Assembly: GCF_030690045.1 (NCBI RefSeq)
Contig: NZ_JAUYHK010000021.1
Location: 299,666 to 363,665, forward strand
Source: Thalassospira sp.
GTDB lineage: Bacteria > Pseudomonadota > Alphaproteobacteria > Rhodospirillales > Thalassospiraceae
Reading direction: 5' to 3'
Length of the DNA stretch: 64,000 nt
How positions within the stretch are numbered: position 1 is the first letter of the stretch; each line of letters starts with the position of its first letter. Positions 1-64,000 of this stretch are shown here, one piece after another. The position numbers were made by a program, and so were the translations under genes. Below the pieces are notes generated by a model. It was given only the letters and a program-made list of their open reading frames with translations. It was not told the DNA's origin and made no database searches.

Positions 1-2
1 CC

Positions 3-74
3 GAACGGCGGATGGACCGGGGGATTCGCACCGCCCTTGCCGGACATAATATTGACGATGTGGCCCGGCGCTAA
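3..74 (+). CDS. hscA: HscA (Fe-S cluster chaperone) C-terminal fragment, truncated by window start
   Basis: Frame 3 reads ERRMDRGIRTALAGHNIDDVARR*, resembling the HscA C-terminus (ARRMD..VRRALKGHSV..); followed by fdx and iscX. Confidence 0.75.
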   Translation, partial: ERRMDRGIRTALAGHNIDDVARR

Positions 75-176
75 CCCGCGACGGCACCGGCCGCAAAAAG
101 TTTTGATGTAATGTCTGTCCCGCACAGCATTGCGGATTGGGATCGAACAACAGACTTATCGAGGAGCAAGGCACCA

Positions 177-512
177 ATGCCTAAGATCGTATTTGTTGAT
201 ACCGACGGCACGGAAAAGGAATTCGAGGTCGCAGACGGCCTGTCCGTTCTCGAAGCCGCCCATAAAAATGGCATCGACCTTGAAGGGGCGTGCGAAGGGT
301 CACTGGCCTGTTCGACCTGCCATGTTGTGGTTGAGGGCGACTGGTTCGACAAGCTGGAAGAACCCAGCGAAGACGAGGAAGACATGCTTGATCTTGCCTT
401 TGGCCTGACCGAAACGTCACGGCTGGGTTGCCAGATCATCATGTCCGACGATCTGGACGGCCTGCGCGTGCGCCTGCCCGCGGCAACCCGCAACATGATG
501 GTCGATAAATAA
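177..512 (+). CDS. fdx: 2Fe-2S ferredoxin of the Isc system
   Basis: [18 protein letters not shown]...[12 protein letters not shown] motif; isc operon context; ATG at 177. Confidence 0.93.
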
Positions 513-560
513 TCCGGGCTGCTGACAGCACGAACGGCAGAGACGGTAAAGGGGATCAAA

Positions 561-758
561 ATGCGCTGGACCGATATCAACGACATCGCCATCGAACTTG
601 AAGAAGCCCACCCGGACAAGGACAATGTCAATTTGCGGTTTACCGACCTGCATAAATGGATTTGCGCCTTGCCCGGTTTCGATGACGATCCGGAAAAATC
701 CAACGAAAAAATCCTTGAAGCCATCCAGATGGCCTGGATTGACGAACGCGACGATTGA
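561..758 (+). CDS. iscX: Fe-S cluster assembly protein IscX
   Basis: MRWTDINDIAIELEEAHPDKDNVNLRFTDLHKWI...FDDDPEKSNEKILEAIQMAWIDE is typical IscX. Confidence 0.95.
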   Translation: MRWTDINDIAIELEEAHPDKDNVNLRFTDLHKWICALPGFDDDPEKSNEKILEAIQMAWIDERDD

Positions 759-784
759 CCGCGCAAGACGTATTTCAGACATCA

Positions 785-818
785 CCAGCCCGCCCTGATC
801 TGCGGGCTGGTTTGTTTT
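785..818 (+). terminator. Rho-independent terminator after iscX
   Basis: CCAGCCCGC-ccctgatct-GCGGGCTGG followed by TTTGTTTT. Confidence 0.8.
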
Positions 819-844
819 GGGGCCACACCCAAAGGAATGGGGAC

Positions 845-1543
845 ATGACCGAAACCTTCACCGATATCATCCCGCCACACAGCCTGTTTGGCCGCCTGCG
901 GGCCAAGGCCCCCGATGCCTGGCAGGCCTATGTCTGCCATGAATTTGTCCGCAAACTGGGCGATGGCACCTTGTCCGGGGCGGCGTTCAAACATTATCTG
1001 GTGCAGGATTATCTGTTTCTGATCCAGTTTGCGCGGGCCTATGCGCTGGCGGTCTACAAGGCCGATGATCTGACCGCAATGCGGCAGTTTTCCGGCATTG
1101 TGCATGCCATCCTCGATATGGAAATGAGCCTGCATCTGGAATTTTGCGCCGGGTGGGGCCTGTCCGAGGCCGATATTGTCGCCATGCCCGAATCCCGTGC
1201 GACCGTGACCTATACCCGCTATGTGCTGGAAAAAGGCATGCAGGGCGATGTGGTGGACCTTCAGGTTGCCCTGATGCCCTGTATGGTGGGCTATGCCGAA
1301 ATCGCAAACCGCCTGATCGCCGATCCTGCTACAAGGCTGGATGGCAACCCGTACCGCGCCTGGATCGAAATGTATGCTTCTGCCGAATTTCAGGATGTGG
1401 CAAAGGCCGAAATCAGCCTGCTGGACCATGCCGCCGCCCAACGCGGGGCCGAAGGCCGCATCGCCGGACTGACCGAAACCTTTGCCAAAGCCTCGCAGTT
1501 GGAGGCCGATTTCTGGCAGATGGGGCTTGATCTGGCAAAATAG
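845..1543 (+). CDS. tenA: TenA family protein (thiaminase II / aminopyrimidine aminohydrolase-like)
   Basis: FVRKLGDGTLSGAAFKHYLVQDYLFLIQFARAYA and C-terminal ASQLEADFWQMGL are TenA-like. Confidence 0.9.
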   Translation: MTETFTDIIPPHSLFGRLRAKAPDAWQAYVCHEFVRKLGDGTLSGAAFKHYLVQDYLFLIQFARAYALAVYKADDLTAMRQFSGIVHAILDMEMSLHLEFCAGWGLSEADIVAMPESRATVTYTRYVLEKGMQGDVVDLQVALMPCMVGYAEIANRLIADPATRLDGNPYRAWIEMYASAEFQDVAKAEISLLDHAAAQRGAEGRIAGLTETFAKASQLEADFWQMGLDLAK

Positions 1544-1630
1544 GCGCAGATGCCTTATATGAGTGCGAACATGCTTTCTGGGCTGGTTAAAACCGCCCGG
1601 TTTGTTGATCTGTCCCCGCTTTGCTCCTCC

Positions 1631-1729
1631 CGTCATTCCGGGCGAAGCAAAGCGCAGACCCGGAATCCATTTTGCCGCACGTCGCGGCATACCGGGTAAA
1701 GCTGGATTCCCGCCTTCGCGGGAATGACG
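1631..1729. repeat. Nested palindromic intergenic repeat (CGTCATTCC ... GGAATGACG)
   Basis: Outer arms CGTCATTCC / GGAATGACG and inner arms GGAATCCA / TGGATTCC; each half is itself a hairpin (CATTCCGGGC..GACCCGGAATC; GATTCCCGCcttcGCGGGAATG). Confidence 0.8.
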
Positions 1730-1835
1730 CGGGGACGAGGATCACAACCCGGACGCCGATCCCGGTCTCGGTCTGCCGCTATTTTACATCAACTTCTTGT
1801 CGCTGCGGCCTTGACCCGCAGATGGGTAGGAAAAC

Positions 1836-3029
1836 ATGAACTCTCTTGGCTTTGACAAAGCCCCGAATGAAACCCGCGTGGTGGTTGCCATGTCGGGCGG
1901 GGTCGATAGTTCCGCCGTGGCGGCCCTTCTGAAATCCGAAGGCTACGACGTGGTCGGCATCACGCTCCAGCTTTATGACATGGGCGCGAATGCCCCGTCG
2001 CGGGCCAAATCCTGCTGTGCCGGGCGCGATATTTATGATGCGCGCAAGGTGGCCGAGGATATCGACATTCCCTATTATGTCCTCGATTATGAAAGCCGCT
2101 TTCGCGAGGAAGTGATCGACGATTTCGCCGATACCTATTTGCGCGGCGAAACGCCGATCCCGTGTGTGAAATGCAATCAGACGGTCAAATTCCGCGATTT
2201 GCTCGATACCGCCCATGATCTGGGCGCCGATTGCATGGCGACCGGCCATTATGTGCAGCGCAAACTGGGCGCCAATGGCGGATCGGAATTGCACCGGGCG
2301 GCCGATGCCAACCGCGATCAAAGCTATTTCTTGTTTACCACGACACAGGAACAGCTTGATTTCCTGCGCTTTCCCTTGGGCCATCTGACCAGCAAGGCCG
2401 AAACCCGCGCCCTTGCGGCCCGGTTCGGCCTCGAAGTCGCGGACAAGCCCGACAGTCAGGATATCTGCTTTGTCCCCGATGGAAAATATGCCCGTCTGGT
2501 CGAAAAACTGCGGCCCGAGGCAGGCGAACCGGGCCAGATTGTCGATCTGGCGGGCAATGTTCTGGGCGATCATCGCGGCCTGATCCATTACACGGTTGGC
2601 CAGCGGCGCGGTTTGAATATCGGCGGCACCGAAGAACCGCTTTATGTCGTCAAACTGGTGCCCGAAACCCGCCATGTCGTGGTCGGGCCCAAGGCCGCCC
2701 TTGCCAAACAGACGGTCTGGATCAAGCAGGTGAACTGGCTGGCCGGGGCGGACATTCCCGAAACCGGGATCGAGGTCGAGGTCAAATTGCGCTCCGCCAT
2801 GCAACCCGCCGCCGCAACAATTTATCCGGCCGGGCCGGGCGCGGCACGGGTGGATTTGCACAGCCCGCAATTTGGCATCGCACCGGGGCAGGCGGGCGTG
2901 TTTTATCAGGGCGACCGCGTTCTGGGCGGCGGCTGGATCACCCGGCGCGAGGCGGATCACGCAGACCCGGCATCCGCAAGCCCGGCAACGTCGGCACGCC
3001 CTCCGGCAAACCTGCCCGGCGCGGCATAA
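1836..3029 (+). CDS. mnmA: tRNA-specific 2-thiouridylase MnmA
   Basis: [54 protein letters not shown] motifs. Confidence 0.97.
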
Positions 3030-3188
3030 ACCGCGCCTTGCCCCGGATTGCCGGGGCCGGTTTCCGGGGCGGTGCCAGAACACATGCTTTTTTGCAGGGA
3101 TCGGCAAAAAGGCGCTTGACGGGGCGGGTTCCCTGACGTAAAAACCGCCCCGTTCCAACATCTTCGGAACCCGCAGAAAACATCCTGT

Positions 3189-3265
3189 GGCCGAGTAGCT
3201 CAGCTGGTTAGAGCAGCGGAATCATAATCCGCGTGTCGGGGGTTCGAGTCCCTCCTCGGCTACCA
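3189..3265 (+). tRNA. tRNA-Met (CAT), elongator-like
   Basis: Cloverleaf with anticodon loop ATCATAA, T-arm GGTTCGAGTCC, encoded CCA. Confidence 0.95.
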
Positions 3266-3273
3266 TTTAGAAA

Positions 3274-3306
3274 CCTCCTCAAGGCTTTGCCTGAGGGGGT
3301 TTTTTG
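3274..3306 (+). terminator. Rho-independent terminator after tRNA-Met
   Basis: CCTCCTCAAGGCtttGCCTGAGGGGG followed by a T-run. Confidence 0.8.
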
Positions 3307-3460
3307 TTGTTTTTCGGGGGTGGGTTTTTACTTCACCCTCGTTAAGTGAGACGTTGCTGGAAAGGGCAGAAAATATACCTGCCCCTTTTTCTGCGATTTA
3401 GCAGCACCATTTCGGGTGGAGTATCAGTGTCGTTGGTGTGCAGAAAAATGCGTCTTTGGG

Positions 3461-3940
3461 CTAGGAGAGGTCACTGTCAACAAGTTCCCAGCCTTTCGCT
3501 AGCCACCCTTGTTGGGATTTTTCCAGCATCTCGGCAACAGGGATGGCATAGCCAGCAAATGTGTCGGTCGTTCCATCCTTCATTGCGACGACAAGGTCGT
3601 ATTGTTCGCCACCCAATGCCGTAATGAGCGCCTGTCCACCACCTGCCACACTGCCTGAAGATATAAACACATTCGCGACGTTGCTTTGGGTCGCCATTGT
3701 CGCACCGGCGAATGTCATCATGTAACCAAGGCCCGCTTGTTTGGGATTGGTTGTCATATAACCATCTTGTGCAATCCAGCCTTCCGGAATTTTGCTGAAC
3801 TTGTCATCGCTTGTTGACAGTGTATAGGTGAACTCAAGCGATGATTCCTGTTTGGCATCTCCGTCAAATATTCCGATCAGACCAGCACCTTGTGGCGTGA
3901 TCTCAAAGCTATGCAAACCGTCTTTTGTCTTGAATTTCAT
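3461..3940 (-). CDS. Hypothetical protein
   Basis: ORF MKFKTKDGLHSFEITPQGAGLIGIFDGDAK...; no family recognised; internal start chosen at 3940. Confidence 0.6.
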   Translation of the reverse strand: MKFKTKDGLHSFEITPQGAGLIGIFDGDAKQESSLEFTYTLSTSDDKFSKIPEGWIAQDGYMTTNPKQAGLGYMMTFAGATMATQSNVANVFISSGSVAGGGQALITALGGEQYDLVVAMKDGTTDTFAGYAIPVAEMLEKSQQGWLAKGWELVDSDLS

Positions 3941-4125
3941 TTGGACCTCTTTGCCGCTAGAATTGGTTTTGCGTGCAAAGACGGGGTTTGAGCGCGATTG
4001 TGAAACCGTCACATGGTGCTGCAATGAGTCCTGCCTCTAAGATGCCGGGACTAAACAACTGGTCATGTTAACCTCAAAATAAGTAAGACGGATATATTGC
4101 AGTTTTTTAATTATTTATTGATTAT

Positions 4126-4926
4126 TTACGGGTTTTTTGATTTTTTTTCTATCAAAAACTCTGCTGGGTAAATGTCTCCAAATGGGTCTTCTACGGGGCA
4201 TTTCATTAATATTGATATATCAATAAATTCTATTTCTTCTTCTATTTTATTTTTCGTATTCTGAATTTCTATAAATCCATCCATATGATATTCTATATGT
4301 GTACTTTTTATTATTGAGGTGCTTGGTGGATAAATTGTCTGATCAACATGTTCATATTTTGTGGTATCATATATTTCATTTTTTCTTATTTCTATAAAAA
4401 AATCAAATTCTTTAACTATTCTTTCAACAAGATAGTTTGACAGATTAGATCTGTAAATTATTATTGAATGAAAAAATCTATAAATAGAATCTGTTATTTC
4501 TGATATATGTTTGTTATTAAAGTTTTTAAAGTAATAATCTATGTTTGGCTGATGTAGTAGTTTGTTCATATTATCTATGCTTTTTATTACATTGTATTTT
4601 ATATTTTTAAAATATAAACTTGATATTTCTTCAAGAAATTTTTCCGGTATCCCTCCGTGGATACAAAACATAGCACGTTGATTTCGTGTTGGCTTTCCAT
4701 TGGTGTCTTTGTTAGGGATGAACCAAGAGCAATTTTTAACTTCATTGTCTGGTGCTTGCGAATGTAGTGCGCGTTCAATCAAGATTCTCATAGCCGTTGC
4801 AAAGAAGCTGGCTCGTAAAGGATTGTTTGTGTCATTTAGTGCATGTTGAGCTCCCTCTATGGCTTGCTTCGAATAAGTGTCAGAAACAACGGATACCAAA
4901 TTTTTAAGCCTCGGGTCAGTGGGCAT
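4126..4926 (-). CDS. AT-rich accessory gene; candidate predicted pPIWI-associating nuclease-family protein (group 2-like)
   Basis: NPLRASFFATAMRILIERALHSQAPDNEVKNCSWFIPNKDTNGKPTRNQRAMFCIHGGIPEKF...NMNKLLHQ resembles the remembered family pattern; base composition far more AT-rich than neighbours; starts 2 bp after the MuF-like stop codon. Confidence 0.45.
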   Translation of the reverse strand: MPTDPRLKNLVSVVSDTYSKQAIEGAQHALNDTNNPLRASFFATAMRILIERALHSQAPDNEVKNCSWFIPNKDTNGKPTRNQRAMFCIHGGIPEKFLEEISSLYFKNIKYNVIKSIDNMNKLLHQPNIDYYFKNFNNKHISEITDSIYRFFHSIIIYRSNLSNYLVERIVKEFDFFIEIRKNEIYDTTKYEHVDQTIYPPSTSIIKSTHIEYHMDGFIEIQNTKNKIEEEIEFIDISILMKCPVEDPFGDIYPAEFLIEKKSKNP

Positions 4927-4928
4927 GG

Positions 4929-5141
4929 CTATTCTCCAAAATTGGTGGGGTGAAGTTTTGAAAGCTCTGCAATTGAAAGTTGTTTCGATGAGGTTGCCAC
5001 GGCGGACAAGAGAAGTCCACGCCGGAAAGCGACGGTCAATGTTGGGCCAAGGGCTTCTTCCTGATATTCACGGCTTTGGCGCTTGAGCCAGTCCGAGTAG
5101 GACCAGGCGGCGGGGACTGGGCCGTTCTGTGATGCCTATTA
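4929..5141 (-). pseudogene. C-terminal part of phage MuF-like minor head protein gene, separated by an IS insertion
   Basis: Minus-strand read ASQNGPVPAAWSYSDWLKRQSREYQEEALGPTLTVAFRRGLLLSA...IAELSKLHPTNFGE*, like the WLKRQ...LG...LFR tail of MuF-type proteins. Confidence 0.65.
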
Positions 5142-6189
5142 GAGCGTCAGGCAAGAAGTGTAAATCGTGGGATTCCCTTTTTAATCGAAGCGTGATTCCC
5201 TGTGAGCAGGAGGAGCTCAATGGGAAAATCGATTTCATCAGATATGCGTCTTCGGATGGTGCGTGGCATTGCGTCTGGCAAGTCGCGGCGGGCGATTGCG
5301 GCACAGTTCGAGGTCGCTCCGTCGACGGCGGTGCGGGTGCAGGCCCGCTACGCAGCCACCGGGTCGGTCGAGCCGGCGCGACAGGGCCGTCCTCGGGGAT
5401 CGGGAAAGCTTACGCCTTTTCGGCAGGCGATTGTCGCGAAGGTGCAGGCGAGGCCCGATATTACGATGCCGGAGCTTGCTGTATGGCTTGAGGCCGGGCA
5501 CGGCTTGAGCGTGGACCCGTCGAACCTGTCCAAATTTCTGTGCCGGGAAGGCTTCAGCTATAAAAAAACGCTGCTGGCCTCGGAGAAAGAACGCTCCGAT
5601 GTGAGGGCAGCGCGTTGTGAATGGCGCAAAGGCCGCCAACCCTTGATGCGCCGCCAGCCCGAGCGGTTCGTCTTCGTCGACGAAACCAGCGTGAAGACCA
5701 ATATGACCCCGCTGCGCGGACGCAGCCTGTGCGGGGAACGCCTGCTTGCTGACGCGCCCTTCGGCAAATGGCGGACCCAGACCTTCATTGCGGGTTTGCG
5801 ATGTCATGAACTCGTGGCTCCCTGGACCATTGAAGGAGCGATGGACGGTGCAGCCTTCGACATCTATATCCGCACACAGCTTGCACCGACCCTGTCTCCC
5901 GGCGATGTCGTCATCCTCGACAACCTCAACGTCCACAAGAGCCCTCGGGCCGCCGAAGCGCTTGCAGAACAGGGCGCATTCTTCCTCTTCCTGCCGAAGT
6001 ATTCTCCCGATCTCAACCCGATCGAAATGGCATTTGCCAAGCTCAAAATGCATTTACGCAAGGCAGCCGCACGCACCTACGATGAACTTTGGCGCGCCAT
6101 CGGAGATATCTGCGACCTGTTCGAGCCTCAGGAATGCTGGAACTACCTCAAAAAGGCCGGATATGTTGCAGATTAATCACCCGATGCTC
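5142..6189 (+). mobile_element. IS630-family insertion sequence (about 1.05 kb)
   Basis: Intact DDE transposase; imperfect terminal repeats GAGCGTCAGG / (reverse complement of right end) GAGCATCGGG; flanked by TA on both sides. Confidence 0.88.
5220..6176 (+). CDS. IS630 family transposase
   Basis: MGKSISSDMRLRMVRGIASGKSRRAIAAQF...FVDETSVKTNM...VVILDNLNVHKS...LPKYSPDLNPIEMAFAKLK (DDE motifs); RBS AGGAGGAGCTCA. Confidence 0.95.
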   Translation: MGKSISSDMRLRMVRGIASGKSRRAIAAQFEVAPSTAVRVQARYAATGSVEPARQGRPRGSGKLTPFRQAIVAKVQARPDITMPELAVWLEAGHGLSVDPSNLSKFLCREGFSYKKTLLASEKERSDVRAARCEWRKGRQPLMRRQPERFVFVDETSVKTNMTPLRGRSLCGERLLADAPFGKWRTQTFIAGLRCHELVAPWTIEGAMDGAAFDIYIRTQLAPTLSPGDVVILDNLNVHKSPRAAEALAEQGAFFLFLPKYSPDLNPIEMAFAKLKMHLRKAAARTYDELWRAIGDICDLFEPQECWNYLKKAGYVAD

Positions 6190-6191
6190 TA

Positions 6192-6449
6192 GCCGACCGG
6201 TAGGCTAGGAAGGTCGATAATGGGGATCAACACAGATCGGCAATTCGGGTATAAAGGAGGCCTAAAGGCCGCAATCTCGGGATCATCAAGGCGGAAACGA
6301 CGACCACTGGCAGTCATGCATGTCCGGCTGGTTCGAAGATCCAAGACCGCAAGGAATTCCAGCCAATCGATCACGTCCGCATTTGCTTGATATGTGGCGT
6401 ACTTGGCCCTGTCACCAGTGTCGGCCATCATCGTGCGGGCAAGGGATTC
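6192..6449 (-). pseudogene. Internal fragment of phage MuF-like minor head protein gene
   Basis: ESLARTMMADTGDRAKYATYQANADVIDWLEFLAVLDLRTSRTCMTASGRRFRLDDPEIAAFRPPLYPNCRSVLIPI, matching the D.RT..C....G..F....P......PP..PNCR motif of MuF-type proteins. Confidence 0.65.
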
Positions 6450-6875
6450 CCCGCCGCCGCAAGTCCACCGCCCGGCCTTCGTCCTCCCGCAACCGCACCC
6501 GCTGCACCCGTCGCAACAGGGCCGTCCGCTTGCGCCGGTTCGGTGGCAAAGGGCAGGTCCTCCCCCCCCAAACGCCTGCCTGTCCCGTGAAGACGGAAAA
6601 CCGGACAGCGGTCCAGCACAGCCCAAAGCCACCGCCGGGCCGCAAACCATCCGTCGCCCGATGACCACCGGCCTGTGCCGGGGGATGGCAGGCGACGGCC
6701 ATACAAGGCGGATTCCGGGCATCTGCCGGGTATCCGCCGCCGCACGGTCGGGTCCTTGCCCGACACCGGCCACCAACCCCGGCAATACCGGGCGTTGCCG
6801 GATCATGTCAGGAGAGATTCCGGGCAGGCAGGTCACCGACAAGGCGCAACTCGGGCGTCTTGACCAATGGCCGGG

Positions 6876-6977
6876 TTAGACCGCCCGCGCACTGCCTCCG
6901 TAATGACATTTCCACGCGCCGGTTATGGTCCGGTGGGGGTGCCTTCCGGTCTGTCTGTTTTTATGCCGCTGCATCAT
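6876..6977 (-). CDS. Short ORF (33 aa) downstream of SOS leader copy 1, probably a truncated or decayed gene
   Basis: MMQRHKNRQTGRHPHRTITGAWKCHYGGSARAV*; the first codons match the MMQRYMDRQ start in copy 2. Confidence 0.4.
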   Translation of the reverse strand: MMQRHKNRQTGRHPHRTITGAWKCHYGGSARAV

Positions 6978-7005
6978 CGTTGCCTCTTTCCATTGCCGCC
7001 AAACG

Positions 7006-7039
7006 CAAAAACCCGCAAGGCACAAGGCTTTGCGGGTTT
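7006..7039 (-). terminator. Leader hairpin/terminator of SOS module copy 1
   Basis: Minus strand AAACCCGCAAAGC-cttgt-GCCTTGCGGGTTTTT. Confidence 0.7.
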
Positions 7040-7070
7040 GTCCGGGCGTAATTGTCCCGTTGATTTTTCT

Positions 7071-7103
7071 CTTATGCCACAGCTAAAAGAACAAATCAAG
7101 AAC
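7071..7103 (-). promoter_or_regulatory. LexA (SOS) box overlapping -35, plus -10
   Basis: Minus strand GTTCTTGATTTGTTC (7089..7103) = GTTC-N7-GTTC; TTGATT-17 bp-CATAAG. Confidence 0.75.
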
Positions 7104-7190
7104 TTTTTTCAAAAATCTTGCGGGGGCCTGATGGCCCTCATTTTTGCGGTATCTGGCGGGCAGGAGGGGGCAGCAGGATGCGAAAACAGC

Positions 7191-7403
7191 CTATGCCTTT
7201 TTCAGAAATTCGGTTTTCAGGACAATCGTGGTTTTGCCGTTGCGGCATTCCACTTCGCTGTCCTTGTTGGTCAGGCGGACATTCTTCATCACCGTGCCGC
7301 GTTTGAGCGTCGTGGACGTGCCCTTGACCTTGAGGTCCTTGATCAGGGTGACGGAATCACCGTCATTCAATTCGGTGCCGTTGCTGTCTTTCACGTCGCT
7401 CAT
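7191..7403 (-). CDS. PhnA/YjdM-domain small protein
   Basis: DSNGTELNDGDSVTLIKDLKVKGTSTTLKRGTVMKNVRLTNKDSEVEC matches the PhnA C-terminal domain. Confidence 0.85.
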   Translation of the reverse strand: MSDVKDSNGTELNDGDSVTLIKDLKVKGTSTTLKRGTVMKNVRLTNKDSEVECRNGKTTIVLKTEFLKKA

Positions 7404-7465
7404 ATCGTCTTCCTGTATCCGGGTGTGATCTGCTTCATAGCATCTGTGCGCAGCACCCTATCCAT

Positions 7466-8416
7466 TCACCGTCCCCAGGAAAAGGAAAATCTGCCACAAA
7501 ACCGGGTGATGGCATGCCGCAATCGCCCGTCAATAACCGCAAGTGCAAGCCCGATCACCGCCATGCCATAAAGATGCCGGGGCAGCAGAATTTCACCCAG
7601 AAAACTGACGCCAAGCAATATGGCGCTGACCGGAATCAGAAACGTCACCAGCGACAGATTGCGCGCCCCGGCCCGTTGCAACAGCCGAAAATAAATCACA
7701 TAGGCCAGCGCTGTTGAAAAAACCGCAATGCCAAACACCGCAAGAATCGTTGCCATGCCGGGCATCGGCAAGCGCCACGGCGCATCAATCAACACACATA
7801 GCGGGATCAGCATCACGGTGCTGGCGCTGACCTGTCCGGCGGCGGTAATCAGGGGCGGTACATCGCGAAACCGGCGGCCAAATACCGCGGCACAACCATA
7901 AGACAGGGCGGCAGCCAGAACCGCGAGGGACCCGGCCAGATCGGCGGTTTTGAAACTGTCCGGCCCCAGAACAATCGCCACCCCGATCATGCCGGTGATG
8001 ATGCCGATGGCGCGGTTGCGGGTCAGTTTTTCATCACGGGTCGCCAGATGGGCGACCAGAATGGTGAATAACGGTGTCGTGGCATTGAGAATGGCGGCAA
8101 GGCCGCTGGCGATATGGGTTTGTCCCCAGACAATCAGCGAAAACGGCACCAGATTGTTCAAAAAACCCATGATCAGAAACCCAAGCCAGATGCGCCGGTC
8201 CCGCGGCAGGGCAAGGCGGCGCAACATGACAATCCACCACAGGATCAGGGCGGCATGGCTGACGCGGCCCAGAACAAGGGTAAAGGGCGGCAATTCGCGC
8301 AGGGCGATTTCGGTAAAGAAAAATGACCCGCCCCATAAAAACGATAACAGAATCAACAAAAGCCAGTCCTGTGCGGCCATTGTCGGGTCGGGGTTCGGGC
8401 GGCTGATATGTGTCAT
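7466..8416 (-). CDS. EamA/DMT family transporter
   Basis: Two EamA repeats, LLSFLWGGSFFFTEIAL...; internal ATG at 8416 preferred. Confidence 0.9.
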   Translation of the reverse strand: MTHISRPNPDPTMAAQDWLLLILLSFLWGGSFFFTEIALRELPPFTLVLGRVSHAALILWWIVMLRRLALPRDRRIWLGFLIMGFLNNLVPFSLIVWGQTHIASGLAAILNATTPLFTILVAHLATRDEKLTRNRAIGIITGMIGVAIVLGPDSFKTADLAGSLAVLAAALSYGCAAVFGRRFRDVPPLITAAGQVSASTVMLIPLCVLIDAPWRLPMPGMATILAVFGIAVFSTALAYVIYFRLLQRAGARNLSLVTFLIPVSAILLGVSFLGEILLPRHLYGMAVIGLALAVIDGRLRHAITRFCGRFSFSWGR

Positions 8417-8508
8417 GAAGAATGTCCCTGAACTGCAATTGCCACAGTTTAGGGCAGGGGCCCCAGGTCCGCTGGCCAGATTCGGACCTGTACCCCGGCC
8501 CACAGGGA

Positions 8509-9414
8509 TCAAATGGCCGGGGCGGTGATTTTACGGCGGGGCAGGCGGGCAAAGATCGAAATATTGCCCAGCAAAATCAATAACAGCCCGCTGGCTCCGG
8601 TCAGGGTCCATTGATACCCTTCCAGATAAGTCGATACCGTCAGGGCCACCACCGGAAACAGCACGGTGACATAGGCCGCCCGGCCAACCCCGACCCGCCC
8701 GACAAGGGCAAGATAGGCGACAAAGGCAATGATCGATCCGGGAATGGTCAGATACAGCAGGGCGGCAATATAAACCGGATCATCGGGCATCACCGGTGCC
8801 TTGCCGCGCAGCAGGGCAAAAACAAACAGCAACGCCGCCCCATAAAACATGCCGCGTGCCACGGCATCGCGCATCGGCACATTCAGGCTTTGCAATTTCA
8901 CCGAAACCAGATTGCCGGTGGAAAAACAGGCCGTCCCGCCAAGCGCCAGCAACAGACCGATCACCGCCTGCGGATTATGGGACAGGGCGGCAAGCTGATT
9001 GGCAAACAGACAGCCGATTCCACCCAACCCGAAAGCCGCGCCGAGCGCAAAGCGCCAGCCGGGATTCTTGCGGTAAAATATCCAGTTGCCCAGTGCGTTA
9101 AACAGGGTCGATGTTGTAAAAACCACGGCGACGATGCCGCTGGCGATATAAGCGGTGGCACTGTACATCAGGATGAAATTCACCCCGAACAGACCGCATC
9201 CCATCAAGGCGATCCACGGATGCACCCGCCAGTCCAGCGGCCGCCATTTGCGCAGCAAGACCAGCCCGCCCGCCATCAAAATGGCGGCCAGCGCAAACCG
9301 GTAAAAAATGGAAATTTCAATCGGAACCGGCCCGATCTGAAGTTTGATCGCATACCAGGTAAAGCCCCAGCAAAACGTCACAATGGCAAATAACAGGGCG
9401 GTCATGTCAGGCAT
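8509..9414 (-). CDS. EamA/DMT family transporter
   Basis: TALLFAIVTFCWGFTWYAIKLQIGPVP...; multiple TM segments. Confidence 0.9.
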   Translation of the reverse strand: MPDMTALLFAIVTFCWGFTWYAIKLQIGPVPIEISIFYRFALAAILMAGGLVLLRKWRPLDWRVHPWIALMGCGLFGVNFILMYSATAYIASGIVAVVFTTSTLFNALGNWIFYRKNPGWRFALGAAFGLGGIGCLFANQLAALSHNPQAVIGLLLALGGTACFSTGNLVSVKLQSLNVPMRDAVARGMFYGAALLFVFALLRGKAPVMPDDPVYIAALLYLTIPGSIIAFVAYLALVGRVGVGRAAYVTVLFPVVALTVSTYLEGYQWTLTGASGLLLILLGNISIFARLPRRKITAPAI

Positions 9415-9608
9415 TATCTCCGGCACGAATACAAGGATGATGCCGGTATAGCCTGTGGCGGGCCTGCTGGCTTTCACGCTCTTGCGGGCTTTATCACAAT
9501 CTTGCGCAAAAACAGGCGGCAAGGGTCCGGGCGATGGAATGCATCCTTTGCAAATCATCGGGGCCGGTGCGAAGATGGGGACCGGATATTTTAACGGCAA
9601 GTGAAACC

Positions 9609-10505
9609 ATGTCGGGCGGGCGATACGAAAATTACGAGGTCTTTAACCAGCTGATCGGCGATGCCAAGCTGGTATCGGCGGGCGATTTTGGCGATGCGGT
9701 ATCGGCGGCGCACTGGCGGCGCAAGGCCGATATCCATACCCGCTATGACGACCCCGATCACCATACGCTCAGCCTCTATGTCAATGGCGGGACGGAAATC
9801 CGCCGTCAGATCGGCGCGGATCCGCTATCGGGCGGCGGGCCGGGCCGCTGTTGCCTGATGCCCGCCCATGTCACATCGGACTGGCTGGTGCGCGGCGAGG
9901 TCGAATTGTTGCATCTCTATATCCCGACCGCTGCCTGGGACCGCGCCGTTGTTGAAACGCTCGATATCGATCCCTCCTCGGTGGTGCTGGATGAAAAAAC
10001 CTTTTTCGTCGATCCGCTGATTGAAACCACCGTGCGCCATGCCATCCTGCCGCTGGACTGGCACGCCCCGGCGGACCGCATGACGGTATCATCGGCCGGG
10101 CAGATGTTGCTGGGCCATTTGCTGGGCCAATACAGCACACGCGGCCAAATCCGCCTGATGTCACGTGGCGGACTGGCACAGGGAGTCAAACGCCGGATTG
10201 TCGATTATATCGAGGCCAATCTGGATCAGTCCTTGTCGCTGGAACAACTGGCCGCACAGGCACAACTCAGCCCCTTTCACTTTGCCCGGATGTTCCGGCA
10301 ATCGGTGGGCGAGGCCCCGCATCGGTATGTCTTGCGCCGCCGGATTGAAAAGGCCCGCGACCTGATGCGGACCGGCGATATGCCGCTGGCGGAAATTGCC
10401 GTGGCCTGCGGTTTTTCCAGCCAGTCGCATCTGACCACCCGCTTTGTGGCCTTTACCGGCATCACCCCGGCACGGTTTCGGGCGGTTGCGGCCCGTCAAT
10501 TGTAA
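9609..10505 (+). CDS. AraC family transcriptional regulator
   Basis: C-terminal AraC HTH: LEQLAAQAQLSPFHFARMFRQSVGEAPHRYVLRRRIEKARDLM...GFSSQSHLTTRFVAFTGITPARFR. Confidence 0.93.
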   Translation: MSGGRYENYEVFNQLIGDAKLVSAGDFGDAVSAAHWRRKADIHTRYDDPDHHTLSLYVNGGTEIRRQIGADPLSGGGPGRCCLMPAHVTSDWLVRGEVELLHLYIPTAAWDRAVVETLDIDPSSVVLDEKTFFVDPLIETTVRHAILPLDWHAPADRMTVSSAGQMLLGHLLGQYSTRGQIRLMSRGGLAQGVKRRIVDYIEANLDQSLSLEQLAAQAQLSPFHFARMFRQSVGEAPHRYVLRRRIEKARDLMRTGDMPLAEIAVACGFSSQSHLTTRFVAFTGITPARFRAVAARQL

Positions 10506-10566
10506 TTGTCGTTTGGCAATGGCCTGCGATAGGGTGTGTTCTTGTGTTTTATCAGGGCCGCACCCC

Positions 10567-11373
10567 ATGCGATCAAGTTTCCGTCATTACCGCGCCGAAG
10601 CCGCCAGCCACAGCCATGATGATTTTCATCAGGTGATTGTGGCCGATCACGGCGCGCTTGACCTTGAAATCGAGGGCCGCGGCGGGCAGGTGGCAGGACG
10701 CCAGATTGCCTTTATCCCGGCGGGCGACCGCCATGCCTTTCGCGCCGAGGGGATGAACCGGTTTCTGGTGCTCGATATCGATATCCGGTTGGCAGCCGAT
10801 AGCGGGATCGAAGCCCTGTGGTGCCGCGCCGGACGGGTGCCTTATTTGCAGGCCAGCACCTTGCGTCCGATCCGGATGGGGGATGTGACCGGTTTGCAGG
10901 ATCAGGCCTTTGATGGCCCGGAAATGACCGGGTTTTTGTGCGATTTATTATCCGGGGCCGAGCCGCAAATATCGGGTTTGGCCGCATCGCCGATACCCGA
11001 TCATTTGCCGCCCCGGCTGGATCGTCTGTTGCGCTGGGCGTCGGCGCGGCTGGCCGATCCGGTGACGGTGGGCGATATGGCGCGGATTGCGGCCCTGTCG
11101 GAAAGTGCGCTGTTTGCGGCGTTTGGGCGCTATCTGGGCACAACGCCGATGCGCTGGATGGCGGAACAGCGATTGCGTCTGGCCCATGATGTGTTGTGCG
11201 ATCCGCATCATATGATGGCATTGGGCGACGTCGCCATGCTGGCCGGATTTCAGGATCAAAGTGCGTTTTCCCGCGCCTTTGTCCGGCGCTTTGGCCTGTC
11301 GCCCCGCGCCTTGCGCCAACAGACCCGGCAAGGGATTATCCCGCGATCAGGAGTTTCGGCACAGACGATCTGA
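10567..11373 (+). CDS. AraC family transcriptional regulator with cupin-like N-terminus
   Basis: HSHDDFHQVIVADHG...FIPAGDRHAF cupin; C-terminal GFQDQSAFSRAFVRRFGLSPRALR. Confidence 0.92.
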   Translation: MRSSFRHYRAEAASHSHDDFHQVIVADHGALDLEIEGRGGQVAGRQIAFIPAGDRHAFRAEGMNRFLVLDIDIRLAADSGIEALWCRAGRVPYLQASTLRPIRMGDVTGLQDQAFDGPEMTGFLCDLLSGAEPQISGLAASPIPDHLPPRLDRLLRWASARLADPVTVGDMARIAALSESALFAAFGRYLGTTPMRWMAEQRLRLAHDVLCDPHHMMALGDVAMLAGFQDQSAFSRAFVRRFGLSPRALRQQTRQGIIPRSGVSAQTI

Positions 11374-11425
11374 CCGGCGCAGGGTAAATTACGGTTATTA
11401 TTGTTGATAATACCGGAACATTTTT

Positions 11426-12334
11426 ATGCCGCTGATTGATCCCCGTACCCGCGCCACCCTGATTGGCACCATCGCCGTATTGTTGTGGGCGCTGTTGGCC
11501 CTTTTCACTACCGAAGTCAGCAATATCCCACCGTTTCAACTGGTCAGCCTGTGTTTTGGCGTGGCGGCGATTTTTAGTGCGATGTGGATATCCCGGCGTG
11601 GTGTGGCGGCCTTCGCCGCCTTTCGTCAGCCGGTTGGTGCCTGGGTTTTGGGTGTCGGCGGGCTGTTTGGCTATCATTTCTTTTATTTCGTGGCGCTGGC
11701 CAATGCGCCTGCGGTTGATGCCAGTCTGATCGCCTATTTATGGCCGTTATTCATCGTGCTGTTTTCCGCCCTTTTGCCCGGTGAAAAATTACGCTGGTAT
11801 CATGTGGCCGGGGCGGTTTTGGGCCTTGCCGGGGCGGTGGTGCTGGTCAGCAAGGGGCGCGGTCTGGCCTTCGATCCGGCCTTTGCGCTGGGATATGGTG
11901 CGGCGATTGTCTGTTCGCTGGTCTGGTCGGGCTATTCGGTGCTGAACCGCCGTTATGGCAAGGTGCCGGTCGAGGCGGTCTGCGGCTTTTGTGCCGGGGC
12001 GGCGATTTTGGGTTTTGTCACCCACGGTCTGCTGGAAATCTGGATGATGCCCGATGCACGGCAATGGCTGGCGATCTTGGGGCTGGGCCTCGGCCCGGTC
12101 GGGGTGGCGTTTTTTGTCTGGGATTACGGCACCAAACACGGCGATATTCAGGTTCTGGGTGTCTCATCCTATGCCGCCCCCTTGCTCAGCACGATTTTGC
12201 TGATCCTTTTTGGCCGGGCAGAGGCGACGATCAGCGTTGTGATTGGCTGCCTGTTGATTGTCGGCGGCGCGGTACTGGCATCAAAGAATTTGCTGCGGCG
12301 TAAAAAAGGTGACGCTGTGAAGGCTTCGGGCTAG
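11426..12334 (+). CDS. EamA/DMT family transporter (YddG-like)
   Basis: GTIAVLLWALLALFTTEVSNIPPFQLVSLCF...; 10 TM-like pattern. Confidence 0.88.
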   Translation: MPLIDPRTRATLIGTIAVLLWALLALFTTEVSNIPPFQLVSLCFGVAAIFSAMWISRRGVAAFAAFRQPVGAWVLGVGGLFGYHFFYFVALANAPAVDASLIAYLWPLFIVLFSALLPGEKLRWYHVAGAVLGLAGAVVLVSKGRGLAFDPAFALGYGAAIVCSLVWSGYSVLNRRYGKVPVEAVCGFCAGAAILGFVTHGLLEIWMMPDARQWLAILGLGLGPVGVAFFVWDYGTKHGDIQVLGVSSYAAPLLSTILLILFGRAEATISVVIGCLLIVGGAVLASKNLLRRKKGDAVKASG

Positions 12335-12368
12335 AAGGAATGATTGTTTTTTAGCCCGGATCGTCATC

Positions 12369-13376
12369 ATGACATTGCATATCCCCAAGGCCGAACTGCA
12401 TCTGCATATGGAAGGGGCGGCAACGCCTGATCTGGTGCGGATGTTTGCCGTGCGCAACAATATCACGCTTGATGCCGGTTTGTTTGATGCCAATGATCGG
12501 TATGTCTGGTCGAATTTCACCGAATTTTTAAACAGTTTCGACGGGGCCAGCCGGGCGATTTGCACCCGGCAGGATTATGCCGATCTGACATACAGCTATC
12601 TGACCGAACAGGCGAAAATCGGCGCGTTGTATGTCGAGATTTTCTGTTCCCCGTCCCATGCCGCCGAAGCCGGATTGTCATTCGACGATCATTTGCAAGG
12701 TGTCGCCGACGGGATTGAGCGGGCCGAAAAGCACAGCGGCATCATGGGCCGCATCATCATGACCTGTGTCCGCCATATGGGGCCGGATCTGGCCGTACGG
12801 GTGGCGCAACAGTCGGTCGATTGCGGGCATCCCTTTGTGGTTGGTTTTGGCATGGGCGGCAATGAAAGCCTGTATTCGCAGGAAGCCTTTTATCAGGCCT
12901 ATAAAATTGCCGCCGATGGCGGGCTGGGTTGCACCACCCATGCGGGCGAGGTCGAAGGACCGCAAAGCGTGTGGGATGCCATTGATAAACTGCCTGTCAC
13001 CCGGATCGGCCACGGGGTCCGGTCCATCGAAGACCCGAAACTGGTTGAAACCCTGGCGAAGCGCGGCATTGTTTTGGAAGTCTGTCCGGGGTCCAATATC
13101 GCGTTGTCGGTTTATCCCGATTATGCCGCCCATCCTTTGCGCAGGCTTTATGATGCAGGGGTCAGGGTCACTTTGGGGTCGGATGACCCACCGTTTTTCC
13201 ACACGACTTTGGCCGCAGAATATCAACGTGCGCAGGATGTGTTTGGCTTTGACGACGCGCAATTGACCGGCATCACCCGCACCGCCCTTGAGGCTTCCTT
13301 TGTCGATGTCGATACCAGGGCACGGTTGCTTGCGAAACTTGATCAGTTATCCGGTGTTGTTGTCCATGCCGGATGA
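12369..13376 (+). CDS. add: Adenosine/adenine deaminase
   Basis: PKAELHLHMEGA, THAGE, RIGHGVRS, CPGSN, LGSDDPPFF motifs. Confidence 0.93.
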   Translation: MTLHIPKAELHLHMEGAATPDLVRMFAVRNNITLDAGLFDANDRYVWSNFTEFLNSFDGASRAICTRQDYADLTYSYLTEQAKIGALYVEIFCSPSHAAEAGLSFDDHLQGVADGIERAEKHSGIMGRIIMTCVRHMGPDLAVRVAQQSVDCGHPFVVGFGMGGNESLYSQEAFYQAYKIAADGGLGCTTHAGEVEGPQSVWDAIDKLPVTRIGHGVRSIEDPKLVETLAKRGIVLEVCPGSNIALSVYPDYAAHPLRRLYDAGVRVTLGSDDPPFFHTTLAAEYQRAQDVFGFDDAQLTGITRTALEASFVDVDTRARLLAKLDQLSGVVVHAG

Positions 13377-14296
13377 TATTGCCGCAGATGGTCGTCAAAA
13401 TGGTGCCAGAACCGGGCGCGGATATCGTCGCGTTCCTGAAGGATTTCATGACGGGAATTGGGGATGTCATGTATCTGCACACCGGGATGACCGGCAAACA
13501 GATCGCGGGTGACACGGTTATTGACCACCTGATCCTTTTCGGCCAGCAGGATCGAGACGGGCGGTAAGGCCGCATCGGGTGACACCCGGTCCCCTAGCAT
13601 CGCCTGGGCGCGGAAACAGGCATCCAGCCATCCGGCAGACACCCCGCCAATCATCAAATCCGGGTTGGCCTGTAAACAGGCGACATTGCGGTCATAGCGT
13701 CCGCGATCCGATGTCAGCAGGTTATTGTCATTATAGGGCTGCAAGGGCGATAACAACCGCTGTCCGGGCAGGAATTGGCGATCAAAGCCATAACGGCACA
13801 ACCCGCCCGATATAAATTGCGCCAGAATGGCCATCCAGTCGGCCCCGCCCAGCCCGAAAAACGGTGCGATCATCAGGGCAGAGGCAAAACGACCGGGGTT
13901 TTGGTGCAAAATTTCCAGCCCGACCAGCCCGCCGGTCGAATGGGTCATCACCATGTCGCAGGCAAGGCCATGATGATCATGGATATGGGTCAGAATGGCA
14001 TGGGCGTCGGCCACATAATGGCTGATATCGGCGACATAGCCCATATTGCGGTCAGCCACTTCGCGGGCAGAACCACCCTGACCACGAAAATCAAAAGTCA
14101 CACAGCCCAAACCCCGTTCGGCCAGTTCAACCGCCGTTTCGTCATACCGTTCAATGAATTCGGCCCGTCCCTGCAAAATCAGGACATGGCCGGTGGCCTG
14201 CGGTGGCGTGTGAATACCATAGCGCAGTCTGACGTTGCGTCCCGTCTGGGCCGGATCGGCGTCGCAATGGTGGATGTCAAACGGCGTCACGCGCAA
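13343..14296 (-). CDS. Alpha/beta hydrolase (lysophospholipase-like)
   Basis: HVLILQGRAEFIERYDETAVELAERG, MTHSTGGLVGL; 3' end overlaps the convergent deaminase gene. Confidence 0.88.
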   Translation of the reverse strand: MRVTPFDIHHCDADPAQTGRNVRLRYGIHTPPQATGHVLILQGRAEFIERYDETAVELAERGLGCVTFDFRGQGGSAREVADRNMGYVADISHYVADAHAILTHIHDHHGLACDMVMTHSTGGLVGLEILHQNPGRFASALMIAPFFGLGGADWMAILAQFISGGLCRYGFDRQFLPGQRLLSPLQPYNDNNLLTSDRGRYDRNVACLQANPDLMIGGVSAGWLDACFRAQAMLGDRVSPDAALPPVSILLAEKDQVVNNRVTRDLFAGHPGVQIHDIPNSRHEILQERDDIRARFWHHFDDHLRQYHPAWTTTPDN

Positions 14297-14337
14297 CCTT
14301 TCGCGATATTATGTTGCCTTGTTTGTGATGGCGCAGG

Positions 14338-15624
14338 TCAGGCATCCGGGGCCAGTGACTGTTTGATGAAAACCACCATCTTGCCCATCATGCCACCAAA
14401 ATCGGGGTTGAAAGTCCCGCGTCGCAAGGTGCCCGGTGTGGCAGAATCCTTAAGGTTCAACTCGCCATAAACCGTGTTTTCGCTATCGGACTGGCAGGTG
14501 GCGCGCAAATCCGCTTCTTCGTAATGGGTACAATTGCGATAAAGGCCATCAAGGCCGTAATGCGGGTTTTCCGGGCGCATTGTCATGGCGGTGTGGGCAT
14601 GGTTCAGGGTGCGCCAAGTGTCATTGGGCGAGTCAATCACATCAATGCCATCGCATACAGGCTGATTGGCGATATCGGGTTCGACCCCCTGATACCAGAT
14701 CATCTGACGCTGCGGGTTTACGACCTTGTTGCAAAAAAACTGCGTGGCAAGATCGGGCTGAATGGTGCGGTCATCGGAACTGACGGCCATAAACACCGGA
14801 ATGTCGACATTCGGCAGACTGTCGTCGCGAAAGGGGGTGGTCAGAAGATGAAATTCGGCGGCGGCATTCATCGCCAGTGATTCATATTTGGCGGCATCGC
14901 GATCTTCGTCGGTGCCGACATAGGATTGCACATAACGGACATAAGGTGTTAGCCACGCCATATCGCTGCGTGCTGCAAAACCGGGGGCCAGCAGGATCAG
15001 GGAGGATGCCCGGCGACCATTGCTGATATCGGCATAATCGCGGGTAATCAGGGCGGCCCCCATCGAATATCCCACCGGAATGATGGTGTCGATGTTGCTG
15101 TCAAAACTGTTCATGCCATAGCGTACCGTGGCCCGCCATGCGTCATGATCGACCTTTTTAAGGTCGCCCGGCACCGTGCCATGACCGGGCAAAATCACAC
15201 TATGCAGTGTGGAACAGGGAAAGGCATCATGCAGGGAATCGCGGATATCGGTCATCAAATAAGGCCCGTCGGACAAGCCATGCACCAGCAAAAAACCAAC
15301 CCCTTCGCCCTGTTCACGGGTGCCGGTTTCCCCTGCGCAGCGCCCCTCATCCGGTTTCACGGTATTGGGGGCGCGCAGATCGACAACTTCTTCAAGACTG
15401 TAATTGCCAAAGGGCCGACCTTCGGGGGAAAAGCGCAGATCGCGCAGGCGGTCCGTAAGGATCGTGCGGCTTTGCACGACGTAGGTGTCAAAATCCACCC
15501 CTGCATCGGGCGTGGCAATGCCGCCGGGGGGCGGGTCATGTCTCACCGGGGTATCGCCACAGGCGGCAAGGGTCGTCGTCAGGGCGAGGATCGCCAGTCT
15601 GCTTTTGAAACCAAAAAGAGCCAT
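14338..15624 (-). CDS. Alpha/beta hydrolase-fold lipoprotein
   Basis: Signal peptide with lipobox LAAC; FLLVHGLSDGPYLM, VGYSMGAAL. Confidence 0.8.
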   Translation of the reverse strand: MALFGFKSRLAILALTTTLAACGDTPVRHDPPPGGIATPDAGVDFDTYVVQSRTILTDRLRDLRFSPEGRPFGNYSLEEVVDLRAPNTVKPDEGRCAGETGTREQGEGVGFLLVHGLSDGPYLMTDIRDSLHDAFPCSTLHSVILPGHGTVPGDLKKVDHDAWRATVRYGMNSFDSNIDTIIPVGYSMGAALITRDYADISNGRRASSLILLAPGFAARSDMAWLTPYVRYVQSYVGTDEDRDAAKYESLAMNAAAEFHLLTTPFRDDSLPNVDIPVFMAVSSDDRTIQPDLATQFFCNKVVNPQRQMIWYQGVEPDIANQPVCDGIDVIDSPNDTWRTLNHAHTAMTMRPENPHYGLDGLYRNCTHYEEADLRATCQSDSENTVYGELNLKDSATPGTLRRGTFNPDFGGMMGKMVVFIKQSLAPDA

Positions 15625-15682
15625 CGGATATTTCCTGTCCTGTTACGTACGGGCCGAACCTTGCCGTCCATATGCGAGGTGC

Positions 15683-16087
15683 CTATGAGAGGATTTCCCA
15701 GCTATGGGTGATGTCGCAGGCCTTTGATAACATGATCGATGCCGAACAATATTTTTCCGCCGACAATTCAACCGCACGCGCCAATTTGGTTTCGTTCAGG
15801 TTATCGCCGCGTGCCTTGAAATGCAGATGAATTTTGGTAAAAACCTTGGGGTCGGTTTCGGCGCGTTCAGCAGAAACCTCGGCCTCGACATCCAGAACGT
15901 TTTCGCGGCCTTTTTTAAGGATATGCACGACATCAATCGACGAACATCCGGCCAGACCAAGCAACAGCATTTCCATTGGGCTGGGACCTGCGCCATTTTC
16001 GCGGTCGCCGTCCATAATGATACCGTGGCCACTGCCGCTGGTGCCAACAAATGTCAGATTTTCCAGCCATTTTACCCGTGCTTGCAT
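15683..16087 (-). CDS. OsmC family protein
   Basis: GPSPMEMLLLGLAGCSSIDVVHILKKGRENV...SAEKYCSASIMLSKA. Confidence 0.92.
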   Translation of the reverse strand: MQARVKWLENLTFVGTSGSGHGIIMDGDRENGAGPSPMEMLLLGLAGCSSIDVVHILKKGRENVLDVEAEVSAERAETDPKVFTKIHLHFKARGDNLNETKLARAVELSAEKYCSASIMLSKACDITHSWEILS

Positions 16088-16263
16088 TTGGGGAACTTCC
16101 TTTGGTGGGAGTTGTGAAGATGTTTATGCTCTATCCCTGATTGCCGGTGCGATCAAGGGGGCTGATTGTCCGGTCTGATCCGAAAACAGTTCTCTCGCCG
16201 GGTAACAAGAGGTAGGATAAGGTACAGATAACAAATACCTGTGGGATATAGAAGGAGGTCAGG

Positions 16264-16608
16264 ATGACGCAAGATACTGTCCGCGCCAAAAGCCGGTTTA
16301 CGATTGCCATGGAGCATGTCCTGCGCGAGGTAAACCATGAAGTCATCGGACCTGCCATTCCCAGACTGACGGTGGATGATGTCCTGCCGCTGATTGTGTC
16401 GGTGGCAAGATTGCGGTCAGAATATCTGCAATATGCATTTCAGATGGTGGGAGATGGCAAAACCCGTCATCCGACAACCGATGAAGTCATCAAATTACGC
16501 GAATTGCGTGAGGCCTATCAGGAAATTCTGGCGGCATCGCGTGAACTGGAACATTGCATTGACCGTGGATATATCGATCTGGCGACCGAACCGAAAACAG
16601 ACCATTGA
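16264..16608 (+). CDS. Hypothetical protein
   Basis: 114 aa ORF with upstream AGGAGG-like RBS; no family recognised. Confidence 0.6.
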   Translation: MTQDTVRAKSRFTIAMEHVLREVNHEVIGPAIPRLTVDDVLPLIVSVARLRSEYLQYAFQMVGDGKTRHPTTDEVIKLRELREAYQEILAASRELEHCIDRGYIDLATEPKTDH

Positions 16609-16764
16609 CGTCGCTTGTCTGTAAGGATAGTGACATAACCATATTGTATCGGAACATATCCGGACAGATATGACATTAATGAAGACCGCAAAGACGGTTA
16701 TCATCGGGACAGAGCACAAGCTGTTAAAAAAGGGAGCGCACCCGCAGGGAGCGTTGTTTGTGCA

Positions 16765-18423
16765 TTGTCGGTTACTCCTGAAATTATTGCGACCGCAGGT
16801 CTGAGCCGCGACGGCATTATTTTGCTGTCGTCAGCCGATCATACCCTGCTGCATGCCAATCCGGCGGCAGTCAAAATGCTGGCCGGGCTTGAGGCGACTC
16901 TCAAAACCGGCACATCGTTAAAACATTTTCTGGCCAATCTTGCCAAAAATGCCGATTTTGCGCCTGGCGATGCGCAGGATTGTGTGCGTCAGGCTCTGGC
17001 CGACATCACCAAAAATATGTCTGGCGATTTGCCGGGGTTCGTGTGTGACGGGCATCGGGTGTCATGGCGCCGGGTTGTGGGGCCCGGTGGGACGGTTGCC
17101 CTGTGCCTGCGCGAGGAAGGCCGTGCCGATTTGCTGGCCCGGGCCCTGTCGGAACATAAATCCTTTATCGAACATCTGATCGAGGTTTTGCCGATTCCGG
17201 TTTATCTTAAAAATACCGATGGGGTGATCAATCGATGCAATACGGCTTTTGCCGATTTGATTGGCAAGGCGGTAAAATCGGTGATCGGCCAGAAATCAAG
17301 CGCGGTAACGCCCAAAACCCTCGATGATGTCATGACCAACCATGAAAGACCGTTATTGACGCAGGTTGGGCATGTCCGCGACGAAATCACGTTCGAGCGG
17401 GATGGCGCGGAAACCATTGCCCTTTTTGCAGCCTCGACCCTGAAAGCCCCCAGCGGGGCGATTGGCGGCACCATCGGGTCGCTGGTTGATATTACGTCGC
17501 TTAAAAAAGCCGAGGCCGAAGTGGCCGGGGCAGCGTCGCGGCTGATTGATATTTTGCAAAAGGCCCCGGTCGGGGTTGGCATTTCAGCACGCGATGATGG
17601 CACATTTCTGTTTGGCAACCGCTGCTTTAACGAATTGCTGGCGGTTGAAGACGGCGAGGATACGGCGAGTGACAGCATTTTGCTGTCGGAACGCTACCGC
17701 GAAAAAAGTCTTCAGGAAATGGACATGCTGGGCGAATTGCATGATATCGAAATGCGGATTCGCCGCCCCGGCATGAAAGAAGCCCGTTGGCTGAAAACAT
17801 CGCTGGAACCGATCAAATTCGAGGGTCGCGAAGCCGTCTTGTGGTGGGTCAGCGACATCACCAAACAAAAAATGGCGGCGCGCGAACTGCATGCCAAGGC
17901 CAATAATGACGAACTGACCGGGCTTGCGAACCGGGCGCGCTTTATGCAGAAACTCAATCATTGTGAATCGGTGCTGCGCGGTACCGAAACCCCTGCAGCG
18001 GTGTTTTTGCTAGATCTGGATGGGTTCAAGGAACTGAATGACCATATGGGGCATGCGGCAGGCGATTGGGTTCTGACGGAAACCGCGCGCCGTATGGTGC
18101 GGGTGGCGCGGCGTGCCGATGAAGTCGCCCGTCTGGGCGGTGACGAATTCACATTGCTGTTTATTAATAAAGGTGGCGAAACCGAAATGGCAAAAGTCGC
18201 CCAGGATATTCTGAACGCCCTGTCCGAACCGTTTATCTGGGAAGGCCATGATTGCCATATCGGAGCGTCGCTGGGCCTGTCGGTTTTTGATGGCGGTTAT
18301 TGTGATATGAGCGAACAGCTGCGCCGGGCGGACAAGGCGATGTATGCTGCCAAATTTGCGGGCAAGGGTTGTTATCGGATTTATCAACCCGGTCTTGAAA
18401 ATGATCAGGATTGCGAGGCATAG
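16765..18423 (+). CDS. PAS domain-containing diguanylate cyclase
   Basis: PAS-like repeats then DELTGLANRARF...RLGGDEFTLLF...GASLGLSVF. TTG start uncertain. Confidence 0.9.
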   Translation: MSVTPEIIATAGLSRDGIILLSSADHTLLHANPAAVKMLAGLEATLKTGTSLKHFLANLAKNADFAPGDAQDCVRQALADITKNMSGDLPGFVCDGHRVSWRRVVGPGGTVALCLREEGRADLLARALSEHKSFIEHLIEVLPIPVYLKNTDGVINRCNTAFADLIGKAVKSVIGQKSSAVTPKTLDDVMTNHERPLLTQVGHVRDEITFERDGAETIALFAASTLKAPSGAIGGTIGSLVDITSLKKAEAEVAGAASRLIDILQKAPVGVGISARDDGTFLFGNRCFNELLAVEDGEDTASDSILLSERYREKSLQEMDMLGELHDIEMRIRRPGMKEARWLKTSLEPIKFEGREAVLWWVSDITKQKMAARELHAKANNDELTGLANRARFMQKLNHCESVLRGTETPAAVFLLDLDGFKELNDHMGHAAGDWVLTETARRMVRVARRADEVARLGGDEFTLLFINKGGETEMAKVAQDILNALSEPFIWEGHDCHIGASLGLSVFDGGYCDMSEQLRRADKAMYAAKFAGKGCYRIYQPGLENDQDCEA

Positions 18424-18465
18424 CATTGACACCAGTGATATCACCGACAAGGTGAAGCACTCATG

Positions 18466-18500
18466 CAAAACGCCCGGCCAGATGGCCGGGCGTTTGTTTT
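18466..18500. terminator. Bidirectional terminator between diguanylate cyclase and glnA
   Basis: AAAACGCCCGGCC-agat-GGCCGGGCGTTTGTTTT. Confidence 0.85.
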
Positions 18501-18528
18501 CGCATCCAATCTTTTCGCAGGGAAAAGA

Positions 18529-19938
18529 TCAGCCGCTGTAATACATGTCGAATTCGACCGGGTGCGGTGACTGTTCAAAACGAATGACTTCGGCATATTT
18601 CAACGAGATATATGCGTCAATCAGATCATCGGTCATCACATCGCCCTTCTTGAGGAAGTCGCGATCCTTGTCGAGGCTCTGAAGAGCTTCGCGCAACGAA
18701 CCACACACGGTCGGAACTTCCTTGAGTTCTTCCGGCGGAAGATCATAGAGGTTCTTGTCCATGGCTTCGCCCGGATGGATCTTGTTTTCGATCCCGTCAA
18801 GACCGGCCATCAACATGGCCGAGAAGGCCAGATACGGGTTGGCAAGCGGATCGGGGAAGCGAATTTCAACGCGCTTGCCCTTCGGCGACGCGGTGTAGGG
18901 AATACGACAGGAAGCCGAACGATTGCGGGCTGAATAAGCCAGCAGAACCGGCGCTTCAAAACCCGGAACCAGACGCTTGTAGCTGTTGGTGGTCGGGTTG
19001 GTGAAAGCGTTCAGCGCCTTGGCATGTTTGATGATGCCGCCGATGTAATACAGCGCCATGTCCGACAGGTCGGCATAACCGTTACCGGCAAACAAAGGCT
19101 TGCCTTCGTGCCAGATCGACTGGTGGGTATGCATGCCCGAACCATTGTCGCCGAAAACCGGTTTCGGCATGAAGGTTGCGGTTTTGCCATACTGATGGGC
19201 AACCATCTGGATGCAGTATTTGTAGATCTGAACGGCGTCGGCATGTTCCAGAAGGGTACCAAAACCAATGCCCAGTTCGTGCTGTGACGGCGCAACTTCA
19301 TGGTGGTGCTTTTCGCAACGCACGCCCATTTCGTTGATGTAATTGACCATCTCGGCACGGATGTCGTTGGCGGCATCCACTGGCGGAACCGGGAAATAAC
19401 CGCCCTTCGGTCCCGGACGGTGGCCGCGATTGCCGCCTTCAAATTCGGTACCGGTGTTATAGGGGTCTTCTTCGGAATCGATGGAATAACCCATGCTGTC
19501 GCCCGAAGTGGTCCAGCGGATGTCATCGAACATGAAGAATTCAGGTTCGGCACCGAAATAGGCGGTGTCGCCAATGCCGGTCGATTTCATGTAAGCCAGC
19601 GCACGCTTCGCGGTCGAACGCGGGCAACGCTCGTAACCCTGGCCAGTAGACGGCTCGATGACGTCACAAATGAGGATCAGGGTCGGGTGCGCGGTAAACG
19701 GATCAACCACGGCGGTCGAGGGATCGGGCATCAGAACCATGTCTGATTCATTGATCTCTTTCCAGCCCGCAATCGACGAACCATCAAACATGATGCCGTC
19801 AACAAACACGTCTTCGTCGATCGTGCAGATATCCTGCGCGGTGTGCTGCCATTTACCTTTGGAATCGGTAAAGCGCAGATCGACAAACTGAATGCCTTTT
19901 TCTTTGATCAGCTTAAGTACAGAAGCAGCGTCAGACAT
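18529..19938 (-). CDS. glnA: Glutamine synthetase type I
   Basis: Full GS-I sequence including [30 protein letters not shown]. Confidence 0.98.
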
Positions 19939-20003
19939 GATGCAACCCTTTAAATTCTATAATAGTGAACGCAAGACGAGCAGAAAAAACAGATAACAAC
20001 CGA

Positions 20004-20390
<387 letters not shown>

Positions 20391-20392
20391 TT

Positions 20393-20408
20393 AGCATGCC
20401 CCGTGCCA
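20393..20408 (-). promoter_or_regulatory. Sigma-54 promoter upstream of glnB-glnA
   Basis: Minus strand TGGCACGGGGCATGCT vs consensus TGGCAC-N5-TTGCW; about 50 bp upstream of glnB. Confidence 0.75.
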
Positions 20409-20678
20409 GTTTGGGGCAATTTCCGCATATTAGGGAGTCTCGTGGCGAAAGCCCAGAAAAACCCCCGGCTTTTTTGTGAAATATGCCTCGTCGATGATTG
20501 TGTTTTAGGCATGTTGATTAAAAAAAAGGCAGCCGTCCGGATTTGAGGGGATCATTCTCGTGCATAAGGGTCTGGTCATGCGCCATCGGACATGGCAGAA
20601 CGAAGAAAATGCAGGCAAGCCCGCCGGGAATCCGGTGTGGAAAATATGCGTCACGATCAGCAGATAAGGATAGCTTTG

Positions 20679-21848
20679 ATGTCGGATTTTATTGGCAACC
20701 CCCTGTTTGCATCCGGGGGTATCACCATTTTCGAGGTCATGAACGAACTGGCGAAAAAGCACAACGCCCTTAATCTGGGGCAGGGGGCGCCAGATACCGA
20801 TGGCCCCGCCGATATCCGACAGGCTGCCGCCGATGCCATCAGGACCCATTCGAACCAGTATCCACCCTTGATGGGTATTCCGGCGCTGCTAGAAGCTGTG
20901 GCGGATCATAATAAACGTTTTTATGGGCTGGATATCGATCCGAAGCGTGAAGTCATGGTGGCGGTAGGCGCGACCGAGGCACTGGCCGATGTGATTTTGG
21001 GCCTTGTCGCGCCGGGGGACGAGGTGGTGCTGATCGAACCGCTTTATGACAGTTACCTGCCGATTGTGAAACTGGCGGGCGGGATTCCCAAACTGGTGCG
21101 TGTCACCCCGCCGCACTGGGAATTGCCGCGTGAAGAACTGGCCGCCGCCTTTTCCGACAAAACCAAGCTGTTATTGATCAATTCGCCGATGAACCCCTGT
21201 TCCAAGGTGTTTTCCGATGATGAATTGCAATTTATCGCCGATCTTTTGATCAAGCATGATGCCTATGCCCTGTGTGACGAGGTTTATGAACATCTGGTGT
21301 TTGATGGCCGTAAACACCGACCTTTGATGACATTTCCGGGCATGCGTGATCGCTGTGTTCGCATCGGATCGGCGGGTAAAACCTTTTCCCTGACCGGTTG
21401 GAAAGTCGGCTATATCACCGCCTGTCCGAAACTGATGGAACCGATTGCCAAGGCGCATCAATTCCTGATTTTTACCGTGCCGCCGGGATTGCAGTACGGG
21501 GTGGCTTATGGCCTGAACAAGGATGACAGTTATTTTTCCGGCTTCACCGCCGAGATGCAGGCCAAGCGCGATTTCCTGATGAAAGGCCTGAAAGAAGTCG
21601 GCTTTGATGTGCTGGAGTCCCAGGGGACCTATTTTATCACCTGCGATTTCCGGCCTTTGGGATTTGACGGCGATGATGTCGCCTTTTGCCAGCATATGAT
21701 CGAGACGGCCGGGGTGGTGGCGATTCCGGTTTCGGCCTTTTATCAGAAAGGCGATGTCCGCCATTTCGTGCGCTTTTGTTTTTGCAAGCGCGAGGAAATG
21801 ATGATCGAGGCGATTGCCCGGATGAAAAAGGCGTTTTCGCGAGCCTGA
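20679..21848 (+). CDS. Class I/II PLP-dependent aminotransferase
   Basis: NLGQGAPDTDGP, INSPMNPCSKVFS, DEVYEHLVF, SAGKTFSLTGWKVGY. Confidence 0.93.
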   Translation: MSDFIGNPLFASGGITIFEVMNELAKKHNALNLGQGAPDTDGPADIRQAAADAIRTHSNQYPPLMGIPALLEAVADHNKRFYGLDIDPKREVMVAVGATEALADVILGLVAPGDEVVLIEPLYDSYLPIVKLAGGIPKLVRVTPPHWELPREELAAAFSDKTKLLLINSPMNPCSKVFSDDELQFIADLLIKHDAYALCDEVYEHLVFDGRKHRPLMTFPGMRDRCVRIGSAGKTFSLTGWKVGYITACPKLMEPIAKAHQFLIFTVPPGLQYGVAYGLNKDDSYFSGFTAEMQAKRDFLMKGLKEVGFDVLESQGTYFITCDFRPLGFDGDDVAFCQHMIETAGVVAIPVSAFYQKGDVRHFVRFCFCKREEMMIEAIARMKKAFSRA

Positions 21849-21855
21849 AAAGTCA

Positions 21856-21887
21856 AGGGGCGCTGTGGCATCGCAGCGCCCCTTTTT
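21856..21887 (+). terminator. Rho-independent terminator
   Basis: AAGGGGCGCTG-tggcat-CGCAGCGCCCCTTTTT. Confidence 0.85.
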
Positions 21888-21905
21888 AGACGAGTGCGCA
21901 ATGGA

Positions 21906-22904
21906 TTATGCCACCATTTCCCAGCTTCCGGTTTTTGAGGACCGCGCCAGCGCGTCAAGGATTTGCATGTTTTTGATCGCATCCTCAATCGGGTAATCGA
22001 CGGTGCTTTCCCCGGCAAAAATTGCGCTCGCGGCTTCACCTTGCAATGTATACTGGTTGCACACCGGAAAGCTGATTTCGCGGGCTTCGTCAAAGCCCGG
22101 CTGTTTTTGGGTGCCCACCCGGATCACGGCGGGGTTTTCCTGCACGGCGTTGAATGGCAGGATGATTTCAATCCGGCCTTCGGTGCCCAGAATATGGACG
22201 CGCTGCACGGCGGCGGACTGTGTTCCGCAGGCAAAGCTGGCCTGAATGCCACTGCCGAAATCCAGAATGCCCGATGCCAGCCGGTCGGTGCCAAATTTCG
22301 GGTCCTTGTCGATCAGCGACACCACCCGCACTGGTTCGCGGTCCAGAATATACCGCGGGCCGACCACGCAATAACAGCCGATATCAAGCAAGCCACCGCC
22401 GCCAATATCCTTTTTATTGCGCACATTATCCGGGTCGGCATTGAAATAGGTGAAAATGCTTTGGACCGTTGTCACATCGCCGATCTCGCCATTGGCAACG
22501 ATCTGGCGGGCGTGCTGCCATTGCGGATGATGGCGGACCATGAAGGCCTCCAACACCTGTTTGCCGCTTTTATCGCGGGCGGCAATCAGGCGTTTGGCAT
22601 CAGCGGTATCAAGCCCAATCGGCTTTTCACACAAAACATGCTTGCCAGCTTCCAGTGCCTTGATCGTCCATTCGACATGCAAATGATTGGGCAGGGGATT
22701 GTAAATCGCCTCGATTGTTGGATCAGCCAGCAACTCTTCATAACTGCCATAGGCGCGCGGAATGCGCAATTTTTCGGCGACTGCGCGGGTTTTTTCAAAA
22801 TCCCGTCCGGCAATGGCCAGAATTTCCAGCCTGTCGCTTTCCTGCATCGCCGGGATGACCTTGTCGGTCCCGATCTTGGCTGTGCTGATCACGCCCCATT
22901 TCAT
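21906..22904 (-). CDS. Gfo/Idh/MocA family oxidoreductase
   Basis: MKWGVISTAKIGTDKVIPAM...AIYNPLPNHLHVEWTIKALEAGKHVLCEKPIGL. Confidence 0.93.
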   Translation of the reverse strand: MKWGVISTAKIGTDKVIPAMQESDRLEILAIAGRDFEKTRAVAEKLRIPRAYGSYEELLADPTIEAIYNPLPNHLHVEWTIKALEAGKHVLCEKPIGLDTADAKRLIAARDKSGKQVLEAFMVRHHPQWQHARQIVANGEIGDVTTVQSIFTYFNADPDNVRNKKDIGGGGLLDIGCYCVVGPRYILDREPVRVVSLIDKDPKFGTDRLASGILDFGSGIQASFACGTQSAAVQRVHILGTEGRIEIILPFNAVQENPAVIRVGTQKQPGFDEAREISFPVCNQYTLQGEAASAIFAGESTVDYPIEDAIKNMQILDALARSSKTGSWEMVA

Positions 22905-23133
22905 GGCTGTCTTCCTTCTATTCTGTTTTCCGGCGGAAATCCCGATGGGGGATGGCGGCCTTTGTACGATATTGAATCGATTTAATCGCGCCATTTTCCC
23001 GATGATGCAAGTTGTTCATTGGGGTGGGTCGGGTATTGGCCTGCCCGGTCGTGCGCAAAGGCATGAAACGAAAAAAGTCAAAATATCCGCTTGACGCGGC
23101 AGGGTGGCAACGATAAAAACCGCGCCACACGAT

Positions 23134-23211
23134 GGCGGGTGTAGCTCAGGTGGTTAGAGCACCAGATTGTGGCTCTGGGGGCCGTGGGTTCAAGTCCCAT
23201 CACTCGCCCCA
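23134..23211 (+). tRNA. tRNA-His (GTG)
   Basis: Cloverleaf with extra 5' G(-1); anticodon loop TTGTGGC; encoded CCA. Confidence 0.93.
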
Positions 23212-23216
23212 TTGTG

Positions 23217-23247
23217 AAAAGGTCAGGCTGAAAAGCCTGACCTTTTG
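23217..23247 (+). terminator. Rho-independent terminator after tRNA-His
   Basis: AAAAGGTCAGGCTgaaaAGCCTGACCTTTT. Confidence 0.85.
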
Positions 23248-23347
23248 ACGTTTTGGAATGCTTTGCAATTTCCAAATCCGGCGTGATCTGCTAGTTACCC
23301 CTTGCGCCTGTGCGCAAGATGTTTCCGGAATAAAAGAGGTCGCCGCC

Positions 23348-24400
23348 ATGTCTGAAAATTCCGCCACCCGCATTACCATCCGCCGTCCCGATGACTGGCA
23401 TTTGCATTTGCGCGATGGCGACATGTTGCGCGCCGTTCTTCCGGAAACCAGTGCGCATTTTGCCCGTGCGATCATCATGCCCAATCTGGTGCCGCCTGTG
23501 ATCAAAACGGTCGATGCGATTGCCTATCGTGACAGGATTACCGCAGCGATCCCGACCGGGCATGATTTTACGCCGCTTATGACGCTGTATCTGACCGAGG
23601 GAACCGATCCCGATGATGTCGAGGCCGGGTTCAAAGCCGGGGTGATTACCGCCCTGAAACTCTATCCCGCCGGGGCGACGACCAATTCCGCCAGCGGGGT
23701 GCGGGATTTTGACAAGGCAATGCCGGTGCTTGAGCGCATGGCCGCACTTGGCATTCCGCTATGCGTGCATGGTGAAGTCACCGATCCTGAAATTGATATT
23801 TTCGACCGGGAGGCGGTGTTTATCGAACGCATTCTGGCCCCGCTGCACCAACGCCTGCCGGAATTGCGGGTAATTATGGAACATATCACCACCGAAGACG
23901 GCATTGCCTTTGTGCAGGGCAGTGGTGGCAATGTTGCTGCCTCGATCACCACCCATCATCTGATCATTAACCGCAATGCCATTCTGGTCGGCGGCATTCA
24001 TCCGCATATGTATTGCCTGCCGGTTGCCAAGCGTGAAAAACACCGTCTGGCGCTACGCAAGGCCGCTACATCGGGCGATGAACGGTTTTTCCTTGGTACC
24101 GATTCAGCACCGCACACCAATGCGCGCAAGGAAAGTGCCTGTGGCTGTGCCGGATGTTTCACCGCGACCAATACCGTGCAGCTTCTGGCGCATGTGTTTG
24201 AACAGGAAAATGCCCTGCACCGGCTGGAGGCTTTTGCCGTCCTGAATGGGCCGAAATTTTACCGCCTGCCGGTCAATGAGGCGACAATCACGCTGGAGAA
24301 ACGCGATGACGCGGCGGTATTCCCGGCACGGATTGAAACGGCAGAAGGGCCGGTGACTGTATTTGATCCCGGTTGCCCGGTTTACTGGCATTACGCCTGA
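23348..24400 (+). CDS. pyrC: Dihydroorotase
   Basis: [13 protein letters not shown]...MPNLVPPV...[11 protein letters not shown]...LGTDSAPH. Confidence 0.96.
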
Positions 24401-24417
24401 CAGGTCGTTAACGATTT

Positions 24418-25212
24418 TCAGGATTTGATATTGATGGTCCCGGTTGTTTCGCCAATGCCCAGTGCCGCGCGATAGGATTCAGCCGCCGCAATCGCCTGGG
24501 TGGCGATCATGGCGCTGATATTGCGCGATGCGCCCTTGGCGACATTGAAATCAGCAGATGAAGTGCCCGGCACCGATGCCGCCCGGCTGATTGCCGCCTG
24601 ATTGGCAATGGCGGCCATGCCTTCAAGACCGGGCAAGGCGCGGATGCTGACCTTGCCGCCGGTGGCATAAAGCCGCCCGTCGGGACCGGCGGTGTAACTA
24701 TAGCTGATCATACCGGCATTGGCCCCGGCAAGGGCCTGATGGCTTTCTTCCTCGCTGCGCACATTGGCATCCCGCGCCGCCAGTTCACGCACCACTTCCT
24801 GTTCCCGCGGGGTCAAAAGGTCGGGTGATGCCGCTACCGGGCGGGCATTTTTTGGCAATTGTTCACGGGCATCACGTTGTTGTTCGGTGGTGCCGCGCGG
24901 GTCGGGTGGCGTAGCATCGGGCAGGCTGTGTGGATCAACCTGCTGGATGACGGTAACAACCGTGGCGGAACCCAGCAACGGTGTCGGTGCGGTGATTTCA
25001 CCGAAGGGTGTCGAGCCTGGAAAGGCCGGGCCGCTGCCCAACGGTTGCAGGGAGACCGCTGCAGGGCGGGGCCGTGGCACAACATCTTCACCCGCCGCAG
25101 AAGCATCTTGCGACGATGGACTCCCGGTCTGTGGCAGGCCGCGTATTGCGACGATCTGTCCCAATTGGCCGCCACTGCCGGGAATGGTCTGTAGGTTGCC
25201 AAGTGTTGTCAT
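24418..25212 (-). CDS. SprA-related (putative metalloprotease-domain) protein with altered active-site motif
   Basis: EQEVVRELAARDANVRSEEESHQALAGANAGMISYSYTAGPDGRLYATGGKVSI aligns with the SprA-family pattern (VRAHEQAHLAAAG...GPDG..YA.GGEV.ID). Confidence 0.7.
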   Translation of the reverse strand: MTTLGNLQTIPGSGGQLGQIVAIRGLPQTGSPSSQDASAAGEDVVPRPRPAAVSLQPLGSGPAFPGSTPFGEITAPTPLLGSATVVTVIQQVDPHSLPDATPPDPRGTTEQQRDAREQLPKNARPVAASPDLLTPREQEVVRELAARDANVRSEEESHQALAGANAGMISYSYTAGPDGRLYATGGKVSIRALPGLEGMAAIANQAAISRAASVPGTSSADFNVAKGASRNISAMIATQAIAAAESYRAALGIGETTGTINIKS

Positions 25213-25339
25213 GGGATTATGATAGCGCAACTTGCGGTTCTGTGCATCTTTCCAATCATCACGGTGCTTTGATATGACGAAGCGGCAGAAACCGGGATGA
25301 TGCGGAAACCATATTTGTTTTATCTCCGGGGTCATTGCC

Positions 25340-26179
25340 GTGTTGTCGCGTTTAATCCTGATCCTGTTGCCGGTTCTGATTGCTTTTCCCATCATTGCAC
25401 AGGCTGCACCCAGGGCCGATTTGTGGCCGGACTGGCAAGCACATGACGCAACAAATGACGGGGTAATCAATCATGATCGATGGCAGGCGGTGTTGGACCG
25501 GCATGTGATACCGCAAGAATCCGGGGCGACGGCATTTGATTATATCGCAGCACAGCGGCAAAGCCGGGGCGCAATTGCGGCCTATATCGACGATATGGCG
25601 GCGATTGCGATTGGGACCCATAACCGCGGTGAACAGATGGCCTATTGGATCAATCTGTATAATGCCGTCACGGTGCTGGTGGTGCTGGATTCCTACCCGG
25701 TGCACAGCATCCGCGATATCGATATTTCCCCCGGTTTGTTTTCGTCGGGGCCGTGGGGTAAAAAACTGGTGACGGTCGAAGGGCGCAGCCTGAGTCTGGA
25801 TGATATCGAACACCGGATTTTACGCCCGATCTGGCGGGATGCACGGATTCACTATGCGGTCAATTGTGCATCGGTCGGGTGCCCGGCACTGGCGCAGAAG
25901 GTCTTTACGGGGGGTGATCTGGACCGGCAACTGGACGCGGCGGCGACCGGTTTTATCAATCATCCCCGTGCGGTGCGTCTGAATAAAGATGGCACCGCCT
26001 TGATCCTGTCACGGCTTTATGACTGGTATCGCGATGATTTCGGGCGCAGTGACCGCGATTTAATTGCTCATTTACGGAGTTTCGCCCGGCCCGAACTGCG
26101 TGCGATTTTGATGCAGTTCAAGGGCGGATTACGGGTCAGCGATTACCAATATGACTGGGCATTGAACGATCACCCCTGA
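25340..26179 (+). CDS. DUF547 domain-containing protein
   Basis: QMAYWINLYNAVTVLVVLDSYPVHSIRDI...IHYAVNCASVGCPAL. Confidence 0.88.
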   Translation: MLSRLILILLPVLIAFPIIAQAAPRADLWPDWQAHDATNDGVINHDRWQAVLDRHVIPQESGATAFDYIAAQRQSRGAIAAYIDDMAAIAIGTHNRGEQMAYWINLYNAVTVLVVLDSYPVHSIRDIDISPGLFSSGPWGKKLVTVEGRSLSLDDIEHRILRPIWRDARIHYAVNCASVGCPALAQKVFTGGDLDRQLDAAATGFINHPRAVRLNKDGTALILSRLYDWYRDDFGRSDRDLIAHLRSFARPELRAILMQFKGGLRVSDYQYDWALNDHP

Positions 26180-26196
26180 TGAGAGGCAATTTTGGA

Positions 26197-26418
26197 TCAG
26201 CCTGCACTGGCAAGGTGGCCTGCCGGGGCAGCGGGCCATTGCCGGATTGTTGTCGCTGTGCGGGGGCGGGTGGCGTCGCGAAAACGGGGTTTGCGTGTAG
26301 CCTGAGAAATCGCCTTGCGGACATCGGCTTCGGTAATACCGTCATAGCGCATCAGGTGATGCACAATCGGATCGGCCAACATGTCTTCGATGGTCAGTTC
26401 CTGATCGACATATTTCAT
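26197..26418 (-). CDS. Small hypothetical protein
   Basis: MKYVDQELTIEDMLADPIVHHLMRYDGITEADVRKAI...; 73 aa. Confidence 0.5.
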   Translation of the reverse strand: MKYVDQELTIEDMLADPIVHHLMRYDGITEADVRKAISQATRKPRFRDATRPRTATTIRQWPAAPAGHLASAG

Positions 26419-26728
26419 GGTTTGCTCGCATGTCGTGGTTTTGTCGTTGTTACGCTTTTAGCGCAACTGCAAATCATTCTCAATAATAAAGATGTGCCGG
26501 AATGTCAGAATTCTCGCAAGGCGGCGGATTATGGTTTCAATCCTGTTGTGTCCGGCTGTTGTCGTGTGCTGTCCTTTGATGGGTGCCTTTTACGCAAAAA
26601 AGGCGGGTGGTGGTGTGACAATTGCGGGTCTTTTTTCCGGTATTTTCTTGATCTTGGTTCGAGTAGGCCGTAACGCTTTTGTCCGGCCCTATTAAGGCCG
26701 GTCTTTGTGGCGAGAATAGGCACCTTTC

Positions 26729-27661
26729 ATGGCGCGTCCGGGAATTCGGGAATATCTGCTTTTGCTCTTGCTTGCCGTGATGTGGGGCAGTTCCTTCAGT
26801 TTTATCAAAATCGGCGTGCATGCCTATTCGCCGCTGGTGGTGGCAAGCGGGCGATTGGCGATTGGTGCGCTGGTTTTGTGGATTTTTGTCGCACTGCGCG
26901 GTAATGGATTGCCGCGTGGCAGGCGGGCGATGGTCTCTGCTTTTGCGGTCGGATTGCTGGGCAATGCTGTGCCGTTTTTCCTGATCAGTTATGGCGAAAC
27001 CAAAATCAATGCGGGTCTGGCGGCGATTCTGATGTCGGTGGTGCCCCTGACCACGGTGGCGCTGGCGCATTTCGTCACAAATGATGAAAAACTGACGACC
27101 GGCAAGGTGGTCGGCATTATCTTGGGCACGATTGGCGTGATTGTGCTGGTCGGGCCGGAAACGCTTGGCGGGTTGGGCGGTGATCTGCCTTATCAGATGG
27201 CGGTGTTGGTGGCGGCAATTTGCTATGCGATTGCCGCCCTGATTGCCCGTAATCTTCGCGACCAGCCACGGGCCGGGTCGGCGGCAGTAATCCTGAGTTT
27301 TGCCAGTGTGATGACGATACCGTTTGCCCTGATGCTCGATCAACCATGGGTCATGCCGTGGGATGCGGGCGGGTTTTATGCCATTCTATATCTGGGACTG
27401 TTTCCGACCGGTTTGGCGATGTTTTTGATTTTGTTGCTGATTGCGCGGGCCGGGGCCAGTTTTGTCGCCTTTAACAATTATCTGGTGCCTGCGATTGGTG
27501 TGGTAACAGGCTTTGTCATTTTGGCGGAAATCCCCGCCCCGTCGAGCATCATGGCGCTGATCATTATTCTGACCGGGATCGCGGCATCGCAAATGCGCCG
27601 GAAATCGCGTCCGAAAGAGGCGAAAAATACCGTTGATATTGTTGATAAAAAACAAAAATAA
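26729..27661 (+). CDS. EamA/DMT family transporter
   Basis: LLLLLAVMWGSSFSFIKIGVHAYSPLVVASGR... Confidence 0.92.
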   Translation: MARPGIREYLLLLLLAVMWGSSFSFIKIGVHAYSPLVVASGRLAIGALVLWIFVALRGNGLPRGRRAMVSAFAVGLLGNAVPFFLISYGETKINAGLAAILMSVVPLTTVALAHFVTNDEKLTTGKVVGIILGTIGVIVLVGPETLGGLGGDLPYQMAVLVAAICYAIAALIARNLRDQPRAGSAAVILSFASVMTIPFALMLDQPWVMPWDAGGFYAILYLGLFPTGLAMFLILLLIARAGASFVAFNNYLVPAIGVVTGFVILAEIPAPSSIMALIIILTGIAASQMRRKSRPKEAKNTVDIVDKKQK

Positions 27662-27813
27662 ACGATTTTGCGAATTGATGGCAACGGGGGTGTTGTCCCC
27701 TGTTGTTTGTGCCGGGCAAACCTGATACTTTCCGGCATCATAAGTCTGCGGGGCGTTCAGTTCTGCGGCCTTTCAATCATTTTTGATTAAGCGTTATAAA
27801 GAGGTCTCGGCCT

Positions 27814-30597
27814 TTGACCATCAAAGCGACCAATCCTGACAGCCGTGATGTTTTCCCGGTTTCCATTGAAGACGAAATGCGCCGCAGCTATCTTGATTAC
27901 GCGATGAGCGTGATCGTCAGCCGCGCGCTTCCTGATGTGCGTGACGGCCTGAAACCCGTGCATCGTCGTATTCTGTATTCCATGTATGAAAGTGGTTTTG
28001 AGTGGAACAAGGCCTATCGCAAATCGGCGCGTGTCGTCGGGGATGTGATGGGTAAATACCACCCGCATGGCGACAGTGCGATTTACGATGCCATGGTACG
28101 TATGGCGCAAAGTTTCTCGATGCGCCTGCCCCAGATCGACGGTCAGGGCAATTTTGGCTCGATGGATGGCGACAGGGCTGCGGCCATGCGTTACACCGAA
28201 GCCCGTCTGGCCAAGGCCGCGCATTTCCTTCTGGATGATATCGACAAGGAAACGGTCGATTTCCGCGACAACTATGACGAAACTACCCGCGAACCGGCGG
28301 TTTTGCCGGCGCGCTATCCCAATATGCTGGTCAATGGCGCGGGCGGGATCGCGGTGGGTATGGCGACCAATATTCCACCGCATAATCTGGGCGAAGTTAT
28401 TGATGGCTGTATGGCCTATGTCGATAACCCGGATATCACTATCGAAGAATTGATGGAATTTGTGCCGGGGCCTGATTTCCCGACAGGCGCGTTGATTTTG
28501 GGCCGTTCAGGCATTTTGTCTGCCTTCAGGACGGGGCGTGGATCGGTTATGATGCGCGCCAAAACCCATTTCGAGGAAGTCCGTCCAGGCCGCGAAGCCA
28601 TCATTGTGACCGAGGTTCCCTATCAGGTGAACAAGGCAGCATTGATGGAGAAAATCGCCGATCTGGTGCGCGATAAAAAGCTTGAAGGCATTTCGGATCT
28701 GCGTGACGAATCTGACCGTTCCGGTGTCCGCATGGTGATCGAACTCAAACGCGATGCCGTTGGCGATGTCGTTTTGAACCAGTTATTCCGTTTTACCGCC
28801 CTGCAAACCTCGTTCGGTGTCAATATGCTGGCGCTGAACCGGGGCAAGCCGATCCTGATGGGCCTGAAGGAAATTATTCAGGCTTTTGTGGAATTCCGCG
28901 AAGAAGTCATTACCCGACGCACCATTTATCTTTTGAAAAAGGCGCGCGAGCGTGCCCATGTTCTGGTCGGTCTGGGTATTGCGGTTGCCAATATCGACGA
29001 TGTGATCAAGCTGATCCGTAACGCCCCGGACCCGGCCGTGGCACGTGAACAATTGATGGCAACCAACTGGCCGGCGGGCGATATCATTCCGCTGATCGAA
29101 CTGATTGCCGATCCCAACCAGATCGGGTCGGATGACGGTTTTTACAAACTGTCCGAAACTCAGGCCCGTGCCATTCTGGAACTGCGCCTGCATCGCCTGA
29201 CCGGTCTGGAACGCGAAAAGATCGCGTCCGAATTGACCGAACTTGGCGAAAAGATCACAGATTTCCTTGATCTTTTGGCGTCGCGTGACCGCAAACTTGC
29301 CATCCTGAAGGACGAACTTCTGGAAATGCGTAATGAGTTTGCCAATGACCGCCGTACGGAAATCGTCGAGTCCGAATTTGAACATGACATCGAAGATCTG
29401 ATTGCCCGTGAAGAAATGGTCGTGACCGTTTCGCATGGCGGTTATATCCAGCGCGTGCCGTTATCGACCTATCGCGCCCAGCGCCGTGGTGGCAAGGGCC
29501 GTTCGGTAATGGCGACCCGCGACGAAGATTTTATTTCCAAGCTGTTTGTTGCCAATACCCATACGCCGGTGCTGTTTTTCAGTTCGCTGGGGCTGGTTTA
29601 CAAACTCAAGGTGTGGCGCTTGCCGCTGGGTTCGCCACAATCACGCGGCAAGGCTTTGGTCAATTTGTTGCCCTTGTCGGACGGTGAACACATTACTACC
29701 GTGTTGCCCTTGCCCGACGAGGAAGAATGGCCGAACCTGCATATCATGTTTGCGACTTCTACCGGCAATGTCCGGCGTAACAGTCTGGCTGATTTCGTCA
29801 ATGTGAAATCAAATGGCAAGATCGCCATGAAGCTGGAAGAAGACCGGGGCGACAAACTGATTGCGGTTCAGACCTGTACCGATGACGATGATATTTTCCT
29901 GACTACCCGTCAGGGTAAATGTATTCGTTTCCGGGTGGCCGATGTCCGCGTCTTTACCGGGCGTAATTCGATCGGTGTGCGCGGTGTGCGTCTGGCCGAT
30001 GGCGATGACGTGATTGCGATGTCGGTGATCTATGGCAACCACGCGACGATGGAAGAACGCGACGAATATCTGTCGATTGCGGGCAAGCTGCGCCGCGAGG
30101 AAATTACGTCGGATAATCTGCCGTTTGAGGTTCTGACCCCGGAGCGTTATCAGGAATTGCTGGCAGGCGATCAGCTTGTGCTGTCGGTGACTGAAAACGG
30201 GTATGGCAAACGAACCTCTGCCTATGAATACCGGGTGACCGGTCGTGGCGGGCAGGGTTTTGCCAATATCGAAATGTCGGAACGCAATGGTTTGGTCGCG
30301 GCATCTTTCGTGATCGAAGAAGGCGACGAATTGATGATGGTCACCAATGGTGGCAAGGTTATTCGCATGCCGACCCATGACATCCGCATCGCCGGACGCA
30401 AGACGCAGGGGGTGACGCTGTTCCGAACCGCCGATGATGAGAAGGTTGTGGCGGTTGAACGTCTGTCCAATCTGGGGGATGCCGGTGACGACGAAGATGG
30501 TATCGATGAGGGTGCGGAGAATGAAACGACCGTTGCCAGCGATTTGGAAACCGCCGATGATGGCAACCTGACCGAAACCGGACCCAACGGCGAATAA
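27814..30597 (+). CDS. gyrA: DNA gyrase subunit A
   Basis: [32 protein letters not shown]...[18 protein letters not shown]; GyrA-box and C-terminal domain. Confidence 0.98.
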
Positions 30598-30608
30598 CGG
30601 AAAGATTG

Positions 30609-31136
30609 ATGGCGGACAAGCCTGCGACTGATAACCGTGTCGGGATTTATCCCGGCACCTTTGATCCGGTGACCCAGGGCCATATGGACATCATCCGGCG
30701 GGCGACGCGTATTGTCGATCAGCTGATTGTCGGTGTGGCGGTCAATATCGGCAAAAAACCGATGTTTTCGGTCGAGGAACGATGTGAACTGGTGCGGGAA
30801 TCGCTTGACGCGGCGGGGGGCGATGTTGCCGCCCGTACCGTGGTCAAACCTTTCGGGTCGCTTCTGATGCATTTTGCACAGGAAAATGACTCGTCCATCA
30901 TCATTCGTGGTCTGCGGGCTGTGTCGGATTTTGAATATGAATTCCAGATGGCGGGCATGAATGCCCGTCTCGCACCCCGCGTTGAAACAGTGTTTCTGAT
31001 GGCGTCGGACAAACAGCAATTTGTCTCGTCGCGTTTTGTCAAGGAAATCGCCCGTCTGGGCGGTAATGTAACCGAATTTGTGCCCCCTGTTGTGTTGCAA
31101 AGCTTGCAGCGCAAACTGGCGCAAGAAAAGGAATAG
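30609..31136 (+). CDS. coaD: Pantetheine-phosphate adenylyltransferase
   Basis: VGIYPGTFDPVTQGHMDIIRRA...IIRGLRAVSDFEYEFQMA. Confidence 0.97.
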   Translation: MADKPATDNRVGIYPGTFDPVTQGHMDIIRRATRIVDQLIVGVAVNIGKKPMFSVEERCELVRESLDAAGGDVAARTVVKPFGSLLMHFAQENDSSIIIRGLRAVSDFEYEFQMAGMNARLAPRVETVFLMASDKQQFVSSRFVKEIARLGGNVTEFVPPVVLQSLQRKLAQEKE

Positions 31137-31148
31137 GCGGCTTTTGCC

Positions 31149-31733
31149 ATGCGTCTGATCGGTTTTTTTGCTCTTTTTATTTTAGTTCTGGGAAGTGTGA
31201 CCATGTCCAACGGTGGAATCCGCAACGAAGCACAGGCCCAGTCCGGCCCGGTTGCGGCAGATCTTGAAAACACCCTGTATCTTGATCTGAAACAGGGGCG
31301 CGTTGTGATTGCCTTGCGTCCCGACCTTGCCCCGCGGCATGTGGAACGGATCAAGGAACTGACCCGTGCGGGGTTTTATGATGGCCTTGCGTTCCATCGT
31401 GTGATCGAGGGATTTATGGCCCAGGGTGGCGATCCCAAAGGGGATGGCACCGGTGGATCGGGCACCAAATTGCCTGCCGAATTTTCCAGTGAAAAACATG
31501 TGCGCGGTACGCTTTCGATGGCGCGGTCGCAAAATCCCGATAGTGCGGATTCCCAGTTTTTCATCGTCTTTGCCGAAGCACCGCATCTGGACGGGCAATA
31601 TACCGTCTGGGGGCAGGTGGTCGAAGGAATGGATTATGTTGATCAGATCAAAAAAGGCGCATCCTGGGCTAATGGCCGGGTGGCCGACCCTGATCAGATC
31701 ATCAAGATGCAGGTTGCCGCCGACGCCCAGTAA
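31149..31733 (+). CDS. Peptidyl-prolyl cis-trans isomerase, cyclophilin type, exported
   Basis: FHRVIEGFMAQGGDPKGDGTGGSG...ARSQNPDSADSQFFIVFAEAPHLDGQYTVWGQV; N-terminal signal. Confidence 0.95.
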   Translation: MRLIGFFALFILVLGSVTMSNGGIRNEAQAQSGPVAADLENTLYLDLKQGRVVIALRPDLAPRHVERIKELTRAGFYDGLAFHRVIEGFMAQGGDPKGDGTGGSGTKLPAEFSSEKHVRGTLSMARSQNPDSADSQFFIVFAEAPHLDGQYTVWGQVVEGMDYVDQIKKGASWANGRVADPDQIIKMQVAADAQ

Positions 31734-31762
31734 TCCGTCGCGGACTGCTCTGATTTTACAAC

Positions 31763-31799
31763 CGAAAGCCATCCTGATCGGGGTGGCTTTCGCATTTTT
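31763..31799 (+). terminator. Rho-independent terminator
   Basis: CGAAAGCCA...TGGCTTTCG followed by CATTTTT. Confidence 0.7.
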
Positions 31800-31899
31800 G
31801 GGTGTCTTTGTGGTGCGATGCTGCAAAAAGTAAAAAATATGAAAATGAGAGGTTGACCCACCGGACATCCCCCGTTAAAACGCCCGTCACCCAGTCGAT

Positions 31900-31975
31900 G
31901 GGCCCGTAGCTCAGTTGGTAGAGCAATTGACTTTTAATCAATGGGTCACAGGTTCGAATCCCGTCGGGCTCACCA
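31900..31975 (+). tRNA. tRNA-Lys (TTT), copy 1
   Basis: GGGCCCGTAGCTCAGTTGGTAGAGCAATTGACTTTTAATCAATGGGTCACAGGTTCGAATCCCGTCGGGCTCACCA. Confidence 0.97.
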
Positions 31976-32123
31976 ATAAACCCCTGGAACCGCAAGGTTC
32001 TGGGGGTTTATTTTTGCCGCAATCCCGGAAGGGTATGATTGAGGCCATTTTTGTTGGCTTGCAAGGGCAGAACAGGCTTGACCCTGCGGCGTTCCGGCGA
32101 TAAAACGCCGACACCATGAAAAT

Positions 32124-32199
32124 GGGCCCGTAGCTCAGTTGGTAGAGCAATTGACTTTTAATCAATGGGTCACAGGTTCGAATCCCGTCGGGCTCACCA
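32124..32199 (+). tRNA. tRNA-Lys (TTT), copy 2
   Basis: Identical 76-nt sequence to copy 1; flanked by a related hairpin terminator. Confidence 0.97.
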
Positions 32200-32389
32200 A
32201 TAAACCCCTGAAGCCGCAAGGTTTCGGGGGTTTGTCTTTTTCGGAACAGTTCTGCTGTATAACTGCAATGTCGCAAATGCAACCGAGTTGCGATTGCATA
32301 TTTTGGTTCTTTCCTTTAAGAAGTGCAAATCAGTGTTAGTTGCGTTGCGGGACAGCCCGGCGCAGATCATTATTGCGATCGGAAGAACC

Positions 32390-33262
32390 ATGCCTGAAAC
32401 AATTTTGCCCTCCGCCTCTGATCTGACCAGCGGTTCGGGAACCGGTCTGGAAACTTTGGCGCAAAGTTCTGTCAATGATCCTGACATGATCCCGCTTGCC
32501 AGCGACACCCTTAATCCGGCTGCAGGTGTATTGGGGGATGGGGGAGCGAGTGTCTCTTCGGGCTGGATGCCCGATGCGATTACGACCCTGCCGCTTTATG
32601 ATCTGATCGACCGGGCCGGGATTGTCGGCTGGGTTCTGTCGGCTCTTGCCCTGATTGGTGTGATGCTGTTTTTCTACAAACTGGTCGGTTTTTTGCGACG
32701 CGGGCTTTTTGCCGATGGCTTTGTTCCTGCTTTGGAAAGCCATCTGGTCAATGACGATGCCGTGCAGGCGCAGAAATTGTTGTCGTCCCGTCGTCATCCG
32801 GCGGCACGCATTGGTTTGTTTGCGCTGTCGCTGCCGGTTGGGGATGGCGATAACCGTGAGGCCGCGTCCGATTTGATTGCCGCTCGGGCCCGCAAGGAAA
32901 TTGACGGTTTGAACGGTGGTCTGCGCATCATGTCGGCCATTGCCGTGCTCAGCCCGCTTTTGGGCCTGCTCGGGACGGTTATGGGCATGATCAATGCCTT
33001 TCAGCAGATGGAAGGTGCCGGAAGCCGCATCGATCCTTCAGTGCTGTCTGGCGGTATCTGGCTGGCGTTGCTGACGACAGCGATTGGTCTGGTGGTGGCA
33101 ATCCCGGCAACCGCCCTGCATATGTGGATGCAAAGCATGATCAACCGTGCCGCCGGGGTGATGGAAGATGTTTGTACCCTTGTAGTCAACCGTGCCGAAC
33201 TGGCGGAACAAACGGTGCCCGGTGTGGTCAATATCACCAAACTGCGACACGCAGCGGAATAA
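32390..33262 (+). CDS. exbB: MotA/TolQ/ExbB family proton channel
   Basis: RKEIDGLNGGLRIMSAIAVLSPLLGLLGTVMGMINAFQQME...GGIWLALLTTAIGLVVAIPA. Confidence 0.92.
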   Translation: MPETILPSASDLTSGSGTGLETLAQSSVNDPDMIPLASDTLNPAAGVLGDGGASVSSGWMPDAITTLPLYDLIDRAGIVGWVLSALALIGVMLFFYKLVGFLRRGLFADGFVPALESHLVNDDAVQAQKLLSSRRHPAARIGLFALSLPVGDGDNREAASDLIAARARKEIDGLNGGLRIMSAIAVLSPLLGLLGTVMGMINAFQQMEGAGSRIDPSVLSGGIWLALLTTAIGLVVAIPATALHMWMQSMINRAAGVMEDVCTLVVNRAELAEQTVPGVVNITKLRHAAE

Positions 33263-33271
33263 GCAAGGCTC

Positions 33272-33661
33272 ATGCATCTTCGCCAGAAAAAGGGCGACGG
33301 CACGCCGATGATCGGCCTGACGCCGCTGATTGATGTTGTTTTCATTTTGTTGATTTTTTTCATGCTGGCGTCGAGTTTTCTGGACTGGCGCGGGTTTGAA
33401 ATGTCGGTCAGCATCCGCGATGGCAGCACGACCCGACAAAGCGATACGCGGAGCATGACAATTGAAATCGATCAGGCGGGCGGCATAACCCTGAATGGCG
33501 AGGTCATTGCGATTACGCGACTGGTGCCGATGCTGCGCGAACAGCCCGACGGGACGAAATTCTATATTCGTCCGGTGAATGGGGCGACGCTTCAGCAACT
33601 GGTCAGTGTGATGGACGCGCTGGGCCGGGGCGGTATTGTGAATGTGGATCTGATCGAATGA
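33272..33661 (+). CDS. exbD: ExbD/TolR family biopolymer transporter
   Basis: MIGLTPLIDVVFILLIFFMLAS. Confidence 0.9.
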   Translation: MHLRQKKGDGTPMIGLTPLIDVVFILLIFFMLASSFLDWRGFEMSVSIRDGSTTRQSDTRSMTIEIDQAGGITLNGEVIAITRLVPMLREQPDGTKFYIRPVNGATLQQLVSVMDALGRGGIVNVDLIE

Positions 33662-34062
33662 AACGCCGTATCCAGATCGTCAATGATGATCCGCAACAGG
33701 AACCGATGTTGCCCCTGATCAATATTGTGTTCTTGCTGCTGATTTTTTTCATGATTGCGGGCAGTTTGCAAAAACTGGGGCCGTTTGATGTTGACCCGCC
33801 CGCCAGTGCGACCGCGACCGCGCAGGCACCCGATACACTGGTTATCTGGGTGGGGCAGGGCGGCGAGGTTGGCGTTGATGCGCCTCAGGGGCGTATCGAA
33901 GATGTCTCCAGCCTGCTGCCAACCGATTATGCCGGGCGACCGGTGGAAATTCGGGCGGATCGCGGGGTTGAAGGCACCCGGGTGGTCGGACTTTTAAAAC
34001 GGTTACAGGTATTGGGCGTAGACAAGGTCCAACTGATGACCGCCGTTGAACCCGAAGAATAA
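33658..34062 (+). CDS. exbD: ExbD/TolR family biopolymer transporter, second copy
   Basis: MLPLINIVFLLLIFFMIAGS; ATG overlaps the previous stop. Confidence 0.88.
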   Translation: MKRRIQIVNDDPQQEPMLPLINIVFLLLIFFMIAGSLQKLGPFDVDPPASATATAQAPDTLVIWVGQGGEVGVDAPQGRIEDVSSLLPTDYAGRPVEIRADRGVEGTRVVGLLKRLQVLGVDKVQLMTAVEPEE

Positions 34063-34072
34063 CGGACTAAAG

Positions 34073-34996
34073 ATGTCAAAGCGCGGAGACTTCCTGATTG
34101 CAACAGCCCTTACGGCCCTGACACTGGGCGGGGGAATTGTCTTGGCCATGCCGGAACCACAACCATCGGGTTGGGGGGGGGCAGGAGCCATGCAAAGCAT
34201 CAGCATTTCACTGGGCAGCGGTCAGGCTGTGGAAGGCGAAGCAGACGTTCAGGACGATAGTTCTGCCGCCCAGCAGGCTGACAGCAAAAAAGCGCCCGAG
34301 AATCCCGAAATACCCGAAGAAATTCAGGAAGTTCAGGAACCAGATCCCGAACCGGTCGAAGAAGTGGCCGAAGCCGAACCGGAACCTGTTGTCGAACCCG
34401 AGCCGGTTGTAGAGCCCGAGCCAGTGATCGAACCGGTTGTTGAATCAGAACCGGAGCCTGAACCGGTTACGCAATTGAGCGAAATCACCCCACCTCCGGT
34501 CAAGCCTCGCCCGCCTGTTGTCAAACCGGAGCCCCGGCTACAGGAAGTTGCCATGGCATCTCCGCAGCCGGAAAAACAGGCCCCGACCCCGTCAAAGGCC
34601 GCGCCGGAAGATTCGACGAAATCTGATGGTATATCGGGGACGACGGTCCGCAGTCAGGCAGCGAGTTCGGCAACTGGCAGTGGCGGTGGCAGCAGCATCA
34701 ACAGTGCCGCCTATGTCAATTATCAGGATTCCGTTTTGCAAACCCTGATGCAATATCGCGAATATCCGTCAATTGCCCGCCGTCGGGGGATCGAAGGTCA
34801 GAATATGGTCCGGATCACGATTGAACGTGACGGGTCGGTATCCTTGCTGGAAATCGTTGATTTCAGTGGCAACGCCATTCTGGATCGCGCAACCGAAGAA
34901 ATGATCAATCGCGTCCGACGCTTTCCACCCTTTCCCGACACGATGGAAAAAGACAGCATCACCTTGCGGGTGCCGGTGGTTTATAATTTGCGCTGA
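34073..34996 (+). CDS. tonB: TonB family protein with Glu-Pro-rich spacer
   Basis: N-terminal TM; EPEPVVEPEPVVEPEPV spacer; C-terminal YPSIARRRGIEGQNMVRITIERDGSVSLLEIVDFSGNAILDRATEEMI...FPPFP. Confidence 0.93.
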   Translation: MSKRGDFLIATALTALTLGGGIVLAMPEPQPSGWGGAGAMQSISISLGSGQAVEGEADVQDDSSAAQQADSKKAPENPEIPEEIQEVQEPDPEPVEEVAEAEPEPVVEPEPVVEPEPVIEPVVESEPEPEPVTQLSEITPPPVKPRPPVVKPEPRLQEVAMASPQPEKQAPTPSKAAPEDSTKSDGISGTTVRSQAASSATGSGGGSSINSAAYVNYQDSVLQTLMQYREYPSIARRRGIEGQNMVRITIERDGSVSLLEIVDFSGNAILDRATEEMINRVRRFPPFPDTMEKDSITLRVPVVYNLR

Positions 34997-35042
34997 TCCG
35001 TTGGCGGAGGGGGGCAGCACCATATGCTGCCCCGACATGCCT

Positions 35043-36371
35043 TTAATTGTTCGTACTGGTCAGTCCGGATACGAATTTATCAACATCATGGCGCAATTGT
35101 TCGGAATGCTGGGTCAAGGCCTGAGAAGCCCGATGTACTTCATCGGCGACACTGCCGGTATGCTGAGCAGTGGTGCTGACACGTTCCAGACTGCTGTTCA
35201 CATCCCGATTGGCGTTTGACACCCCATTGATATTCTGGCTGATTTCGCCGGTTGCTGCGGCTTGTTGTTCAATCGCGGCCGAAACAGCGGTGACAGCATC
35301 GACAATATTGCTGATCTGGCTGGCAACATCGCGGATTGCGGTGACGGCTTCATTGGTGTTTTGTTGAACCGACGTGATCTGGGCGGTGATGTCGCCGGTG
35401 GCCTTGGCCGTCTGATTGGCAAGGTTTTTTACCTCGCTGGCGACCACGGCAAAGCCTTTGCCTGCATCCCCGGCGCGTGCCGCCTCAATCGTGGCATTCA
35501 GGGCCAGAAGGTTAGTCTGATTGGCAATTTTATCAATCAGGGTCACAACTGCACCGATTTCAGTAGCGGCTTTATTCAGGGTTTCGATGGTTGCCGTTGT
35601 CGATTTTACAGCGGTTTCAACGTCACCTGAAATGGTTGAGGCGCGGGAAACCTGACTGGAAATCTCTCGGATTGACGAATCAAGTTCGTCTGCGGCACTG
35701 GCAACCGTGTTGGCATTGTCGGCAGATACTTCGGCCGCAGATCGGGCGGTTTGGACCTGTCCGTTGGTATCACCGGCACTACTGACCAGGCTTTCCGCCG
35801 CTTTGGCCATGTCTTGCGCCGAGGCGGCCACCGCATTGACTACAGTTGAAACAGTCGCCTGAAACTGGTCGGACATATCTGCAAGGCGTTTTTGATAGGT
35901 GTTCTGGGTTTCTTCGTAATAAATCGTAATGGCCAGTTCCATATCCATAAGAATGGCGGTCGATGCGGCGGCGATCATGTCAGCTGCATGGCGTTCCCGC
36001 TTTAACGCGTCATGCAACATGATAACCAGTTTGCCCAGAATGAAATTATATCCTGAAACATAGGCTTCGGGTGTCAGGCCGATGCGTTCATGTGCCCGGC
36101 CAATCCGGCGGACATCGCCAAAATAACTGTCGTCAAATTTGGCGGAAAACAGTTTTTCCCAATGGTCGCTTTGTGCCTTTTTCAGGCTGCCAACCTTGTC
36201 CTTGCTGCCGATGATGCGGGCAAGATCGTCGCGGGCCATTACCTTGACATAGAACGCATCAAGGATTTGCGGCAGGTTTTTTGCAATATACGGCCATGTT
36301 CTTCTTAAATGGTCCCGTTTCTGATCGTCAAAATCGACAAAGGCGAGACGTCGTTGGAGTTCATCAGTCAT
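35043..36371 (-). CDS. Globin-coupled sensor methyl-accepting chemotaxis protein
   Basis: N-terminal protoglobin (RIGRAHERIGLTPEAYVSGYNFIL) plus MCP hairpin (IDKIANQTNLLALNATIEAARAGDAGKGFAVVASEVKNLANQTAKAT). Confidence 0.93.
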   Translation of the reverse strand: MTDELQRRLAFVDFDDQKRDHLRRTWPYIAKNLPQILDAFYVKVMARDDLARIIGSKDKVGSLKKAQSDHWEKLFSAKFDDSYFGDVRRIGRAHERIGLTPEAYVSGYNFILGKLVIMLHDALKRERHAADMIAAASTAILMDMELAITIYYEETQNTYQKRLADMSDQFQATVSTVVNAVAASAQDMAKAAESLVSSAGDTNGQVQTARSAAEVSADNANTVASAADELDSSIREISSQVSRASTISGDVETAVKSTTATIETLNKAATEIGAVVTLIDKIANQTNLLALNATIEAARAGDAGKGFAVVASEVKNLANQTAKATGDITAQITSVQQNTNEAVTAIRDVASQISNIVDAVTAVSAAIEQQAAATGEISQNINGVSNANRDVNSSLERVSTTAQHTGSVADEVHRASQALTQHSEQLRHDVDKFVSGLTSTNN

Positions 36372-36677
36372 GGTGTCCCCATTTTTCGGTATGCTGTTGC
36401 AAGATATTACACAACCTTAAAGGTTGTCTCTTGAATGGTATTGTTTAACTATACTTTGGTATTATTTTTGGGTGATATATTCACATAAGCCAGCCAGTTG
36501 CGTCTTTCTATGTGAAGCACCAAGCATCAATGCATCGCATACGTGTGTTGTTTATTACAATAATCTTAAATCAAGAAGTTACCGATTGGAATGTTTGATG
36601 TTTCTGGACATCGACAACGCCCTTATGTCCCTGCATGAATTTTGGTCGCTGTTTAACCCGAACCATCGGAGGATCAA

Positions 36678-37160
36678 ATGGCAACAGGCATCAATCCCGA
36701 TCATTTGCGGCAAGGAATTATACGTCCGGTTTTGCAGAAACTTGACCTGTGGTCACAGGCGGCTGAAAATTTGCTGATGGGGACGGCGGCACAGGAAAGT
36801 GCGCTGGGCACCTATCTGACGCAGATTGGCGGTGGTCCGGCACGCGGTATCTATCAGATGGAACCGGCGACGCTTGATGATTGCTATACCAATTTTCTGG
36901 ATTATCGCGCCGATCTGAAGGCAAAGGTCGATGCCTTTCTGGCCGCACAGCCGGGAAAATCCGATCAGCTTGCAACCAACAATGCGTATGCCACGGCGAT
37001 GTGTCGCATCCGTTATGTCCGCATCAGCGCGGCCTTGCCCGATGCCAGTGACATTACGGGGCTTGGGAATTACTGGAAGCAGTATTACAACACGCCGCTT
37101 GGCAAGGGCACGGTGGACGAGTTTGTCCAAAATTATCAGCGCTATGTCGGCACGGCGTGA
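36678..37160 (+). CDS. Hypothetical protein resembling phage lysozyme/transglycosylase-like proteins
   Basis: ENLLMGTAAQESALGTYLTQIGGGPARGIYQMEPATLDD; RBS GGAGG; flanked by AT-rich upstream DNA and a terminator. Confidence 0.6.
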   Translation: MATGINPDHLRQGIIRPVLQKLDLWSQAAENLLMGTAAQESALGTYLTQIGGGPARGIYQMEPATLDDCYTNFLDYRADLKAKVDAFLAAQPGKSDQLATNNAYATAMCRIRYVRISAALPDASDITGLGNYWKQYYNTPLGKGTVDEFVQNYQRYVGTA

Positions 37161-37174
37161 CGGCACATAAAAAA

Positions 37175-37205
37175 GCACGAACAGCGCAAATCTGTTCGTG
37201 CCTGA
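37175..37205. terminator. Hairpin terminator between convergent genes
   Basis: GCACGAACAG-cgcaaat-CTGTTCGTGC. Confidence 0.75.
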
Positions 37206-37226
37206 AAATACCGGATGGTGATTCAA

Positions 37227-37919
37227 TCAATCGTGCTTGCCGCCATGCGCCTTAGACCAGCCAATCGGATCGGCCAGAAAATCGCGGACGCCATTAACCG
37301 CAGCGTCGCTGAAATAGCCCCCCTGTTGGGCAACATCCAGAACATCATGCCATGTGCACAGATAATGCATTTCGATGTCGTCTTTTTTCAGGTTTTCCAG
37401 CGCATTGGGAAACACACCATAGAAAAACACGACAAAAGCATGTTTGCATTCGCCGCCTGCTTCGCGAATGGCATTGACGAAATTGACCTTTGATGCTCCA
37501 TCTGTTGCAAGGTCTTCGACCAGAAGTACGCGCTGGCCTTCGTGGATGTCGCCTTCAATCCGCGCCTTGCGGCCAAAACCCTTGGGCTTTTTACGGACAT
37601 ATTGCATCGGTAAATCCAGCGCATCGGCCAGCCATGCCGAATAGGGGATACCTGCGGTTTCCCCTCCGGCCACGGCATCAAATGCCTCGTATCCGGCGGC
37701 ATCCGAAATCTGACGGGCGGCCAGTTCGATCACCTTGCGCCGCGCACGTGGAAAGGAAATCAGCTTGCGACAATCGATATAGGTCGGGCTGGCCCAACCG
37801 GATGTCAGGATATACGGGTCTTCCGGTCGGAAATTGACCGCTCCGATATCCAGCAAAATACGGGCGACGGTTTTTGCAGCATAACTGCAATGAGCAGAGG
37901 ATGCAGGGATCGTGGACAT
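37227..37919 (-). CDS. pyrE: Orotate phosphoribosyltransferase
   Basis: SGWASPTYIDCRKLISFPRARR...VAGGETAGIPYSAWLAD...RVLLVEDLATDGASK. Confidence 0.96.
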   Translation of the reverse strand: MSTIPASSAHCSYAAKTVARILLDIGAVNFRPEDPYILTSGWASPTYIDCRKLISFPRARRKVIELAARQISDAAGYEAFDAVAGGETAGIPYSAWLADALDLPMQYVRKKPKGFGRKARIEGDIHEGQRVLLVEDLATDGASKVNFVNAIREAGGECKHAFVVFFYGVFPNALENLKKDDIEMHYLCTWHDVLDVAQQGGYFSDAAVNGVRDFLADPIGWSKAHGGKHD

Positions 37920-38110
37920 GGCAGCACTTCCTTTTGGGCGTAAAGAACGGCATTTCTTAGCGGTTTATTGTGCAAAGCGCAAAGAAAAGCCGCTGTCCGG
38001 ATGGTCAGGATTTCTTGGTTTTATTGGGAAGGTATGCAAGGCATTGGCAAAAGACCATTTTGGGTTTATTTCGGTATGGCTATGCCGAATTAAACGGAAA
38101 GGCCTGTGTC

Positions 38111-38896
38111 ATGACCCAAGACAGCGGACTGATGGTGGATATCGCCCATGCCATCGCCACGATTACCATTAACCAGCCGGACCGTAAAAATGCCCTGACC
38201 AAACCGATGTGGGGTGAGTTGGCAAATATGGCGGCCGATCTGGCGGCCCGGGATGATTTGCGCTGTATCGTTATTCGGGGTGGCTGCGGGGCGGGTTTTG
38301 GGGCTGGAGCCGATATTCATGAATTTGTCCGCGAACGCGATGGTTTTGCCCGGGCGCGGGATTACGGCATGTTGCATGCTGAAGCCCTGCAAACCATTCA
38401 GGCCTGCCCGCATCCGGTGATTGCAGCTATTGATGGACCGTGCATCGGGGCGTCCTTTGTGCTGGCGGCGGCGTGCGATTTGCGGATTGCCGCGGCCAAT
38501 GCCAAATTTGCTGTGCCGCCGATGAAACTCGGCGCGACGCTGGGCTATCCGGAATTGCAAATTATGCTGGATTTGCTGGGGCAGGGGCGATTGCTGGAAA
38601 TTCTTTTGGAAGGCCAAACCTTTGGTGCAGAACGGGCACGCGACATTGGCTTTGTTGCCCGCGTGGTGACAGATGACGCCTTTGAAGATGAAATCACCCG
38701 CACAGCGAAGCATATTGCCACAGGGGCACCGATCACCCAGCGTCTGCACAAAAAAATGATCAGCCGTCTTTTGGAAGGCGGGGCGCTAAACGCAGCGGAA
38801 TTCGACGAGGGCTATCGCGCCTTTGACAGCGACGATTTCCGCGAGGGTTATACCGCCTTCATCGAAAAGCGCAAACCGGTGTTCGTTGGGAAATAA
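38111..38896 (+). CDS. Enoyl-CoA hydratase/isomerase family protein
   Basis: ITINQPDRKNALTKPMW...GAGADIHEF...AIDGPCIGASFVLAAACDLRIAA. Confidence 0.93.
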   Translation: MTQDSGLMVDIAHAIATITINQPDRKNALTKPMWGELANMAADLAARDDLRCIVIRGGCGAGFGAGADIHEFVRERDGFARARDYGMLHAEALQTIQACPHPVIAAIDGPCIGASFVLAAACDLRIAAANAKFAVPPMKLGATLGYPELQIMLDLLGQGRLLEILLEGQTFGAERARDIGFVARVVTDDAFEDEITRTAKHIATGAPITQRLHKKMISRLLEGGALNAAEFDEGYRAFDSDDFREGYTAFIEKRKPVFVGK

Positions 38897-38917
38897 GGCT
38901 GGTTACACGCGGTATTA

Positions 38918-40147
38918 TCAGGATTTTCTTTCCGTTTCGGGTTCGATGCTGGTCAGTTTCGGACGGGCAACCAGATACACCATCAGATTGGCAAAAATCC
39001 CGAAACCCAACATGCAGGCCGTCACGGGTAACAGGGTGCCGTTATGAATCTGGCCGATGAAAATCCCGGCCAGTGCGCCAGTGGCAAACTGGATCGTGCC
39101 CATCAGGGCGGTTGCCGTGCCGCCGATATAGGGGAAATACTGCATAAAGGCGGCAGTGGCGTTGGGCGCGGTCAGGCCGATCAAACCGACAGACAGCATG
39201 ACAAGTGGCACGATGGCATATAGATTGGGTTCAAACAGATTAACGGCAATGAACAGCAACACAGTGGCGGCAAGCTGAACTCCGACGCCAATCGCCAGAA
39301 TCTGATGGCATTCCATGCGTTTGAGTAACGGGCCGTTCAGGCGGTTGCAGATGATGATGACAATGACATTTGCCCCAAACAGCCACGGGAATGTGGCAGG
39401 GGACATGCCAAAATAATCAATGTACATAAACGGGCTGTCGGTCAGGAAACTGAACATCACCGCACTGGCCCCGGTATGGGCGAAAAGATAGCCAAGGGCC
39501 GGACGTTGTTTCAGAACCTCGATATAGGTCCATAAAACACGCCGGGCCGGGCCGGGATGGCGAACATGCAAGCGTGTTGTTTCCGGCAACTTCAACCAGA
39601 CAATCACCAGCATGATGCTGCCATAAACCACCAGCAGGACAAAAATCGCCCGCCACGTTGAAAAAGTCAGCAGGATCGCTCCGATGGTCGGCGCCACCAG
39701 CGGTGCAATCATCATGATCATGGCGATCAGGGCAAACATACGGGCGGCTTCCTTGCCGTCATACAGATCACGCACCGATGCCCCGACAATCACCAGCGCA
39801 AAGCCGCCACCAATCGCCTGGATAAAGCGCATGACATTCAGGCTGGTGGAGGTTTCGACCGACAGGATGATGGCACTGGCAAGAATATAAATCAGAAGCC
39901 CCGTCATCGCGACCGGACGGCGACCAATGCGGTCCGACAACGGGCCGCCAATCAGTTGCCCCAGGGCAAAGCCGATCAGAAAGGTACTGATGGAAATTTC
40001 GATATCATGGATCGGTGCACCAAAATCCCGCGCCATCGCAGGAATGGCAGGCAGATAAGTATCAATGGCAAAGGGCGCGGTCGCAATCAGGGCGGCCAGC
40101 AAAATGGCAAGACGCTTGGGGTTGAAGGCGTCGGCAGCACGGGACAT
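38918..40147 (-). CDS. Bcr/CflA family MFS drug efflux transporter
   Basis: IDTYLPAIPAMARDFG...GQLIGGPLSDRIGRRPV...RFIQAIGGGFALVI. Confidence 0.93.
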   Translation of the reverse strand: MSRAADAFNPKRLAILLAALIATAPFAIDTYLPAIPAMARDFGAPIHDIEISISTFLIGFALGQLIGGPLSDRIGRRPVAMTGLLIYILASAIILSVETSTSLNVMRFIQAIGGGFALVIVGASVRDLYDGKEAARMFALIAMIMMIAPLVAPTIGAILLTFSTWRAIFVLLVVYGSIMLVIVWLKLPETTRLHVRHPGPARRVLWTYIEVLKQRPALGYLFAHTGASAVMFSFLTDSPFMYIDYFGMSPATFPWLFGANVIVIIICNRLNGPLLKRMECHQILAIGVGVQLAATVLLFIAVNLFEPNLYAIVPLVMLSVGLIGLTAPNATAAFMQYFPYIGGTATALMGTIQFATGALAGIFIGQIHNGTLLPVTACMLGFGIFANLMVYLVARPKLTSIEPETERKS

Positions 40148-40318
40148 GAGGCGATCCGGTTGTTGGTGTCGGGGTGGCGCATTGTCTGTGATCTGACTGG
40201 CAGCCAAATGCGCATTTGAAACGATTCAAGTGTAATTATTATCCACAGATTTTTTGTTTTTCCTAGTCGGCAATGGTCGGTGCCCGGCGCAGCAGCCATG
40301 CACAAAGCGCACAAAGGA

Positions 40319-40348
40319 AAACGGCACTCCGCTCAAGGAGTGCCGTTT
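40319..40348. terminator. Terminator hairpin downstream of TRAP permease
   Basis: AACGGCACTCC-gctcaa-GGAGTGCCGTT. Confidence 0.8.
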
Positions 40349-40386
40349 GTGCATCAGAAATGCAGGTTTTTCGGGATTGAATCGTT

Positions 40387-42549
40387 TCAGGCTTCGCGCG
40401 GTGTCTCGCGTTTGACCGCGATTCGTTGCAGCAGGAAGACCGCCACAATCAGGGCTGCCCCGATCAAATCGGTGGTCAGGCCTCCTGTAATCAGCATCAA
40501 TGCTGCCGCAAAAGTAAGGGCGCGGATTGGCAGCGCCAGCCGGGCATTGAAGATATACCCGACAATACCGCCAGACAGCATATAAATGCCGATCAAGGCT
40601 GTGATCACATGCGTCATGATCGGGAACCAGTCCCCCTGCATCAGCAGGCTGGGGCTGTAGAAAAACATGAACGGCACGATAAAGGCCGATAGTCCGATGC
40701 GGAACGACGTGATTGATGTGCGCAACGGTTCCGAGCCCGCCAATGCTGCCCCGGCATAGGAAGCAAGAGCAACTGGTGGCGTAATCGCCGACAGCACCGC
40801 ATAGTAGAACACAAAGAAATGTGCCACCAGCGGCGAGATGCCAAGTTGGATCAGTCCCGGTGCGACCACCGATGCCGCCACGGCATAGGCCGCCGTGGTC
40901 GGCATGCCCATGCCCAGCATGATCGAAATCAGCATGGCAAAGAACAGGGCAATGATCTGACTTTGTTCTGCAATCGCCAGCAACATCGACGAAAACCGTA
41001 AACCAACGCCGGTCAGGCCGATGACACCAACGATAATCCCTGCGCAGGCACAAACTGCAATCAACTGGATCGCCATCCGTGCCGACAGGTCAAGTGCACC
41101 GATGACTTCTTTCGCACCCATGCGGTGTGGCGTTAGCCACGACACGACAAAGGCTGACATCAAGGCAAGTGTTCCGGCCCGGATCACCGAATATCCCATG
41201 AACAGCGCACCGACCAGAATGATGATCGGCAGGAACAGGTAAACCTGTTTGATTAGTTGGGAGAATTGCGGCAGTTCAGATTTGCTGAGCCCGCGCATAT
41301 TATGTTTTTGCGCTTCAAAATCAACAACCAGAAACACCGACACAAAATACAGCACAGCCGGAATGATGGCAGCGACGATCAGGTCGGTATAGGGAATGCC
41401 GGTGACTTCGGCCATGATAAAGGCCCCGGCACCCATGATCGGCGGCATGATCTGCCCGCCCGAAGAGGCGGCGGCCTCGACCGATGCTGCGACTTGCGGC
41501 TTGTAACCCACCCGTTTCATCAACGGAATGGTCAGGGACCCGGTGGCAACCACATTGCCCGCCGAGGTGCCGTTGATCATGCCCATCAGGCCGCTGGCGA
41601 ATACAGCGACCTTGGCCGGGCCGCCGCGTTTGTGACCGGCGGCGGCAAAGGCGAAATTGACGAAATAATCGCCAACCTTTGAAGCCTGCAAAAAGGCGGC
41701 AAAGGCGATGAACAGCATGATGTAGGTGGATGATACCGCCGTTGTCGGGCCCAGAATGCCGTTGTCGGTATAGATATAGGTAAAGAACCGGTCGAAGGAA
41801 TAACCGCCATGTTTCAGGAATCCCGGTAACCATGGACCGATGAAGCCATAGACAACAAACAGGCCTGAAATAATCAGAAGTGCCAGACCGGCAACACGGC
41901 GCGTGACTTCAAGGATCAGCAGAATGCCGGTAAAAGCAACCCATGCGTCAACCGGGGTTGGCATCACACCGGCGCGGAACTGCCACGGTGTCAGATTGGC
42001 CATCAGATAGGCCGATGCAGCAAAGGTATTGAGCAGCAAAATCCAGTCATAAAGCGGCGCACCAACGGCACGTGGACGGAACAGCCAGCCCGACCCGATG
42101 GCGACCATTGTTGATCCGGCAAGGGCCAGACCAAAATATTCGTAAGGTGCCGGTGACGGAAATTTGGCCGGTGTGCCGAAAACTTCATAAAGACCATAGG
42201 CCGCAATCGCGGTGACAAACAGTGCGGGAAGACCGGCAATCAGCGCCATCACCCGTTCGGCAAGAATAAGGGACGGATTGCGGGTGGTGCTATCATCCGT
42301 CGGAGCAATCGAGCCATACAGACCCAAGCCGATCATCAGGCCGCCTGCGACATGAAGGATACGAAACGCCCAGGTTTCAAGCGGGAAAAGATTGAGCACC
42401 AACAGGTGAAAAACAGTGTAGAGAACGCAAAAAGCAAAAAAGAATTTGCTTTCCCAGCTGCGCAGGGGACGTCCGAGCGCCCCGGGTTCTTCATCGACAC
42501 CAGACGCAAGAACCCGTTCCGCGACGGTTTCGGGCTTGGATTCGGCCAT
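40387..42549 (-). CDS. TRAP transporter fused small/large permease subunit
   Basis: 720 aa, TM-rich; GGQIMPPIMGAGAFIMAEVTGIPY and GMGMPTTAAYAVAASVVAPGL motifs. Confidence 0.95.
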   Translation of the reverse strand: MAESKPETVAERVLASGVDEEPGALGRPLRSWESKFFFAFCVLYTVFHLLVLNLFPLETWAFRILHVAGGLMIGLGLYGSIAPTDDSTTRNPSLILAERVMALIAGLPALFVTAIAAYGLYEVFGTPAKFPSPAPYEYFGLALAGSTMVAIGSGWLFRPRAVGAPLYDWILLLNTFAASAYLMANLTPWQFRAGVMPTPVDAWVAFTGILLILEVTRRVAGLALLIISGLFVVYGFIGPWLPGFLKHGGYSFDRFFTYIYTDNGILGPTTAVSSTYIMLFIAFAAFLQASKVGDYFVNFAFAAAGHKRGGPAKVAVFASGLMGMINGTSAGNVVATGSLTIPLMKRVGYKPQVAASVEAAASSGGQIMPPIMGAGAFIMAEVTGIPYTDLIVAAIIPAVLYFVSVFLVVDFEAQKHNMRGLSKSELPQFSQLIKQVYLFLPIIILVGALFMGYSVIRAGTLALMSAFVVSWLTPHRMGAKEVIGALDLSARMAIQLIAVCACAGIIVGVIGLTGVGLRFSSMLLAIAEQSQIIALFFAMLISIMLGMGMPTTAAYAVAASVVAPGLIQLGISPLVAHFFVFYYAVLSAITPPVALASYAGAALAGSEPLRTSITSFRIGLSAFIVPFMFFYSPSLLMQGDWFPIMTHVITALIGIYMLSGGIVGYIFNARLALPIRALTFAAALMLITGGLTTDLIGAALIVAVFLLQRIAVKRETPREA

Positions 42550-42585
42550 GACGGTTTTCCGTATTTACTGAATAACGAGACACCC

Positions 42586-42628
42586 CGCCTGTCGGGGCGC
42601 GATCAGTATCGCGATCCTCCGGCAGGCG
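42586..42628 (-). other. Intercistronic RNA hairpin between TAXI receptor and permease genes
   Basis: CGCCTGTCGG ... CCGGCAGGCG outer stem enclosing CGCGAT-cagt-ATCGCG inner stem. Confidence 0.65.
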
Positions 42629-42647
42629 AGGCAGTTAAGATGAAGGA

Positions 42648-43664
42648 TCAGTCTTCGTATTCAGGCGGCAACAGGTTCAGGGGAATGTCGATCCCTTTTT
42701 CCTTGTAGTACCGGATTGCGCCCGGATGGAACCACATGAAACCATTCTGGTTCCAGTTTTCAGCCACGGTATCAACAGCCGTTGCGTGGATTTGCAGCAT
42801 ACGGTCATTATTGTCGAGAACGACTTTCATGACGTTGTAGACGAAATCCGCCGACAGATCCTTGTGGGCGACGCCAAAATTGGCCATCGAGACGGTTTTG
42901 ATGTCGCTATCAATGCTGGAATAGGTGCCTGCCGGAATGGTGAATTCGGTAACCGACGGATAGGCAGCCAGAATTTCGATCATCTGTTCGTCATTGAAAC
43001 CGAAAATATTGGCACCGTTTTGGGCTTCAACCTGGCTGAAAGCGGCAATAGGAATGCCAGCAGCAAAGGCAAAGCCATCAATCAGGCCATCCTGAAGCTG
43101 TCCGGCGGCATCGGCAGCACCGCCATATTGCAGATCAGCAGAAATACCAAGGGTTTCAAAGAAACGTGCCCAATAAGCTGCTGCTGTGCCGGTACGGGGG
43201 CCGACATTGACGCGCTTGCCATCCAGACCGGCAACATCGGTGATGCCTGACGATTCAAGGGTCACGCTATGGAATGGGGTCGGATACATCGGGAAAGTGG
43301 CGCGGACATTGTGCATCGGAACACCCGGTGCCAGTTCGCTTTGACCGACCCAGCCGTCATAAGCCGGGCCCATTGTGACCATGCCCATGTCAAGTTCACC
43401 GCTTTGGATCAGCGCCATATTGGCGACTGGGCCACCGGTGACTTCGGATGATGTCGGAACGCCCAGCATTTCCTGAACGAGGCTGGCCCAGCCTGCACCA
43501 TAAACGAAATAGGTGCCGCCCTGCGATGCCGTACCCACTTTGACCGAGGTCGGCCAATCGGAACGGTCCTGCGCCTGTGCTGCCGGTGCCAGCGCCAGCG
43601 TGGCGGCGAGGGCCGTCACGGCGCCAACAGTTTTGGCGTGACGTTTCAAAATGTTTTTAAGCAT
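42648..43664 (-). CDS. TAXI family TRAP transporter solute-binding receptor
   Basis: Signal peptide; SVKVGTASQGGTYFVYGAGWASLV...TSSEVTGGPVANMALIQSGELDMGMV. Confidence 0.94.
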   Translation of the reverse strand: MLKNILKRHAKTVGAVTALAATLALAPAAQAQDRSDWPTSVKVGTASQGGTYFVYGAGWASLVQEMLGVPTSSEVTGGPVANMALIQSGELDMGMVTMGPAYDGWVGQSELAPGVPMHNVRATFPMYPTPFHSVTLESSGITDVAGLDGKRVNVGPRTGTAAAYWARFFETLGISADLQYGGAADAAGQLQDGLIDGFAFAAGIPIAAFSQVEAQNGANIFGFNDEQMIEILAAYPSVTEFTIPAGTYSSIDSDIKTVSMANFGVAHKDLSADFVYNVMKVVLDNNDRMLQIHATAVDTVAENWNQNGFMWFHPGAIRYYKEKGIDIPLNLLPPEYED

Positions 43665-43856
43665 GTCTGGTCTTTCCTCCCTGGGAATACCGTAAATGTT
43701 GCGACCGGCGACCACTGTTAAGGTTTCTTGATCCGGGACGCCTGTCATACACAGTAGCGGTTGAATGTCATAATCAGAACAGAAATCTTCAAGATTTTGT
43801 TTCCCGTCTCTATGTCGGGGTTCCGAAAATGATGTCAATGCCACTGCTCCTGTTAC

Positions 43857-43872
43857 AGCAAGTCTGATGCCA
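43857..43872 (-). promoter_or_regulatory. Sigma-54 promoter for TAXI-TRAP operon
   Basis: Minus strand TGGCATCAGACTTGCT vs TGGCAC-N5-TTGCW. Confidence 0.75.
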
Positions 43873-43911
43873 GATCGGGCAGGGAGTCGGAAATAAAAAT
43901 AAATGATGAAA

Positions 43912-43924
43912 TATCAATTTGTTA
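43912..43924 (+). promoter_or_regulatory. IHF site
   Basis: TATCAATTTGTTA matches WATCAANNNNTTR exactly, between the palindromes and the sigma-54 promoter. Confidence 0.6.
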
Positions 43925-43956
43925 ACTGATATTGCGTGGAGAGTGTAAAGGATATT

Positions 43957-44008
43957 TGGGTGGTATTCCATACATGACGGCGGCGCAGCATGTGCGAAAT
44001 TCCGCCCA
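43957..44008. promoter_or_regulatory. Tandem DctD-type upstream activator sequences
   Basis: TGTGCGAAATTCCGCCCA (43991..44008) and TGGGTGGTATTCCATACA (43957..43974), imperfect palindromes with centres 34 bp apart. Confidence 0.55.
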
Positions 44009-44020
44009 GATCAGAGAATG

Positions 44021-45391
44021 CTAACTGTTGGCGGGTTGATCATTGTGACGATTGCGGAAATTACCCGGGACGATGTCATATTTGGCAAGTTTGTCGTAAA
44101 GTGTCTTGCGTGGTACGCCCAGAACCGACACGACGGCGGTGACATTTCCGCCTTGTTGGCGTAAGGCTTCGCAAATGACGTTTTTCTCAAACGCCTCGAC
44201 CTGTCGGGGCAGGGGCACGGTGGCGTCGGCTGTAGTTTTGCCCTCATCGGCAAACAGATCCAGCCCCAAAACCCGGCGTTCGGCGGCATTGCGCAATTCG
44301 CGCACATTGCCGGGCCAGTCATGACGGGTCAAAACCGAGATTTCGGATGCCGTAAGCGGTGAAAAGTCGCGACCAAACCGATCCTTTGCCAGTTCCATGA
44401 AATGCTGGAACAATAACGGGATATCTTCAACGCGGTCGCGCAGGGGTGGAATGTGCAATTGCACGACATTCAGGCGGTAATACAAATCCTCGCGGAAGGC
44501 ACCGCGCGACGCAGCGGCGCGCAGATCAATTTTGGTGGCTGCAACCACCCGCAAATCAATCGCCTGCACCTTGTTCGAGCCCAGCCGTTCAAAGGCGCGT
44601 TCCTGAAGCACGCGCAACAGCTTGACTTGCAACGACAGTGGCATGCTTTCGATTTCATCGAGAAACAGCGTACCCTTGTCGGCAAATTCAAATTTGCCGA
44701 CCCGTTTCTGATCGGCTCCGGTAAAGGCCCCGGCTTCGTGGCCGAATAATTCGGATTCAATCAGGTTTTCGGGCATCGCCCCGCAATTGATCGCAACAAA
44801 CGGCCCGGTTCGGCCCGATATGTCATGCAGGGTGCGGGCGACAACTTCTTTGCCGGCACCGGTTTCACCATTGATCATCACATGAGCGTCGGTGCCCGCA
44901 ATATTGCCAATCAGGGCGCGTAATTTTTCCATCGACGGTGCGCGACCGATCAGGCCGGTGCCGCTGGCGGTATGTTTGGCCAGTTCGGCCTTCAGATTGC
45001 GGTTTTCCGATAACAGATGGCGGTGCGCCATCGCCCGGCGCATCACATCAACGAAATAATCCGGAGCAAAGGGTTTTTCAATAAAATCATAGGCTCCGTC
45101 GCGCATGGCGCGGACCGCAGTGGCAACATCGCCATGCCCGGTAACAAGGATGACCGGCAATTCGGGATCATGGGCGATGGCAGCCTGCAACAGGGCCATG
45201 CCATCCATTTTCGGCATGCGGATATCGGTAACAAGAATCCCTGGCCAACCCTGCTTGATACGTAACAGTGCCTTTTCCGGTTCGCCGTAACATTCAACCA
45301 CAATGTCGGCCAGTTCCAGCGTCTGTTGGGCGGCTTCGCGCACATCGGCATCGTCATCGACGAACAAAACGCTATATGCCGGAAATTTCAC
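44021..45391 (-). CDS. dctD: Sigma-54 dependent response regulator, DctD type
   Basis: Receiver domain; GETGAGKEVVARTLH; GAFTGADQKRVGKFEFADKGTLFLDEIE; C-terminal Fis-type HTH. Confidence 0.93.
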   Translation of the reverse strand: MKFPAYSVLFVDDDADVREAAQQTLELADIVVECYGEPEKALLRIKQGWPGILVTDIRMPKMDGMALLQAAIAHDPELPVILVTGHGDVATAVRAMRDGAYDFIEKPFAPDYFVDVMRRAMAHRHLLSENRNLKAELAKHTASGTGLIGRAPSMEKLRALIGNIAGTDAHVMINGETGAGKEVVARTLHDISGRTGPFVAINCGAMPENLIESELFGHEAGAFTGADQKRVGKFEFADKGTLFLDEIESMPLSLQVKLLRVLQERAFERLGSNKVQAIDLRVVAATKIDLRAAASRGAFREDLYYRLNVVQLHIPPLRDRVEDIPLLFQHFMELAKDRFGRDFSPLTASEISVLTRHDWPGNVRELRNAAERRVLGLDLFADEGKTTADATVPLPRQVEAFEKNVICEALRQQGGNVTAVVSVLGVPRKTLYDKLAKYDIVPGNFRNRHNDQPANS

Positions 45392-45422
45392 CTGTCATTC
45401 CTTGTTGCTGTTGCGGGTTGTT

Positions 45423-47480
45423 TCAGGGGCCAATCAGGCGATGAACGGCCATTTCGGCTTCATCTTCGTGATGGGCTTCCTGAATATCGGCTGTTTTATC
45501 AGGCACATCGTCGGGCGTCGAGATGTCGTCTTGTGTTGTGGTGGCAATGTCGTCGGCCTGGCGCAATTCAACCGTAAAACAGGCCCCGCCCGTTTCATTG
45601 TTTTCGGCGCGCATGGTGCCGCCGAAACTGCGCACAATGCCATAACAGATCGACAGGCCAAGGCCCAGCCCGTCGCCAAACGGCTTGGTCGTAAAAAACG
45701 GATCAAACAGTTTTTGCATGTTGTCGGGTGAAATGCCGGTGCCGTTGTCGCGCACAGCCACCAAAAGAGATTGTGTGCCGGGTGTGACATCAATCTCGAT
45801 TTCGGGGTGGGGATGATCCCGGCTAGCGTCAGCGGCATTAGATAACAGATTGACAAATACCTGTTCGATCTGGGCTTCTTCGGCAATGATATGCGGGCAG
45901 GGAGTTGGCGGATGAAAACGGATCGTAGTTCCGGCGACCCGCCCTGTTTCGGTCACCAGATCAATTGCCTTGTGGATGGCGGGAACAAGATCGACCGGCT
46001 GGCTGTCATATTCGGGGCGCCGGGCGAATGTTTTCAGATGGTTGGTAATTCGTCCCATGCGTTCGGTCAGTTCGGAAATCCGGATCAGGTTGCGTTCAAC
46101 CGTTTCCGGTTTGCCGCGGGCAAAAAATTGCAATGCATTGTCGGCATAACTGCGGATGGCGGTCAGGGGCTGATTGATTTCATGGGCAATACCGGCGGAC
46201 ATTTGCCCCAAGGCGGCAAGTTTTCCGGCCTGCACCAGTTCCGCCTGTGCGGTGCGCAGGGCATCTTCGGTGCGGCGACGTTCGGTAATTTCCTGTGCCA
46301 GTCTCTGGTTGGTGGTCATCAGATCGGTGGTGCGCAGGCGCACCTGACGTTCCAGTTCCCGTTGCGACCAGTCGCGCACCTCGATCTGTTCCAGCATGGT
46401 GCGCCGACGCAGCAGGAGCACAAAAATGGTGCCAAATAAAATGATATGGGCCGAACCGGCTATCAGGGCGGTTCCTGTGCGGGCCTGTTCCAGTACCTGC
46501 CAGTCGGTCAACATGTAAATGCGCCATCCTTGCACGGGCACGATGTCACTGACCGCAAGATATCGTACAGGTTTGGGGGAGACGGACGGTACATCGTCAT
46601 GTGCAAGGGCAAGGGGCATTTCGGTAACCGGACGGATTGCGCCATCGGCAAAGGGCGGCGGGCTGTAAGTCCGCAGCACAGGCCGCAATTTTAGCGACGT
46701 CACATTGTTGATATCCGGCCAGTCACCATCGGTGATTGGCATGCCATGCAACGGGGCATCGCCATATTTGCGGGATCGCCGCAACCATGCCCGTTCTTCC
46801 TGTTCCAGTCCGCGCATTGTGAGAAAACGCCATTCCGGTCGCGATGATACAATGATAACGCCGTGTTCATCCTCGACCAGAACATTTTCGTTGCTGCGCG
46901 CCCAACGATTTTCCAACGGCGACAGATGGGTTTTGACCACCATCACCCCGGCGATCCGACCGTTGGAATTGCGCACCGGATGGGAAATATAATAGCCGGG
47001 CTGCCCCGATGTGATGCCCAGTGCGAAATGATGGGCCGTTGCCCCCTTCATGGCCTGCAAGAAATAGGGGCGAAAGGCAAAATTGCGTCCGATAAAAGAC
47101 GCCTCGCTGTTCCAGTTGCTTGACGCAATCGTCAGGCCACCGGTATCCATGAAATAGATGTCGGACGCCCCGCTATCGGCGGCAAGTTTTTCCAGATACA
47201 GATTGACCCCGGCCCGCACCCCGCGATCCGGATTTTCCACCAGCCACAAAATCAGGCGGTCGCTGGCCAGTGTGATTGGCAGATATTCATGTTCTTTGAG
47301 CGCCCCTTGCAGGTTGGCCCGATAAAGTTCCAGCTTTTTACGGCTTTCTTCCTCGATTTCGGCTGTCTGGCTTTCACGTTGCCATTCCATGCTGAGCCAA
47401 ACCGTGACCGGTAATAAAATCAGCATGACCAACAGAACAAGGCGGGCGCTGCGTCGGGCGGAAGCAGATGTTTGAAGCAT
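45423..47480 (-). CDS. dctB: Sensor histidine kinase, DctB type
   Basis: Periplasmic sensor region; AGKLAALGQMSAGIAHEINQPLTAIRSYADNA; GLGLGLSICYGIVRSFGG. Confidence 0.92.
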   Translation of the reverse strand: MLQTSASARRSARLVLLVMLILLPVTVWLSMEWQRESQTAEIEEESRKKLELYRANLQGALKEHEYLPITLASDRLILWLVENPDRGVRAGVNLYLEKLAADSGASDIYFMDTGGLTIASSNWNSEASFIGRNFAFRPYFLQAMKGATAHHFALGITSGQPGYYISHPVRNSNGRIAGVMVVKTHLSPLENRWARSNENVLVEDEHGVIIVSSRPEWRFLTMRGLEQEERAWLRRSRKYGDAPLHGMPITDGDWPDINNVTSLKLRPVLRTYSPPPFADGAIRPVTEMPLALAHDDVPSVSPKPVRYLAVSDIVPVQGWRIYMLTDWQVLEQARTGTALIAGSAHIILFGTIFVLLLRRRTMLEQIEVRDWSQRELERQVRLRTTDLMTTNQRLAQEITERRRTEDALRTAQAELVQAGKLAALGQMSAGIAHEINQPLTAIRSYADNALQFFARGKPETVERNLIRISELTERMGRITNHLKTFARRPEYDSQPVDLVPAIHKAIDLVTETGRVAGTTIRFHPPTPCPHIIAEEAQIEQVFVNLLSNAADASRDHPHPEIEIDVTPGTQSLLVAVRDNGTGISPDNMQKLFDPFFTTKPFGDGLGLGLSICYGIVRSFGGTMRAENNETGGACFTVELRQADDIATTTQDDISTPDDVPDKTADIQEAHHEDEAEMAVHRLIGP

Positions 47481-47680
47481 GAGTGTTTCGGTTTTCCGGA
47501 AAATGTAACCGATCATAACGCGAGGCATGCGTGCCGCGCCAGTGCTTGATTAAACAGGGACTTGTCTGTACCAATCCATGATGTCTTTTTGCCCGGCCAT
47601 GCCTGCTTGGTCGTGGTTCCGGGGATGCGCCACCACGTTATGCCCCGGTTGGCAAAAGGACGTCATAATGGAGAAACATA

Positions 47681-49408
47681 ATGACCACCCATTCCCAAAG
47701 CCCCACCGCCGCCCCGGCGTCGCAACTGCGCAATGGCGGACGTATTCTTGTTGACCAGTTGCGCCTGCATGGCGTCGACACCGCCTGGTGTGTTCCGGGC
47801 GAAAGTTATCTGGAAGTTCTCGATGCCTTTTGTGATGTCGGAGAGGAGATCAACCTGATCACCTGCCGCCATGAACAGGGGGCCGCCAATATGGCCGAGG
47901 CCTATGGCAAATTGACCGGCAAACCGGGCATTTGTTTTGTCACGCGCGGCCCCGGTGCGTGCAATGCCAGCATCGGCATCCATACCGCCCGGCAGGATTC
48001 AACGCCCCTGATCCTGTTTATTGGTCAGGTTGCCCGCGATCAGTTTGAACGCGAGGCCTTTCAGGAAATCGATTATCGCCAGATGTTCGGCCCGATGGCG
48101 AAATGGGTTGCCCAGATTGAGAATGCTGAACGCATCCCCGAATTTGTCGCCCGCGCGTTTCGCGTTGCCACATCCGGACGTCCGGGGCCGGTGGTTTTGG
48201 CCCTGCCCGAAGACATGTTGCGTGATCATGTGAAAATTGCCGATGGCCGTCCTTATGCGGCGGTGCAGGCAAACCCGGCCCGAAATGATCTGGAACGCCT
48301 GGCTGGATCCTTGTCGCAGGCGAAAAAACCGATGGCCGTGATTGGCGGAGGCGGTTGGACACCCCAGGCCTGCGCCGATATCACCGCGTTTCTGTCTGCG
48401 TGGGATATTCCGGTTTGTTCGACATTCCGCCGTCAGGATATTGTCGATAACCGGGTCGAGGTTTTTGTTGGTGAACTGGGCTATACGCTTAGCCCCAAAC
48501 TGGCGAAACGCATGGCCGAAGCCGATACATTGTTGTTGATCGGCACCCGGTTTGGCGAAGTGCCATCGCAAGGATACGAAGTTCCCAACCCGGCTTGCCT
48601 GACCCAGACAGTTTTGCATATCCATGCAGAACCCGAAGAAATAGGCCGTGTCTGGACGCCGACGGTTGGTATTGTGTCGGGTATGGCCGAATTTGCCGCC
48701 GCCATTGGGAAGATCCCGGTTGTCAAAGGCGACTGGGCCGCATGGCGACAGGCCGCCCGCGCCGATTATCTGGGTTTTATTGACCCGGACGGGGCGGTGG
48801 TGCCCGAAGGATCGCTGGACATGCGGGTGGTGGTGCGTGATTTGCGCGACCTGATGCCCGATGATGCAATTATGACAATTGATGCCGGGAATTTTTCCGG
48901 TTGGGTCCATCGGTTTTTGCCGTTTAAAACTCCACGGACCCAGTTGGCACCGACCTGTGGCGCGATGGGATATTCCATTCCGGCAGCGGTCGGGGCATCG
49001 ATTATGCATCGGGATCGCATGGTTATCGGCTTTGTCGGTGATGGCGGTTTTATGATGACCCAGCATGAAATTGCCACCGCTGTTCAATATGGCGGGCGTC
49101 CGATCATTATTGTCGTCAATAACGGCATGTATGGCACCATTCGCATGCATCAGGAAAAACGCCATCCGGGCCGTGTGTCCGCGACCGAGTTGAAAAACCC
49201 GGATTTCGTTGCACTGGCCCGCTCGTTTGGGGTGCATGGTGAACTGGTGACGGATGAGACGCAATTTCGCGGTGCCTTTGAACGCAGCCGCGACAGTGGT
49301 ACAGCTGCCGTGATTGAAATTCGTTTGCCGCAAGAAGCAATTTCAACCGCGACCACCTTGTCGAAATTGCGTGAAAGCGCATTCGCCGCCCAGAAAAACG
49401 GGCAATAA
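47681..49408 (+). CDS. Thiamine pyrophosphate-binding enzyme (acetolactate synthase-like)
   Basis: VPGESYLEVLDAF...RHEQGAANMAEAYGKLTGKPGICFVTRGPGACNA...FVGDGGFMMTQHEIATAVQYGGRPIIIVVNNGMYGTIRMHQE. Confidence 0.93.
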   Translation: MTTHSQSPTAAPASQLRNGGRILVDQLRLHGVDTAWCVPGESYLEVLDAFCDVGEEINLITCRHEQGAANMAEAYGKLTGKPGICFVTRGPGACNASIGIHTARQDSTPLILFIGQVARDQFEREAFQEIDYRQMFGPMAKWVAQIENAERIPEFVARAFRVATSGRPGPVVLALPEDMLRDHVKIADGRPYAAVQANPARNDLERLAGSLSQAKKPMAVIGGGGWTPQACADITAFLSAWDIPVCSTFRRQDIVDNRVEVFVGELGYTLSPKLAKRMAEADTLLLIGTRFGEVPSQGYEVPNPACLTQTVLHIHAEPEEIGRVWTPTVGIVSGMAEFAAAIGKIPVVKGDWAAWRQAARADYLGFIDPDGAVVPEGSLDMRVVVRDLRDLMPDDAIMTIDAGNFSGWVHRFLPFKTPRTQLAPTCGAMGYSIPAAVGASIMHRDRMVIGFVGDGGFMMTQHEIATAVQYGGRPIIIVVNNGMYGTIRMHQEKRHPGRVSATELKNPDFVALARSFGVHGELVTDETQFRGAFERSRDSGTAAVIEIRLPQEAISTATTLSKLRESAFAAQKNGQ

Positions 49409-49410
49409 CC

Positions 49411-50388
49411 ATGAATGATGCGGCGAACCGGATATGGATTTTGGCCGATGACCGGGCCGGTAACGTCAATCAGGCGATGGGTGTGGCCGAGGCCATGAAC
49501 ATGCCGTTTCGCCGCATCGATATTAATTACACCAAACTGGCACGTCTGCCCAATATGGTGCGGAGCGATACCCTGATCGGGATTGCCGGTGAAAGTCGGG
49601 CCCGTCTTGTGGCACCGTGGCCCGATCTGGTGATTTCGGTCGGGCGGCGGACTGTGCCGGTGGCGCGATGGATCAAAAAGCAAAGCGGCGGGCGCAGCAA
49701 AATCTGTCAGATCATGCGACCAGACTGTGATATCCGCCATTTTGACCTGATCGCCGTTCCCGCCCATGACAGTATGGACCCGGCACCGAATGTTCTGGAA
49801 ACCTTTGGGGCCGCACACCGGATTACCGACGCGCGGCTGGACGAGGCCGCGCAACATTGGGCCCCGGTCTTTGGCAATTTGCCCAAACCGCTGATTGCGG
49901 TCAGTGTGGGCGGTAATACAAAGCGAACAGTGTTTACATCCGTTATGGCGACAGACCTGATGGACCGGTCGATTGATGCCGTCCGGAAAACCGGCGGCAG
50001 TCTTCTGGTCACCACCAGCCGTCGTACCGGGAGGGATAATGAGGCTCTGATTGCGGCGATGCTGGCGCAATCAGGGGTGACTTATCGCCTGCATGACTGG
50101 ACCAGTGCGGATGAAAACCCTTATTTCGGTTATCTGGCGCTGGCCGATATTCTGATTGTTACGGGGGATTCTGTGTCGATGTGTTGCGAGGCCTGTGCCG
50201 CGCCGGGTGGGGTTTATATCCATGCGCCCGATGGTATTGCCGCCCCGCGCCACCAGATTTTGCACCAGGCACTGTTTGATGCCGGATATGCCCGGCCCCT
50301 GCAAGGTGACATTACACCGTTTGATCATCCGCGCCTGTATCCGGCGCAGGATATCGCCAAACGGTGTCTGGAACTGTTGGCATCCTAA
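49411..50388 (+). CDS. ELM1/GtrOC1-family (DUF1022) protein
   Basis: IWILADDRAGNVNQAMGVAEAM...PDLVISVGRRTVPVARWIKK...TGDSVSMCCEACAAPGGVYIHAP; 2 nt after the TPP enzyme stop. Confidence 0.85.
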   Translation: MNDAANRIWILADDRAGNVNQAMGVAEAMNMPFRRIDINYTKLARLPNMVRSDTLIGIAGESRARLVAPWPDLVISVGRRTVPVARWIKKQSGGRSKICQIMRPDCDIRHFDLIAVPAHDSMDPAPNVLETFGAAHRITDARLDEAAQHWAPVFGNLPKPLIAVSVGGNTKRTVFTSVMATDLMDRSIDAVRKTGGSLLVTTSRRTGRDNEALIAAMLAQSGVTYRLHDWTSADENPYFGYLALADILIVTGDSVSMCCEACAAPGGVYIHAPDGIAAPRHQILHQALFDAGYARPLQGDITPFDHPRLYPAQDIAKRCLELLAS

Positions 50389-51263
50389 GCGGCAATATTG
50401 TCTGCCAGAAAATCGACAAAGGCACGGATGCGGCCAGCCAGATGTTCATGCCCGGCAAAAACCGCATGGATCAATTGTTCATCGCGCGGGTTCCAGTCGG
50501 GCAGGATTTCAACCAGCGTACCGGCATTGATGTCACCCTGAACGTGAAACCGGCCCAATCGCGCAATGCCCAGCCCCGACAGGCACATCCGGCGCATTGA
50601 CGGACCGTTATCGCACAGGAAATTACCGGATATCGTGCGATTAAATTGTTCGCCTGTTTCGGGGGTGCGAAACGCCCATTCATTCAACGGCAAAGGAAAG
50701 TTAAACCGCAGACAATTGTGACCCACAAGGTCGTCCGGATGGTTTGGCTGGCCGTGCCGGACCAGGTAATCGGGGGATGCCACGACCATCCGGTAACTTT
50801 CGATCAGTTTTCGGGCCTTAAGCGAAGAGTCGGGCAATGCCCCCGACCGGATGGCAATATCGGCCCGTTCTTCCAGTAGATCAATGATCCCGTCAGTCAG
50901 GGAAAAATCCAGTTCGACCTCGGGGTAGCGTTCCAGAAAGGCCGGGATCAGCGGTTGCACATACATGATCCCGAAGGCAATCGAGGCATTGATGCGTAAC
51001 CGTCCACGCGGGGCGGCCTTGCCGCCGCTGGCGACAGTTCGTTCGGCATCGTCGATTTCATCAATCACGCGCCGGGCGCGGGTCAGATACATCTCGCCTT
51101 CGGGTGTCAGTTGCAATCCACGGGTGGACCGCACCAAAAGCCGGGTCGTAAGCCGATCTTCGATCCGGGTGACGAGCTTGCTGACTGCCGATGGCGACAG
51201 ATGGAGTTTGCGACCCGCTTCGGAAAAACTGCCAAGCTCCGCCACACGGATGAAAACTTCCAT
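50385..51263 (-). CDS. LysR family transcriptional regulator
   Basis: MEVFIRVAELGSFSEAGRKLHLSPSAVSKLVTRIEDRLTTRLLVRSTRGLQLTPEGE; true start may be slightly upstream. Confidence 0.93.
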   Translation of the reverse strand: MEVFIRVAELGSFSEAGRKLHLSPSAVSKLVTRIEDRLTTRLLVRSTRGLQLTPEGEMYLTRARRVIDEIDDAERTVASGGKAAPRGRLRINASIAFGIMYVQPLIPAFLERYPEVELDFSLTDGIIDLLEERADIAIRSGALPDSSLKARKLIESYRMVVASPDYLVRHGQPNHPDDLVGHNCLRFNFPLPLNEWAFRTPETGEQFNRTISGNFLCDNGPSMRRMCLSGLGIARLGRFHVQGDINAGTLVEILPDWNPRDEQLIHAVFAGHEHLAGRIRAFVDFLADNIAA

Positions 51264-51438
51264 TTCCCCTGCACGATTATCCAACTGATCCTCCGGCTTT
51301 GAATTAAATTCAAAAGCATTTGTCGCGCAATCCGGATTATCGCACAAGCCCTGCGTCGGCATAGTGGGTGCCATTGATCGGGGTGAGGGCCCCACAACCC
51401 AATTGTCCGCAGACCGTGCGGGCCGGAGATATTTGAGA

Positions 51439-52620
51439 ATGCCACTTGCGCTTTTTGCGTTGACGATCGCGGCTTATGCGATCGGGACAACGGAATTCGT
51501 CATTGTCGGACTGTTACCGACCGTGGCGAATGATTTATCTGTCAGCCTGCCGATGGCCGGGCTGATTGTCAGTGTATATGCCCTTGGCGTTACTTTTGGT
51601 GCGCCGGTTCTAACGGCTTTGACCGGGCGGCTTAACCGTAAAACCCTGTTATTGGGGCTGATGGGGCTTTTCATTGTCGGCAATTCCGCCGCCGCGCTTA
51701 GCCCCGGTTATGAAATATTGCTGGTTGCACGGGTGATCTCGGCCTTTGCGCACGGGGTGTTCTTTTCGATCGGGGCGACGATTGCCGCCGATCTGGTGCC
51801 GGAAAACCGACGGGCTTCGGCCATTGCCATGATGTTTACGGGGCTGACGGTGGCGATTGTCACAGGGGTTCCGCTAGGCACCTTTATCGGGCAGATTTTT
51901 GGCTGGCGGGCGACGTTCTGGGGCGTGTCCCTGCTTGGCGTCATTGCCTTTGCCGGGATTGCCCTGTTATTGCATGGCAATCTGAACCGGGCGGCCCCGG
52001 CGCGTCTGATCGATCAGGTGCGGGTGCTGGGCAGTGGCCGGTTATTGCTGGTGTTTGCCATGACCGCCCTTGGATATGGCGGCACATTCGTTGCCTTTAC
52101 CTATCTGGCCTCGATCCTTCAGGATATTACCGGCTTTGCCGAATCTCGTGTCAGCCTGATTCTGGTTTTGTATGGTCTGGCGATTGCGGCGGGTAATCTT
52201 GTCGGCGGGCGCATTGCCGACCGCGACCCGGTGCGCGCCCTGACCGGGTTGTTTGCTGCACAGGCACTGGTATTGCTGATTTTCAGTTTTACATCGGTTT
52301 CGCCGGTTCTGGCGATCATCACGCTGGCGGCATTAGGTTTTTTGTCCTTTGCGAGTGTGCCCGGTTTACAGCTTTATGTCGTGCAACTGGCAAAACTTCA
52401 TCGCCCTGGCGGGGTGGATGTGGCGTCGGCCCTGAATATTGCGGCCTTTAACCTTGGTATTGCAATTGGCGCGTGGGTTGGCGGCCTTGTGGTAGCATCG
52501 CCGCTGGGCCTTGGTGCCACACCTTGGGTTGGGGCGGTATTGGTGGCCGGGGCATTGGTTCTGACTCTTTGGAGCGCTAACCTTGATCGCCGCCCGCAAC
52601 TGGTCTGCGAGACCACCTGA
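51439..52620 (+). CDS. MFS transporter (AraJ/sugar efflux-like)
   Basis: AAYAIGTTEFVIVGLLPTVANDLSVSLPMAGLIVSVYALGVTFGAPVLTALTGRLNRK; divergent from the LysR gene. Confidence 0.92.
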   Translation: MPLALFALTIAAYAIGTTEFVIVGLLPTVANDLSVSLPMAGLIVSVYALGVTFGAPVLTALTGRLNRKTLLLGLMGLFIVGNSAAALSPGYEILLVARVISAFAHGVFFSIGATIAADLVPENRRASAIAMMFTGLTVAIVTGVPLGTFIGQIFGWRATFWGVSLLGVIAFAGIALLLHGNLNRAAPARLIDQVRVLGSGRLLLVFAMTALGYGGTFVAFTYLASILQDITGFAESRVSLILVLYGLAIAAGNLVGGRIADRDPVRALTGLFAAQALVLLIFSFTSVSPVLAIITLAALGFLSFASVPGLQLYVVQLAKLHRPGGVDVASALNIAAFNLGIAIGAWVGGLVVASPLGLGATPWVGAVLVAGALVLTLWSANLDRRPQLVCETT

Positions 52621-52625
52621 TATTG

Positions 52626-52672
52626 CAAGCCCTGTCGGGTCGGTGAAGGAAACCTCACCAGACAGGGCTTGT
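52626..52672 (+). terminator. Terminator-type hairpin
   Basis: CAAGCCCTGTC ... GACAGGGCTTG with inner GGTGA/TCACC stem. Confidence 0.7.
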
Positions 52673-52723
52673 TTCCGGGCCTGCTTTCCGGTCTTCTGCC
52701 TTTATCATCGTTAAAACAACAAT

Positions 52724-53659
52724 ATGTCTGTTGATCTTGCCATGTCTTTTGCCAGCCCTGCCCTGTTCCCGCGCCACATCGCAGTATTGATTCTGATGAC
52801 TGTGGCCTGCGGCTTTGCGGGCAATCATGTTGCCGCCCGTCTGGCCTTTGAAAACGATACCGGGTTGCTGTTGGCGATTTTATGCCGGTCCGGGGTGGCG
52901 TTGCTGATTCTGATCGGGCTTGTGGTTTGGCAGCGTCAATCCATCCGCTTGCCGGTCGGCACACGGCGCTGGCAACTGGTGTTGGGATTGCTGATCACGG
53001 TGCAAAGCCTGTGTCTGTATTCGGCAGTGGCACGCATTCCGGTCGCCCTTGCCTTGTTGACAGCCAACAGTTTTCCGATTTTGCTGGCTCTGCTGACATG
53101 GGGGCTGGGCGGGCCGCGGCCGACATGGCAATCGGCCTTGTTGATGGCATTCATTCTGTCGGGGCTGGTTCTGGCCCTTGATGTACCCGCACGTCTGGTT
53201 GACACTGGCGCCGATAATGCGGATTGGTGGCCGGGTATTGCCTTTGCGCTGGGGGCGGCGACGGCCTTTGCCATCGCATTGTGGATTACCGATCATAAAT
53301 TGTCGTCGTTGCGCGGTTCGGTGCGCAGCATGTTCACGATGATCGTGGTGTTTGTAGCGATGATTGTTGCCGGAATGGCCGATCTGGTGCCCGGCGGCAT
53401 GGCTTTGCCATCGGCGGTACCTGGCTGGATCGGGCTGGTGACGCTGGTTATTCTGTATGGCATGGCGTTTTCGGTTTTGTTCATTTCGGTGCCGCGTCTG
53501 AATATGGCACGCAATGCGCCGGTGATGAATATGGAACCGATTGCCACCCTGCTGTTTGGCTGGATGATTCTTGATCAGATGCTCAGCCTTGGTCAGATGT
53601 TGGGCGGGCTGATTGTGATTTCCGGGATTGTGATTTTGTCGGTGCGCCGTTCCGCCTGA
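52724..53659 (+). CDS. EamA/DMT family transporter
   Basis: TM-rich; VACGFAGNHVAARLAFENDTGLLLAILCRSG... Confidence 0.88.
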   Translation: MSVDLAMSFASPALFPRHIAVLILMTVACGFAGNHVAARLAFENDTGLLLAILCRSGVALLILIGLVVWQRQSIRLPVGTRRWQLVLGLLITVQSLCLYSAVARIPVALALLTANSFPILLALLTWGLGGPRPTWQSALLMAFILSGLVLALDVPARLVDTGADNADWWPGIAFALGAATAFAIALWITDHKLSSLRGSVRSMFTMIVVFVAMIVAGMADLVPGGMALPSAVPGWIGLVTLVILYGMAFSVLFISVPRLNMARNAPVMNMEPIATLLFGWMILDQMLSLGQMLGGLIVISGIVILSVRRSA

Positions 53660-53677
53660 AACAGCGCACCGTGATGT

Positions 53678-55027
53678 TCAGACCGCCTGCGAATGGCGAC
53701 CGTGGGCATGGTTAAGATAGGTATCGAACGCCGCACAGACGGCCCGAACCAGCGGGCGACCGCTTTCGGTGATGGTGATGTTTGCGTCGTTAACTTTTAC
53801 AATACCATCGACCATCATGGCGCGGATACGGTCCATTTCCGGGGTGAAACGGTCAGGCGATGTGCCATGTTGCTGGCAAATATCGGCAACATCGACCGAT
53901 AAATGGCACATCAATTCGTTGATGATGTCGCGGCGCAGTCGATCTTCGTTGTCAATTGCAATACCCTTTTCAATCGCCAGAACGCCATCGACCACAGCCC
54001 GTTTCCAGCGGCCCAGCGCCGGGTCATTTTGCGCATATCCTTGCGGCAGCGATGAAATCGCCGACGGTCCCATGCCAATCAGGGCCTCGGCGCGGTCGGT
54101 GGTGTAACCTTGAAAATTGCGGTGCAAAAGCCCGGCCTGCATGGCAATCGCCATCGCATCATCGGCGCGGGCGAAATGATCCAGTCCAATGGCGACATAA
54201 CCATGTTCACACAGGCGTTTCTGGATGGTTTCATATTGTGCCCAGCGTTCGGTGGTGCCGGGCAGGGCGTGTTCGGGGATCAGGTTTTGGTGTTTTTTCA
54301 TCCACGGCACATGGGCATAGCCAAAGACTGACAGGCGATCCGGGTTGAGGGTGACGGTCTGATCGACCGTTTCAATCAGGGTTTCGGTGGTCTGATACGG
54401 CAGGCCATACATCAGATCGACATTGATGCCGGTCATCTTGCGCGCCCGCAAATCGGCAATGACCTGGGCGACCATTTCAAATGGTTGTACGCGGTTGACG
54501 GATTTTTGCACCACCGGGTTGAAATCCTGAATACCGATGCTGGACCGGGTAAATCCGCAATCGCGCATCGCATCCATCAAATCGCGATTGGCGGTGCGTG
54601 GGTCCATTTCAATGGCAATTTCGGCATCGGGCAAAACATCATATCCGGCGCGAATATTATCCATGATGGCGCGCAAATCATCGCCTTTCATGATGGTTGG
54701 GCTGCCGCCACCAAAATGGATATGTGAAACCTGATAACGACCGGGCAGGGCGGCAATCACATTGCCAATTTCCGTGCGCAGCACTTCGACATAGCTGCCC
54801 ACTGGCGCATAATGTTTGGTAATTTTGGTGTTACAACCGCAAAACCAGCACATTTCCTCGCAATAGGGTACATGGAAATACAGCGACAGCGGCTGCGCCG
54901 GGTCCAGATCAGCAAGCCAGCGACGATAAACCTCGCCATTGACGGTCGGGGTGAAATGCGGTGCCGTGGGATAACTGGTATAACGCGGCAGGCGCAGGTC
55001 ATATTTTTCGTGCAGGGCGTTTTTCAT
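53678..55027 (-). CDS. hemN: Oxygen-independent coproporphyrinogen III oxidase
   Basis: YTSYPTAPHF...YFHVPYCEEMCWFCGCNTKI...IHFGGGSPT. Confidence 0.96.
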   Translation of the reverse strand: MKNALHEKYDLRLPRYTSYPTAPHFTPTVNGEVYRRWLADLDPAQPLSLYFHVPYCEEMCWFCGCNTKITKHYAPVGSYVEVLRTEIGNVIAALPGRYQVSHIHFGGGSPTIMKGDDLRAIMDNIRAGYDVLPDAEIAIEMDPRTANRDLMDAMRDCGFTRSSIGIQDFNPVVQKSVNRVQPFEMVAQVIADLRARKMTGINVDLMYGLPYQTTETLIETVDQTVTLNPDRLSVFGYAHVPWMKKHQNLIPEHALPGTTERWAQYETIQKRLCEHGYVAIGLDHFARADDAMAIAMQAGLLHRNFQGYTTDRAEALIGMGPSAISSLPQGYAQNDPALGRWKRAVVDGVLAIEKGIAIDNEDRLRRDIINELMCHLSVDVADICQQHGTSPDRFTPEMDRIRAMMVDGIVKVNDANITITESGRPLVRAVCAAFDTYLNHAHGRHSQAV

Positions 55028-55087
55028 GGCAATGGCGGGCCTCATGTGATTACCCGGACTTTTTGGCATTATTCCAAATCGTCTGCC

Positions 55088-55101
55088 TTGATATGCGTCA
55101 A
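55088..55101 (-). promoter_or_regulatory. FNR/FnrL-type box upstream of hemN
   Basis: TTGATATGCGTCAA, 9 of 10 positions of TTGAT-N4-ATCAA, about 60 bp upstream of the hemN start. Confidence 0.65.
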
Positions 55102-55110
55102 CCCCTGAAA

Positions 55111-55539
55111 TCAGACCGTGGTGAATGCTGGAATTAATTCCGCCCGCAAGGCCACCAGCCGTGTTTCCATTTCTGCATCGTCATAAGGACGTGCCGTGCC
55201 AACACCCCATACCGGCCCCGGCCATGCCGCATCATCGCGAAACCGCGCAATGACATGGCAATGCAATTGCGGCACCATATTGCCCAGCATCGCGACATTG
55301 GTTTTGGGGGCGGCAAACAGTTTTTTCAGGCTGGCCGATGTGATGGCGCATTCTGCCCCCAAAAGGGTGCGTTCGGAAACACTCAGATCATCATAATCAA
55401 CCAGCCCCGCCCGGCGGGGCACCAGAACAAGCCACGGATAACGGGCATCCTTGATTAAAAGCACATGTGACAGCGGCCCTTCGGTGACAGAAACGGTGTC
55501 GGCGGCCAGTTGCGGGTGAAGGCTGAAGGGGGTGGTCAT
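55111..55539 (-). CDS. HIT family protein
   Basis: LLIKDARYPWLVLVPRRAGL...NVAMLGNMVPQLHCHVIARF (QxHxHxxxR). Confidence 0.93.
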   Translation of the reverse strand: MTTPFSLHPQLAADTVSVTEGPLSHVLLIKDARYPWLVLVPRRAGLVDYDDLSVSERTLLGAECAITSASLKKLFAAPKTNVAMLGNMVPQLHCHVIARFRDDAAWPGPVWGVGTARPYDDAEMETRLVALRAELIPAFTTV

Positions 55540-55696
55540 GATCTGCGTTATCCTGCTGGGTGACGGGGTTGATCTGTTATAACGCTAACAGGCGGTTCTG
55601 TCTTTTGTTCCGAACGCGAAAACCACAACATCTTGCCATAAGTCCCTGTCCTGCCTAGATCATCTGCGGGGCGGGCAAGGATGGAGAACGGAAAAC

Positions 55697-56980
55697 ATGA
55701 CCAAAAAACCAAGGGTCGTGATCGTCGGGGCCGGATTTGGTGGCCTGGCGGTGGCGAAAAAACTGAGCGGGGCGGATGTCGATGTTGTCCTGATCGACCG
55801 TCGTAACCATCATCTGTTTCAACCCTTGCTGTATCAGGTCGCCACTGCTGATTTGTCCCCCGCCGAAATTGCCTGGCCGATCCGCAGTATGTTCAGCCGG
55901 GTCAAAAACGTATCGGTCTTTATGGGTGAGGTGACGGGCCTTGATCTGCCGGGCAAACAGATCATCGCCGGGGATCGCCGGGTGGATTATGATTATCTGG
56001 TGCTGGCAACCGGGGCGCGGACATCCTATTTCGGGCATGATGAGTGGGAAAAATCGGCACCGGGCCTTAAAACCATCGCCGAAGCCACCGAAATTCGCAA
56101 AAATCTGTTGCTGGCGTTTGAGCGGGCCGAAAACACCGATGATCCCGAGGCGCGCCGTCGTTATCTGAATTTTATTGTGGTTGGCGGTGGTCCGACCGGC
56201 GTTGAAATGGCCGGGGCGATTGCCGAACTGGCGAAACAGGCCCTGTCGCATGATTTTCGCCGCATCGATCCGCGTGATGCCCGCATCATTCTGGCCGAAG
56301 GTGGGCCGAAACTATTGGCGGCATTTCCCGATGATCTGTCCGATTATACCCGCCGGTCTTTGGAATCGCTGGGGGTTGAAGTCCGCACTGGTCAGTCGGT
56401 CAGTGATATTTCAAAGGCCGGGGCACGGATTGGCGATGAATTCATTCCCAGTGCCAATGTGATCTGGGGGGCCGGGGTGACGGTTGAGCATCTGGGAACA
56501 TGGACCGGGGCGGAAACCGACCGGGGTGGCAGGATTAAAACCAAACCCGATATGAGCCTGCCGGAGCATCCCGATGTTTTTGTGATTGGTGATGCCGCCC
56601 ATGTCGCGTGGCGCGATGGCCTGACTGTGCCGGGTATTGCCCCGGCGGCCAAGCAACAGGGGGCCTATGTCGGGCGCCGTATTCGCGATCATCTGGCCGG
56701 GCGGGCGACCCCGGCCTTTCATTATCGCCATGCCGGAAACCTTGCGACTATTGGCCGCCACCGGGCGGTGATTGATCTGAACGGGTTCAAGCTGCGCGGG
56801 TGGCTGGCATGGTGGTTTTGGGGGCTTGCGCATATTTATTTCCTGATCGGATTGCGTGCGCCGTCGCTTGTGATGATCCAGTGGGTCTGGAGCTATGTGT
56901 TCCGGAAAAAGGGTGCCCGCCTGATCACCGGCAGGATCAGCCCCGAAGAAGACGGGACCGCATCCCAACCGGTGGATTAG
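55697..56980 (+). CDS. ndh: Type II NADH dehydrogenase (NAD(P)/FAD-dependent oxidoreductase)
   Basis: VVIVGAGFGGLAVAKKL...VLIDRRNHHLFQPLLYQVATADLSPAEIAWPIR...FVIGDAAHV. Confidence 0.94.
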   Translation: MTKKPRVVIVGAGFGGLAVAKKLSGADVDVVLIDRRNHHLFQPLLYQVATADLSPAEIAWPIRSMFSRVKNVSVFMGEVTGLDLPGKQIIAGDRRVDYDYLVLATGARTSYFGHDEWEKSAPGLKTIAEATEIRKNLLLAFERAENTDDPEARRRYLNFIVVGGGPTGVEMAGAIAELAKQALSHDFRRIDPRDARIILAEGGPKLLAAFPDDLSDYTRRSLESLGVEVRTGQSVSDISKAGARIGDEFIPSANVIWGAGVTVEHLGTWTGAETDRGGRIKTKPDMSLPEHPDVFVIGDAAHVAWRDGLTVPGIAPAAKQQGAYVGRRIRDHLAGRATPAFHYRHAGNLATIGRHRAVIDLNGFKLRGWLAWWFWGLAHIYFLIGLRAPSLVMIQWVWSYVFRKKGARLITGRISPEEDGTASQPVD

Positions 56981-56992
56981 AAAAGGACGGGA

Positions 56993-57682
56993 TCAGGCGG
57001 CGCTGGTTTGGCGGTGTCGTGCCACAAGATGTTCGACGATTTCGGCGGTTTTGGCTTCGGCACGGGCAATTGATTGTGCCGTGCGATCATCGCCAAATTC
57101 ATCATATTCGATGGCCGCAGTGTGATGATCGGTGATACCGATATATTCCAGCGGGCTGCACACCCCGGCCTCGACATGGTTCAGATGGGCAACCCGCCCA
57201 CCGGGATCATATCCGAAATCACCGCGGGCCGATAACACAACAAGGGATTTGTCGCCGGTGACCATCGGCCAGTACGGTACATCTTTGCGGGACCGGTCAA
57301 AACCAAATGTTCGTCCGACCCGCACGATGTTATCGATCCATGCCTTCATCTGGGCGGGCATGCCAAAATTATACATCGGCACCCCGGCGACAATCACATC
57401 GGCCCGGAACAATTCATCAATCAGGGTGTCGCTTTCGGCCAGAACTGCGTGCATCCCGTCTTCGCGCTGTTCTGGTTTGGTAAAGGCGGCATGTATCCAG
57501 TCACCGCTGACCGGTGTGGGCGGATGAGTGCCGACATCACGGTAAATCACGTCATCCCCGGGGCGCAAATTGCGCCAGTGTTCGATGAATTTCGCGCTTA
57601 AACGGCGGGTATGGGATCCATGCGCCTGTGTATCGGACCGACCGGGGCGTGCGCTACTGTCGATATGCAGGATTGTGGTCAT
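56993..57682 (-). CDS. azoR: FMN-dependent NADH-azoreductase
   Basis: TTILHIDSSARPGRSDT...VPMYNFGMPAQMKAWIDNIVRVGRTF. Confidence 0.93.
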   Translation of the reverse strand: MTTILHIDSSARPGRSDTQAHGSHTRRLSAKFIEHWRNLRPGDDVIYRDVGTHPPTPVSGDWIHAAFTKPEQREDGMHAVLAESDTLIDELFRADVIVAGVPMYNFGMPAQMKAWIDNIVRVGRTFGFDRSRKDVPYWPMVTGDKSLVVLSARGDFGYDPGGRVAHLNHVEAGVCSPLEYIGITDHHTAAIEYDEFGDDRTAQSIARAEAKTAEIVEHLVARHRQTSAA

Positions 57683-57804
57683 GACAAGCTCCATTCATGA
57701 TCTGTAATCATCCGTAATGAATGATGTTTGATGCAAAAATTGCCTGTTTTAATGACATGTGGCAAAATCGAATTGATCAGCCAATAGATGAGTACAATTC
57801 ATCC

Positions 57805-58695
57805 ATGATGCCGCCCCTTGCCACTTTGCGCGCTTTTGAGGCCGCTGCCCGTCATCTGAGTTTCAAGCGCGCAGCCGCCGAACTGGCCGTCACCCCGACG
57901 GCGATCAGCCATCAGGTGCGTCTGCTGGAAGAAACGTTGGGCTTACATCTGTTTGATCGATTGCCGCGTCAGGTGGTGCTGACCCCGGCGGGGCAGGAAT
58001 TGTTTCCGGTATTGCGCGATGGGTTTGCCGGTTTTGCCGCCGCGATTGACCGTCTGCGCGGACAGCGGGCGCAACGGGGGCTGACAGTATCGGTTTTGCC
58101 GTCCTTTGCCGCCAAGTGGCTGTTGCCGCGTCTGGCCCGGTTTCAGGCATTGCATCCCGATATCCATTTGCGCCTGCATACCACAACCGCCCCGGTCGAT
58201 CTGAAGCCGGGCATCACCGATGCGGCCATTCGTTATGGTGCCGGGCCGTATCCCGGGTTGCAGGTGGAAACCCTGTTTGCCGACCGTTTCGCCCCGGTAT
58301 GCAGCCCGCGTTTGAATGTCCGCGTGGTCGAGGATTTACGGCGTTGTGCCTTGCTGCATGCCGAATGGTTGCGCCCAGATGATATGACGCCGACATGGGT
58401 GCGTTGGTGCAAAATCGCCGGGATCGAGGGCATCAACACCCATGCAGGCTTGAGTTTCACCGATGATACCCATGCCATTCAGGCCGCCCTTGCCGGGCAG
58501 GGTGTTGCGATTTCAAGCCTGGTCATGGCGGCGGATGAACTGGCATCCGGTCTTTTGGTGCAGCCTTTCGGGCCGGTGATGAAAGGTTACAGCCATCATC
58601 TGCTGCATACCGGAACCGGCCCCAATCAGGCCGAAGTCGTCACCTTTGCCGCATGGCTGTACCGCGAAGCGGCGGCAAACCCGATTGCCGATTGA
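57805..58695 (+). CDS. LysR family transcriptional regulator (GcvA-like)
   Basis: LATLRAFEAAARHLSFKRAAAELAVTPTAISHQVRLLEETLGLHLFDRLPRQVVLTPAGQ. Confidence 0.93.
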   Translation: MMPPLATLRAFEAAARHLSFKRAAAELAVTPTAISHQVRLLEETLGLHLFDRLPRQVVLTPAGQELFPVLRDGFAGFAAAIDRLRGQRAQRGLTVSVLPSFAAKWLLPRLARFQALHPDIHLRLHTTTAPVDLKPGITDAAIRYGAGPYPGLQVETLFADRFAPVCSPRLNVRVVEDLRRCALLHAEWLRPDDMTPTWVRWCKIAGIEGINTHAGLSFTDDTHAIQAALAGQGVAISSLVMAADELASGLLVQPFGPVMKGYSHHLLHTGTGPNQAEVVTFAAWLYREAAANPIAD

Positions 58696-58760
58696 CGCAG
58701 GCGGCGGATTGCGAAACCATGCCGGTGTGACAACCGATCAGCCAGAAAAGAAGTCCAGCC

Positions 58761-59543
58761 ATGCCGCGTTTTGCCGCCAATCTGTCCTTGCTGTTTGCCG
58801 ACCGGCCTTTTGAAAAACGGTTTGCGGCGGCGGCTGCTGCCGGGTTTTCCGGGGTCGAATATATCGGGGCCTATGACATGCCGATGGCCGATTTGAAACG
58901 CCATCTGGATGATAATGGCCTGACGCAGATTTTGTTTAACATGCCGTTTGGCGATGAAATGCGGGGCGACAAGGGGTTGGCCTGCCGTCCGGGGCGCGAG
59001 GACGAATTTCGCGATTCCGTGGTGCGTGCACTTGATTATGCCACCGCGCTGGAATGCCCGCTTGTCCATTGTATGGCGGGGCTGGTGCAAAAGGGCGAAA
59101 ACAGCGGTGATCTGGCGCGGCTTTATTGTGATAATTTGCTTTATGCTGCTGATGAAGCCGCCAAGGCCGGGGTCACAATCCTGATCGAGCCGATCAACCC
59201 GGTCGATATGCCGGGTTATTTGCTAAATTCCGTGGAACAGGCGGCGGTGATTTTACAGGAACTGGATCACCCCAATCTGGCCCTGCAATTTGATATTTAC
59301 CATGCGCAGATTGTCGGCGGAAACATTGCCGCCCGTCTGGACCGCCATATTGAGGCCATCCGCCATATCCAGATTGCCGGGGTGCCGGGCCGCCATGAGC
59401 CCGACAGCGGCGAAATGAATTACCCGTTCCTGTTTTATATGCTCGATCGCATTGGGTATGACGGCTGGATCGGTTGCGAATACAAACCCTATGGCCTGAC
59501 CGAAGACGGGCTGGGCTGGATCAGGCCGTGGTTGCCGAAATAG
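58761..59543 (+). CDS. hyi: Hydroxypyruvate isomerase family protein
   Basis: MPRFAANLSLLFADRPFEKRFAAAAAAGFSGVEYIGAYD...LIEPINPVDMPGYLLN...LQFDIYHAQIVGGNI. Confidence 0.93.
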   Translation: MPRFAANLSLLFADRPFEKRFAAAAAAGFSGVEYIGAYDMPMADLKRHLDDNGLTQILFNMPFGDEMRGDKGLACRPGREDEFRDSVVRALDYATALECPLVHCMAGLVQKGENSGDLARLYCDNLLYAADEAAKAGVTILIEPINPVDMPGYLLNSVEQAAVILQELDHPNLALQFDIYHAQIVGGNIAARLDRHIEAIRHIQIAGVPGRHEPDSGEMNYPFLFYMLDRIGYDGWIGCEYKPYGLTEDGLGWIRPWLPK

Positions 59544-59546
59544 CCC

Positions 59547-60812
59547 TCATTCAATCAATATCGCCCGGAAATCGTTGACATTGGTCAGGGTCGGGCCGGT
59601 TACCACCAGATCGCCGGTTTTTTCAAACAGGCTGTAAGAATCGTGGCGGGTCAGAAAATCATGGGGATCAAGGCCGGTTTTGATACTGCGTCGCCATGAT
59701 CCCGGTTCAATGATGGCCCCGGCATTATCCTCGCTGCCATCAATGCCATCGGTATCAATGGCAAGGGCGGCAAAGCCCGGATCGTCGCGCAACTGAATCA
59801 TCAGCGACAGCAAAAATTCGCTGTTGCGTCCGCCGCGTCCGCCCTTGCCGGTGACGGTTACCGTGGTTTCCCCGCCGGACAACAACACACAGGGTTTTGC
59901 CGCCGGTTGGCCGTGGCGGGCGACCTGCCGGGCGATTCCGGCGTGCATGATGGCAACATCGCGGGATTCGCCTTCAATCGCATCGCCCAGGATGACTGGC
60001 GTTATGCCATGATCGCGGGCGATTTTTGCGGCGGCTTCGAGCGAGTCTTGCGGGCGGGCCAGCATCACCACCTGATGGCCGTCAAAACAGGTATCATCGG
60101 GTTTGACGGTTTCATAAGCGCGGTCATTCAGGATGTTATTCACGGCCTCGGAACAGGGGATTTTATAGCGTGCCAGAATGGCGCGGGCCTGGGCCTGACT
60201 GGTCGGGTCGCCCACGGTCGGACCGGAGGCAATGATGGTCGGGGCATCGCCGGGCACATCGGACACCAGATAGGTGATCATTTTGGCAGGGGCACAGGCC
60301 GCAGCCAGTCGCCCGCCCTTGATCGATGACAGATGTTTGCGCACGCAATTCATTTCGGCGATGGTGGCACCGCTGCGCAGCAGGGCCTTGTTGATTGTCT
60401 GTTTGTCTTCAAGGCTGATACCCGGTGCGGGCAGGGCCAGCAAGGCCGACCCGCCGCCCGATATCATGCAGACCACCAGATCATCCGGCCCGGCATTCTG
60501 CACAATTTCAAGAATGCGGGTGGCGGCTTTTTGTCCGGCGGCATCGGGCACCGGGTGGGCGGCCTCGACAATTTCGATATTTTTGCACGGGGCGGCATGG
60601 TCATAGCGGGTCACCACCAATCCTTCGACCGGTGCGTTCCAGCATTTCTCGAATGCCTGTGCCATATTGGCCGATGCCTTGCCCGCGCCGACCACAATGG
60701 TTCGGCCTTTGGGCTTGCCGGGCAGGTTGCGCGGAATTTGCACGGCAGGGTCGGCGGCGACAAGGGCGGCCTGCATCAGTTGCAGCAAGAAAGGGCGAGA
60801 CGGGGCTGTCAT
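59547..60812 (-). CDS. Glycerate 2-kinase (MOFRL family)
   Basis: TIVVGAGKASANMAQAFE...CMISGGGSALLALP...LSGGETTVTVTGKGGRGGRNSEFLLSL. Confidence 0.94.
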   Translation of the reverse strand: MTAPSRPFLLQLMQAALVAADPAVQIPRNLPGKPKGRTIVVGAGKASANMAQAFEKCWNAPVEGLVVTRYDHAAPCKNIEIVEAAHPVPDAAGQKAATRILEIVQNAGPDDLVVCMISGGGSALLALPAPGISLEDKQTINKALLRSGATIAEMNCVRKHLSSIKGGRLAAACAPAKMITYLVSDVPGDAPTIIASGPTVGDPTSQAQARAILARYKIPCSEAVNNILNDRAYETVKPDDTCFDGHQVVMLARPQDSLEAAAKIARDHGITPVILGDAIEGESRDVAIMHAGIARQVARHGQPAAKPCVLLSGGETTVTVTGKGGRGGRNSEFLLSLMIQLRDDPGFAALAIDTDGIDGSEDNAGAIIEPGSWRRSIKTGLDPHDFLTRHDSYSLFEKTGDLVVTGPTLTNVNDFRAILIE

Positions 60813-60839
60813 GGCGGTTTCCTGAATTGATTTTGGATG

Positions 60840-61574
60840 TCAGGCGGGTCGTTCCAGACCGGCATTGATGAAATGTTCGACAACGGCGGTCAGGTGCCGG
60901 TTCATCGCGGCTTCGGCGGCATCCGGGTCGCGGGCGGCAATGGCGGCGACAATCATGTGATGATGCTCCTGCACCATATGGTCAAAGGATGGGCCGGAAA
61001 AGGCATTGAACCGGATTTCATCAAGGGCTGCGTGCAGCACATCATGCAGCATTTTCATCAGGTGATAATAGATGATGCTGCCGCTGGCCTTGGCAATCGC
61101 CATATGCAGGCGGTGGTCATCCTCCACCCGGTATTTTGGCGACCGGCGCGGGTCATGGGCCTGCCGATAAATGTGCAGCAGATTTTCAATATCGGCATCG
61201 CTGGCATTTTCGGCGGCGCGGCGGGCGGCCCAGCTTTCAAGGATGCTGCGCAATTCCTGCAAATCGCGCAAATTGGTCAGGGAGCCACGCACCAGATCGG
61301 TCATCGCGGTGTCCAGTTCCACCCCGGTCGAGGATAAAACTTCGGTGCCGCCGCCCTGAACCGCCCGCAAATAGCCCCGCGTTTTAAGACGTTGCAAGGC
61401 GGCACGGACCGAGACCCGGCTGACATTCATGTCTTCGGCCAGTTGCCGTTCGCCGGGCAGGCGTTCACCGGGCAAAAACACCCCGTTGGTGATTTTCGCC
61501 AACAGCTTTTCCGCCACCTGATCGGCAATGCGTTTGGGCGGGATGTCCTGTGACGGATCAGGATGATGGGGCAT
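60840..61574 (-). CDS. FadR/GntR family transcriptional regulator
   Basis: NGVFLPGERLPGERQLAEDMNVSRVSVRAALQRLKTRGYLRAVQGGGTEV; FCD domain. Confidence 0.93.
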   Translation of the reverse strand: MPHHPDPSQDIPPKRIADQVAEKLLAKITNGVFLPGERLPGERQLAEDMNVSRVSVRAALQRLKTRGYLRAVQGGGTEVLSSTGVELDTAMTDLVRGSLTNLRDLQELRSILESWAARRAAENASDADIENLLHIYRQAHDPRRSPKYRVEDDHRLHMAIAKASGSIIYYHLMKMLHDVLHAALDEIRFNAFSGPSFDHMVQEHHHMIVAAIAARDPDAAEAAMNRHLTAVVEHFINAGLERPA

Positions 61575-61763
61575 TGTACTTGGCACCTCCGGGGCGACAG
61601 GCCAGAACAGATACAGAAGCCGGTAACTGGTCATACCACATTAGGGGATTTCGGCGCATCTTGCCAGAAATCCTGCAACTTGATAGGTGAAAGCCTGTGG
61701 TGGGGGATCGGTTGGGCCGGCCCTTTGCCAAAAACATATATTGAATTGATCAGGAGACGTTCC

Positions 61764-62564
61764 GTGAGCCAGCATGCCGGGCAATTGTTAAGCCGCGATG
61801 ATCCCGCCCCGTTTAAGGTGATCAATGGCGATGGTGCCGGAAATGCGTTGTTTGTCTGTGATCATGCTTCACGCGACATTCCGGCGGCGCTGGGGACGCT
61901 TGGCCTGCCGGAATCGGAACGCAAACGGCATATCGGTTGGGATATCGGGGCGCAGAAGGTTACGGAAATTCTGGTTGAACGGTTTGACTGCCCGGCGGTT
62001 CTGGGCGGTTATTCGCGGTTGGTGGTGGATGTTAACCGGCAGCTTTGGGACCCGACCGGCATGCCTGAAATCAGCGACCAGACCGTAGTGCCGGGCAATA
62101 AAAACCTGTCGCCGTCCGACCGGATGGCCCGCATTCGCGAGATTTTCCTGCCCTATCACGGGGCGATTGAAGAACGCATTGCATATTTCCATGCCCATCA
62201 CCGCACCCCGGCCCTGATTGCCATTCACAGTTTCACCCCGGTATTCCAGGGGTTCGAGAGGCCATGGGAAATCGGGGTGTTGTGGGATCGCGATGATCGC
62301 ATTCCCGTGCCGTTGCTGGCGGCGTTGCGGGCGCAGAATCCGGGTTTGACGATTGGCGATAACGAGCCTTATTCGGGGCAACATCTGGCCGATTATACGA
62401 TTGACCATCATGGGGAAGCCGCCGGTTTGCCTTGCGTATCGATTGAATTGCGGCAGGATCTGATTGATACTGACGAAGGGTGTGCGAAATGGGCAAAAAT
62501 CCTTGGCGATGCCTTTGCGGATATCCTCGCCGATCCGGGACTTTACAAGCTCAGGAGAGACTGA
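61764..62564 (+). CDS. N-formylglutamate amidohydrolase family protein
   Basis: NALFVCDHASRDIPAALGTLGL...HIGWDIGAQKVTEIL...AIHSFTPVFQG; GTG start with RBS CAGGAG. Confidence 0.9.
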   Translation: MSQHAGQLLSRDDPAPFKVINGDGAGNALFVCDHASRDIPAALGTLGLPESERKRHIGWDIGAQKVTEILVERFDCPAVLGGYSRLVVDVNRQLWDPTGMPEISDQTVVPGNKNLSPSDRMARIREIFLPYHGAIEERIAYFHAHHRTPALIAIHSFTPVFQGFERPWEIGVLWDRDDRIPVPLLAALRAQNPGLTIGDNEPYSGQHLADYTIDHHGEAAGLPCVSIELRQDLIDTDEGCAKWAKILGDAFADILADPGLYKLRRD

Positions 62565-62565
62565 T

Positions 62566-63741
62566 TTGGCCTTGGCGCAGGAACCGGGTTTTAGCATCGG
62601 GATCGAGGAAGAATTCTGGCTGGTGAATCGCGAAACACGCGACCTTGCCGCCGATCCGGCTGCCGGTTTCCTGAAAGACTGCAAGGCGGAACTGGGCGAT
62701 CAGGTCGCCAGTGAATTCATGCGCTGCCAGATTGAAACCGGCACCAAAGTCTGTCATTCCGCCGCCGAGGCACGGGACCAGCTTGTGCATTTGCGCACGG
62801 TTTTGTCCGGTATTGCCGCCCGTTATGACATGGCGTTGCTGGCGGCATCGACGCATCCTTTTGCGCAATGGGACAATCAGAAACACACCGACGGCGAACG
62901 TTATAACACCATTGCCCGTGATTTGCGCACGGTGGTTGAACGGTTGCTGATTTGCGGCATGCATGTCCATGTCGGGATCGAAGATGACGATCTGCGAATC
63001 GAATTGATGGCGCAGGCATCCTATTTCCTGCCGCATCTTTTGGCCTTGACCACATCCTCGCCATTCTGGCGCGGGCGCGATACCGGCCTGCAAACCTTTC
63101 GCCTGTCGGTGTTTGACAATCTGCCGCGCACCGGTTTGCCCGAAGTGTTCGGGTCATGGGCGGAATATCGCCGCCATGTCGATATGCTGATCAATGCCGG
63201 TGTGATCGAAGACGGCACCAAATTATGGTGGGATTTGCGGCCTTCGGACCGTTGGCCGACACTGGAAATGCGGATTGCCGATGTTTGCACCAGTGTCGAG
63301 GATGCGGTGTGCGTTGCCACCCTGACCCGATGCCTTTTGCGCATGTTGTACCGGTTGCGGCGCAATAATCAGCGCTGGCGGATTTATGCCAATATGCTGG
63401 TGCGCGAGAATCGCTGGCGGGCCTGTCGTTATGGCAGCGATGCCGGGGACAAGGCCGGGCTGATTGATTTTGGTCGGTCTGAAATTGTTCCCTATGCTGA
63501 TTTGCTGGAAGAAATTCTGGATCTGATTCGGCCCGATGCCGAGCATTTTGGCTGTGTTGCCGAAATTGAACATGCCCGCACCATCATTGCACGCGGCACC
63601 AGCGCGCGCCGCCAACGCGAGACCTATAACCACGCGATAGAGGCGGGGATGAGTCCGCGCGATGCCCTTTTGTCGGTGGCCGATCAATTGATCGCCGAAA
63701 CCACGCCACACAAAACCACGCAGATTGATGTGGGTGTGTGA
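62566..63741 (+). CDS. ybdK: YbdK-type carboxylate-amine ligase (GCS2 family)
   Basis: FSIGIEEEFWLVNRETRDLA...ICGMHVHVGIED...MEMRIADVCTSVEDAV; TTG start one nt after the preceding stop. Confidence 0.9.
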   Translation: MALAQEPGFSIGIEEEFWLVNRETRDLAADPAAGFLKDCKAELGDQVASEFMRCQIETGTKVCHSAAEARDQLVHLRTVLSGIAARYDMALLAASTHPFAQWDNQKHTDGERYNTIARDLRTVVERLLICGMHVHVGIEDDDLRIELMAQASYFLPHLLALTTSSPFWRGRDTGLQTFRLSVFDNLPRTGLPEVFGSWAEYRRHVDMLINAGVIEDGTKLWWDLRPSDRWPTLEMRIADVCTSVEDAVCVATLTRCLLRMLYRLRRNNQRWRIYANMLVRENRWRACRYGSDAGDKAGLIDFGRSEIVPYADLLEEILDLIRPDAEHFGCVAEIEHARTIIARGTSARRQRETYNHAIEAGMSPRDALLSVADQLIAETTPHKTTQIDVGV

Positions 63742-63824
63742 CCCGGAAGGCAACTCATTGTTTTTACAGTATTTTTGATCTGTATACGGTGCGCGGGGAA
63801 AGTTTTTCAGATTTTTTGAAAAAA

Positions 63825-63857
63825 GTTCTTGATTTGTTCTTTTCGCTGTGGCATAAC
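63825..63857 (+). promoter_or_regulatory. LexA (SOS) box overlapping -35, plus -10
   Basis: GTTCTTGATTTGTTC (63825..63839); TTGATT-17 bp-CATAAC. Confidence 0.78.
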
Positions 63858-63890
63858 AGAAAAGTCAAGGGGATAAATCCGCCCGGACCG

Positions 63891-63923
63891 AAACCCGCAA
63901 GGCCTTGTGCCTTGCGGGTTTTT
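63891..63923 (+). terminator. Leader hairpin/terminator between SOS promoter and ORF
   Basis: AAACCCGCAAGGC-cttgt-GCCTTGCGGGTTTTT, perfect stem plus T-run. Confidence 0.8.
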
Positions 63924-63948
63924 GCGTTTGGGCCAGAGGAAAGAGGCG

Positions 63949-64000
63949 ATGATGCAGCGTTACATGGACAGACAAGGCGACGGGCGTGCCCGCAAGAGGA
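63949..64000 (+). CDS. 5' end of SOS-controlled ORF, truncated by window end
   Basis: RBS GAGGAAAGAGG; ATGATGCAGCGTTACATGGACAGACAAGGC... = MMQRYMDRQGDGRARKR. Confidence 0.6.
   Translation, partial: MMQRYMDRQGDGRARKR

Follow-up and report, generated by a model that had tools for sequence, protein, structure and literature searches.

A dispersed peptide-encoding repeat of Thalassospira carries a LexA-type promoter and a terminator-like leader shared with a podovirus-type gene cluster

The right end of the window, by which we mean the whole 64,000-nucleotide stretch of Thalassospira sp. DNA that was analysed, runs into a repeated unit in which a LexA-type box over a promoter-like sequence, a conserved leader segment and a terminator-like hairpin are followed by a reading frame for a small basic peptide. 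The unit is present in tens of copies in this genome, its hairpin and its frame are conserved among them, it is amplified separately in two lineages of the genus, and its leader is held in common with a genus-wide phage-type gene cluster. The reading that we favor, with moderate confidence, is that of a LexA-repressed unit with a phage-type leader, which would by default yield an RNA of about 60 nt and by read-through a peptide, and which would have spread as a repeat.

The copy at the right end (copy 2, forward strand) occupies 63803–64000 with its 5' part, with weaker similarity extending back to about 63750, and runs past the contig end. The preliminary description had reported a LexA-type box, a promoter and a GC-rich hairpin with a T-run in this region, and all three are real and lie where it had placed them. 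The box, GTTCTTGATTTGTTC, spans 63825–63839 and is overlapped by a promoter-like TTGATT-17-CATAAC (63829–63857), predicted from sequence and kept among the copies, with the -35 TTGATT at 63829–63834, a spacer of 17 nt and the -10 CATAAC at 63852–63857. Past the predicted start lies a leader segment (63864–63890) that is conserved among the repeats and, in part, among the leaders of the phage-type cluster, and then a predicted terminator (63891–63923), made up of a perfect 13-bp GC-rich hairpin at 63891–63921 and a T-run at 63919–63923. The sequence GAGGAAAGAGG is found 5' of ATGATG at 63949, from where 17 codons of the peptide frame lie inside the window (63949–64000). The end of the window is also the end of its contig, and contig C16 opens with a segment identical to the last 141 bases of the window, with which the frame was finished as MMQRYMDRQGDGRARKRMTGGWKSHYGGILPVR, a basic peptide of 33 residues. 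Copy 1, on the reverse strand, has a LexA-type box by motif match (7089–7103), a promoter-like sequence TTGATT-17-CATAAG (7071–7099), a terminator-like hairpin (7009–7039) and a complete peptide frame, MMQRHKNRQTGRHPHRTITGAWKCHYGGSARAV, that is read within the window (6876–6977). The stem is perfect over 13 bp in copy 2, as described earlier; that of copy 1 has a single A.C mismatch and thus 12 of 13 pairs. A generic promoter and terminator scan of the window listed neither the copy 2 promoter, which has 8 of 12 consensus matches against a cut of 9, nor the copy 2 hairpin, whose stem runs into the T-run.

The motif GTTC-N7-GTTC occurs twice in the 64-kb window against 1.77 matches expected by chance, and therefore proves nothing alone. 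Across the genome it occurs 130 times as against 94 for the control, an excess approximately equal to the number of repeat elements, and the 17-mer around the box, TTCTYGMTWTGTTCTTT, is found 36 times while its reversed control is never found. Thus, most of the genome's excess of LexA-type boxes belongs to one repeat. In this genome, GTTCTACTTTGGTTC lies 48 bp upstream of the single lexA gene, and GTTCCTTTTATGTTC lies upstream of recA. Since both genes carry a GTTC-N7-GTTC box, an SOS reading of the repeat boxes is reasonable, and the earlier identification of a LexA operator is credible, the motif being the published alphaproteobacterial one (PMC3323433, PMC8565304). The organism's own class of LexA box stands here in promoter position, over the -35. 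The repeats share this direct-repeat box with the described alphaproteobacterial LexA regulon (PMC3323433, PMC8565304), but differ from it in that the box here stands in about 40 copies before a peptide gene rather than a repair gene. Elsewhere in the window's genome (G000) we noted another box, GTTCTTATTTTGTTC, at G000:C2:610342-610356, 950 bp after element L025 and immediately 5' of an ORF starting MQNTLKPPSDHAGRTLPGEGWSHP, which could be an ordinary SOS gene.

Where two copies had been counted previously, at least about 40 places in the window's own 4.23-Mb genome match a 200-bp query, among the matches listed. The copies begin near the position equivalent to 63803 and are between 300 and about 1050 bp long, their 3' part being modular and variable, and many of them lie at or near contig ends, that of the window included. 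We found no transposase, terminal repeat or target duplication for the repeat: its 5' edge shows no terminal repeat, its 3' ends vary and no clean empty site was seen. A search with joined flanks for such sites recovered left flanks, with the right flanks mostly absent or a different interval of about 700 bp present. Amplification as a dispersed repeat is well supported. Dispersed non-autonomous repeats of bacteria are known as MITE- or REP-like, and the present unit resembles them in its tens of intergenic copies, its bursts in particular lineages and its association with breaks in assembly and synteny; it differs in having a promoter and a conserved coding frame and in the failure to find terminal repeats or target duplication. 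No published account of such a repeat was found in the open-access literature. Tandem peptide units 1.3–1.8 kb apart were seen in G005 L105 (C2:1898357 and 1899641) and in G156 (C22:2771 and 4543), possibly as a sign of local duplication.

Each of the 107 leaders examined has a terminator-like hairpin, by a finder that allows one mismatch; the inner stems come in 38 distinct forms, and some stems are short. Among the stems are compensating sets such as CCGCAAGGC/GCCTTGCGG, CCGCAAAGC/GCTTTGCGG, CCGCGAGGC/GCCTCGCGG and CCGCTGCCG/CGGCGGCGG, and the 62-nt RNA of copy 2 folds with -32.9 kcal/mol (z -4.5). The leader hairpin thus combines a stable GC-rich stem, a T-run and compensating changes, as an intrinsic terminator would. 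An argument for function had earlier been drawn from its conservation in both window copies; these are not independent evidence, because both come from one amplified repeat family. The hairpin is, however, retained in all the leaders examined, well beyond these two copies. An alternative, that the hairpin is only the terminator of the upstream gene, draws on the several copies, both window copies included, in which that gene is co-oriented with the repeat. However, the hairpin travels with the element beside unrelated genes in either orientation (14 co-oriented and 23 opposed in the window's genome, by a crude longest-frame call) and is situated downstream of the element's own promoter, and we regard this explanation as highly improbable. 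The suggestions that the leader gives rise to a short RNA or acts as an attenuator are plausible from its sequence. A search of Rfam for a known RNA family returned best hits far under the gathering scores.

The proposal that copy 2 precedes imuA/imuB or another repair gene did not survive extension of the sequence beyond 64000, as the completed frame is the 33-residue peptide, without known homologues. The core of this peptide is usually GGW[KR]SHYGG, and a frame with this core is present in 83 of 92 leader copies, the 83 belonging to four genomes. Of the nine copies lacking it, three are truncated at contig ends, and the remaining six continue differently after the hairpin; these six are the phage-cluster copy L056, the leader-only copies L055 and L060, which are leaders without the peptide in the window's genome, and copies of G024, G001 and G015. 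Because W, Y and GG were required in the core search, the constancy of these residues is in part built in. Independently of this requirement, W is followed by K or R in 83 of 83 copies, encoded by AAA, AAG, AGA, AGG, CGG or CGA, with swaps that include AAA to CGG; the next residue is S in 78 and the one after it H in 80 of the 83. Both glycine codons of the core use all four wobble bases, the glycines changing at the wobble position only, and indels in the N-terminal part of the peptide keep the frame. The pooled dN/dS of the frame, at 0.50–0.70, is only moderately below 1. The real frame has the top score of the three and stands 2.5 sd over a column-shuffle null, which equals its score in at least one of 200 trials. 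A stop falls inside the peptide profile match in four copies, and in L100 and L133 it lies within the variable tail past the core. Together, these patterns of change support a peptide that is translated and moderately constrained, with a C-terminal tail free to vary. A second frame overlapping at the RTGG of the Trp codon was dropped by eye, the wobble changes of the glycines being non-synonymous in it. About 30–60 nt past the peptide stop the repeat copies have a further conserved segment, CAAGACGCCCGAGTTGCGTCTTG / ATGACGGGAGAGGTGCGTCTTG, possibly a hairpin or another short ORF.

It could be argued that the working product is the SOS-induced, terminated RNA of about 60 nt, made from many loci, with the peptide frame as a passenger. 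This would suit the fact that neither the hairpin nor the leader segment is lost from any copy or from the phage cluster, as well as the other sequence found past the hairpin in L055, L060 and the copies of G024, G001 and G015. A pure RNA gene, however, leaves the coding-type change in the downstream frame unexplained, and we consider this alternative unlikely.

The peptide matched no curated family in searches against Pfam, NCBIfam and PHROGs profiles. Searches of phages gave two hits at E 5 and those of plasmids none, while outside the genus the best E in a search of 297 genomes was 0.0017, which is the chance level for that number. TisB of E. coli and SidA of Caulobacter are LexA-controlled small hydrophobic or membrane proteins from single genes. 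The present peptide is like them in being a very short protein behind a LexA-type promoter, but it is basic, is encoded in many copies and resembles no curated family in sequence. Because it has only about 33 residues, standard annotation may overlook it.

The same box, leader and hairpin are found 5' of the structural operon of a podovirus-type cluster that is present across the genus. The leader was recovered from each of the 25 Thalassospira genomes searched, in most of them as a single copy. Nineteen single-copy loci were examined, in which the leader sits behind two conserved genes of unknown function and, in most, an MGSLFS-type gene is recognised after it; the order of genes around it is preserved throughout the genus. 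The cluster of the window's genome covers about 20 kb (G000:C8:206149-226058, loci L091 and L092) and encodes a terminase, a head-tail adaptor, a major head protein, tail and fibre proteins and an S24/CI-type repressor; no integrase or replication gene was recognised among the cluster genes searched. It may be a domesticated element resembling a gene-transfer agent. Relatives of 17–20 kb recur in IMG/VR, where all 31 portal contigs that reach 65% identity and extend far enough upstream carry the box (background 0.009 per stretch), and 26 of 73 contigs tested also have a hairpin by a strict rule; the leader is absent from the more distant contigs. The exact box and promoter pattern of the repeats had no match in IMG/VR, which holds related leaders with a somewhat different -10 region. 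Since the cluster leader is genus-wide and the repeats are not, we infer that the leader passed from cluster to repeats and not the reverse. In G001 and G015 (L147/L148) a second copy of the LexA-type leader with its hairpin, located at about 1.9 kb of L147, lies upstream of an ORF resembling an MFS-type transporter; thus, the leader stands also before an unrelated gene.

The presence of an S24/CI-like gene adjoining the cluster raises the question of whether the box is the operator of that phage repressor rather than of LexA, and many cluster leaders do contain TTGATTTGT-N22-ACAAATCAA around the -10. Yet in many copies of the repeat this inverted repeat contains imperfections (AAAGTCAA), and the motif belongs to the class carried by lexA and recA in the window's genome, which makes such an assignment very unlikely. 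The layout also brings to mind the late promoter of lambda-type phages, in which a leader terminator (pR'-tR') is relieved by the antiterminator Q. Both have a promoter, a short leader and a terminator-like hairpin followed by phage structural genes, but here a LexA-type box lies on the promoter and no Q gene is recognisable. By analogy, the hairpin could be a conditional terminator that an antiterminator from the cluster would open, with cluster and repeats switched together, as the promoter and hairpin directly behind two conserved cluster genes and the conserved segment between start and hairpin might indicate. The layout makes such a link attractive, but searches of Pfam and PHROGs, with sequence profiles only, gave no match to an antiterminator or Q family for either upstream gene, and we consider the link distinctly unlikely.

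By profile search the peptide is present in six Thalassospira genomes, and no convincing match was obtained in other genera of the order. Placed on a 29-genome recA tree, the carriers require at least two changes, with the window's genome on one branch and a five-genome clade on another, and by this comparison the peptide family is amplified separately on two branches. The distribution may reflect two gains, one gain with losses, or transfer between lineages. The copies mostly group according to lineage, and the window's genome shows a recent burst; copies of G005, G010 and G016 often share places, while those of the window's genome do not. The site after gyrB has a copy in the window's genome and no box in the relatives read. 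Within the carrier clade several left flanks, and not the right ones, are common with an element-free genome, and one copy of G016 has a left flank matching one G005 copy and a right flank matching another, which fits recombination between copies.

In the scheme that we favor, LexA would bind GTTC-N7-GTTC over the -35 and repress the unit, and DNA damage would lift the repression and allow RNA polymerase to start near 63864. Most transcripts would end at the hairpin, about 60 nt on, and the fraction reading through would be translated into a basic peptide of about 33 residues with the GGWKSHYGG-type core. A leader composed of the box, promoter, conserved segment of about 27 nt and hairpin, homologous to that of the cluster's structural operon, would have been joined to the peptide gene and multiplied to about 20–40 copies in two Thalassospira lineages, with recombination between copies reshuffling their flanks. 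The repeat is probably selfish or hitchhiking. A more speculative and rather improbable extension is that the cluster and the roughly 40 peptide units constitute a DNA-damage network, sharing one LexA/terminator leader and switched together, the cluster being domesticated and possibly gene-transfer-agent-like and the repeats forming a chromosomal swarm of satellites of the phage leader, with a peptide that would act on the particle, on DNA or on the spread of the repeats themselves.

The family thus appears to be an undescribed, genus-restricted group of small proteins that was spread by amplification of a repeat with an SOS-type promoter. If confirmed, it would be an example of a regulatory leader of phage type spreading along a chromosome and widening the damage response, here in two lineages of one genus, and it would offer about 40 natural replicates for the study of LexA control, leader termination and small-protein function.
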